This document shows, piece after piece, positions 1 through 41,173 of a stretch of 41,173 bases of DNA. Origin of the DNA: Gemmatimonadota bacterium (lineage in GTDB: Bacteria; Gemmatimonadota; Gemmatimonadetes; Gemmatimonadales; GWC2-71-9); NCBI GenBank assembly GCA_003246755.1, contig QKDC01000066.1:1-41173 (forward strand), in the 5' to 3' direction. Numbering within the stretch: the first letter of the stretch is position 1; every line of letters starts with the position of its first letter. The translations under genes were made by a program, and so were the position numbers. The notes below the pieces were generated by a model that saw only the letters and a list, made by a program, of their open reading frames with translations, did no database searches and was not told the origin of the DNA.

Positions 1-1
1 C

Positions 2-487
2 AGAATTGCTCGGGACCTGGAAGCAGGGATCGAACCCCGGCTGGGTCTGATCGACATGGCCCTGCGGCGAAAGGACCGATTCGAATCTCTCGAGGAGGCG
101 TTCGAGTACTGGCGATCAAAGACACTCTTCGAGGACTGGTCGGATGAAGCTCTGAGAGGCTACACCCGCGCAGCCCTGAGAAAGGTCGACGGCGAAGCAG
201 GCTGGGAGCTCGCCTGGCCGAGTGCCTGGGAGGCATGGTACTACCGCTCCTTCTATCCGGGAACCTGGCACCACCTCCGCCGTCTCCCCAGGGACATGCC
301 TCTGCTGAGCATTCGAGGGGAGCGGAGCGACACCTTCGTGCGCGAGGCAGAAGCACACTTGGAAGCCTTACGCCCCGAAACCGCGATCCGATGCCTGGCA
401 GGGGCCGGACACCTGTTTCCCCAGTCCGCGCCGGAGCGGGCACTGGCCTTGCTTCGCCCCTGGTTAGAACGGCAATTCACGACTTGA
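2..487 (+). CDS. alpha/beta hydrolase, C-terminal part (5' end outside window)
   Basis: The reading frame is open from base 2, so the gene begins upstream of the window; the ATG at base 56 is internal. The visible 161 residues look like the cap and C-terminal half of an alpha/beta hydrolase. A strand-like LLSIRGERSDTF carries the usual late acid region, and AGAGHLFP near the end fits the catalytic histidine loop. The nucleophile elbow (GxSxG) would lie upstream and cannot be checked. The substrate is unknown. The gene ends 61 bases before the kinase gene on the same strand. Confidence 0.7.
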   Translation, partial: RIARDLEAGIEPRLGLIDMALRRKDRFESLEEAFEYWRSKTLFEDWSDEALRGYTRAALRKVDGEAGWELAWPSAWEAWYYRSFYPGTWHHLRRLPRDMPLLSIRGERSDTFVREAEAHLEALRPETAIRCLAGAGHLFPQSAPERALALLRPWLERQFTT

Positions 488-492
488 TTTCC

Positions 493-521
493 TTGACACT
501 CAAGGAGCTCACTAGCACCTT
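493..521 (+). promoter_or_regulatory. possible promoter of the kinase gene
   Basis: A perfect TTGACA at 493-498 is followed after 17 bases by CACCTT (516-521), a poor -10 that resembles the TACCTT proposed upstream of rpsU. It lies in the only gap before the kinase gene. Only the -35 part is convincing. Confidence 0.25.
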
Positions 522-548
522 CGGAATGGAAGGCTCGACAGGCGCTAA

Positions 549-2657
549 ATGACTGCCCAGCCAATCGTTTGCAGTAGTTGTCACACACCGCTCCCGGAGA
601 GCGCCGCGTTCTGTTGGGTTTGTGGAACAGCGACGCCGACCGGGGTCAACACCCAGGGTGTGACCGTTACTCGTGCCTCCCTCGAGTCCGCCGCGGCCCT
701 CAAGGACACCAAAACCCGCCTTGAAGTAGCCCTTGGGAGCAATTTCCGGGTTGACGATCTCGTGGGCCGCGGTGGTTTCGCCGAGGTCTTTGCCGTCCAC
801 GACCTTCGGCTCAAGCGCGATCTTGCGGTTAAGGTCCTCTCGCCGGAACTCGTCGTGAACCAGACAATGCTGACTCGCTTCCAGCGGGAAGCGGAGGCCG
901 TCGCCGCGCTACGACACCCGGGGATCGTCCCCATTTACGATCTGGGGGAGTCTGGCGGCATCGCCTACATCATGATGCCGCTCATCAAGGGCGAGACCCT
1001 CCGCAAGAAGCTCGACGGGGTGGACCGGCTCCCGATTGATACGGCATGCCGGATCCTCCGGGAACTGGCCGACGCCCTGCGAATGGCCCACGAGGCCGGT
1101 TTGGTACACCGCGACATCAAACCCGAGAACGTCATGCTCGACGGCCCGCGGGAACAGGTGCTCCTGATGGACTTCGGGATCGCCAAGGCAATCGACCCCG
1201 ACGCCACCGGGATGACGACGAGTGGCCTCATCGTCGGGACCCCCCACTATATGAGTCCGGAACAGGCGAGTGGTGAGGTGATCGACGCCCGTTCCGACCA
1301 GTACTCGCTTGCAGTCATGGGTTACCGCATGTTGACGGGATCCCATCCGTTTGAGGCCGAGACCACGAGAGCCCTGCTTTACAAGCAGGTGTTCGAAACC
1401 GCCCCGACTGCCGCCGAGCGTTGCCCCGATATCCCGATCGCCCTTTCGGATGCTCTCCAACGAGGCATGTCGAAGGATGCGAGTGAACGTTTTCCAGGGA
1501 TCGAGGAGTTCGCGGCAGCCGTCTCAGCCGGAGCCACGGCTGGACCGAAGGATGTCTCCCCACTCGCCCACACTCGAGCTACCCCTCAGGTGTCCAGGCC
1601 GGTGAAAGCAGCGACCACGAAGCCAGCCAAAGCCGGGAAGGCCAAAGCCCCAGCCTCCTCGGGGTCCGGATTGGACGCCGCCGGTAGGGTCAAGTCGAAA
1701 CTCCCGGCTGTGCGCGTGACACGCCGGACCGCGGCCATCGCAGGGGCATCCCTTCTCACCGTGGTTGCCGTGGTGCTTGGACTCACCCTGGGGGGTGGCG
1801 GCGAAGCGAGTCCCGCCGAGCCGGGTCTTGGCACAGCCGTGCCCGAAACACCGACGGCTGAGGGAGCGACACCCGAGGGTACCAAAGCCCAGGCGCCGAC
1901 TGCGGGTGGATCCAGCAACCAACGGACGGAACGCAACGTACCGGCGCGCGCAGAGAATGCGGCGCCCAGCCCGCGCACCCCGGCCGCTGCAGTCATTACC
2001 ACCTGCAGCCAGGCGATGCGTCGCTCGGCCTGGACCGATGCCGTGAGGTTGTGTCAGCCTGAGGCGGATGCCGGATCGGTCGAGGCCCAGATGGCCCTCG
2101 CGGGCTTGTATCAAAGTGGGCAGGGAACCGATCCGAATCCGATCGCGGCGGCCGAGCTCTATGAGAAGGCCGCAGCGAGTGGCTCGGCCGATGCGGCTTT
2201 CCAGCTCGGACAACTGCTCGAAGAAGGAGTCGGAGTCAATCGAGATCTCGCGCGCGCGACAGAACTGTATCTCCAGGCAGCGCGGCGGGGAGTCGTTCCG
2301 GCAATGAGTGCGGTCGCCCGGCAACTCGAGATCGGGGCTGGTGTAAGCCGCAACGTCGACGAGGCCGTCAACTGGTATCGGCGCGCTGGCGCGGCAGGCG
2401 ACGCCGCCGCCCAGATCAGGCTGGGCCAGATGTACCTCGAGGGACACGGGGTTCCCAAGGATGAAGTCGAGGCAGTCCGGTGGTTCACCCGAGGCGCTGA
2501 GGCGGGGAACGCCCCCGCGCAGTACGAGCTGGCCCTGGCCTACTTCGCCGGGCGCGGCATAGCCCAGTCGGATTCTCTAGGCATGGTTTGGCTGGAACGG
2601 GCCGCGGCGAGAGGCTCGACCCGAGCCGCCCAGGAACTGGCCCGCCGCAAGCCCTAG
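549..2657 (+). CDS. membrane Ser/Thr protein kinase with N-terminal zinc ribbon and C-terminal Sel1 repeats
   Basis: This is a 702-residue PknB-type (Hanks) kinase. Residues 8-25 form a small zinc ribbon (C8-x2-C11, C22-x2-C25). The kinase domain spans about 66-325, with glycine loop GRGGFAEVF, lysine K95 in AVKVL, catalytic HRDIKPEN (H187-D189) and DFG at 209 or thereabouts; all key residues are present, so it should be active. A Pro/Ala/Lys-rich linker leads to one hydrophobic membrane segment at about 394-415. A low-complexity stretch and about five Sel1-type repeats (about 505-700, motifs such as [14 protein letters not shown]) follow and would lie outside the cytoplasm. The probable role is sensing and protein-protein contact across the membrane; targets are unknown. 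Its stop codon overlaps the stop of paaZ on the other strand within CTAG. Confidence 0.93.
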
Positions 2658-4702
2658 GTGTCCGACGGTCTCCGCGCCACCAAGGTGAGGATGGTGTAGA
2701 GCGCTACTGCTTCCGCATCCTGATTGGTGACCTCCACATCCCACGCCACAACGCCCTGCAACGGCTGACCCTCGATGGGGTCCTTCGCCGTCTTCTGCTT
2801 GCAGGTGAGCCGGACCTGAATCGTGTCACCGATGTAGACCGGTTTCACGAAACGCAGGTTCTCCAAGCCGTAGTTGGCGAGCACCGGCCCAGGGGCCGGA
2901 TCGACGAAGAGACCGGCTGCCGCGGAGAGCACGAAATATCCATGGGCCACACGCTTCTCGAAGATCGATTCGCGAGCGGCGATATCGTCGGTGTGCGCAT
3001 AGAAGAAGTCGCCGCTCAGTCCCGCGAACTGCACGATGTCGGCTTCGGTGATGGTCCTCCGATGTGTCCGGAGCGTTTCACCGATCTCGAGTTCGTCGAA
3101 GTACTTGCGGAACGGGTGAATGCGGTCGGAAGGGGTGTCGGCCCCAGTGAGCCACTGCCTGGTCACTTTGGTGAGCGTCGTTGGTGATCCCTGCAACGCC
3201 GTTCGTTGCATGAAGTGGAGCACCCCCCGCATTCCACCCAACTCTTCCCCACCGCCTGCCCTACCCGGGCCACCGTGAACCAAATGCGCCAGCGGTGACC
3301 CGTGGCCCGTGCTTTCCTTGGCGCAGTGCCGGTTAACCACCATGATCCGCCCATGATGTGATGCCGTCCCCATGACCAGGTCGCGCGCCACGCCGTCATC
3401 TGCGGTAAACACGGAACCGCACAGGCTCCCTTTGCCCAACCGTGCGAGGGCGACTGCATCGTCCACAGTGTCGTATGGCATCACCGTACTCACCGGCCCG
3501 AACGCCTCCACATCATGCGGCTCCGACCGTTCGAACGGTTTGTCGCAATAGAGCAGTGCTGAAGGGAAGAAGGCACCTTTCTCGCGATCTCCACCGAGTA
3601 GTTCGAAGTTGTCCAAATCGCCGAAGACCAGCTCGGCGCCATTGGCGATCGCCCCTACGGCTTGGCGCACTTCCCGAACTTGGGTCTTTCCCACCAGGGG
3701 TCCCATGCGAACTCCCTCGGTAGCGGGATCGCCCAGGGGGAGCTTCGACAACCGCTGGCCGAGCGCCTCGATGACCGCTTCTGCACAGACCGCCGGCACG
3801 ATCGTCCGACGAATCGCCGTGCACTTCTGCCCGGCCTTCACGGTCATCTCCTTGGCAACCTCCTTGACGAAGAGGCCGAATTCTTCCGTGTCCGGACCGG
3901 CGTCAGGGCCGAGGATGCTGTAGTTGAGCGAGTCGGCCTCCATGTTGAAACGCACAGAGTGCTCGATCACGGCGGGGTGCGTCTTGAGTTTCCGGCCCGT
4001 GGCAGCAGACCCCGTGAAGGTCACGACGTCCTGGCACATCAGGTGATCGAGGGAGTCACCAGCGCTTCCGCAGACCAACTGCAGCGCACCCGGAGGAAGA
4101 ATCTCAGACTCGAGAATGGCAGCCACCATCCGATTGGTGAGGAACGACGTCACCGTCGCGGGCTTCACCAACGCCGGCATTCCCGCGAGGAAAGTCGGCG
4201 CAAGTTTCTCGAGCATCCCCCAGCAGGGGAAGTTGAAAGCATTGATGTGGACAGCGATGCCCTCGAGTGGGACGCAGATGTGGCGACCAACAAACGTCCC
4301 TTCTCTCGACAAGGCCTCCATTGGGCCGTCGACATGGAACGTCTCGTCCGGAAACTCCCGTCGTCCCTTGCTGGCATAAACGAAGAGAGTCCCGATCCCA
4401 CCTTCGATGTCGATCCAGGAATCGCCTTTCGTGGCTCCTGTCGCCGCCGACACCGGATAGAACTCGTCTTTGCGATCCATCAGATAGCGGGCCAGGGCCT
4501 TGAGCATGCGCGCCCGCTCGTGGAATGTCATCTTCCGGAGCGCGGGGCCCCCAACGGTGCGACCGTAGTCGAGAATGGCCTGGAAATCGAGGCCCTCGGT
4601 CCCGGCCACGGCCACCTGCTCCCCAGTCACAGCATGGAAGAGCGGCGTGCCATCACCCGAGCCCTCGACCGCCTCTCCCAGAACGAAGTTCTTCAGTCTC
4701 AC
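2654..4702 (-). CDS. paaZ: PaaZ, bifunctional oxepin-CoA hydrolase / semialdehyde dehydrogenase
   Basis: PaaZ opens the oxepin ring of the phenylacetate pathway with its C-terminal hydratase domain and oxidises the resulting aldehyde with its N-terminal domain. The 682-residue length matches the fused family. The aldehyde dehydrogenase part (about 1-520) has the general base E255 in FNMEADS and the nucleophile C294 in GQKCTAI. The MaoC-type hotdog domain (about 540-682) contains GDFFYAH, the D-x4-H dyad. The start codon is GTG (4702-4700) and overlaps the paaY stop as GTGA, so the two are translationally coupled. A purine-rich GGAGGGAGAAG lies upstream. It is the last gene of the paaJ-paaY-paaZ unit. 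Confidence 0.95.
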
Positions 4703-5313
4703 TCTTTGTCTTCTCCCTCCCCCCCTCGGCGTCGATCGCGCCAGGTCCGGTAGTGTGCCTCCTGTTTCGGCACGTCGGGCCGATCTCGGAGGGGTTCGAC
4801 TTCCTGCAATGAACGATGGAGTTCAGCGGGTAGCGCCTGATAGAGCGCAGTACCCTCCGTCTTCCAGGTGAGCATCTCGTCGGTCACGTCTTTGACGACC
4901 CGGGCGGGGTTTCCGACCACGACTTTTCGCTCCGGAATTTCCATCTCCGCCGGCACGAAGCAGAGAGCCCCAACGATGGAACCGGGACCCACCACGGCGC
5001 CGTCCATCACGACGGCGTTCATACCGACGAGGGCGTTGGCGCAGACTCGCGCACCATGGATGACTGCTCCATGGCCAATGTGCGCCGCCTCCTCCAGCAC
5101 GACCGTCACACCAGGAAACATGTGGATGGTGCAGTTCTCCTGAACGTTGCATCCATCTTCGATGACGATCCCACCCCAATCGCCGCGGAGTGCGGCTCCA
5201 GGCCCGATGTAGACATCAGCACCTATCACCACATTGCCGGTGACGGCGGCCTGTGGATGCACGAACGCCGTCGGGTGGACTACGGGGGTGTAGTCCTTGA
5301 ATCGGTAGATCAT
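4699..5313 (-). CDS. paaY: PaaY-like gamma-carbonic-anhydrase-fold thioesterase
   Basis: The 204-residue protein has the left-handed beta-helix of the gamma carbonic anhydrase family, with hexapeptide repeats from about residue 10 to 165. The metal-site histidines are visible in CTIHMFPG and [10 protein letters not shown]. In phenylacetate clusters this family member (PaaY) is a thioesterase that removes dead-end CoA adducts such as the ring-1,2-epoxide shunt products. A C-terminal charged tail follows the helix. I chose the ATG at 5313 (MIYRFKDY), which gives the normal N-terminus and leaves 11 bases after the thiolase stop; the longer frame would run into the thiolase gene. It overlaps paaZ by four bases. 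Confidence 0.9.
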
Positions 5314-5324
5314 CCGTGAGTCAC

Positions 5325-6554
5325 TCAGCCCTCGACGCGCTCCAGCACGACCGCCATTCCCTGCCCCACACCCACACACATGGTGCAGAGGGCATAGCGC
5401 GCTTGTCGCTCCTGCAACTCGAGGGCGGCGGTTAGAATCAGCCGCGCCCCCGACATCCCCAGTGGGTGACCCAGGGCGATGGCGCCGCCGTTGGGATTGA
5501 CGCGTGAATCATCCTCGGCGATGCCGAGTTGTTCCAGGCAACCGAGGACCTGGACGGCAAACGCCTCGTTGAGTTCGATGACGTCGATGTCGCTGAGCGT
5601 GAGACCGGCCCGTTCGAGGGCACCTTGGGACGCCTTGACCGGTCCCAGGCCCATCACTCTGGGCTCGACCCCAACGACGTGTGAGGTGACGATGCGGGCC
5701 ATGGGGATGGCACCGGCACCGGAGAGGCCGGCCTCCGAACCGATCAGGAGTGCACACGCCCCATCGTTGATCCCCGAGGCGTTACCGGCGGTCACAGTAC
5801 CCATGCCGTCTGTTCGAAACGCCGGTCGGAGCTTGGCCAGAATCTCAGGGGTCGTTTCCGGCCGAATGAACTCGTCTTCGGAAAACGTGACCGCAGGCTT
5901 GCCTTTGTGTGCAGGAACAACTTCGATCGGCGTGATTTCACGTTCGAAGCGACCTCGCTCGCGTGCAGCGGCGGCCTTTTGTTGGGAGTCCGCCGCGAAA
6001 CGATCCTGACGCTCCCGCGAAATACCCAGCAAAGCCGCCACATTCTCGGCGGTCTCACCCATACCATCCACGCCGAACCGCTCGCGCATCTTCGGGTTGA
6101 CGAACCGCCAACCCAGGCTCGTGTCGAACAGTTCCACATCACGGCCGAACGGCCGAGCACTCTTGGAGACGACATAGGGGGCACGTGTCATGTGCTCGAC
6201 ACCGCCGGCCACGAACAACTCGCCGAGCCCAAGTCGAGTGGCGTTGGCACAATGGACGGCGGCGCTCATTCCCGAGGCACAGAGTCGATTGACGGTCTCG
6301 CCCGGCACCGACCACGGAAGACCGGCGAGCAGCAGCGCCATCCGTGCCACATTCCGGTTGTCTTCGCCCGCCTGATTGGCACAACCAAACACGACGTCGT
6401 CGACCTGCTTTGGGTTCAGATCGGGATACCGGTCGAGCAAGACACGTATGACGTGGGCCGCGAGGTCGTCGGTGCGTACGGGAGAAAGCGCCCCGCCGAA
6501 CTTCCCGATCGGGGTTCGAACACCGCCGGCGATATAAGCTTGGGGAGGAGGCAT
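5325..6554 (-). CDS. paaJ: 3-oxoadipyl-CoA / 3-oxo-5,6-dehydrosuberyl-CoA thiolase (PaaJ)
   Basis: This 409-residue type II thiolase performs the CoA-dependent cleavages late in phenylacetate breakdown. The nucleophilic cysteine is in NRLCASGM, the histidine in GGAIALGHPLGMSG, and the second catalytic cysteine in CTMCVGVGQG. The N-terminal GGVRTPIGKFGG is typical of the PcaF/PaaJ branch. It is the first gene of the minus-strand paaJ-paaY-paaZ unit and is divergent from paaG across 62 bases. No clear Shine-Dalgarno sits at the usual distance; GGAGGAG is about 20 bases too far upstream. Function is assigned from family plus context. Confidence 0.93.
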   Translation of the reverse strand: MPPPQAYIAGGVRTPIGKFGGALSPVRTDDLAAHVIRVLLDRYPDLNPKQVDDVVFGCANQAGEDNRNVARMALLLAGLPWSVPGETVNRLCASGMSAAVHCANATRLGLGELFVAGGVEHMTRAPYVVSKSARPFGRDVELFDTSLGWRFVNPKMRERFGVDGMGETAENVAALLGISRERQDRFAADSQQKAAAARERGRFEREITPIEVVPAHKGKPAVTFSEDEFIRPETTPEILAKLRPAFRTDGMGTVTAGNASGINDGACALLIGSEAGLSGAGAIPMARIVTSHVVGVEPRVMGLGPVKASQGALERAGLTLSDIDVIELNEAFAVQVLGCLEQLGIAEDDSRVNPNGGAIALGHPLGMSGARLILTAALELQERQARYALCTMCVGVGQGMAVVLERVEG

Positions 6555-6616
6555 CGGGTGAATCTACTATATTTGGGCTCCTCCTGAACCAGTCCTCGTC
6601 CTCTTCCGGTCTCGCC
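6555..6616. promoter_or_regulatory. divergent promoter region between paaJ and paaG
   Basis: This 62-base gap between two divergent pathway genes contains an A/T-rich core, unusual for this GC level. On the plus strand it reads TATATTTG (6568-6575), matching the Bacteroidota-type TAnnTTTG element. On the minus strand it offers TATAGT (6571-6566) close to the paaJ start. No TTG stands at the ideal distance for either direction, so exact promoters are uncertain. Confidence 0.45.
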
Positions 6617-7408
6617 ATGCCACACCGGTTCCTCCAGTCCGAAACTGCCGCCGGGGTCAAGCGGGTGACTCTCGACCGACCCGACGTGCTCAACAGTTTC
6701 CACACCCCAATGGCTGTGGAGTTTCTCCACGAAATCCGACACGCCGCCGAATCCGACGAGGTGCGCTGCCTTTTGATCACGGGCGCCGGTCGGGCGTTCT
6801 GTGCCGGACAGGATCTCGAGGAGGTCCATCCCCCTGACGGCGAGCGCCTGGAAGACTTTGCCGCACATGTCCGGAAGGTGTATAACCCGATCGTCCGCGG
6901 GATCCGTGGGTTGCAGAAACCGGTGGTCGCAGCCGTCAATGGCGTCGCGGCTGGGGCGGGGGCGAGCCTCGCCCTCGCGTGCGACTTCGTGATCGCGTCG
7001 ACCAAGGCTTCCTTCATTCAGGCATTCTCCAAAATCGGGCTGATCCCCGATACCGGAGCCACGTTCGTACTACCACGGCTGGTCGGCACGGCACAGGCAA
7101 CCGCTATGATGATGCTGGGGGAAAAAGTCAGCGCCGGGCGGGCCCTCGAGTTGGGGATGATCTACCGCGTTGTTGAACCCGATGCGCTCGTGACGGAGGC
7201 CACGACCTTCGCCGAGTCCCTCGCGCAGGGAGCCACCCACGCGCTCGGTCTCACCAAGCGACTCCTCAATGAAAGCGCACACAACGATCTCGATGCTCAA
7301 CTCGAGATCGAGGCCGATTTGCAGGGGGCTGCCGGGCGTTCGGAGGACTATCTCGAAGGCGTCCGAGCCTTCCTCGAGAAGCGCACACCGGTGTTCAAGG
7401 GTCGCTAG
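6617..7408 (+). CDS. paaG: PaaG, ring-1,2-epoxyphenylacetyl-CoA isomerase (crotonase family)
   Basis: The 263-residue crotonase converts the ring epoxide of phenylacetyl-CoA to oxepin-CoA. GAGRAFCAGQDL is the oxyanion and CoA segment typical of PaaG. GLIPDTGATFVLPRLVG carries the aspartate that PaaG uses in place of the usual hydratase glutamate, and AAGAGASLALACD is the second crotonase motif. The ATG at 6617 has no evident ribosome-binding site. It starts the plus-strand unit paaG-paaH-paaI-E1-E2, and paaH follows with no gap. Confidence 0.9.
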   Translation: MPHRFLQSETAAGVKRVTLDRPDVLNSFHTPMAVEFLHEIRHAAESDEVRCLLITGAGRAFCAGQDLEEVHPPDGERLEDFAAHVRKVYNPIVRGIRGLQKPVVAAVNGVAAGAGASLALACDFVIASTKASFIQAFSKIGLIPDTGATFVLPRLVGTAQATAMMMLGEKVSAGRALELGMIYRVVEPDALVTEATTFAESLAQGATHALGLTKRLLNESAHNDLDAQLEIEADLQGAAGRSEDYLEGVRAFLEKRTPVFKGR

Positions 7409-8596
7409 GTGGCAATGACTCCCAGGATGACCGTCGGCGTGATCGGCGCCGGGGCCATGGGGGCCGGCATCGCGCAGGTCGCGGCGTCTGCTGGCCACCC
7501 TGTCGTTCTCGGCGATGTGGCCCCGGAGGCGATCGCGCGAGCGGGAGCCGGCCTTCGGAAAGCTCTCGAGCGCGAAGTGGAGAAGGAAAGACTGCGCCCG
7601 GACGAAGCGGAAGGAATCTTGTCGCGGGTGACCTTCGCGACCGTGGCAAACGACGATTATTCCGGCTTCGCCGGCGCAGGCCTGGTAGTGGAGGCCATCG
7701 TCGAAGATCTCGCGGTCAAGCGCGAAGTCTTTTCAGCCCTCGATGGTGTGGTCACCCCCGACGCGATCCTCGCGACGAACACCTCCTCACTCTCGGTAAC
7801 CGCGATCGCCACGGCCTGCCTCGAACCGGGTCGAGTGGTAGGAGCCCATTTCTTCAATCCGGCCACCCGACTTCCGCTGGTCGAGATCGTCCCCGGTTAC
7901 GATACCAGCACAGCGACGGTAGGGGCGGTCAAGGCGTTGATCGATTCCTGGGGTAAGACCACAGTCGTGGCCAAGGACACACCGGGGTTCATCGTCAACC
8001 GAATCGCGCGGCCCTTCTACGGCGAAGCCTTGCGTCTCCTGGAGGAAGGAGTGGCCGAAGCCGCGACCATCGACTGGGCCATGCGCGAACTCGGTGGATT
8101 CCGCATGGGTCCGTTCGAATTGATGGACCTGATCGGGCTCGACGTGAACTACGCGGTAAGTCATACGGTTTTCGAAGCCTTTCACTACGATCCTCGCTAC
8201 CGGCCATCGCTCATCCAGCGGCAGTTGGTGGAAGCGAAGCGGCTGGGGAGAAAGACCGGCAAGGGGTTCTACGAATACGGAGACGAGAGGAGCGCGCCGG
8301 AGCCGAATCGCGACCATGAGCTTGGACAGAGCATTCTCGACCGAGTTCTCGCGATGCTCATCAACGAGGCGGCTGACGCCCTGTTCCTCGGCGTGGCCAG
8401 TCGTGAGGATATTGACCTCGCCATGACCAAGGGCGTCAATTACCCGAAGGGATTGCTTCACTGGGCAGACGAGATCGGCGTTCCTACGGTCCTAGAGCGG
8501 CTGGACGCCCTTCAGCGCGAGTACGGCGAAGATCGTTACCGACCCTCTCCCCTGCTCCGCCGAATGGTGCGTAACGGGCGCACATTCTACGGATGA
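7409..8596 (+). CDS. paaH: PaaH, 3-hydroxyacyl-CoA dehydrogenase
   Basis: The 395-residue NAD-dependent 3-hydroxyacyl-CoA dehydrogenase would act as 3-hydroxyadipyl-CoA dehydrogenase. The dinucleotide motif VIGAGAMGAGIAQ starts at residue 11. GAHFFNPATRLPLVEIVPG holds the catalytic histidine region, and the helical C-terminal domain begins around PGFIVNRIARPFYGEA. A second C-terminal half-domain (about 305-390, LAMLINEAADALFLGVASREDIDLAM) makes it longer than single-domain enzymes but shorter than the roughly 475-residue E. coli PaaH. A GTG start at 7409 directly follows the paaG stop and has AAGGG seven bases upstream; ATG at 7415 is the alternative. It overlaps paaI by four bases. Confidence 0.92.
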   Translation: MAMTPRMTVGVIGAGAMGAGIAQVAASAGHPVVLGDVAPEAIARAGAGLRKALEREVEKERLRPDEAEGILSRVTFATVANDDYSGFAGAGLVVEAIVEDLAVKREVFSALDGVVTPDAILATNTSSLSVTAIATACLEPGRVVGAHFFNPATRLPLVEIVPGYDTSTATVGAVKALIDSWGKTTVVAKDTPGFIVNRIARPFYGEALRLLEEGVAEAATIDWAMRELGGFRMGPFELMDLIGLDVNYAVSHTVFEAFHYDPRYRPSLIQRQLVEAKRLGRKTGKGFYEYGDERSAPEPNRDHELGQSILDRVLAMLINEAADALFLGVASREDIDLAMTKGVNYPKGLLHWADEIGVPTVLERLDALQREYGEDRYRPSPLLRRMVRNGRTFYG

Positions 8597-9036
8597 GTCA
8601 CGACCCGCAAGTGCTCGCCGAGGCGATCGTGCGGGATATGTACGCCGGCGACGCCATGAGTGCCTGGCTCGGCATCGAAGTCGTGGAGGTGAAACCCAAC
8701 GCGGCGGTGTGCCGCATGACGATCCGCCCCGAAATGGTCAACGGCTTCGGGGTCTGCCATGGTGGCGTCACCTTCGCCCTGGCCGATAGTGCGCTGGCCT
8801 TTGCGTCGAATACACAGGGTCGAGTCGCGGTGAGTATCGAGAACAGCATGACATACCCCGCACCGGTTCACGAGGGCGACGTGCTCACGGCTGTCGCCTC
8901 CGAGGAGGGTTCCAGCCGGAAACTCGGGTTCTATCGTGTAGCGGTGACTCGGGAGGATGGAACGACGGTAGGGCTCTTTCGAGGCACCATCTATCGCACC
9001 GAACGGCTGCATCCAGCCGCGGAGGCAAAGCAATGA
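8593..9036 (+). CDS. paaI: PaaI, hydroxyphenylacetyl-CoA thioesterase (hotdog fold)
   Basis: The 147-residue hotdog thioesterase matches PaaI, which hydrolyses stalled hydroxylated phenylacetyl-CoA esters and frees CoA. The diagnostic active-site helix HGGVTFALADSALAFASN carries the catalytic aspartate (in LAD). The gene starts with an ATGA overlap on paaH and ends with an ATGA overlap into the E1 gene, so all three are probably translated in a coupled way. The same overlap ties the downstream 2-oxoacid dehydrogenase to this pathway. Confidence 0.93.
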   Translation: MSHDPQVLAEAIVRDMYAGDAMSAWLGIEVVEVKPNAAVCRMTIRPEMVNGFGVCHGGVTFALADSALAFASNTQGRVAVSIENSMTYPAPVHEGDVLTAVASEEGSSRKLGFYRVAVTREDGTTVGLFRGTIYRTERLHPAAEAKQ

Positions 9037-11090
9037 CCGACTGGCATCGAGTGGCGTACACGGTTCTCGTCTCGCGAGCAATCGATGACATCGAGGAGAA
9101 CCGTCTCGTCCCCGAGAAGAAAGTGCTCTACCAGTTCTCGGCGCGGGGTCATGATGTAGCCCAGGTCATTCTCGGCGGGATGCTCACCCATCGGCACGAT
9201 GCCGCTGGCGCCTACTATCGTTCTCGCCCGCTGTTGCTCTCGCTCGGTCTCACCATCGAAGACGCCTTCGCGGGGCCCATGGCCAGAACAGGTGGATTCA
9301 GCAATGGCCGGGACATCGGGGTTGTCTGCAATCTGCCGAGCAAGGACGGTCCGATCGTGCTGCCGATGTCTGGCGATGTCGGGTCGCAGTTCACGCCGTC
9401 CGCAGGATGGGCGCAGGCCATTCGCTACCACACCGAGCACCTGGGGAATCAGGATTGGAAAGGCGCGATGGCGGTCGTGCTGGGCGGAGAAGGCTCGGTC
9501 GCAACCAACGGATTCTGGTCATCCCTGACTATGGCCACCACCCTGAGCCTACCACTTCTCTTCTACGTCGAAGACAACGGATACGGCATCTCCGTCCCGG
9601 GTCGGCTGCAGACTCCTGGGGGCAACATCGCGAACAACCTCGGTTCGTTTGCCAACCTCCTCGTCCGCGACGGGGACGGGACCGATCCGGCGGAAACGGA
9701 AGCGTTGTTTGGTGAAGTCATCGCGCATGTGCGCAGTGGATCGGGCCCTGCCCTCCTCCGTCTCCGTGTCCCGCGCCTCTCGGGTCACTCCGGCCAGGAT
9801 ACCCAGGCCTACAAGCCGCCGGAATTGCTGGAGGAGGAACTGGCGAACGATCCACTTCCCAAACTCCGCGCGCACCTCGTTCCATCGATACTGGGGGAAG
9901 ACGATTGGAAGGCTCTCGAGGCGGAGGCCGAGCGTGACGTGGCCGCAGGACTGCAAGGCGCGCTGGCCAGACCAGAGCCAGTGCCCGAGGGTGCGACGAA
10001 GTACGTCTTTCTCGAAACGAAGGCTGACGGGTCACCGGAACTCCAGGAATTCGGGGGTCGTTCGACGGGTGGAATCACTCCCCCGGCGGGAACGGAGATT
10101 CCATCCCCCGAACCCGCTCGCATCAACATGCTGACCGCTATTCGTCGGACACTGGAGCACGAACTGCGGATCAATCCCGGAGTGATGGTCTTTGGCGAAG
10201 ATGTGGGCCCCAAGGGTGGCGTGCACGCCGCGACGATGGGACTGCACGATGAGTTCGGAGAGGCACGGGTCTTCGACACCAGTCTCAGCGAAGAGGGGAT
10301 CATCGGACGCTCGGTCGGACTCGCGCTGTCAGGGCTGGTCCCAGTCCCCGAAATCCAATTCCGCAAGTACGCCGATCCGGCGACCGAGCAACTCCACAAC
10401 TGCGGAACGATCCGCTGGCGGACCCACAATCGCTTCGCGGCGCCAATCGTCGTACGGATCCCCGGTGGATACGCGCCCAGGTGTGGCGATCCGTGGCACA
10501 GCGTCTGTAGCGAGGTGCAGTGGGGTCATGCCGTGGGTTGGCAGGTATGCATTCCGTCGAATGCCGAGGATGCGGTTGGCCTCCTTCGCTCGGCCCTGCG
10601 GAGTCAGAACCCGACCATCTTCTTCGAACACCGAGCCCTGCTCGATGGTGTCTGGGCCAGGCGGCCGTACCCCGGTGACGAGTATGTGCTGCCGATGGGA
10701 AGGGCGAAGAGGATTCAGGAGGGTGACGACATCACCGTGGTCAGTTGGGGCGCGATGGTGGAACGCTGTGAGCAGGCCGCGGTCGAACGCGGGATCGCCG
10801 CGGACGTTCTCGACCTTCGCACCATCGTTCCCTGGGATCGGGATGCAGTGCTCGAATCCGTACGGCGAACCCGTCGATGCCTGATCGTGCACGAGGATCT
10901 TCTCACCGCGGGTTTCGGGGCAGAAATCGCCGCGGTGGTCGCTGAGGAGGCGTTCCTCAGTCTCGATGCGCCCGTGGCACGACTTGCCATCCCTGACATT
11001 CCGACACCGTACAACGTCCCGATGATGCATGCGGTGATTCCGAGTGTCGAACAGATCGGTGCCCGCATGGCCGAACTCGCCGAGTTCTAA
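9033..11090 (+). CDS. 2-oxoacid dehydrogenase E1, alpha-beta fusion (branched-chain / aryl type)
   Basis: This 685-residue thiamine-diphosphate enzyme joins both E1 subunits in one chain. Residues about 1-330 are the alpha part, with a ThDP motif at 151-182 (GGEGS to EDN). Residues about 352-685 are the beta part, with VFGEDVGPKGGVHAAT, the RIPGG segment and C-terminal VHEDLLTAGFGAEIAAV. The order and motifs fit the branched-chain 2-oxoacid dehydrogenase family. It would decarboxylate a 2-oxoacid and pass the acyl group to the E2 encoded next. It is coupled to paaI by ATGA and followed after 27 bases by E2. Inference: an arylpyruvate such as phenylpyruvate may be the substrate, giving phenylacetyl-CoA; ordinary branched-chain substrates remain possible. 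Confidence 0.9.
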   Translation: MTDWHRVAYTVLVSRAIDDIEENRLVPEKKVLYQFSARGHDVAQVILGGMLTHRHDAAGAYYRSRPLLLSLGLTIEDAFAGPMARTGGFSNGRDIGVVCNLPSKDGPIVLPMSGDVGSQFTPSAGWAQAIRYHTEHLGNQDWKGAMAVVLGGEGSVATNGFWSSLTMATTLSLPLLFYVEDNGYGISVPGRLQTPGGNIANNLGSFANLLVRDGDGTDPAETEALFGEVIAHVRSGSGPALLRLRVPRLSGHSGQDTQAYKPPELLEEELANDPLPKLRAHLVPSILGEDDWKALEAEAERDVAAGLQGALARPEPVPEGATKYVFLETKADGSPELQEFGGRSTGGITPPAGTEIPSPEPARINMLTAIRRTLEHELRINPGVMVFGEDVGPKGGVHAATMGLHDEFGEARVFDTSLSEEGIIGRSVGLALSGLVPVPEIQFRKYADPATEQLHNCGTIRWRTHNRFAAPIVVRIPGGYAPRCGDPWHSVCSEVQWGHAVGWQVCIPSNAEDAVGLLRSALRSQNPTIFFEHRALLDGVWARRPYPGDEYVLPMGRAKRIQEGDDITVVSWGAMVERCEQAAVERGIAADVLDLRTIVPWDRDAVLESVRRTRRCLIVHEDLLTAGFGAEIAAVVAEEAFLSLDAPVARLAIPDIPTPYNVPMMHAVIPSVEQIGARMAELAEF

Positions 11091-11117
11091 CGCACCTCAA
11101 CCGGAGAAGCCGATCGC

Positions 11118-12302
11118 ATGTCGTCGTTCGTGGATGTGACCTTGCCGGAGGATCAGGCGGAAGGTACCGAGACAGTCGTGGCCACCTGGTTCAAGGCCGT
11201 CGGCGATCAGGTAACCGAAAACGAACCCCTGCTCGAAGTCAGCACGGACAAGGTCACGGTCGAGATCCCGTCTCCGGCCACCGGCGTTCTACGCGAGATC
11301 CTCAAGACTGACGGTGACGAGGTGGAACTGGGTGAAGTGCTCGGCCGGATAGCAGTGGGCGAGACAGCGGCATCTGCTGCAGAGCCTGTCGCGACCAAAC
11401 CACCAGATGCCAAGGCAGCGGCCGGTGCATCAAGTGCTTCTGTAGAGACCGACGACCGTTCGAGCGAGCTGAGTCCCTCTGTGCGGCGCATGATCAAGCA
11501 GCATGGTCTCGATGCCGGGAAGATCACCGGCACCGGGCGAGGCGGTCGCATTACTGCCGACGACGTCGAGGCCTACATCGCCTCTGCCGGTTCGGCGATG
11601 CCGAGCCATCGCGTCAAGCACAGCACCATGCGGAAGTCGATTGCCCAGCACATGACCGACAGCATGAAGGCGGCTCCGCATGTGACGAGTGTGTTCGAGA
11701 CTGATCTCTCGGCGATTCAGGCCCATCGAGCCGCCAAGAAGGCCGAGTTTGAAGCACAGGGGACACGGCTGACCCTGACCGCCTACTTCGTTCGGGCCAC
11801 CGTCGAAGCGATCCGTGCGGTACCCGAGAGCAACGCCCGCTGGCATGATGACGCCCTCGAGGTTTGGGACACCATCAACGTCGGTATCGCGACGGCGCTG
11901 GATGATGGGGGATTGATCGTTCCGGTCCTGAAGGAGGCGCAGGACCTCGACCTGCTCGAAACCGCGAAGGGCGTCCAGGATCTCACTGAGCGAGCCCGCG
12001 CCGGAACACTCTCGCCTACCGACGTGCGTCACGGCACGTTCACTATCTCGAACCACGGCGTGAGTGGGAGTCTCGTCGCCACGCCGATCGTCATCAATCA
12101 GCCGCAGTCTGCGATTCTCGGTGTGGGCAAGCTCGACCAGCGTCCTGTGGTCCGGGATGGAAGCATTGTGGCCCGGCCGATGGTCTATGTGACACTCACC
12201 ATCGACCACCGGGTGCTCGACGGTCACTCGGCGAACCGGTTCCTGAGCCGTTGGGTAGAAGTCGTGGAAGGCTGGCCATCAGGGGGCCACCTTGGGTCCT
12301 AG
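11118..12302 (+). CDS. dihydrolipoamide acyltransferase E2 of 2-oxoacid dehydrogenase complex
   Basis: The 394-residue E2 core has an N-terminal lipoyl domain (about 1-78, lipoyl lysine K45 in VSTDKVTVEIPSP). An Ala-rich linker leads to a peripheral-subunit-binding domain at about 115-150 (LSPSVRRMIKQHGLDAG then GTGRGGRIT). The acyltransferase domain ends in DHRVLDGHSANRFL, with catalytic H364. It would transfer the acyl group made by the neighbouring E1 to CoA. No E3 (lipoamide dehydrogenase) gene is in the window, so E3 is probably shared. The start ATG has GGAGAAG upstream. Its TAG stop overlaps the TAG stop of paaD within CTAG. Confidence 0.92.
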   Translation: MSSFVDVTLPEDQAEGTETVVATWFKAVGDQVTENEPLLEVSTDKVTVEIPSPATGVLREILKTDGDEVELGEVLGRIAVGETAASAAEPVATKPPDAKAAAGASSASVETDDRSSELSPSVRRMIKQHGLDAGKITGTGRGGRITADDVEAYIASAGSAMPSHRVKHSTMRKSIAQHMTDSMKAAPHVTSVFETDLSAIQAHRAAKKAEFEAQGTRLTLTAYFVRATVEAIRAVPESNARWHDDALEVWDTINVGIATALDDGGLIVPVLKEAQDLDLLETAKGVQDLTERARAGTLSPTDVRHGTFTISNHGVSGSLVATPIVINQPQSAILGVGKLDQRPVVRDGSIVARPMVYVTLTIDHRVLDGHSANRFLSRWVEVVEGWPSGGHLGS

Positions 12303-12820
12303 TGGGGCTTGAAATGCTCGAAGGGCTGATGACAGGCGTTGCAGTAATGCATGGACTTGCAGGCGGTCGAGCCGAACGTACTTCTGGTTTCGGTGTCACC
12401 CGACCCACAGAAGGGACATGAAACCGCCCGAACCGTCCGACTGAACTGAATCGGAGTGAACTGCTCCACCGGACCCGGTGGCGCGATGCCGTACTCCCTG
12501 AGCTTCTCCCGCGCGTCGTCGGTCATCCAATCGGTGGTCCACGGAGGATGGAGCACCGTCCGTACCTCGACCGGCCCGAATCCCTGTTCCAGCAGGGTGG
12601 ACGTGATTCCCTCCTCAATCACCTTCATCGCCGGACAACCCGAATACGTCGGGGTCACATCCACGATGATCCGACCCTCCTCGACTACCGCTCGCCTCAC
12701 GATTCCCATCTCGACGATGTCGAGCACGGGGACTTCGGGATCTTTCACCTGCCGGAGGATGTCCACCACGTCCCGTGCTGTGGTTGTCGTTCCCGGTCCC
12801 GTCCCCGCTCCTGCTACCAT
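12299..12820 (-). CDS. paaD: PaaD, phenylacetyl-CoA epoxidase accessory protein
   Basis: The 173-residue protein has an N-terminal MIP18/DUF59 domain (VKDPEVPVLDIVEMGIVRR, then TPTYSGCPAM). Its cysteine-rich C-terminal ribbon reads CPFCGSG through YCNACHQPF with four spaced cysteines. That combination is characteristic of PaaD, which is thought to help Fe-S assembly or maturation of the epoxidase reductase. It is last in paaABCD and its ATG overlaps the paaC end by seven bases. The N-terminal Gly/Thr-rich leader is not conserved in the family. Confidence 0.95.
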   Translation of the reverse strand: MVAGAGTGPGTTTTARDVVDILRQVKDPEVPVLDIVEMGIVRRAVVEEGRIIVDVTPTYSGCPAMKVIEEGITSTLLEQGFGPVEVRTVLHPPWTTDWMTDDAREKLREYGIAPPGPVEQFTPIQFSRTVRAVSCPFCGSGDTETRSTFGSTACKSMHYCNACHQPFEHFKPH

Positions 12821-13575
12821 GTTGCCCCCGGATGGGCACGAGCCAGACTCTGCATTTCGGCGAGCAACGTGCCGAGGTGTTCCGTATGATCTCCCCGACG
12901 GTAGCCTTTGCCGGTCGGGGGCAACGCCTCGGGCAACTCGAGGGTGGAGTTGCGTATCACCTCATCCACGGAGGACCGCCAAACCGACTCGAGGCCCACG
13001 AGATCCGGAGCCACTCCTGACTCCGCGAGGACGGCTTCGGCAGGAGTCGGGACGAACAGAGCCCCGGTCCACCGCCATGCCTCGTCCAAGGCACTCTGTG
13101 CCCGGACATGGCTCTCCTCGGTACCATCTCCCAGTCGGACGACCCACTCCGCGCTGTGCCGCAGGTGGTAGGCGGTTTCCTTGGCCGACTTGCCGGCGAT
13201 CCCACTCAACCCCTCATGAGCACTTTCGGCGAGAGCCTGGAGCAGGTGGTACCCGAAGGCATCGAAAAGGAATTGGCGAACGATGGTAAAGGCGAAGTCG
13301 CCCTTGGGGAGTTCCACCAGGGGGTGATTCCGGAACTCCCGATCGGATCTGAAATAGGCGAGGGCGTCGGCGTCACGCCCCTTCCCTTCGATATCTCCCG
13401 CAAGGCCCAGGAAGAGGGTGGCCTGGCCTATCAGGTCGAGGGCGATGTTGGTGAGTGCGATATCCTCTTCGAGAATCGGGGCGTGGCCGCACCACTCACT
13501 CAGACGGTGACCGAGCACGAGTCGGTCGTCGCCCAGGCCGAGCAGGAAGTCAACGAGCGCCGCGTTGGAATCCAT
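12814..13575 (-). CDS. paaC: PaaC, structural subunit of phenylacetyl-CoA 1,2-epoxidase
   Basis: The 253-residue ferritin-like subunit binds PaaA and stabilises the catalytic core. Typical segments are LGLGDDRLVLGHRLSEWCGHAP, EEDIALTNIALDLIGQA, and the later KETAYHLRHSAEWVVRLGDGT. Length agrees with the family. The gene lies three bases after the paaB stop and overlaps paaD, consistent with one operon. Confidence 0.96.
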   Translation of the reverse strand: MDSNAALVDFLLGLGDDRLVLGHRLSEWCGHAPILEEDIALTNIALDLIGQATLFLGLAGDIEGKGRDADALAYFRSDREFRNHPLVELPKGDFAFTIVRQFLFDAFGYHLLQALAESAHEGLSGIAGKSAKETAYHLRHSAEWVVRLGDGTEESHVRAQSALDEAWRWTGALFVPTPAEAVLAESGVAPDLVGLESVWRSSVDEVIRNSTLELPEALPPTGKGYRRGDHTEHLGTLLAEMQSLARAHPGATW

Positions 13576-13578
13576 GGG

Positions 13579-13887
13579 TTAGAAGACCTTGACGCCGCGC
13601 GGCACCTTGTAAAACTGCGGGTGTCGGTAGGCCTTGTCGTTTCCGGGCTCGAAGAAGGGTCCTGCATCCGATGGGCTGCTGGCGGTGATGGCATCAGCCG
13701 GCACCACCCAGAGACTCACGGCCTCACCCCGACGAGTGTAGACATCCCGCGCATTCTGGAGGGCCAACTCAGCGTCGGGCGCATGGACGCTGCCGGCATG
13801 TTCGTGAGGCTTTCCGGGGGCACTCTGTGTGAAGACTTCCCAGAGGGGCCACTGTGTGTCGCCAACGGGATGGTCGCCTTGTGTCAC
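13579..13887 (-). CDS. paaB: PaaB, small subunit of phenylacetyl-CoA 1,2-epoxidase
   Basis: PaaB is a small subunit needed for epoxidase activity. [24 protein letters not shown] and [19 protein letters not shown] are the family signature. The frame opens at a TTG (13899), but I place the start at GTG 13887. That codon has a perfect GGAGG (13897-13893) five bases upstream and gives 102 residues, near the usual 95. The TTG codon itself overlaps that Shine-Dalgarno. Confidence 0.93.
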
Positions 13888-13901
13888 ACCGTCCTCCAAT
13901 C

Positions 13902-14882
13902 TCAGGCCGCTGTCGCCCGATTGTGTCCGTTGCGCTTTGCCGCATACGCCTCCGCGGCGGCCCTCACCCAGGCACCGTCATCATGCGCGCGTCGCCGAGC
14001 CTCGAGCCGCTCCTTGTTACAAGGCCCATTGCCTTTGACGACGGTCCAGAATTCGTCCCAGTCGATCTCTCCGAAATTCCAATGCTTCGTCTCCTCATCA
14101 TATCGAAGGTCGGGATCGGGAAGCGTCAGGCCGATGGCCTCGGCCTGCGGTACGGTGAGATCGACGAATCGCTGGCGCAGTTCATCGTTGGTCTTCTTCT
14201 TGACTCCCCACTTGATCAGCTCGGCGCTATTGGGTGAGTTGGTATCGCTCGGTCCGAACATCATCAGCGAGGGCCACCACCACCGGTCGAGCGCGTCCTG
14301 GGCCATCGCTTTCTGCGCCGGGGTTCCCTTGGAGAGGGTCGCCATGATCTCGTACCCCTGCCGTTTATGGAAGTTCTCCTCCTTGCAGATCCGGATCATG
14401 GCGCGCGCATAGGGACCATAGGAAGCCTTGGCGAGCATCGTCTGGTTCACGATCGCCGCGCCGTCCACCAGCCAACCGATGGCGCCGATGTCGGCCCAGG
14501 TCAGGGTGGGATAGTTGAAGATGCTGGAGTACTTGGCCTTCCCGGCGAGCAACGCCTCGACCAGTTCCTCGCGATCCACACCCAGTGTCTCGGTACCGCA
14601 GTAGATGTAGAGCCCATGGCCCGCCTCATCCTGAACCTTCGCGAGCAGCACCATCTTCCGCCGCAGGGATGGTGCCCGGGTGATCCAGTTCCCCTCCGGG
14701 AGCATACCGACCACCTCGGAGTGGGCGTGCTGGGACATCATCCGAATGAGCTGTTTGCGGTAGCGCTCTGGCATCCAGTCCTTCGGCTCCACGTAACCAC
14801 CCTTCCCTACGTGGGCCTCGAAGGCCTCGAGCCGCGCGGCGTCTTCGGGGGAAAGTGCTGATTCTGTGTTCTTTTGGGGCAT
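13902..14882 (-). CDS. paaA: PaaA, catalytic subunit of phenylacetyl-CoA 1,2-epoxidase
   Basis: PaaA is the diiron monooxygenase subunit that forms the ring-1,2-epoxide of phenylacetyl-CoA. Iron-ligand motifs are visible: E56 in HSEVVG, E86-x2-H89 in QDEAGHG, and EENFHKRQG further on. The chosen ATG at 14882 gives 326 residues beginning [14 protein letters not shown] and has GGAGCCAGG upstream; the longer frame (to 15029) adds about 49 non-conserved residues over the divergent promoter. It is the first gene of paaABCD. PaaE, the usual reductase partner, does not follow paaD here. Confidence 0.95.
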
Positions 14883-15016
14883 CCTGGCTCCATCCCATGG
14901 TGGGTTAGGGAAGCGCTGCTTCAAAGATACATCGTGTGGGGCGCCGGAATTGCCAACCGGACGATCGGGGATGCGAAGGACATTATCTTCCAGCCGAATC
15001 CAAACCGGAGCAACTC
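14883..15016. promoter_or_regulatory. divergent promoter region between paaA and the crotonase gene
   Basis: This 134-base gap must hold promoters for paaABCD and for the plus-strand crotonase unit. On the minus strand it reads TATCTTTG (14929-14922), a TAnnTTTG-like -10 about 40 bases before the paaA ATG. Its partner TTG is 24 bases away, longer than ideal. No clear inverted repeat for a PaaR/PaaX-type repressor is recognised. Confidence 0.4.
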
Positions 15017-15781
15017 TTGACGGGATCACTCCTCGACGCTGGACAGGTTGCCACGAACGTGGACGACGGCGTTGGAACCATCAGCTTCGGCCACCCCAAA
15101 GGCAACTCCCTCCCCGCGGCCCTGCTGGCCCAGCTTGCCACCGAAGTGTCGACTATGGGTGAGCGACCCGATGTCCGGGTGATGGTCCTCCGCAGTGAAG
15201 GCAACGGCCCATTTTGCGCTGGGGCATCCTTCCACGAGTTGCAGGCGGTCAAGTCGGCGGAAGAGGGGACCGGGTTCTTCATGGGATTCGCGCGGCTGAT
15301 TCTGGCCATGGTCCGCTGCCGCAAGTTCATCGTCGCACGGATTCATGGGAAGGCGGTCGGCGGCGGGGTCGGTGTCACGGCGGCCGCCGACTATGCGATC
15401 GCAGCGTCAGGGGCGTCGGTAAAGCTGAGCGAACTCGCGGTGGGAATCGGCCCGTTCGTCGTCGGACCCGTCATCGAGCGTCGGATCGGCACGAGTGCGA
15501 TGAGTCATTTGGCGATCGATGCCACCGGATGGCGTGATACCACCTGGGCACAAGAGAAGGGCCTGTACGCTCTGGTGACCGACTCCGTAGAGGAGCTGGA
15601 CCAGGTCGTGGATAGGCTCGTCAAACAGTTGGCTGCTTCCAACCCGGATGCGATGGCGCGGATGAAAGAGGTGTTCTGGGCAGGGACGGAACACTGGGAG
15701 GACCTCCTCCCGGCTCGCGCGGCCATGAGCGGCAAACTGGTGATGTCCGAATTTGCTCAGAAGGCGATCGCCAAACGCTAG
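15017..15781 (+). CDS. enoyl-CoA hydratase/isomerase family protein with TTG start
   Basis: The 254-residue crotonase-family protein probably serves as the hydratase of the phenylacetate pathway (PaaF role) or a related isomerase. The start is best placed at TTG 15017, six bases after GGAG (15007-15010); the longer ATG frame (14936) adds a non-conserved leader. The oxyanion segment is [12 protein letters not shown]. In the second motif, [15 protein letters not shown], the position of the first hydratase glutamate (GGGCEL) is glycine, while the second acid is kept in [12 protein letters not shown] similar GGGVG pattern occurs in LiuC-like methylglutaconyl-CoA hydratases, so the substrate is open. 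Confidence 0.85.
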
Positions 15782-15803
15782 CCAGTGCTGGGGCAGGTAT
15801 GTG

Positions 15804-16553
15804 ATGTCGACGGGATCCCTCGAACAACTGATCGAAACCGAGGACCTGGGCCTCGACGTGTTTCACCCCGGTGGCACAGAGATCTCACGGGAACTGGCTC
15901 GACTCGTGGGAATCACCAAAGGCACTCGAGTGCTCGAGATGGCGGCGGGCACGGGCGAGACCGCCAGATTGCTGGCGAGTGAGTTCGGAGCCCACGTCAC
16001 TACGATCGATCGTTCCCCACTCATGATCGCCCGGCAACGTGCGGTCTCCGATGCTTTCCCGAGTACCATCAGAGTCGTACGTGGTGACGCCCATTGGCTC
16101 CCCTTCGATTCCGGGCGGTTTGATGTGGTCCTCTCGGAGTGCGCCCTCTGCCAGTTGGACAAAGGGACGGCGGTAACGGAGTTGCTACGGGTCCTCGCCC
16201 CCGGTGGGTTGGTTGGCGTCCATGATCTCTGCTGGGCGCGCGATGCCCCGAACCGGCTCAAGGCTCGCCTGGTCGAGTTGGAGGGTGAGCGACCTGAAAC
16301 TGCGGATGGGTGGACTGGCCTATTCACCGGTCTCGGATGCGTCGACGTCCAAGTCCTCGACCGCTCCCCTGTGGTCCGCACATGGACCCAGGCAACCCGA
16401 CGAACTCTCGGTCCACGTGGGTATCTCCGGACGGCATGGCTCGCTCTCAGGCGATGGGGGTGGCGCGGTCTGGGTCGGATCCTGGCAACCGAGCGCATCT
16501 TCTCCAACAAGCATCTTGGTTATGTCATGGTCCTGGCGCGAAAGCCACACTGA
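15804..16553 (+). CDS. SAM-dependent methyltransferase (UbiE-like class I)
   Basis: The roughly 249-residue class I methyltransferase has SAM motif VLEMAAGTGETARLL, the acidic loop TTIDRSPLMI, the motif GDAHWLPFDSGRFDVVLSE and post-motif LLRVLAPGGLVGVHD. A basic C-terminal region (TRRTLGPRGYLRTAWLALRRWGWRG) follows. The substrate is not indicated. I start at ATG 15804, preceded by GGGGCAGG; an in-frame GTG one codon earlier is equivalent. It lies 22 bases after the crotonase and is probably cotranscribed. Its stop lies six bases from the convergent Asp-box gene. Confidence 0.82.
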   Translation: MSTGSLEQLIETEDLGLDVFHPGGTEISRELARLVGITKGTRVLEMAAGTGETARLLASEFGAHVTTIDRSPLMIARQRAVSDAFPSTIRVVRGDAHWLPFDSGRFDVVLSECALCQLDKGTAVTELLRVLAPGGLVGVHDLCWARDAPNRLKARLVELEGERPETADGWTGLFTGLGCVDVQVLDRSPVVRTWTQATRRTLGPRGYLRTAWLALRRWGWRGLGRILATERIFSNKHLGYVMVLARKPH

Positions 16554-16559
16554 ACGCGT

Positions 16560-17576
16560 TCAGGGAGCAAACACCACTTTGGTGATACGCCCCGCGGGGC
16601 CCACCATCCAGCCAACTCCATCAGGCGCAAAGCCAACGCTCCAGTAATTCCGGAAGTCGAAGGTATGCCAGGTCCGGCCCAGGTCGCCGGTCCAGGAAGC
16701 GCCCCGAGGCCCTACCGCGACGACCGTTGCTTCTGTCCCCGGGACCCACGCCCCACCGAAAACCGCCCCCGTGAAACCGGGATGAGCCGCCGCCGTCCAG
16801 GTTCGGCCACCATCCGTCGTGAACGCCGTGTTCTGAGTGACCCCATCCCCGGTAGCCACATCCCCACCCAACACCATACCGCGGCGCTCGTCGAGGAAGA
16901 CCACAGAGGTTATGCCAGCCGATGGCTTGTTCTGGACGATCGGGGTGTCGCTGATGGACCAGGTTTCTCCGCCATCGTCGGTTCTCGCAACACGAGCGGT
17001 CATACCGGCTCCGGTTCCAAACCAAGCGTGGTTTGAACCCTGTGTCGCAACGCAGGTCCCGCTCGCGGCAAACATCCCCTCACCCGCGCGGGCTCGCGGG
17101 AGGCTAGCGGAGGGAAGCGCTCTCCAGGTTCGCCCGTCGCCCGTCCGAAGTACGATGAACGACCCCTCGACTGCGTCACTCACCGCAAGGCCCCGACTAC
17201 CATCCCAAAACGCGAGGCAATCGAAGAACGCATCGTCGTTCTGATTGGTGAACTGGCGGGTCCACGTTTCGCCACCGTCGCCCGTCCGATAAATCCGCGA
17301 CTGGTCACCCGGCCCGGCACTCAAGAGGTAGGCGACTCGTCCGTTGATCGCGTCGACATCTCTGAACTCGAGAGCCTCCGCGCCTGGGACGACTCCCACC
17401 TGCCACGACATTCCGCCGTCGACGGTTCGGGCGAACGTGCCGCCCGTTCCGCTGATCCACACGGTGTCGCTGGTCACCGCACTCACGGCCTGGAACCGTT
17501 CGTTGGTTCCCGCGACCTGATCGACCATTGTTGGTCCCTGGAGCAACCCCACCATGAGGAGTGTCGTCAGAATCAT
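16560..17576 (-). CDS. secreted Asp-box (BNR/Ycf48-like) beta-propeller protein
   Basis: The 338-residue protein starts with a hydrophobic signal-like segment (MILTTLLMVGLLQGP). It contains about six Asp-box repeats of the S/T-x-DxGxxW type: TVDGGMSW, TGDGGETW, TGDGRTW, TDDGGETW, TDGGRTW and GDLGRTW. That repeat builds sialidase/Ycf48-like propellers, usually without the sialidase active site, and no Arg triad is evident. The role is probably a periplasmic or secreted binding scaffold. It follows the glycosylase gene by four bases, so the two share a transcript although their functions look unrelated. Confidence 0.8.
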   Translation of the reverse strand: MILTTLLMVGLLQGPTMVDQVAGTNERFQAVSAVTSDTVWISGTGGTFARTVDGGMSWQVGVVPGAEALEFRDVDAINGRVAYLLSAGPGDQSRIYRTGDGGETWTRQFTNQNDDAFFDCLAFWDGSRGLAVSDAVEGSFIVLRTGDGRTWRALPSASLPRARAGEGMFAASGTCVATQGSNHAWFGTGAGMTARVARTDDGGETWSISDTPIVQNKPSAGITSVVFLDERRGMVLGGDVATGDGVTQNTAFTTDGGRTWTAAAHPGFTGAVFGGAWVPGTEATVVAVGPRGASWTGDLGRTWHTFDFRNYWSVGFAPDGVGWMVGPAGRITKVVFAP

Positions 17577-17580
17577 GAAG

Positions 17581-18462
17581 TCACCATTCGTCGATCGATT
17601 TGGGCCAGTCGTCCTTCAATAACCGAGAGAGGGCGCGGTCGGCAAGGAGACGTCGCCCCGTCTGGCAGGTGGCACAATAATTCGTTTCGTTTTCGGCGTA
17701 CCTGATCCGTTGCACAGGCGACCCACACACCGGACACGCCTTCCCATATCGGCCATGCACCGCCATACCCTCTCGAAAGGCGGTCACCCTGGTGGGGAAC
17801 GCGCCCTTTGTCTCCGACAGGAGATGCTCGATCCACTCCTCGAGAACATCCTTGGTGGCGTCGTAGAGTCTCCGAACCTCGCCGTCGTCGAGCCGACTCG
17901 TCCAGGTGAGTGGCGAGAGACGGGCTCGATGCAGAATCTCGTCAGAGTACGCGTTCCCAATCCCGCTGAAGAGCCGAGGATCGGTGAGTGCGCGCTTGAG
18001 GGTATGGTTTTCGAACTTGAGCCGGGTGGCGAAGGATTCGACATCGGTTTCCAGTGGTTCCAGGCCGCCACGATCGAAGGTGGAGAGTGTTTCTCGTCCG
18101 CGCACGACGTGGATGGACGCTCGCCGCTTGGTGCCGGCCTCTGTCAGGACGAGGAGTCCATCGGTGAAACCGAGAGTGGCGAGAGAGAGTCGTCGAGGAG
18201 GCTTCTTCCCTGGATCCAGCCATCGCAGTCGACCGGCGATCATCAGATGGATGACCAAGAACAAGTCGTCATCCCCTTCGAGCACGATCTGCTTCCCGAT
18301 CCGTCCGACTCCGATCACCCTTCGGCCATCCCAGGCCGAAGGTTCCGGGTCGACCGATCGGAGCACAAAGGGGTTGAGGATCTGGAGTCGCTCCACCGTC
18401 GCGCCCACGACATGGGTCCTGAGGGCTTCGAGATAGAGGCTGATGTCTGGAAGTTCCGGCAT
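17581..18462 (-). CDS. Fpg/Nei-family bifunctional DNA glycosylase/AP lyase
   Basis: The enzyme excises oxidised bases and cleaves the abasic site. The start is fixed at ATG 18462 because the mature protein must begin with Pro2-Glu3 (MPELPDI), the catalytic imine-forming proline and acid. K57 lies in GRIGKQIVL at the usual place. The helix-two-turn-helix is in GIGNAYSDEILHRARLSP. The zinc finger is CPVC-x16-CATC, followed by a 26-residue tail. Length is 293 residues. Fpg or Nei substrate preference (8-oxoguanine or pyrimidine) cannot be decided by eye. The Asp-box gene follows it closely. Confidence 0.9.
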   Translation of the reverse strand: MPELPDISLYLEALRTHVVGATVERLQILNPFVLRSVDPEPSAWDGRRVIGVGRIGKQIVLEGDDDLFLVIHLMIAGRLRWLDPGKKPPRRLSLATLGFTDGLLVLTEAGTKRRASIHVVRGRETLSTFDRGGLEPLETDVESFATRLKFENHTLKRALTDPRLFSGIGNAYSDEILHRARLSPLTWTSRLDDGEVRRLYDATKDVLEEWIEHLLSETKGAFPTRVTAFREGMAVHGRYGKACPVCGSPVQRIRYAENETNYCATCQTGRRLLADRALSRLLKDDWPKSIDEW

Positions 18463-18518
18463 CGGACCGTAGTGGCGCGAGACGAGGGCGTAGGACATAA
18501 TAGGGCCCACACCGACTC
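18463..18518. promoter_or_regulatory. divergent promoter region, glycosylase / HEAT-cyclophilin
   Basis: This 56-base gap holds CATAAT (18496-18501) for the plus strand and, on nearly the same bases, TATTAT for the minus strand. That is a back-to-back -10 arrangement. No good -35 is seen in either direction, and neither gene has a clear Shine-Dalgarno. Confidence 0.35.
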
Positions 18519-20516
18519 ATGACTACATCACTCACCTTGTTCCTGGCCCTTGTCGCCGCGACTCCACCGCGACAGGACACGCTCGCCCTCCGGCACGCCA
18601 TCATGGTCGCTGAGGATTCCCGTCCCACCGGGGCGCTTGGCGTGGAACCGCTGCTTCAGGGGATCCGCTCTTCGGACGGGGTCACCCAGCGCCTCGCAGT
18701 CAGGGCCCTGGGGCGCCTGGAGCGGGCCGATCTCGCCGAATCCATCGCCCCTCTCATCAGCCACCCGGACCCTGGAGTCAGGGCCGAGGCGGTGAATGCA
18801 CTCGGGCAGAGTCTCACGCGAAGCGATCCGGGGAAGTGGCGAAAGCGCCTGGAGGCACGGATAGGAGTTGAGCGTGATCCCCATGTTCGCGGCGCAATCT
18901 TCCGAACGCTGGGTCGCTTGGCGCTAGGCCCGGGCGAAGATCCCTCGCGGGTAGAAGGAGTCCTGCTCGCGGCCACGTACGAATCGGGAGGAGATGCACC
19001 CGAAGCGGTCCTCGCAGGTGCAACTCATGGCTTGGCTGCCTTTTACGGCAGGACGGCCTCACATCGTTCACCGTCCGATGGAGCGGTGGACCGCTTGAGC
19101 CAGCTCACCCGACCCGGTCACCCGGTGTTGGTCCGCCGGCAGGCACTCGCCGCCTTGGCAAACGGCCGTAGTGTATCAACGGCGACCCTTCGTACGACCA
19201 TCCGAGACACCGACTGGCAGGTCCGTCGGGTTGCAGTGAGCGCTGCCGCGCAGGCCGTGCCGGAACGGGAAGCCATCATCCAAGCTGGATGGAACGACCC
19301 ACACCCCGCGGTGCGACTCGAAGCCCTTCGCTCGAGTGTCCGCCCAGCGGTTTGCGATCGTCTGATAGAGGCTGCCGGCGACAGGGTGCGCATAGTCGCG
19401 CTGCAAGCCGTCGACTTGCTTCCGCATTGCGGGTCGGCCGCTGTGCCCACGCTTTCAGCCCTCGCCCGACCCCCGAGCAACGCGCGCGAATGGCATCTCT
19501 CCGCGCATGCCCTCGTGTCGCTCGCAAGGATCTCCGGCCCCGCTGCCGACTCCACGATCGACGAGTTCGCCGACTCGCCGATTTGGCAGAACCGGATGTA
19601 CGCCGCTCAGGCCGCAGCCGAAACGGGGAACCTCGTGGCCCTCGAAGATCTCGCCACGGATCGCAACCCGAATGTGCGTGAAGCAGCCCTCACCGGCCTC
19701 GGCCGACACGTCGGCCATCAGGCAGATGCGCGCTACATCGCCGCCCTGGGTGCGAGCGATTATCAGCTCGTGATGACCGCAGCCAGGCTGTTGGACAGCA
19801 CCCCCGATCCGTCTGGGACGATACCCGCACTCCTCGGCGCGTTGGAGCGGATCACGAGGGAAGAACGAGAGACCTCCCGCGACCCGCGGATGGCGATCCT
19901 GAATACCCTCGCAACTCTTGCGGGCCCAGCACAGACCTCAACGCTGAGATCCTACCTGAGTGATTTCGATCCCGCGATCGCCCAGCGTGCCGCCGAACTC
20001 GTCACGAAATGGACTCGTCGGGAAACGACGCCGACCCCTAGACGCCCTCCACCAGCTTCGGTTCCAACGTGGGCGGAGTTGACAAGCCTACAAGACGCGG
20101 AGGTGGCATTGGAGATGAGTGACGGCAGCCGTGTGGTGATTGCGCTCTATCCCTTCGAAAGCCCCACCAACACCGCGCGACTCGTTCGCATGGTCCGGGA
20201 AGGGCGATTCGACGGGCTCACTTTCCATCGAGTGGCCCCCAACTTCGTGGTTCAAGGTGGCAGCCCGAACGCCAACGAGTACTCGGGCGACGGGCCCTAT
20301 TCCAGGGATGAACTCACCTTCAGATCACATCTGCGGGGAACCGTTGGGATTTCAACGCGTGGGCGGGATACCGGCGACGGCCAGATCTTCATCAACTTGG
20401 TCGACAACATCCGACTCGATCACAACTACACCATCATTGGGGAAGTTGTGGAGGGGATGGACCACGTGGATGCGTTCCTCGAAGGGGCGATGATCACCCG
20501 AGCAGTGGTTCGTTAG
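18519..20516 (+). CDS. exported HEAT-repeat protein fused to a cyclophilin-type peptidyl-prolyl isomerase
   Basis: The 665-residue protein begins with a short hydrophobic leader. About 450 residues of HEAT-like helical repeats follow (for example VTQRLAVRALGRLERADLAESIAPLI, with repeated DP.VR/AV patterns). A cyclophilin domain sits at about 525-665. Cyclophilin active-site residues are visible in FHRVAPNFVVQGG (Arg, Phe, Gln) and GQIFINL. The usual NGSQFF loop is shortened to GDGQIFI. The likely role is an envelope foldase whose repeat array selects clients. Convergent with the Rieske fusion gene, 13 bases apart. Confidence 0.87.
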   Translation: MTTSLTLFLALVAATPPRQDTLALRHAIMVAEDSRPTGALGVEPLLQGIRSSDGVTQRLAVRALGRLERADLAESIAPLISHPDPGVRAEAVNALGQSLTRSDPGKWRKRLEARIGVERDPHVRGAIFRTLGRLALGPGEDPSRVEGVLLAATYESGGDAPEAVLAGATHGLAAFYGRTASHRSPSDGAVDRLSQLTRPGHPVLVRRQALAALANGRSVSTATLRTTIRDTDWQVRRVAVSAAAQAVPEREAIIQAGWNDPHPAVRLEALRSSVRPAVCDRLIEAAGDRVRIVALQAVDLLPHCGSAAVPTLSALARPPSNAREWHLSAHALVSLARISGPAADSTIDEFADSPIWQNRMYAAQAAAETGNLVALEDLATDRNPNVREAALTGLGRHVGHQADARYIAALGASDYQLVMTAARLLDSTPDPSGTIPALLGALERITREERETSRDPRMAILNTLATLAGPAQTSTLRSYLSDFDPAIAQRAAELVTKWTRRETTPTPRRPPPASVPTWAELTSLQDAEVALEMSDGSRVVIALYPFESPTNTARLVRMVREGRFDGLTFHRVAPNFVVQGGSPNANEYSGDGPYSRDELTFRSHLRGTVGISTRGRDTGDGQIFINLVDNIRLDHNYTIIGEVVEGMDHVDAFLEGAMITRAVVR

Positions 20517-20529
20517 CGCGGTCCCTCAG

Positions 20530-22161
20530 TCAGGTATTCACCCCCGCATATCGGACCCCCGTGAGATCCGCGATTTCCTTCTTCCATGTCGTGAGGTCTG
20601 AATGTTGGAATCCGCTCAAATGGTCATGGCCACAGGCCCGGGCGAGCACCTGCATGAGCTCCACGGTCGCTCTCAGGTAATTGGCCAGGCGTTCGGCTGA
20701 TTGCTCGACGACCAGCCGCGAGCGCAGGTGCGGTTTCTGGGTGGCGATTCCTACTGGACAGTTGTTGGTATGACAGGCGCGCATTGCGAGGCAGCCTACC
20801 GCCTGGATCGCCGAGTTGGCGATTGCCACACCGTCCGCACCCAGGGCCAGGGCCTTGACGAAATCCGATTCGGTCCGAAGCCCGCCGGTGATGATCAGGG
20901 TGACCCCCTTGGCGTCGCGACGATCGAGGTGCTTCCGGGCGCGGGCCAAGGCGGGCATCGTCGGGACCGAAATGTTGTTCTTGAAGATCTCCGGTGCCGC
21001 CCCGGTCGCACCCCCGCGGCCATCGAGGATGATGTAGTCGGCACTGCATTCAAGGGCGAAGTCGATATCGTCTTCGATATGCTGGGCCGACAGCTTGAAT
21101 CCGATCGGGATGCCCCCGGTTCGCTCGCGCACCTGGTCTGCAACGCGCCGAAAATCGACTGGAGTCACGAGATCGGGGAATACCGGTGGGCTGATGGCCG
21201 ACTTCCCTGGTTCCAGGCCACGAACGGCGGCGATCTTCTCTGTGACCTTGGCCCCCGGGAGATGCCCACCGGTCCCGGTTTTGGCGCCCTGCCCTCCCTT
21301 GAAATGGAACGCTTGCGCCTTGGCTGCCGCGTCGAGACTCCACCCAAACTTGGCTGACGCGAGTTCGTAGAAATACCTGGAGTTCGCCTCCTGTTCCTCA
21401 GGGAGCATCCCGCCTTCACCCGAGCAGATCCCGGTCCCCGCACGCTCGGCTCCCATGGCAAGCGCGACCTTCGCCTCCTGGCTCAGCGCGCCGAAGCTCA
21501 TGTCGCTGACAAAGAGAGGGATCTCGAGTCGAAGCGGCTTCGCGGCGTTCGGGCCGATGATCAACTCCGTCGCAACGGGAACGTCGTCTGTGAGCGGACG
21601 GCTGGCGAGCTGGGCCGTGAGGATTTGGATGTCATTCCAACGCGGCAACTCTGTGAGCGGCACCCCCATCGCCGAGACCGCCCCATGATGGCCAACCTTC
21701 GTGAGACCGTCACGAGCCAATGACTGGATGTATCCGTTGCTGGGCTCCTCAGGCCCACCATGCGGGTCCTGGTAGAGGCCGAGGTATGTGTCCCGATCGA
21801 AAGGTTGGGGGTGCGTCGTGGCCCACTGTTGAACTTCAACCTGATCAACCATGACGGCGTCCGCCTCATGATCCACCCATGAGGAAAACCGCTGCAGGGC
21901 TTCATCGTTGTTGTATTCACTGATGCCACTGTCGTAGCGATAATCCCATCCATGAACACCACAGATCAGGTTGGCACCTGACACATAGCCGTCGGCGAGC
22001 AGGGCACCGCGATGATGGCACCTTCCGTACATCACCGACACCCGATCGTCATAGCGGATCACGACAAGGTCGACTCCGGCGACCAGCGCGTACCTTGGTT
22101 GGCGATCAGGGAGGGTGCTCCATTTGGCAACGGTCACGGCGTCGGAGGTCTGAACCGTCAT
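20530..22161 (-). CDS. Rieske domain fused to glutamate-synthase-like FMN/Fe-S domain
   Basis: The 543-residue fusion carries a Rieske [2Fe-2S] domain at residues about 10-115 (C48-x-H50, C67-x2-H70). It is joined to a glutamate synthase central/FMN domain (about 150-520). The latter shows FVSDMSFGALSQEAKVALA, FHFKGGQGAKTG and the 3Fe-4S cysteines C457, C463 and C468 in CHTNNCPVGIATQ. There is no glutaminase (Ntn) domain, so it is not a complete glutamate synthase. It may be an oxidoreductase fed electrons through the Rieske cluster. ATG 22161 has GGAG at good spacing. The substrate is unknown. Confidence 0.85.
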   Translation of the reverse strand: MTVQTSDAVTVAKWSTLPDRQPRYALVAGVDLVVIRYDDRVSVMYGRCHHRGALLADGYVSGANLICGVHGWDYRYDSGISEYNNDEALQRFSSWVDHEADAVMVDQVEVQQWATTHPQPFDRDTYLGLYQDPHGGPEEPSNGYIQSLARDGLTKVGHHGAVSAMGVPLTELPRWNDIQILTAQLASRPLTDDVPVATELIIGPNAAKPLRLEIPLFVSDMSFGALSQEAKVALAMGAERAGTGICSGEGGMLPEEQEANSRYFYELASAKFGWSLDAAAKAQAFHFKGGQGAKTGTGGHLPGAKVTEKIAAVRGLEPGKSAISPPVFPDLVTPVDFRRVADQVRERTGGIPIGFKLSAQHIEDDIDFALECSADYIILDGRGGATGAAPEIFKNNISVPTMPALARARKHLDRRDAKGVTLIITGGLRTESDFVKALALGADGVAIANSAIQAVGCLAMRACHTNNCPVGIATQKPHLRSRLVVEQSAERLANYLRATVELMQVLARACGHDHLSGFQHSDLTTWKKEIADLTGVRYAGVNT

Positions 22162-22209
22162 CGGTACTCCGGTTTGTTGGCGGCCATCGCGGTCTGCCTA
22201 ACCGCCCGG

Positions 22210-22238
22210 TTGGACATGCGGGCTCGTGATGATAAGCT
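22210..22238 (+). promoter_or_regulatory. candidate promoter of hydrolase-dipeptidase-DinB-sirtuin operon
   Basis: TTGGAC (22210-22215), 17 bases, then TAAGCT (22233-22238), about 26 bases before the ATG at 22265. It lies in the gap after the divergent Rieske-fusion start. Confidence 0.4.
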
Positions 22239-22264
22239 AAACCACTCCATTCGAGGCGTTGCCC

Positions 22265-23110
22265 ATGCGCTTGGCTTTTCTTGTGTTGTTCACCCTTGGG
22301 ACTCCCCTCTGGGCCCAGAAAGCGGGAGCCGCTCGGCGCTCCGACAACGGGCTCAGCTACATGGTGACGGGACAAGGACCACGGGACATCGTCCTCATTC
22401 ATGGGTCCAATCTCGATCACAGGATGTGGGAGGCGGAGGCCACGACCCTGTCCGCCACCGCACGTGTGCTCCGGTACGACCTGCGCGGCCACGGGGCCTC
22501 CACTGACCCAACCATGCCTTACTCGGCCTGGGAGGATCTTCGCGGTTTGCTTGATGAAGTGGACATGGAGCGGGTGGCCTTGGTCGGTCTCTCTGCCGGT
22601 GCGGGCATCGCGCTGGATTTCACGCTCACCTACCCCGACCGCGTCGAGGCCCTCGTCCTCGCCTCCCCCACCATCAGCGGCTACACCCCGACCGCACGAC
22701 CGGCATTCTTCGATGATCTCGTTTCTGCCATTCGGGCGAAAGATTACGAACAGGCCAACGAGGTCCTGCTTGCATCATCGGTCCTTGCCGTCCCAGATGC
22801 GAGCAGCTCACTGGTACGCGAGATGGTGCGTGGCAACGTCCGACTCTGGACCCTCGACCCGACTCACCAGCAAGCCCTATCTCCTCCGGCGCTTCAGCGT
22901 TTGTCCGACCTGGCCAAGCCTGTCCTGATCCTCGTGGGGGAGAACGACGTCGCGGACATCCACGCGCAGGCCAGCCTGCTGAAGCGTGAAGTCGCCGGAA
23001 GCCGACTCGTGACGATCCCCGGTGGAGGTCACCTGCTCAATCTGACCTCGCCCGCACGGTTTGCCGAAGAACTGAGGACGTTTTTCTCCCGGCTTGGGCC
23101 ACCTCGATGA
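22265..23110 (+). CDS. secreted alpha/beta hydrolase
   Basis: The 281-residue alpha/beta hydrolase has a signal peptide ending LWA before Gln18. HGSNLDHRMW is the oxyanion region, GLSAGAG the nucleophile elbow, LVGENDVAD the acid and GGGHLL the histidine, so the triad is complete. I start at ATG 22265 with GAGG eight bases upstream; an in-frame TTG two codons earlier is less likely. It heads an operon with dipeptidase, DinB-like and sirtuin genes. The substrate is unknown, possibly an ester or lactone. Confidence 0.88.
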   Translation: MRLAFLVLFTLGTPLWAQKAGAARRSDNGLSYMVTGQGPRDIVLIHGSNLDHRMWEAEATTLSATARVLRYDLRGHGASTDPTMPYSAWEDLRGLLDEVDMERVALVGLSAGAGIALDFTLTYPDRVEALVLASPTISGYTPTARPAFFDDLVSAIRAKDYEQANEVLLASSVLAVPDASSSLVREMVRGNVRLWTLDPTHQQALSPPALQRLSDLAKPVLILVGENDVADIHAQASLLKREVAGSRLVTIPGGGHLLNLTSPARFAEELRTFFSRLGPPR

Positions 23111-23120
23111 TGGAGACACC

Positions 23121-24206
23121 ATGAGGATCGATCGCAGGAGTTTCGTCGGTGCGCTGGCCGGCCCGGTTCTCCTCCACGTGGAGCGGCGTTGGCGACCGGC
23201 TCTCTCCCAGCAATCTCCTCGGCAGGTCATCGACGGCCTCGGGGAGATCCGAATCGACTACGACACTGTACTTCTTGACGAGATTAGGGCGAGCGGCCTC
23301 ACTGGGGCTTTGGTGACCGTCGGCAACCCTGCCCTCCAGGGAGCGACAGCGTTCCAGGACATGGCCGGGGAAGTGGCAGCCTACGAGCGACACATCGCCG
23401 CGCATGCAAGTCGACTCGAATTGGTGACGAGCGGGGCAGGTTTCGACCGCGCGGCGGCCGGCGGCCGGATCGGCATCCTCCTCTACACCCAGAACGCAAC
23501 CCCGCTCGAGGACGATGTCAATCGTGTGAGCGTCCTGCGACGACTCGGAGTCAGGGTGATTCAACTCACGTACAATACGCGGAACCTGCTCGGTGATGGC
23601 TGTCTCGAACGGACCAATGTCGGGCTCAGCAACTTCGGCATCGAAGTGATCGCCCGGATGAACGCGGAACGCATGTTGGTGGATGTGTCACATTGTGGTG
23701 AGGCCACGAGCCTGGACGCGATGGGCCATTCGACCTCCCCGGCTGTGATCACCCACTCCGGATGCCGGATGGTGTACGACCATCCACGGAACAAATCGGA
23801 CGAGGTTCTTCGTGCAATGGCCGATCGTGGCGGGGTCATCGGGATCATGCAGCTCAATCCCTACCTCGGACCCAAGGAGAGAAACACCTTGGAGGAGTAC
23901 ATGGCCCATATCGACCATGCGATACAGGTCGCGGGCGTGGAGCACGTGGGAATCGGGAGCGATCGCGAATATAAGACGATCCCCGACACTGAGGAGGAGC
24001 GCCTCCGGTTAGAGCGAGAGTTATCACGCCTCCGGCCGAGCAACTCGACCGGTTTCCGTTGGCCGTTCTTCCTCTCCGAACTCAACCATCCCCGCCGCAT
24101 GGAAACCATCGCGCGGGCCTTGCGCCAACGTGGTCGTACCGCACGTGAGGTCGATCTCATCATGGGTGGGAACTTCCGGCGCCTCTTCGGTGAGGTGCTG
24201 GGATGA
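23121..24206 (+). CDS. membrane dipeptidase-like (peptidase M19) protein with Tat-like leader
   Basis: The 361-residue M19-family protein has an N-terminal twin-arginine-like leader (DRRSFVGALAGPVLL). LVDVSHCGEAT (H191), ITHSGCRMVYDHPRNKSDE (H212) and HVGIGSD (D281) are the second-half metal and active-site motifs. The first-half ligands differ: canonical DGHxD reads DGLGE (L40, E42), and the bridging glutamate position falls in LLYTQNATPLEDD (Q124). It may bind one metal or none, or be a distinct subfamily. ATG 23121 has GGAG upstream. It overlaps the next gene as ATGA. Confidence 0.82.
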   Translation: MRIDRRSFVGALAGPVLLHVERRWRPALSQQSPRQVIDGLGEIRIDYDTVLLDEIRASGLTGALVTVGNPALQGATAFQDMAGEVAAYERHIAAHASRLELVTSGAGFDRAAAGGRIGILLYTQNATPLEDDVNRVSVLRRLGVRVIQLTYNTRNLLGDGCLERTNVGLSNFGIEVIARMNAERMLVDVSHCGEATSLDAMGHSTSPAVITHSGCRMVYDHPRNKSDEVLRAMADRGGVIGIMQLNPYLGPKERNTLEEYMAHIDHAIQVAGVEHVGIGSDREYKTIPDTEEERLRLERELSRLRPSNSTGFRWPFFLSELNHPRRMETIARALRQRGRTAREVDLIMGGNFRRLFGEVLG

Positions 24207-24727
24207 CCTCACCGGCGCTAGCCTTCATCCAACAGTCCCGCGTCTATCTCCGGGACGACTTCTTCCCCCGCATCAACCTCTGTCTCGACGCTCTCGAAGC
24301 CAAGGACATCTGGTGGCGCCCCAACGAGGCCTCGAACAGCATCGGCAACCTGGTACTACACCTCGCCGGCAATGCCAGGCAGTGGATCGTGTCGGGCGTA
24401 GGAGGAAAGCCCGACACCCGCGCGCGCCAGGAGGAGTTCGACCGCCGAGAGCCCATGCCAAGGGAAGAACTCACGAGGCGCCTCCAAGCGACCCTCGCGG
24501 AGGTGGACGATGTTCTCGCCACACTTCGGGTGGAGCAACTCCTGGAGCCCAGACTCATCCAGGGTTACGACACCACGGTGCTCGGCGCCGTGTATCACGT
24601 GGTCGAGCATTTCGCCATGCACACCGGCCAGATCATTCTCCTCACCAAGGCCCGAACCGGCCGCGATCTCGGTTTCTACCGGGTGAAGAACGGGATCGCC
24701 AAGCCCACCTGGCACGAGCGTCCATGA
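24203..24727 (+). CDS. DinB/YfiT-like (DUF1572-type) putative metal-dependent protein
   Basis: The 174-residue four-helix-bundle protein is of the DinB superfamily (unrelated to the polymerase also called DinB). Candidate metal-binding histidines lie in LVLHLAGNARQWI, with the paired motif YHVVEHFAMHTGQI. Related proteins include thiol-dependent S-transferases. It is coupled by ATGA overlaps to the dipeptidase upstream and the sirtuin downstream. The specific reaction is unknown. Confidence 0.8.
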   Translation: MTSPALAFIQQSRVYLRDDFFPRINLCLDALEAKDIWWRPNEASNSIGNLVLHLAGNARQWIVSGVGGKPDTRARQEEFDRREPMPREELTRRLQATLAEVDDVLATLRVEQLLEPRLIQGYDTTVLGAVYHVVEHFAMHTGQIILLTKARTGRDLGFYRVKNGIAKPTWHERP

Positions 24728-25488
24728 TCACGACCGTCGAGGCCGTCGCCCAGTTGCTGGCCCAGGCAAAGCGGGTCGCGGTTCTCACCGGTGCCGGCGT
24801 CTCGGCGGAGAGTGGCATTCCCACCTTCAGGGACGCGATGACGGGGATGTGGTCCCGATTCGATCCTTTCGAACTCGCGAGTCCGGAGGGATTCGCGAGG
24901 CAGCCTGCCATGGTCTGGAACTGGTACGCGGAGCGACGCGCGAGCGTGGGCAAGGCCAAGCCGAACCCTGGGCACTTTGCTCTCGCGGAGATCGAGCGGA
25001 GAGTCCGTCACTTCACCTTGATCACCCAGAACGTGGACGGGCTGCATCAGCAGGCGGGGAGCAGGAGGGTCATCGAGCTCCACGGGAACATCCGCCGCGT
25101 CAAGTGCTCTCGGGATGGGGGTGTAAAAGACGGTTGGACCGAGGATGGGGAGGTACCCCCGCGGTGTTCCGAGTGCGGAGGCTATCTGCGGCCCGACGTG
25201 GTGTGGTTCGGGGAACTGCTGCCCGCTCGCGCGCTCCAGGAGGCGGGCTCGGCGTCCTTGGATTGTGATCTCTTCTTCTCCATAGGTACCTCGAACCTCG
25301 TCGAACCTGCCGCCTCCCTGCCCTGGACGGCCCACCGCCATGGTGCCAAGGTGGTGGTCGTAAACCCGACGGACGAGGGACAGCGTCGGGGGCCTGGCAT
25401 CGAGTACCTGCTTGGCAATTCGGGCGAGATCCTCTCGCAGGTGGTGAATGCCGCCTGGCACAAAACCTCCAAGGCAACGCACTCGTAA
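24724..25488 (+). CDS. sirtuin NAD-dependent deacylase (class III-like) with altered zinc site
   Basis: The 254-residue Sir2 protein removes acyl groups from lysines using NAD. GAGVSAESGIPTFRD and TQNVDGLH bind NAD; H120 is the catalytic histidine. Y68-x-x-R71 (WYAERR) matches the motif that favours succinyl or malonyl lysine in SIRT5/CobB-like enzymes. The zinc ribbon is incomplete: the first pair reads C128-S-R-D131 instead of C-x2-C, while C148-x2-C151 is intact. The start ATG overlaps the DinB-like gene stop; the open frame upstream (to 24130) runs through that gene and is not used. Confidence 0.9.
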   Translation: MITTVEAVAQLLAQAKRVAVLTGAGVSAESGIPTFRDAMTGMWSRFDPFELASPEGFARQPAMVWNWYAERRASVGKAKPNPGHFALAEIERRVRHFTLITQNVDGLHQQAGSRRVIELHGNIRRVKCSRDGGVKDGWTEDGEVPPRCSECGGYLRPDVVWFGELLPARALQEAGSASLDCDLFFSIGTSNLVEPAASLPWTAHRHGAKVVVVNPTDEGQRRGPGIEYLLGNSGEILSQVVNAAWHKTSKATHS

Positions 25489-25577
25489 GGCTATCATGGC
25501 TTGCGATCCCGCTTACACGGCAGTCTCTTTCATACTTGTCACCATCCACGCCCAATCCACCTAACTGGAGGAATAAC

Positions 25578-26144
25578 ATGAAGTTACGTCTTGCCACCAT
25601 CCTGCTGATGGCCTCAGCAACAGCCCTGAGCGCCCAGCAGGAGGAGCGGCACAAGGCAGATGCCACCGAGCATCAGATGATGATGGACCATGGTCTGGTG
25701 AAGTCGGTCACGCCGCTTTACACCAGCATCCGCGGCTTCCTCATCAAGTCAGCGGAACAGATGCCGGAGTCCGATTACGGCTTCAAGCCGACGCCGGAGG
25801 TCCGTTCGTTTGGTGAGTTGATCGGCCACGTCGCGAACGCTTCGTACCTCTTCTGCTCGGGCGCCATGAGTGAGAAGAGCCCCGCGAAGGTCGACTACGA
25901 GAAGACCGTGACCGCCAAGGCCGGGCTAGTCGAAGGACTCAAGGCTGCACTGGCCTATTGCGACAAGGCCTATGAGATGTCGGACATGAAGTCGGTCGAG
26001 AAGGTAACCTTCTTCGGCACCGAGAACACCCGTCTCTGGGTGCTCAACTTCAACGTGGCTCATGACTTCGAGCACTACGGCAACATCGTGACCTATATGC
26101 GTCTCAAGGGTATGGTGCCGCCGTCGAGCCAGCGCGGTCAGTAA
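25578..26144 (+). CDS. secreted DinB-family protein
   Basis: The 188-residue protein has a clean signal peptide (MKLRLATILLMASATALSA) with cleavage before Gln20. A DinB-like four-helix domain follows: FGELIGHVANASYLFCSG, then NVAHDFEHYGNIVTYMRLKG supplies histidines typical of the fold. Export of this fold is common in the style of genome suggested here. ATG 25578 has a strong GGAGG (25567-25571) six bases upstream; the longer frame lacks support. Function unknown. Convergent with the DUF5916 gene. Confidence 0.85.
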   Translation: MKLRLATILLMASATALSAQQEERHKADATEHQMMMDHGLVKSVTPLYTSIRGFLIKSAEQMPESDYGFKPTPEVRSFGELIGHVANASYLFCSGAMSEKSPAKVDYEKTVTAKAGLVEGLKAALAYCDKAYEMSDMKSVEKVTFFGTENTRLWVLNFNVAHDFEHYGNIVTYMRLKGMVPPSSQRGQ

Positions 26145-26185
26145 ACACTAGTACTCGAGTGTGACCGGGCAGCGCGCCCGACCCG

Positions 26186-28414
26186 TCAGTTCAGGTCGAG
26201 CAGTCGAGTGAACTTGATGATGAAGGCGCGCTCCTCGGGCCCACTCATTCTTCCGAAGCGATTGGTCCGTTCGATGTCGTTGTAGACGATGAAGAGGCCG
26301 GTCCCCGCCGCACTGAGCCAGCCAAACCGGAAGTTCCCCTCGATGTTCCCAAACTGATCGTTGTACTGAATCAGGGATTGCAGATACATCCGTGGCGAGA
26401 AGGAGTAGCCGAACTTGAAGCCCACGAGGGTATTGGTGAAGTCACCCTCTGGAAGGTGGACGTTGTCGTAACTCAGTCGCAACGTCACAACCGTCGCACC
26501 TTTCCGCGCCGTCACCGTCTCGATCGTACTCACCCGGTGACCCGAGTAAAAATCCCCGATCTCGACACGTCCGCTCACCGATACCGGGGCGCCCAGATTG
26601 GTGTTGTAGGCCAAAGCCCACAAGAATCCGTCGTAAGTCCCCGGGGGTATCACGATCCCGGGCGAGACTTCGAAGGGCTCCTTGAGGCCTTCCCGCTCGA
26701 AGTTGACGGCGGGCAACTGGAAGAACGCCCCGTTGGCAAACTGGAAGTGACTGTCGATGTGCAGGAGACGACTCTCGGTGAACCCGTCGAAATCGTCCCA
26801 TTGTCGAAAAGTGATGTGGGGTCGGTACTCCCGGAACCAACTGAGGTTCGGCGTGCGCACATGGCGAAGAATCGAGGCCTGCACGAACCGCGTGTTTTCC
26901 CGAAGAACGAACCCGACTTCCGGATTGAAGTTCTCCGCCGATTCCCGGTAGGCAAGGCCAGCATCCCATTCACGGCCGGTGTAGTTGGCGGCGACGTTGA
27001 ACGCGTGATCCCGCCCGGTCAGCCCTGGGGTCTTGGTCTTCGCGGCGTAGGCATCCAGCAGAAAAGTCCGCCCGATCCCAAACTGGCCATCGAGGCCATA
27101 GGTGACGTTGTAGTCGCCGGTGCTGTCGGTATTCAACCGGTTCACCACGATGGCTCCGATGCGCGTCCGGTTGGGCAGTTCCTTGAAGACTCGGACGACC
27201 CCGAAGTTGTTGGGGGCAATGGCATCGCGCGCCTTGGCCTGGATGTCGAGCAAGCCAACGTTGAGACCCGCGACTTTGCCGGTGAGTCGGGCACCACCGG
27301 CCAGTGGCACTTCGCGATTGTCGCGACCGATTCCGATACGGCGACTGAAGAAGAGTTCGGTGGTTTGCGCTGTACCGACCGCAAAGGTCCCGGCATTTTC
27401 GAGAAAGAAGGGGCGCTTTTCTGGAAAGAACAGCGAGAACCTGGTGAGGTTGACCTGCTGGTCGTCCACCTCGACCTGCGCGAAGTCCGTATTCACGGTG
27501 AGGTCGAGCGTCAGGCCCTGGGTTACGCCGATCTTCGCCTCCCCACCCACTTCGAGTTTGGCATCGGTATTCGCGATACCGTAATCGCGGCGCAGCGACG
27601 ACAGCGCGTACGGGCTCACCGTCATGATTCGTTGCGTCGGCGCCTGGACTCCTTCGAGCGTCCCTGCAAGGGAGACGCGGTAGAAGGTGTACTGCCGGGG
27701 AACAGGGCTCCAGAAGTCCTGCTCGTTCTTGCGCCGGATGTTCCTGGCAAAGTTCAACCCCCAGACCTGCTCGCCACCCTCCGCGTATCGGAGGGTCGAG
27801 AAGGGAATCCGGAACTCCGCATACCAACCCCGATCGTCGCGGCTGGTCGCCACGGTCCAGTCTCCGTCCCAATTGAGATTGAGACCCGCTCCGGTCCCCG
27901 CCTGGGAGCGTCGATTCGTCGCCTGACCCCCACCCCCTTCACCCTCGCGAGTGATCTGACCGTCGTACTCCACGCCTTGTGGCGAGGTTCCGAACACGAA
28001 CGCGTTCTGACGATCGAGATAGGTGTCGAGCACCATGGTGAAGGAATCCACGTTGCTCAGATCGATGTCTCGCCTGGACTCGCCGATCACGATCGCCGAA
28101 GGATCACGGTCGAAGAGCCACACTCCGACGTACAGCGCCGAGCGGTCATAGAGAATCCGTACCTCTGTGCGCTCGCTCGCCACCTCGCCATCATTCGGTT
28201 CGTGCTGAATGAAATCCGTGATCAGGGGCGCCGTTTGCCAGACCGCTTCGTCGAGCCGGCCGTTGATGGTCGGTACCACTTCGGCGCCAACGGCTTCGGC
28301 GACCGGGGTGGGCATCGGCGTCGCTCCACCGATGATGGACGACTGGTCCTGTGCCATGAGCCTGCCGGCGGACAAGGCAGAGAGCACAAGGAGACCACGG
28401 ATTGGAGAAAGCAC
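26186..28414 (-). CDS. DUF5916 outer-membrane protein with CBM9-like N-terminal domain
   Basis: The 742-residue exported protein has a signal peptide ending LMA before Gln22. A carbohydrate-binding family 9-like domain (about 45-240: INGRLDEAVWQTAPLITDFIQHEP, LYDRSALYVGVWLFD, WYAEFRIPFSTLRY) precedes a long DUF5916 region. That region (FFPEKRPFFLENAGTF, FFSRRIGIGRDNREVPLAGGARLTGK) has alternating strands that probably form a beta-barrel, ending with a short C-terminal strand. Family members are often near secreted hydrolases, but no defined activity is known. The start is GTG 28414, close to a TAGATTTG element (28426-28419), so the message may be nearly leaderless. Confidence 0.88.
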   Translation of the reverse strand: MLSPIRGLLVLSALSAGRLMAQDQSSIIGGATPMPTPVAEAVGAEVVPTINGRLDEAVWQTAPLITDFIQHEPNDGEVASERTEVRILYDRSALYVGVWLFDRDPSAIVIGESRRDIDLSNVDSFTMVLDTYLDRQNAFVFGTSPQGVEYDGQITREGEGGGGQATNRRSQAGTGAGLNLNWDGDWTVATSRDDRGWYAEFRIPFSTLRYAEGGEQVWGLNFARNIRRKNEQDFWSPVPRQYTFYRVSLAGTLEGVQAPTQRIMTVSPYALSSLRRDYGIANTDAKLEVGGEAKIGVTQGLTLDLTVNTDFAQVEVDDQQVNLTRFSLFFPEKRPFFLENAGTFAVGTAQTTELFFSRRIGIGRDNREVPLAGGARLTGKVAGLNVGLLDIQAKARDAIAPNNFGVVRVFKELPNRTRIGAIVVNRLNTDSTGDYNVTYGLDGQFGIGRTFLLDAYAAKTKTPGLTGRDHAFNVAANYTGREWDAGLAYRESAENFNPEVGFVLRENTRFVQASILRHVRTPNLSWFREYRPHITFRQWDDFDGFTESRLLHIDSHFQFANGAFFQLPAVNFEREGLKEPFEVSPGIVIPPGTYDGFLWALAYNTNLGAPVSVSGRVEIGDFYSGHRVSTIETVTARKGATVVTLRLSYDNVHLPEGDFTNTLVGFKFGYSFSPRMYLQSLIQYNDQFGNIEGNFRFGWLSAAGTGLFIVYNDIERTNRFGRMSGPEERAFIIKFTRLLDLN

Positions 28415-28512
28415 GGGGCAAATCTAGCTGGTGCGGCCCGCCAGATCACAGAGTATTCTCAGGGATACCCGACAAGCGAACCGGCAGAACTCAACGAGAT
28501 GACGAGGACAGG

Positions 28513-30216
28513 ATGAGAAGAACGCGCTCGCTCGCCCAAGTGCTCTTGATCGCGACCATTGCCGGATGCGCCCCCGGTGCAAAAGCCGACTTGATTCTGA
28601 CTGGCGCCAGAGTGTGGACCGGGGACTCCACGAACACCGCTGCCGAAGCGATCGCGATTCGGGGCGAACGGATTGTGGCAGTCGGCACGAGCGAGGACAT
28701 GGATCAATACGCGGGCGCCGAAACTCGGCGAATCGAGCTTCAAGGACGGTTCATTTCCCCAGGGTTCATCGACGACCACACCCACTTCGGTCAGGCCGGC
28801 GCCCTCCTGCTCGGCGTGAACCTGCTCGACGTTGCCGATGAGGCCGGGCTGCTGCGCCGAGTGCGCGAAGCCAACGATCGCCTGCCACCCGACGCCTGGA
28901 TGCTCGGCGGCGAATGGGGTGCGTACGAGGCGTGGGCCCAGGGGTCGACGGGCCGAGACGGCACCACGGCTCGTGACGGCGGCTTCAGCCCCACACGGGG
29001 AATGATCGACTCGATCACCTCCGACCGACCGGTTCTGCTCAACAAGTGGGACCGGAGTACCTACCTGGCCAACGCCAAGGCCCTTGAATTCGGGGGGGTC
29101 ACTTGCGCGACTGAAGGTGTAGAGTGCGTCGGCGGAGAGTTCACTGGGCGTCTGACCCCAGCCGCGGCGCAACAGGTGAGACAGGTTGTCCCCGCAAAGA
29201 GTTTGGAGCAGCGGATCGCTGAGGCGGAAGTGGCAATGGCACAGCTCCGGAGCTTCGGTGTGACGACGATTCACGACAACACGTCGGCGGAGCAGTTGGA
29301 GGTGTACGAGGAGATCCAGCGTCGAGGAAACCTCACCATGAGGGTCTATGCACGGCCGACGCTCGACCGCTGGCGCGAACTGGTCGACAGCGGGATGACG
29401 ATGGGAACCGGAGACGACTGGATCCGGATCGGTGGGCTCAAGGGTTTCGTCGACGGGATCATGGGGAATTCGAGCGCGTACTTCTACGAGCCGTATCTCA
29501 CCTCCGGCGAGCACGGCCAGTGGCGCGACATGATGTACCCCCCGGGGAACATGGAGACGCTACTCCTGGGAGCGGATTCAGCGGGGTTCTGGCCGCAGGT
29601 GCATGCGATCGGAGATCATGCCATCGATACGCTGCTGGGGATGTTCGAGCGGGTGATGGCAGCGAATGGCCCCAAGGAGCGTCGCTTTCGGGTGATCCAC
29701 ACACAGGTGATCCGCGGGCCCGAGGTCGCCGAACGGATGGCGAGGATGGGGGTCATCGCGGAGGTCCAACCGTATCACGCGATCGACGACATGCGGTGGA
29801 TGGAGGAGCGGATTGGTGAGCGAGCGCGCTGGGCCTATGCCTTCAAGACACTTCAGGACGCAGGTGTGTTGTTGATGTTCGGGAGCGACTGGCCCGGGAC
29901 CAATGCGGCATGGTACACCGCCGACCCGATTCAGGGTATGTACGCTGCGGTGACACGTCAGACGCTCGACGGCCAACCGGAAGGCGGGTGGTTCCCCGAG
30001 GAACGGGTGGATCTGGAAACCGCACTCCGGGCCTACACTGTGAACAACGCCTGGGGTGCGGGTGAGGAGGCGTACAAGGGTAGGATCGCGCCGGGGTATC
30101 TTGCCGACCTCGCCGTGTGGGACGCCGACCCCTTCCAGTCGTCACCCTCGGAACTCACGAACCGGCACGTCGTTCTGACGATCGCCGGCGGGAAGATTGT
30201 CTTTGAAGCACCCTAG
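28513..30216 (+). CDS. YtcJ-like amidohydrolase, predicted lipoprotein
   Basis: The 567-residue metal-dependent amidohydrolase has a lipobox-type leader (LLIATIAGC), so it is probably anchored in the envelope. Metal-binding motifs are DDHTHFG after strand one, QVHAIGDHAID, FRVIHTQVI and the late GSDWPGTNA aspartate. GARVWTGDSTN and the C-terminal GRIAPGYLADLAVWDADPF are typical of the composite beta-sandwich of YtcJ/NfdA-type enzymes. ATG 28513 has GAGGACAGG upstream; earlier in-frame starts lie over the divergent promoter. The small barrel gene follows after nine bases. Confidence 0.9.
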   Translation: MRRTRSLAQVLLIATIAGCAPGAKADLILTGARVWTGDSTNTAAEAIAIRGERIVAVGTSEDMDQYAGAETRRIELQGRFISPGFIDDHTHFGQAGALLLGVNLLDVADEAGLLRRVREANDRLPPDAWMLGGEWGAYEAWAQGSTGRDGTTARDGGFSPTRGMIDSITSDRPVLLNKWDRSTYLANAKALEFGGVTCATEGVECVGGEFTGRLTPAAAQQVRQVVPAKSLEQRIAEAEVAMAQLRSFGVTTIHDNTSAEQLEVYEEIQRRGNLTMRVYARPTLDRWRELVDSGMTMGTGDDWIRIGGLKGFVDGIMGNSSAYFYEPYLTSGEHGQWRDMMYPPGNMETLLLGADSAGFWPQVHAIGDHAIDTLLGMFERVMAANGPKERRFRVIHTQVIRGPEVAERMARMGVIAEVQPYHAIDDMRWMEERIGERARWAYAFKTLQDAGVLLMFGSDWPGTNAAWYTADPIQGMYAAVTRQTLDGQPEGGWFPEERVDLETALRAYTVNNAWGAGEEAYKGRIAPGYLADLAVWDADPFQSSPSELTNRHVVLTIAGGKIVFEAP

Positions 30217-30225
30217 AGGAGGACC

Positions 30226-30816
30226 ATGCGTCGCAGTCTGAGAGTCGTTCGTCGTTGTGCGGTCGTCGTTGGAGTCGTCGGGATGTTGATGGCTCTGCCC
30301 CTCGAGGCACAATTCACGCCCAGGGTGGGGTTGACCTACGCCACGCAACCGAACGCGGCACCCGATTTCACCGATCGGATAGGGATCGTCCTCGGCGGAT
30401 CGCTCAACATCCCCTTCGGCCTGTTCTCCATTCAGCCGGAGGCTCTTTATGTACAGAAGCGTGTGACCCAACCGGGGATCAACGGAGCGACCCCCCCCAC
30501 CCTTCGCGTGGACTATCTCGAGATCCCGCTTCTCCTGCGTGTCGGATTACCGATTCCGGGATTCAACCCATTCGCCGTGGCCGGTCCGATGATCGACTTC
30601 GAACTCGGCTGTAATCTGGTGGCCGGAATGTGTCCGCAGAGTGTGAAGAATCAGAGCTACGGCTTTGCGGTCGGCGGTGGTTTCCGAATGGGACTGGTGC
30701 TGCCGCTTCAGTTGGAGGGCCGGTACACCTGGGGACTACGTGACGTGGGGGATGTCGCGTCGGGGCTGGATCAGCGGACGCGAACCTTCATGCTGATGGT
30801 GGGACTCGGGTTCTAG
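30226..30816 (+). CDS. small outer-membrane beta-barrel protein
   Basis: The 196-residue protein has a signal peptide with an Arg-rich n-region, a hydrophobic core and LEA before Gln29. About eight amphipathic strands follow (for example FTPRVGLTYATQPN, FSIQPEALYVQKRV, YLEIPLLLRVGLP), ending in an aromatic FMLMVGLGF strand. This is the outer-membrane barrel pattern (PF13568-like porin family). A disulfide between the two cysteines in ELGCNLVAGMCPQ is possible. Strong GAGGAGG precedes the ATG. It is probably cotranscribed with the amidohydrolase. Confidence 0.87.
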   Translation: MRRSLRVVRRCAVVVGVVGMLMALPLEAQFTPRVGLTYATQPNAAPDFTDRIGIVLGGSLNIPFGLFSIQPEALYVQKRVTQPGINGATPPTLRVDYLEIPLLLRVGLPIPGFNPFAVAGPMIDFELGCNLVAGMCPQSVKNQSYGFAVGGGFRMGLVLPLQLEGRYTWGLRDVGDVASGLDQRTRTFMLMVGLGF

Positions 30817-30828
30817 GGGGTTCTCATA

Positions 30829-30859
30829 TTGACTTCGGGTTTTGTTCGGTTTACATTTA
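30829..30859 (+). promoter_or_regulatory. promoter of zinc-ribbon/radical SAM unit
   Basis: TTGACT (30829-30834), 17 bases, then TACATT (30852-30857). Read in the Bacteroidota style it is TTG-N20-TAcaTTTA. The expected start point is near 30864, giving a leader of about 25 bases to the GTG at 30889. The operator-like dyad covers the spacer, the -10 and the start point. Confidence 0.6.
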
Positions 30860-30875
30860 CCGAATAGACACCGAA
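30834..30875. promoter_or_regulatory. four-half-site dyad operator (copy 1)
   Basis: Half-sites are TTCGGG 30834-30839, TTCGGT 30845-30850, ACCGAA 30859-30864 and ACCGAA 30870-30875. The two left sites are 11 bp apart as direct repeats, the two right ones mirror them, and the inner pair is separated by 8 bases. The whole 42 bp is a dyad centred at 30854.5. The geometry is identical to the copy before dnaE2. Confidence 0.8.
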
Positions 30876-30888
30876 GCGTGAGTGACCC

Positions 30889-31041
30889 GTGCCCCAGCCC
30901 CAGCCTTCTCCCGAACCGGGCCAAGACAACCCTCTTACCTCCCCCTCCGTCCTTCGGGTTTGCCCCGAATGCGCCGGGCCTCTGGCCCATGGCTCCGGCT
31001 GTATCACCTGTATCCAATGCGGCTGGGGACGGTGCGGGTGA
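30889..31041 (+). CDS. 50-residue zinc-ribbon protein (short ORF)
   Basis: GTG 30889 opens a 50-codon frame ending TGA 31039-31041. After a Pro/Gln-rich start it encodes VCPECAGPLAHGSGC, then ITCIQCGWGRCG. That gives C-x2-C and C-x2-C-x2-C-G-x3-C motifs, resembling the C-terminal zinc ribbon of B12-dependent ribonucleotide reductases and other stand-alone ribbons. The stop overlaps the GTG 31038 proposed for the radical SAM gene as GTGA. Placement directly behind a regulated promoter and the cysteine pattern argue it is real; the Shine-Dalgarno is weak. Function unknown; nucleic-acid contact or metal binding are possible. Confidence 0.6.
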   Translation: MPQPQPSPEPGQDNPLTSPSVLRVCPECAGPLAHGSGCITCIQCGWGRCG

Positions 31042-32150
31042 CACACGCCATCCAACTCCCTCTGCTCTCGCTTGCCGACGGCCCTCCGATCCTCGACCAA
31101 CGGGAGCGTGGGGGGGGCACCTCCTTCGTCGGGACACCCAGTCGGTCGGTCCTCAATCCTCCCTCGAGCACGGGGATGGGCTTCTGGTCGATCAACCCCT
31201 ATGTCGGCTGTGAGTTCGGCTGCAGCTATTGCTACGCACGCGACACGCATCGCTGGCTGGTGGAGCGCGCCGTCGCACGCATCGAGTTGGAGGTGTCTTC
31301 GTCCGATGAAGAACCGTCTTCAGACACGGCGCTGACCCAACTCACCTCGCTCTCTCCACCCGATGCCTTCGAGCGGCAGATCTTCGTCAAGACCGAAGTC
31401 GCCGACGTGCTCCGTCGCACCCTCGATCCCACCCGGATTGGCACCTCGGCGATCGTGATCGGGACCGCCACCGATCCCTATCAGCCGGCGGAGCGCCGAT
31501 TCACGCTCACGCGTCGCATCCTCCAGACGCTCCTCCCCTATCGTGACCTCACGATCGGGATCATCACCAAGTCGGCGCTGGTGACCCGCGACCTCGACCT
31601 CCTGGTCCCGCTCGCCGAACGTCACGACCTCCGTGTCAACCTCTCGCTCGCCACCACCAACGTCGACGTCCTCCGCAAACTCGAACCGCGCACACCCCTG
31701 CCCCACGCTCGGTTACGCGCCCTGCGTCTCTTGACCGCATCCGGCATTCACGCCGGTGTCATGCTCGCGCCGATTCTCCCCGGGATCACCGACGGATGGG
31801 ATAGCCTGGCCAGGGTGATGGAAGGAGCCAAGGAGGCAGGAGCCCGGTTCGTGAGTGGCATCCCGCTTCGGTTGGGAAAGACGGCACGCGAGCGACTCCT
31901 CGCCGTGCTGCGCCGAGAATTCCCGGAGTTGGTGTCACGGTACGAACAACATTACGGCAAGCGCACCAACGCCAGTTCGGCCTATCGTAAGGCTCTCGCG
32001 CGCCGCATTCGCCTGCTTCAGGAGGTCTACGGGTTTCCGGTAGCGCCCTCTCACGCGTCGGGCACCCGCCAACGCAACAGGGCCCCAACATCGGGGCCCC
32101 GTCGTGGTCGAGCGCGTTCGGTCAGCCGCCCAACGAGTCCGGCGGCTTGA
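31038..32150 (+). CDS. SplB-like radical SAM protein (Rv2578c/PA0069 type)
   Basis: The roughly 370-residue radical SAM enzyme has the cluster motif C-x3-C-x2-C in CEFGCSYCYARD. FVKTEVADVLRRTL, VIGTATDPYQPAERRF and ITKSALVTRDLDLL are typical of the SplB-related Rv2578c/PA0069 group, whose relatives include spore photoproduct lyase. The reaction is not established. I place the start at GTG 31038, overlapping the zinc-ribbon stop, with GGGGAC upstream; the frame remains open to GTG 30882, but that part is Pro-rich and non-conserved. The C-terminus runs over an inverted repeat and overlaps the convergent MetS-like gene by 29 bases. Confidence 0.85.
   Translation: MTHAIQLPLLSLADGPPILDQRERGGGTSFVGTPSRSVLNPPSSTGMGFWSINPYVGCEFGCSYCYARDTHRWLVERAVARIELEVSSSDEEPSSDTALTQLTSLSPPDAFERQIFVKTEVADVLRRTLDPTRIGTSAIVIGTATDPYQPAERRFTLTRRILQTLLPYRDLTIGIITKSALVTRDLDLLVPLAERHDLRVNLSLATTNVDVLRKLEPRTPLPHARLRALRLLTASGIHAGVMLAPILPGITDGWDSLARVMEGAKEAGARFVSGIPLRLGKTARERLLAVLRREFPELVSRYEQHYGKRTNASSAYRKALARRIRLLQEVYGFPVAPSHASGTRQRNRAPTSGPRRGRARSVSRPTSPAA
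32080..32099 (-). terminator. strong GC hairpin, possible terminator of the NSS-MetS unit
   Basis: A 7-bp perfect stem GGGCCCC/GGGGCCC with a 6-base loop lies 22 bases beyond the MetS-like stop on the minus strand and inside the 3' end of the radical SAM gene. There is only a weak TGTTG tract after it, so factor-independent termination is unproven. Confidence 0.4.
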
Positions 32151-32259
32151 TGATGGGATGGTCAGTCGGTGCCGTCATGACTCGGTAATAGCACCAGATG
32201 GCGAGCGACCAGACGAACGCGGTCGAAATGAGCAGTGTGAGCCAGCCTCCGGGTGTCAT
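32122..32259 (-). CDS. MetS-family small subunit of NSS transporter
   Basis: This 45-residue single-span protein reads MTPGGWLTLLISTAFVWSL, then AIWCYYRVMTAP, then a short Pro-rich tail. It matches the small MetS-type subunit found beside some NSS transporters (MetPS, methionine/alanine uptake). ATG 32259 has AGGGAGG upstream and lies 10 bases after the transporter stop. The longer open frame to 32427 runs inside the transporter gene and is ignored. Confidence 0.8.
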   Translation of the reverse strand: MTPGGWLTLLISTAFVWSLAIWCYYRVMTAPTDHPIIKPPDSLGG

Positions 32260-32269
32260 GATCCCTCCC

Positions 32270-33889
32270 TCAGCCTGTGGTGACGGAATCCGTATCGAGC
32301 GGATTCCGGTCGTCGATATCGAGTCCCGCCGCGCGCCACCGCTTGGTAGCCATCTGGACGGCGATGAAGAGCCCCACCAGGGTGACAATGATGAGCCCCA
32401 TGGCCAGCTGTGCACCCTGCGAATCACCGATCGCTCGAATGGAGGCAGGCAGGTTTTGGATCGAGAAGCCCACGAACACGATGATCAGATAGAGTGGCGC
32501 AACGTACTTCATGACGAAGCGCAGCACCCTCGGCAATTGAATCAGCGCCCCGGAGTGAATCTCCCGCCAGCCGCGGTCGATCCCGAAGACCCAGCTGAAG
32601 GCGATGATCTGCGATCCGGCCATCACGAAGATGAGGAAGGTCCCCACCCAGAAATCCAAGGTGCTCCAGAAAACGCCGTTACCGGTGAACCAGAGGGTCA
32701 TCGCCGACCCGACGAGACTGATCGCCATCACACCGCGCGTGGCCTTGCTGCGCTCGATGTCGAAGGCCTCCATCAGGAAGGCGACCGCGGGCTGGTACAT
32801 GGAGAGCGAACTGGTGATGGCGGCGAGGAAGAGCATCAGGAACCAGATGGCCCCGATGATGTTGCCGAACGATCCCATCTGCGCGAACACCACCGGCAGG
32901 GTGGTAAAGCCGAGCCCGAACGAACCGGTCTGCACGGCGGCAATGGTACCGGTCAGTCCCAGAAAGATGAACGAGGCGGTGAGGGTGATCATTCCGCCGA
33001 AGCCGACCTCGAACAGTTCGTTGGTGGCGGCGGCCGTGAGTCCCGAGAGCGCGACATCGTCACGACGCTTCATGTACGACGCGTAGTTCATGATGATGCC
33101 GAATCCGACCGAGATACTGAAGAAGATCTGTCCGGCGGCGGCGAGCCAGGTTTGGAAGTTCCCCAGCGCACTGAAGTCGGGGTTCCACATGTAGCCCAAG
33201 CCGTTTACCACATTCTGGTCGGGAGCGGCGGGGTCGGGTGTGCCCAGCGTCAGTACGCGGATCAACACGATCACGGCACAGACGGCCATCACCGGCATCG
33301 CGAAGGTGACGAATTTCTCGATGCCTTTCGAGAGGCCACGGAAGATCAGTGTGAGATTGATGGCGAAGGTGGCGATCCAGCAGAAGAGGGTGAACTTCGA
33401 ATCGCCCGTGAAGAGAATCCCGTCGCCCGTGGCTCCGGTATAGCCGTTATAGAAGGCCGCGGAGGTCGCCGACTGTTCGGCGATGGATGTCGTCGCGTCG
33501 ATCCCGATGCCTCCCGTCAGGTACTTGAGGAAGTACACCAGGGTCCACGACTCGATGAAGACGTAGTAGAAGGCCACCGCGAGCGGGATCATCACGCCAA
33601 CGACCCCAAAGTATCGGGCCCACGAACCGCGGCCGATGACACCCATGATGGCGGGGGCGGAGTGGAACCCCTTGGCGCCGCCGTAGCGGCCCATCGACCA
33701 TTCGGCCCACCCGATCGGGATGCCGAGCAGGAGGAGGGCAGAGAAGTAGGGAATCAGGAAGGCGCCGCCGCCGTTCATGGCGGCCTGGCCGGGGAAGCGG
33801 AGGAAATTGCCGAGACCTACGGCAGAACCTGCCACCGCGAGAATCACACCGATACGAGATCCCCATTCTTCCTTTTGGGAAGCGCTCAT
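32270..33889 (-). CDS. sodium-dependent NSS/SNF-family transporter
   Basis: The 539-residue membrane protein belongs to the LeuT-fold neurotransmitter:sodium symporter family. The TM1 signature WGSRIGVILAVAGSAVGLGNFLRFP contains the unwound sodium and substrate site. About 11-12 hydrophobic segments follow, with SVGFGIIMNYASYMKRRDD as the TM6-7 sodium region. With the MetS-like subunit it probably imports a small neutral amino acid. The start is set at ATG 33889 (MSASQKEEWGSR); the longer frame adds a Cys/Arg-rich leader overlapping the divergent polymerase gene. A sense-like 611-residue frame on the opposite strand is a shadow. Confidence 0.92.
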   Translation of the reverse strand: MSASQKEEWGSRIGVILAVAGSAVGLGNFLRFPGQAAMNGGGAFLIPYFSALLLLGIPIGWAEWSMGRYGGAKGFHSAPAIMGVIGRGSWARYFGVVGVMIPLAVAFYYVFIESWTLVYFLKYLTGGIGIDATTSIAEQSATSAAFYNGYTGATGDGILFTGDSKFTLFCWIATFAINLTLIFRGLSKGIEKFVTFAMPVMAVCAVIVLIRVLTLGTPDPAAPDQNVVNGLGYMWNPDFSALGNFQTWLAAAGQIFFSISVGFGIIMNYASYMKRRDDVALSGLTAAATNELFEVGFGGMITLTASFIFLGLTGTIAAVQTGSFGLGFTTLPVVFAQMGSFGNIIGAIWFLMLFLAAITSSLSMYQPAVAFLMEAFDIERSKATRGVMAISLVGSAMTLWFTGNGVFWSTLDFWVGTFLIFVMAGSQIIAFSWVFGIDRGWREIHSGALIQLPRVLRFVMKYVAPLYLIIVFVGFSIQNLPASIRAIGDSQGAQLAMGLIIVTLVGLFIAVQMATKRWRAAGLDIDDRNPLDTDSVTTG

Positions 33890-34017
33890 CGCACACTCGA
33901 CGATAGGGTGAAGGCCTTGCGCGGAACCGCTGCGCCTGGGGTGATCACGACAGGACCAGAAGCAAAGTACAGACGACCGGCACATCCGTCCACACATAAC
34001 CTTTTGCGGGTCGGCGG

Positions 34018-35202
34018 ATGCGACGCTCGATAATCTTCGTCGACCCCCCCGCCTTCTGCACCACCGTCGAGCGACTGGTGGCCCCGGCACTCCGGCATCG
34101 CCCCCTCGCGGTGGCCCCTCCGGGAGCCGATCGGGCTACCATCCTGGCACTCTCGCCGGAGGCCGAAGCCGCCGGGATCACCCGGGGTATGGCGGTTCGG
34201 CTGGCCCGGAAGGTCTGCCCCGATCTGATCCTCCTCCCCCCCAACCCTCGGCTCTATTCCCGTGCCTCCCGGGCGCTGCACGAGGTGCTCCAGCGGTATG
34301 CGCCCATCATCGAGCCACGGTGGTACGGTCACGCCTTCCTGGATGTCAGCGGGACGGAGCGTCTCTTCGGCACCCCCACCGACCTGGCTCGGCGGATTCA
34401 CCGTGAGGCACTGGAGAGTATCCGGCTCCCACTCACTGTCGGTGTGGCCACCAACAAACTGGTGAGTGAGGCCGCCACTAGGGTCGGACGTTCTGCTGGG
34501 GTGCCAAGCATGGAAGTGTGGCCGCTTGCCGTTCCTGCGGGCGACGAAGCTCCTTTCCTCGCTCCCCGACGGATTCTGGTACTCCCCGAAGTTCCCGATC
34601 CGATTCGACGGCAGCTCGACGATTACCAGATCGACCTGATCGGTGAGGTCGCCGGCATCGCCGAGCCCGATCTCTGTGCCGTGTTCGGCGGGGCGGGGCG
34701 TACCCTCCGCGCGCGGGCACGTGGCATCGATCCCCGACCGGTACTTCCTCCGGAGATTCGCTCGGAATACGAGATGGCCCACACGTTGGCGACCGACACC
34801 AACGACCTGGAAACACTCCACACCCTACTGAGACGATTCGCCGAACGACTGGGAAGGAGACTACGACAGCGAAGGCTCGCTGCCCGACGGATCGTCGTAT
34901 CGGTCGACTACGTCGACTTCACGACCGCCTCTCGGGGTGTATCCACCGAGGCGACCCTCGACACCGAACTCTGGCACGCCGCCACGCGCGCGCTTCGTCT
35001 GGCGATGAGCAAGCGGCTCGCCGTGCGCCGGATCGCCCTGTCTGCCCGGCGCCTGATAGAGGCGGACCCCCAACTCGGCTTCTGGGACCCCCCGGACCCT
35101 CCTCGTCCGGCGGTACTCCAGCAGGCGATCGACCAGGTCTCTGGGCGGTGGCGAGGGGGCTCGCTTCGACCGGCAGCCCCGAAAAGGCCCCGCGCGGCAT
35201 GA
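34018..35202 (+). CDS. imuB: ImuB-like Y-family DNA polymerase homologue, catalytic site degenerate
   Basis: The 394-residue Y-family polymerase fold has N-terminal IIFVDPPAFCTTVE (first metal ligand D9 kept). The segment equivalent to SIDEAFLDVTG reads WYGHAFLDVSG, so the acidic pair is G104/H105. VGVATNKLVSEAATR, the finger/thumb helix-hairpin-helix region (GEVAGIAEPDLCAVFG) and the little-finger domain follow. QLGFWD at 352-357 resembles a beta-clamp-binding motif. Loss of catalytic acids with a retained clamp motif is the ImuB pattern: a scaffold recruiting DnaE2. No ImuA gene is adjacent. The four-half-site operator is not found upstream. Confidence 0.75.
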   Translation: MRRSIIFVDPPAFCTTVERLVAPALRHRPLAVAPPGADRATILALSPEAEAAGITRGMAVRLARKVCPDLILLPPNPRLYSRASRALHEVLQRYAPIIEPRWYGHAFLDVSGTERLFGTPTDLARRIHREALESIRLPLTVGVATNKLVSEAATRVGRSAGVPSMEVWPLAVPAGDEAPFLAPRRILVLPEVPDPIRRQLDDYQIDLIGEVAGIAEPDLCAVFGGAGRTLRARARGIDPRPVLPPEIRSEYEMAHTLATDTNDLETLHTLLRRFAERLGRRLRQRRLAARRIVVSVDYVDFTTASRGVSTEATLDTELWHAATRALRLAMSKRLAVRRIALSARRLIEADPQLGFWDPPDPPRPAVLQQAIDQVSGRWRGGSLRPAAPKRPRAA

Positions 35203-35291
35203 AAAAGGTTGGGGTCCCTGCTGAGGAAGTGTGTGGGTTGCTGGAAACCCGGGACATTGAACGCGGCCGATACCGCAGAGCCACAGGGAAC

Positions 35292-35323
35292 TTGCCGGAC
35301 GGAGCCCCCCGTCACTACCTTTG
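35292..35323 (+). promoter_or_regulatory. rpsU promoter, Bacteroidota-like
   Basis: TTG (35292-35294), 21 bases, then TACCTTTG (35316-35323), matching TTG-N19-21-TAnnTTTG. In a sigma70 reading it is TTGCCG-N18-TACCTT. It lies about 45 bases before the rpsU start in a non-coding gap. Confidence 0.5.
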
Positions 35324-35366
35324 TGGTCTTCGCACGCTGGGGTGCGCCAACGAAAGTATGGAGTGA

Positions 35367-35588
35367 ATGATCGAAGTAACGATTGGTGAAAACGACCGGC
35401 TCGAAGGAGCCCTCAAGGCCTTCAAGCGGAAGGTCGCCAAGTCCGGCATCCTGAAGGATCTCCGCCGGAAGCGTCATTACGTGAAGCCCAGCGAGGCTCG
35501 ACAGCTCAAGGCCGCCGCGGCCCGACGCCGCCAGCGCCGAAGCCCCAAGGGTCAGCGAGGCCCGAGAGGCGCGAAGACCAAGGCCTAG
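35367..35588 (+). CDS. rpsU: 30S ribosomal protein bS21
   Basis: The 73-residue basic protein begins MIEVTIGENDRLEGALKAFK. It contains KSGILKDLRRKRHYVKPSE and a Lys/Arg-rich tail, all characteristic of bS21, which sits near the anti-Shine-Dalgarno end of 16S rRNA and aids initiation. GGAG precedes the ATG. It appears monocistronic, with its own promoter and an intrinsic terminator 30 bases after the stop. The 164 bases between the ImuB-like gene and rpsU hold only this promoter. Confidence 0.96.
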   Translation: MIEVTIGENDRLEGALKAFKRKVAKSGILKDLRRKRHYVKPSEARQLKAAAARRRQRRSPKGQRGPRGAKTKA

Positions 35589-35610
35589 CGGTCGCGAGGC
35601 ACCCAGAAGA

Positions 35611-35856
35611 TCATGACAGAGCACCCACCGGGTGCTCTTTTTTCGTTCGACCTCCGGGAGCGACGCGCAGCCGCTGGAAGAGAACTCTGGACGCAGCCGC
35701 GACGTCGTCGACCGCCGAGTCGAAAGCGACACGGTTCGCCTGGGAGGGAACCCGGAAGCCACTGATCTTGCGAACGAATTGCAGCGCGGCATCATGGAGT
35801 TCGGCGTCGGTCGGTGGGCGGTCGGGCTGTCTCAGTCGCTTGATGTTACGGCACAT
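35611..35856 (-). CDS. DUF2277 family protein
   Basis: The 81-residue protein starts MCRNIKRLRQPDRPPTDAEL. ALQFVRKISGFRVPSQAN and AVDDVAAASRVLFQRL are diagnostic of DUF2277, a small conserved family of unknown function. ATG 35856 gives the conserved N-terminus; the longer frame is spurious. Its last codons (encoding KKEHPVGALS) are formed by the rpsU terminator hairpin read from the other side. Confidence 0.9.
   Translation of the reverse strand: MCRNIKRLRQPDRPPTDAELHDAALQFVRKISGFRVPSQANRVAFDSAVDDVAAASRVLFQRLRVAPGGRTKKEHPVGALS
35619..35643 (+). terminator. intrinsic terminator of rpsU
   Basis: An 8-bp perfect stem GAGCACCC/GGGTGCTC with a 3-base loop ACC (35619-35637) is followed by six T (35638-35643). 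It is a textbook terminator that also lies within the 3' coding end of the convergent DUF2277 gene. Confidence 0.92.
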
Positions 35857-35963
35857 GATTCCCCTGCCAATCCAGGAAGGTGCGCACCGGGCGCTGGGAT
35901 ACGAGACACTGTAGCTTACGCCCGCAAAGTAACGCCGGACGCGAACACCCCCCAAAGGACCGC

Positions 35964-36536
35964 ATGAGTTACTACTGTGACGAGGCTCCCGGTCACCCCT
36001 GGCACGGACCCTACCACGATACGGAGTACGGGTTCCCCCTCACGGATGACGCCGGACTGCTTGGCCGCCTGATCCTGGAAATCAACCAGGCGGGGCTCTC
36101 CTGGCTCACGATTCTCAAGAAGCAGGATAACTTCCGGCGGGCGTACGAGGGGTTCGACCCCGAGCGGCTGGCACGATACGGTGCTCGGCAAAAGAAACGA
36201 CTCTTGAGCGACGCCAGCATCATCCGAAACCGCCTCAAGGTCGAAGCGGCCATCGCCAACGCCAAGACCGTTCTGGAGCTGCGAAAGGAACATGGCTCGT
36301 TTCACAACTGGCTCCTGGCCCATCATCCGAAATCCAAAGCCGAGTGGGTCAAACTATTCAAGGCCACATTCCGGTTCACCGGAGGAGAGATCGTGGGCGA
36401 GTTTCTGATGAGCATTGGGTTTCTACCGGGTGCCCACCGGCCGGACTGCCCGGTGTTCAAACAGATCGCCAAGCAGAAACCGGCGTGGATGACCGTGTCG
36501 GCGACACCCCGACGCCGTGGGAAGGCCTCGAGTTGA
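35964..36536 (+). CDS. tag: DNA-3-methyladenine glycosylase I
   Basis: The 190-residue Tag enzyme removes 3-methyladenine from alkylated DNA. C5 and H18 (in PYHDTEYG), together with the later H-x3-C in HRPDCPVF, form the usual zinc site. LEINQAGLSWLTILKK carries the pocket glutamate. ATG 35964 has AAAGGA upstream; the longer frame is non-conserved. The next gene (alcohol dehydrogenase) starts 10 bases after its stop, so they may be cotranscribed. Confidence 0.95.
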   Translation: MSYYCDEAPGHPWHGPYHDTEYGFPLTDDAGLLGRLILEINQAGLSWLTILKKQDNFRRAYEGFDPERLARYGARQKKRLLSDASIIRNRLKVEAAIANAKTVLELRKEHGSFHNWLLAHHPKSKAEWVKLFKATFRFTGGEIVGEFLMSIGFLPGAHRPDCPVFKQIAKQKPAWMTVSATPRRRGKASS

Positions 36537-36546
36537 GAGGGGTACC

Positions 36547-37647
36547 ATGACCCGCCAGTACCGAGCAGCGGTCATGCCCGGCCCCGGACACCCGATCGAG
36601 ATCCAGGAACTCGACGGCCCGGAGCTCGAACCAGGAGCCGCTCTCCTGCACACGCTCTATTCCGAGGTCTGCGGTACCGATGTCCACCTGCACCACGGTC
36701 GGCTGGCCGGCGTACCCTATCCGATCATCCCGGGACACGTATCGGTGGGCACGCTGGCGGAACTTCGAGGCGCGATCACGGATGTCGATGGAACCCCGCT
36801 ACGCGAAGGCGATGTGGTGACCTTCCTCGACGTCCACGAGACCTGTGGCGAGTGCTGGTATTGTCTGGTCGCGAAGCAAACCACGAGATGTCCGGCGCGG
36901 AGGGTGTATGGCATCACCTATGGTGTCGAAGACGGCCTGCTTGGTGGCTGGTCGGAAGCCATCTGGATGAAGCCCGGCGTGCGCATGATCCGGCTTCCAT
37001 CCGACCTCGCGCCGGAAACTTTCATCGGTGGAGGCTGTGGTCTAGTGACCGCTCTCCATGCTGTCGATCTCGCCGGCATCAAGCTCGGCGAATCGGTCGC
37101 GGTGCTCGGCGTTGGTCCCGTGGGTCAATCGGCAATCGCGTTCGCCGCTCTTTCCGGCGCAGGCGAGGTGATCGCAGTGGGTGACCCCGAGAACAGACGT
37201 GATCTCGCCTTACGCATGGGGGCAACAAAGACAGTCGGTCTCGATGCACCTCCGAATGATCGTGCCGTTGAGATCCGCGGTCTCACGGGCCGAGGTGTGG
37301 ATATCGTGATCGAAGCATCGGGTGACCCCTCCGCGGTGAGTCAGGCCCTCGATATGGTTCGCGATGGGGGCCGCGTCATCGTCGTCGGTCAGTACACCGA
37401 CGGAGGCGAGGTAGCCCTCAATCCCCATCTCCAGATCAACAAGAAGCACGTCACGATTCAGGGCTGCTGGGGCTCGGACTATTCCCATTTTCATCGCGCG
37501 GTGGGCCTTGTGACACGTAACCAATCGACAATCCCCTGGGGGGAGCTGGCGGGCCAGCGGTTCTCCCTCGACCAGGCCGGCCACGCGCTGGCAGCGGTCG
37601 AACGACGAGATGTCACCAAGGCGGTCCTCGCGATTGGTGCCAGATGA
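36547..37647 (+). CDS. zinc-type MDR alcohol/polyol dehydrogenase
   Basis: The 366-residue medium-chain dehydrogenase has catalytic zinc Cys42 (EVCGTDVH) and His64 in PGHVSVG, where the usual GHE glutamate is valine. Structural zinc cysteines are C100, C103, C106 and C115. The NAD motif is VLGVGPVGQSAIAFA. It probably oxidises a polyol or sugar alcohol. The start ATG 36547 is preceded by GAGAGGGG. It overlaps the aldolase/SDR fusion gene as ATGA, suggesting a shared sugar or polyol pathway. Confidence 0.87.
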   Translation: MTRQYRAAVMPGPGHPIEIQELDGPELEPGAALLHTLYSEVCGTDVHLHHGRLAGVPYPIIPGHVSVGTLAELRGAITDVDGTPLREGDVVTFLDVHETCGECWYCLVAKQTTRCPARRVYGITYGVEDGLLGGWSEAIWMKPGVRMIRLPSDLAPETFIGGGCGLVTALHAVDLAGIKLGESVAVLGVGPVGQSAIAFAALSGAGEVIAVGDPENRRDLALRMGATKTVGLDAPPNDRAVEIRGLTGRGVDIVIEASGDPSAVSQALDMVRDGGRVIVVGQYTDGGEVALNPHLQINKKHVTIQGCWGSDYSHFHRAVGLVTRNQSTIPWGELAGQRFSLDQAGHALAAVERRDVTKAVLAIGAR

Positions 37648-39623
37648 AGAGTCGCTGGAACGATTCAGACGCAAAGGCCCTCGGCGACGACCCGCTCGGA
37701 CTCAGGGTGTATACCTCACGACTCCTGGGCGCCGAACCTTCGCTGGTCCTGCATGGCGGTGGGAATACGTCGGTCAAGACGACACTCGAGAACCTGCACG
37801 GCGAACGGGACTCGGTCATCTACGTCAAAGGAAGCGGCTGGGACCTCGCAACGATCAAGCGCGAGGGCTTCGCCCCAGTCAGACTTGAACCCCTTCGGCG
37901 TCTGGCCGATCTCCCTTCCCTCTCCGACCGTGACATGGTGCGCGCGCAACGCTCGGCGATGCTCGACCCCGATGCCCCCACCCCGTCGGTCGAGGCCATT
38001 CTCCACGCCATCATCCCCTTCCACTTCGTGGATCACACCCACGCCGACGCGGTGGTCACGATCAGTAACACCGAGGATGGGGAATCGAGGATACGGGAGA
38101 TCTATGGCGACCGTGTCCTCGTGGTCCCCTATGTCATGCCGGGATTCGTGCTCGCCAAAGCGGTCGCGGACCTGACCCGGAACCTGGATTGGACTAAGTG
38201 CGAGGGAATGGTCCTGCTCCACCACGGCGCCTTTACCTTCGCTGACGATGGCCGCGCCAGCTACGAGCGGATGATCGGTCTCGTGACGGAAGCGGAGGAC
38301 TACCTCGGCAAACACGCCCCGATGCCAGTCGCATCCTCCACCGACAAGCCCCTTCCCCGGCGCCTGTTGCCGGAGTTGGCCGAGCTGCGCCAGGCAGTCG
38401 GTGAGGCCCGTGGCAAACCGGTGATCACGCGGCTCGAGACGGGCCGCGATGCAGTCGCGTTCGCAACTCGTCCCGATGTCGCTGACATCGCAACCCGGGG
38501 ACCTTTGACCCCGGACCACGTGATCCGGACTAAGCCCATCCCGCTCGTGGCCCGCGGAGACTGGCGCACCGAGGTCGACCGGTATGTGGCGCGGTACTCA
38601 GACTATTTCGCGCGCCACGCCTCACCCGAACTCACTCAACTGGACCCCGCACCCCATTGGGTCGTCTGGCCCGAAGTGGGACTGGTCACCACTGGCTCAT
38701 CGGTCCGTGAAGCGACGATCGTCGCCGACATCGCAAGGCATACCACTCGAGCCATCGCGCTGGCCGAACAACTCGGCGGTTGGCAAGCGCTGCCCGAGAA
38801 CGATCTCTTCGATGTCGAGTATTGGGAACTGGAGCAAGCGAAGCTCAAGGCCGGCCGAAAGGAACCACCTCTCGCAGGCAGGGTGGCGCTGGTCACCGGT
38901 GCGGCCAGCGGCATTGGTAAAGCATCTGCCCAGGCGCTCCATGCAGCCGGTGCATCGGTGGTGGGTACTGACATCAACCCTGATGTCTCGGCAATCCTCC
39001 TCGGCGAAGGCCTAGTCGGACTGGTCGCAGATGCCACCGATCCCGACGCCGTCGGGGCATCGATCGAAGAGACGATCAGACGATTCGGTGGACTCGACAT
39101 CTTGGTCACCAACGCGGGTGTCTTTTCACCGAGTCATCGAATCGACGAGATCCCCGACGACATCTGGGACCAGAGTCTTGCGCTCAACCTCTCGGGACAC
39201 CTGTATGTGATCCGCGCAGCCGTCCCCTATCTCCGGCTCGGTTTCAGTCCGTCGGTCGTCGTCATCGGATCGAAGAACGTCCCCGCCCCAGGACTCGGCG
39301 CTGCTTCGTACTCGGCGGCCAAAGCCGGGCTCACTCAACTGGCACGAGTTGCGGCGCTGGAGTTGGGCAAGGATGGCATTCGGGTGAACGTGCTCCACCC
39401 TCACGCTGTCTTCGACACGGGTGCCTGGACACCCGAGGTGGTCGACGAGCGGGCACGCCAGTACGGGATGACCTCCGAGGAATACATCCGGAACAACCTT
39501 CTCGGCGTGGAGATCACCACCGACGATGTAGCCGCGGCGGTACTGGCACTGGTGGGACCCACATTCTCCAAGACGACCGGAGCCCAGATCCCGATCGACG
39601 GCGGCAGCGACCGGGTGGTGTAA
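37644..39623 (+). CDS. bifunctional class II aldolase / short-chain dehydrogenase (RhaEW-like)
   Basis: The 659-residue fusion has an N-terminal class II aldolase domain with phosphate-binding GGGNTSVK (38-45), zinc ligands H131 and H133 in FVDHTHAD, and LLHHGAFTF. The C-terminal short-chain dehydrogenase has TGAASGIG near residue 418, NAG in VTNAGVF and the catalytic Y556-x3-K560. This order matches rhamnulose-1-phosphate aldolase/lactaldehyde dehydrogenase fusions, which cleave a sugar phosphate and oxidise the aldehyde. No rhamnose isomerase or kinase is in the window, so the substrate is tentative. It is coupled to the alcohol dehydrogenase gene; the dnaE2 operator follows. Confidence 0.87.
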   Translation: MKSRWNDSDAKALGDDPLGLRVYTSRLLGAEPSLVLHGGGNTSVKTTLENLHGERDSVIYVKGSGWDLATIKREGFAPVRLEPLRRLADLPSLSDRDMVRAQRSAMLDPDAPTPSVEAILHAIIPFHFVDHTHADAVVTISNTEDGESRIREIYGDRVLVVPYVMPGFVLAKAVADLTRNLDWTKCEGMVLLHHGAFTFADDGRASYERMIGLVTEAEDYLGKHAPMPVASSTDKPLPRRLLPELAELRQAVGEARGKPVITRLETGRDAVAFATRPDVADIATRGPLTPDHVIRTKPIPLVARGDWRTEVDRYVARYSDYFARHASPELTQLDPAPHWVVWPEVGLVTTGSSVREATIVADIARHTTRAIALAEQLGGWQALPENDLFDVEYWELEQAKLKAGRKEPPLAGRVALVTGAASGIGKASAQALHAAGASVVGTDINPDVSAILLGEGLVGLVADATDPDAVGASIEETIRRFGGLDILVTNAGVFSPSHRIDEIPDDIWDQSLALNLSGHLYVIRAAVPYLRLGFSPSVVVIGSKNVPAPGLGAASYSAAKAGLTQLARVAALELGKDGIRVNVLHPHAVFDTGAWTPEVVDERARQYGMTSEEYIRNNLLGVEITTDDVAAAVLALVGPTFSKTTGAQIPIDGGSDRVV

Positions 39624-39630
39624 AAGCATC

Positions 39631-39672
39631 TTCGGGTTATATTCGGGTTACCGTACCCGAAGGCAACCCGAA
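39631..39672. promoter_or_regulatory. four-half-site dyad operator (copy 2), dnaE2
   Basis: Half-sites are TTCGGG 39631-39636, TTCGGG 39642-39647, CCCGAA 39656-39661 and CCCGAA 39667-39672. Spacings are 11, 14 and 11 bp between half-site starts; the dyad is centred at 39651.5 and is 42 bp long, exactly as in copy 1. It ends two bases before the dnaE2 ATG. A -10-like TATATT (39638-39643) lies inside; no good -35 is visible. Confidence 0.8.
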
Positions 39673-39674
39673 TC

Positions 39675-41173
39675 ATGTCGTTCACGCATCTCCACCTCCA
39701 CTCCCATTTCTCCTTCGGCCGGGGAGCCTCGAGCCCCGATGCGCTGGTCGAAACCGCCATCACCCGCGGGTTCACCACCCTGGCCTGCACCGATACGAAC
39801 GGTGTCTACGGCGCGGTGGAATTTCAGCAAGCGGTCGAGTCCGCTGGGCTTCGGTCGATCCTCGGCGTGCACCTGCTCGCCGATGGTCAGGAAGCGGTGC
39901 TCCTCGCCGAAGACGAGCATGGATGGGCCGCGCTCTGCCGAGCGGTGACTCGACTCCATTGGGCGGAAGTGAACGCCGAGCGGTTTTCGCTGGGCGTCCA
40001 GCTGGCCACCGATCGTCGCGGGCTGGCCATCCTCATTCGTGACGTGGAGTTGCTGGAGCGGTTGGTGCAGACGAGTGGCGCCGACGGTCTCTATGCCGAA
40101 CTGCGTCCGGGTCGCGAGCGACACGCGGTGTTGGCAGCGGCCCGCCGGCTCGGCATCTCTCCCGTGGTCACCGGTGCGGTCATGTTTGCCGATCCGGAAG
40201 ACTGGAACCGCCACCGGTTGTTGCGCGCCATTGCGCTCAACACGACGCTCTCTGCGCTCCCGGCCGAAGAGGTGTCACCGCGCGAGGCATGGCTTCGACC
40301 GGTCACTGAGATCGAGCGGTACTTCCCCGACTGTCCCGAGGCGCTCGTCAATGCGGCGGAGGTTGCCGATCGGTGCCGCTACCGCATTCCTATCGGCGAT
40401 CGCATCGTTGCACCACGCCTCGCCCACCATGCCGGAGCGTTTGACCGTCTGCGAACCCTGACCTACGAGGGTGCGAGACGGCGTTACGGAACGGTGGCCC
40501 CCATCACTCGCGACCGGATCGAACACGAACTCGCGATCATCGCGATGAAGGGGTTCGCCGATTACTTCCTCGTCGTTCGGGACATCGTCGACCACGGGCC
40601 GACCCACTGTGGGCGAGGGTCGGTCGCCAACTCGGTCGTCTCGTACTGTCTCGGCATCACCCACGTCGATCCACTCGAGGCCGGGCTTCTCTTCGAGCGA
40701 TTCCTCAACCCCGAACGCCGGGATCCGCCCGATATCGATCTCGACTTTCCGTGGGACGAACGCGACCATGTCCTGGCCTATGTCTTCCGTCGCTATCCGC
40801 ACCCCAGAGCGGCGATGGTATGCAACCACAACTGTTTTCGTCTCCGAGGGGCGCTCCGAGAAGTCGCCAAGGTGCACGGCCGCCCCAATGGCGAGATCCG
40901 TGAGGTCACCAAGCGTATCCCGTGGTTTCATGAAGGGGCTTCCCTCGAACACCTCCTCGCCACGCATCCCAATTTTTCGGCGCTGGACCTCCCTCAGCAG
41001 TGGCAGGCCTTCGCCCGGCAGGCCGAGCCATTGGTGGGAGTCCCTCGACACATGTCGCTTCATCCGGGAGGGGTGGTGATCGTTCCGACGGCGCTCACCG
41101 ACTACGTCCCCACCCAGCCCGCGGTCAAGGTACTCGACGGTGCGCCCGACCTCACGGTGCCTGCCATCCAATT
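39675..41173 (+). CDS. dnaE2: DnaE2-type error-prone DNA polymerase III alpha, 5' part
   Basis: The frame is open to the window edge (499 codons seen of roughly 1000). The N-terminal PHP domain starts FTHLHLHSHFSFGRGASSP, with TDTNGVYGAVEF next. The C-family polymerase palm shows CGRGSVANSVVSYCLGIT and PDIDLDF, with the catalytic aspartates near residue 355. DnaE2 rather than DnaE1 is inferred from the PHP sequence style, the ImuB-like gene nearby and the operator. It would perform translesion synthesis in the DnaE2-ImuB mutasome. The operator leaves no room for a standard Shine-Dalgarno, so initiation may be weak or near-leaderless. Confidence 0.8.
   Translation, partial: MSFTHLHLHSHFSFGRGASSPDALVETAITRGFTTLACTDTNGVYGAVEFQQAVESAGLRSILGVHLLADGQEAVLLAEDEHGWAALCRAVTRLHWAEVNAERFSLGVQLATDRRGLAILIRDVELLERLVQTSGADGLYAELRPGRERHAVLAAARRLGISPVVTGAVMFADPEDWNRHRLLRAIALNTTLSALPAEEVSPREAWLRPVTEIERYFPDCPEALVNAAEVADRCRYRIPIGDRIVAPRLAHHAGAFDRLRTLTYEGARRRYGTVAPITRDRIEHELAIIAMKGFADYFLVVRDIVDHGPTHCGRGSVANSVVSYCLGITHVDPLEAGLLFERFLNPERRDPPDIDLDFPWDERDHVLAYVFRRYPHPRAAMVCNHNCFRLRGALREVAKVHGRPNGEIREVTKRIPWFHEGASLEHLLATHPNFSALDLPQQWQAFARQAEPLVGVPRHMSLHPGGVVIVPTALTDYVPTQPAVKVLDGAPDLTVPAIQ

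Follow-up and report, generated by a model that had tools for sequence, protein, structure and literature searches.

TTCGG-N6-TTCGG boxes paired upstream of a radical SAM unit and dnaE2 are very probably LexA operators in Gemmatimonadota

Two 42-bp elements of the same design stand before a radical SAM unit and a dnaE2 gene on a 41,173-nucleotide stretch of DNA from a Gemmatimonadota bacterium (hereafter, the window), which raises the question of which regulator recognizes them. A preliminary description had read them as a candidate operator of the damage response, LexA-type or other, with an unusual tandem form. Its eight half-sites and their start-to-start spacing of 11, 14 and 11 bp in both copies were borne out when we re-read the window: the exact pattern TTCGGK-N5-TTCGGK-N8-MCCGAA-N5-MCCGAA occurs twice on the plus strand, at 30834-30875 (operator 1) and at 39631-39672 (operator 2). 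Each operator consists of two 16-bp boxes TTCGG-N6-TTCGG, a direct repeat with an 11-bp period, and the second box is inverted. Operator 1 is composed of a forward box at 30834-30849 and an inverted box at 30860-30875 (box-to-box distance of 26 bp) and operator 2 of a forward box at 39631-39646 and an inverted box at 39657-39672. As had been proposed, operator 1 lies on a promoter-like sequence, a candidate sigma-70-type promoter TTGACT-17-TACATT (30829-30857, plus strand) defined by consensus match only, and operator 2 adjoins dnaE2, ending 2 bp before the ATG at 39675. In the first box of operator 2, a TATATT sequence falls within the spacer and the second half-site.

Unless stated otherwise, the genes described here are on the plus strand. 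The dnaE2-type gene (39675-41171), encoding an error-prone DNA polymerase III alpha subunit, is cut by the contig end and appears to continue on contig C53. The radical SAM unit indeed lies downstream of operator 1, as described, but its first ORF is a small one of 50 amino acids (30889-31041) with a C-terminal zinc ribbon, CPEC-x9-CITC-IQCGWGRCG. The radical SAM gene itself (31038-32150), a member of the PA0069/Rv2578c (SplB-like) group, probably starts near 31038, at a GTG overlapping the stop codon of this small ORF (GTGA). Of 33 radical SAM loci scanned, 30 have a similar zinc-ribbon ORF in this position, and the three loci without it belong to f2 genomes. The NCBIfam model closest to this ORF corresponds to the C-terminal tail of B12-dependent ribonucleotide reductase (E-value of 3e-6 here and of 3e-7 for one relative, far below the model cut-off), a sequence likeness that may offer a lead to its function. 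A reverse-strand symporter gene separates the radical SAM gene from a Y-family (IMS) DNA polymerase gene (34018-35202); a 611-aa plus-strand ORF at 32198-34033 was rejected as a gene because it is the shadow of this symporter gene. No exact box was found directly upstream of the Y-family polymerase gene of the window, and the genes lying between the operators gave no imuA-like Pfam match. Among the matches listed in other genomes, the Gemmatimonadales MAG BD_FP_2_bin.9 (L098:2572) presents an additional box just before its IMS polymerase gene.

We then searched for the 42-bp pattern beyond these two sites. In 100 dinucleotide shuffles of the window, no match was obtained even at three mismatches. 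Across the 3.15-Mb genome, nothing but operators 1 and 2 matches the 20 fixed bases when up to three mismatches are allowed, while the reversed control pattern yielded none at the same threshold; a search of this genome for four direct repeats was also negative. The sites are thus not scattered at random over the genome, the observation that the preliminary description had named as speaking against its proposal. The fixed geometry that it had put forward applies to both copies of the window; in relatives, however, the gap between the inner TTCGG and CCGAA varies from 7 to 12 bp. What is conserved is not the whole 42-bp element but the 16-bp direct repeat TTCGG-N6-TTCGG, which is also found singly. 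This genome contains 21 exact 16-bp boxes, 4 of them within the two operators, relative to 6 for the reversed pattern, and the background density of exact boxes is about 0.002 per 300 bp. One exact box (G000:C30:6306-6321) is located about 65 bp upstream of recA in the recA-recX locus.

Since lexA is usually repressed by its own product, the box that LexA recognizes can be read from the lexA promoter. We found an exact box upstream of lexA in all of the 53 readable genes of relatives (families f1, f2, f3 and f7 of the class), and this box was doubled in 47 of them. Every box in these promoters is in the orientation of the gene, and only same-direction boxes were observed. The doubled boxes are 24-28 bp apart, start to start, in 43 cases and 35-37 bp apart, about one helical turn more, in the other 4. 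In G347, from another family of the class, lexA likewise presents a doubled box. The profile of the LexA proteins of the clade matches solved LexA structures over its full length. Based on the usual autoregulation, we infer that the box shared by these promoters is LexA's own.

The same box is conserved at the genes that the two operators precede. Each of the 34 radical SAM loci presents an exact box upstream of this gene, in 8 cases as part of an exact inverted double. The best match to a -10 element (mostly TATATT) is found at offset +7 for about half of the forward boxes and for seven of the eight inverted doubles; the others have it at offset +16 to +18, and inverted boxes mostly begin 15-19 bp past the -10. 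Close relatives present single boxes of either orientation before this gene, and the inverted pair looks like the sum of two box positions that relatives also use singly. A perfect inverted double heads an operon of radical SAM, ImuB-like and dnaE2 genes in G016. Among the matches listed, named Gemmatimonadota MAGs present the inverted pair before the radical SAM gene, in some cases with an ImuB-like gene and dnaE2 after it, and the loci of the same architecture, with proteins up to 71% identical, come from Gemmatimonadales MAGs. Concerning the polymerases, a box is located close before the start in 6 of the 10 dnaE2 genes most similar to that of the window (its own gene included), and dnaE2 of G347 is directly preceded by an exact inverted double. 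The box was found upstream of none of the 12 replicative dnaE1 genes that were read, some of which lie close to a contig end and have little sequence upstream.

The check suggested in the preliminary description, enrichment of the motif before lexA, recA and dnaE2, was positive: for lexA in relatives, for recA in this genome and for dnaE2 among its close homologues. Because the box is found at lexA, radical SAM, recA and dnaE2 genes but not at dnaE1, we consider it very probable that both 42-bp elements are LexA (SOS) operators, whose 11-bp-period direct repeat would be recognized by the LexA of this clade. The proposed damage-response operator is thus supported by comparative sequence evidence, and its unusual tandem form corresponds to a pair of predicted LexA boxes, the first lying over the -10 and the second immediately past it. 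Two dimers or a tetramer had been envisaged; two LexA dimers on two boxes would suffice, and a tetramer is unnecessary. The reading as a tetramer or an OmpR-type regulator was dropped once the lexA promoters proved to carry the same box.

These positions suggest how the operators might work. In the mutasome promoters, the forward box would sit on or next to the -10 and the inverted box just downstream, near the start point. The two half-sites of a box lie one turn apart on one face of the DNA, and the boxes of the window are centered about 26 bp (2.5 turns) apart, so that two LexA dimers would occupy roughly opposite faces around the -10. With both bound, RNA polymerase would be occluded. Upon DNA damage, RecA filaments would trigger the self-cleavage of LexA and the operators would be released, switching on the zinc-ribbon/radical SAM operon and dnaE2 and thereby repair and error-prone synthesis. 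A more general scheme can be put forward tentatively: the LexA of Gemmatimonadota may work as paired dimers, bound head to tail and placed around the -10 at a mutual distance of about 26 bp (2.5 turns), and the orientation of the boxes may separate the lexA promoter (always tandem) from the mutasome promoters (inverted) and change the strength or timing of induction. We regard this scheme as possible but rather doubtful.

One observation could point to another regulator. We did not find LexA in the assembly of this genome (95.8% complete, 190 contigs) using PF01726, PF00717 and a clade-specific profile at E-values up to 10. A single weak PF00717 match was rejected as LexA: it has no LexA-profile match and sits near glycosyltransferase and HprK-related genes. 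LexA was likewise not found in G016, G007, G012 and G031, and yet the sites are perfect in this genome and in G016, and dnaE2 of G012 retains an exact box upstream. It is conceivable that a different damage regulator took over the sites after the loss of lexA in this species, and the trp region, where many relatives carry lexA, is here a continuous trp cluster without lexA (based on trpD/trpC synteny). This fits such a replacement, but it does not tell gene loss from an assembly gap. The simplest reading, an assembly gap, is likely, because truA, which neighbors lexA in some relatives (lexA is followed by truA in G008), was also not found in this assembly, in a search run without a positive control. 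Moreover, the other four genomes are only 61-88% complete, and the same box stands at lexA itself throughout the class. We therefore consider the replacement of LexA by another regulator unlikely.

It is even less probable that the mutasome operators are served by a dedicated LexA paralogue whose targets are marked by the inverted arrangement. Many f2 genomes and G347 possess a second LexA-like gene, and inverted pairs are found at mutasome genes whereas lexA promoters present same-direction boxes only. However, ten of these second-copy genes were read and no exact TTCGG box was found in roughly 600 bp around them, and most f1 relatives have one strong LexA match. In addition, the single boxes of either orientation at the radical SAM genes of close relatives indicate that orientation does not separate two regulators. 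Finally, the four-half-site pattern also occurs in other phyla and in repeats of two viral contigs, as might be expected of a repeat element or a chance arrangement without any regulatory role. Both viral matches fall within local repeats and have no SOS gene in their vicinity, and the many Bacteroidota matches among those listed in the named-contig scan mostly have other central gaps. Such an origin is extremely improbable given that both 42-bp sites of this genome precede damage-tolerance genes and that the box is kept at all 34 orthologous radical SAM promoters. LexA operators thus remain our preferred reading.

The predicted box shares features with several known LexA boxes. Like the alphaproteobacterial box, GTTC-N7-GTTC (PMC8565304, PMC3323433, PMC9578287), it is an 11-bp-period direct repeat with a TTC core in each half and is located at SOS genes. 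In contrast, its half-site reads TTCGG with no conserved base ahead of TTC (only 0.17 bits before the first TTC), and boxes are paired at lexA promoters and at some of the mutasome promoters. The Gram-positive box, CGAAC-N4-GTTCG (PMC9578287), has the TTCG core in common in one half-site, but it is a palindrome of inverted halves whereas the halves are head-to-tail within each box here. The LexA of Balneolaeota recognizes a direct repeat, TTACACATATTTTWTACATA, and its regulon counts a radical SAM protein among its members, along with recA and translesion polymerases (PMC7739468); the repeat form and the regulon are alike, but the sequence is unrelated. SOS regulation of the radical SAM protein SplB has been described in several species (PMC8565304). 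The imuA-imuB-dnaE2 mutagenesis cassette (reviewed in PMC9578287) also places dnaE2 and a Y-family partner under a damage box. Here, however, the zinc-ribbon ORF and the radical SAM gene lead, no imuA was identified, and the genes of the window are divided between two promoters that have an operator each.

In open papers, we found no description of a LexA box in Gemmatimonadota, Gemmatimonadetes or Gemmatimonas. We also found the paired head-to-tail-repeat form of the operator described in no open paper; judging from sequence comparison, these pairs are almost certainly LexA docking sites. The box constitutes a clear candidate SOS box for Gemmatimonadota, from which the SOS regulon of a large and mostly uncultured group becomes predictable, and it would be a further example of direct-repeat recognition by LexA. 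The single, tandem and inverted two-box promoters provide a natural set for asking what role the second box and its orientation play.

Several other sites were observed in the course of this analysis. Outside genes, the remaining boxes of this genome include one near a Ser/Thr kinase gene, an exact single box 62 bp upstream of the polyphosphate kinase gene ppk (L201:3344; G000:C10:11343), which may be due to chance, and an exact box, TTCGGGGTATATTCGG, before a YjbR/TfoX-like gene (L200:4984-4999; G000:C53) on the contig that apparently continues dnaE2. A DUF72 gene adjoins this last region, and a DUF72 gene is likewise found near the mutasome of G306. In G022, where no radical SAM gene was detected, a near-match operator (L009:7624) with a typical left box, TTCGGGTTATATTCGG, lies beside transposase-like remains. 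The LexA motif of Patescibacteria (Sanchez-Osuna 2017) is cited in PMC7739468 among those of LexA proteins that evolved direct-repeat recognition. In our data, the lexA gene of a Candidatus Kerfeldbacteria (Patescibacteria) is preceded by three TTCGG-N6-TTCGG boxes (L070:6126-6211). This suggests that the same LexA specificity may exist in a distant phylum.
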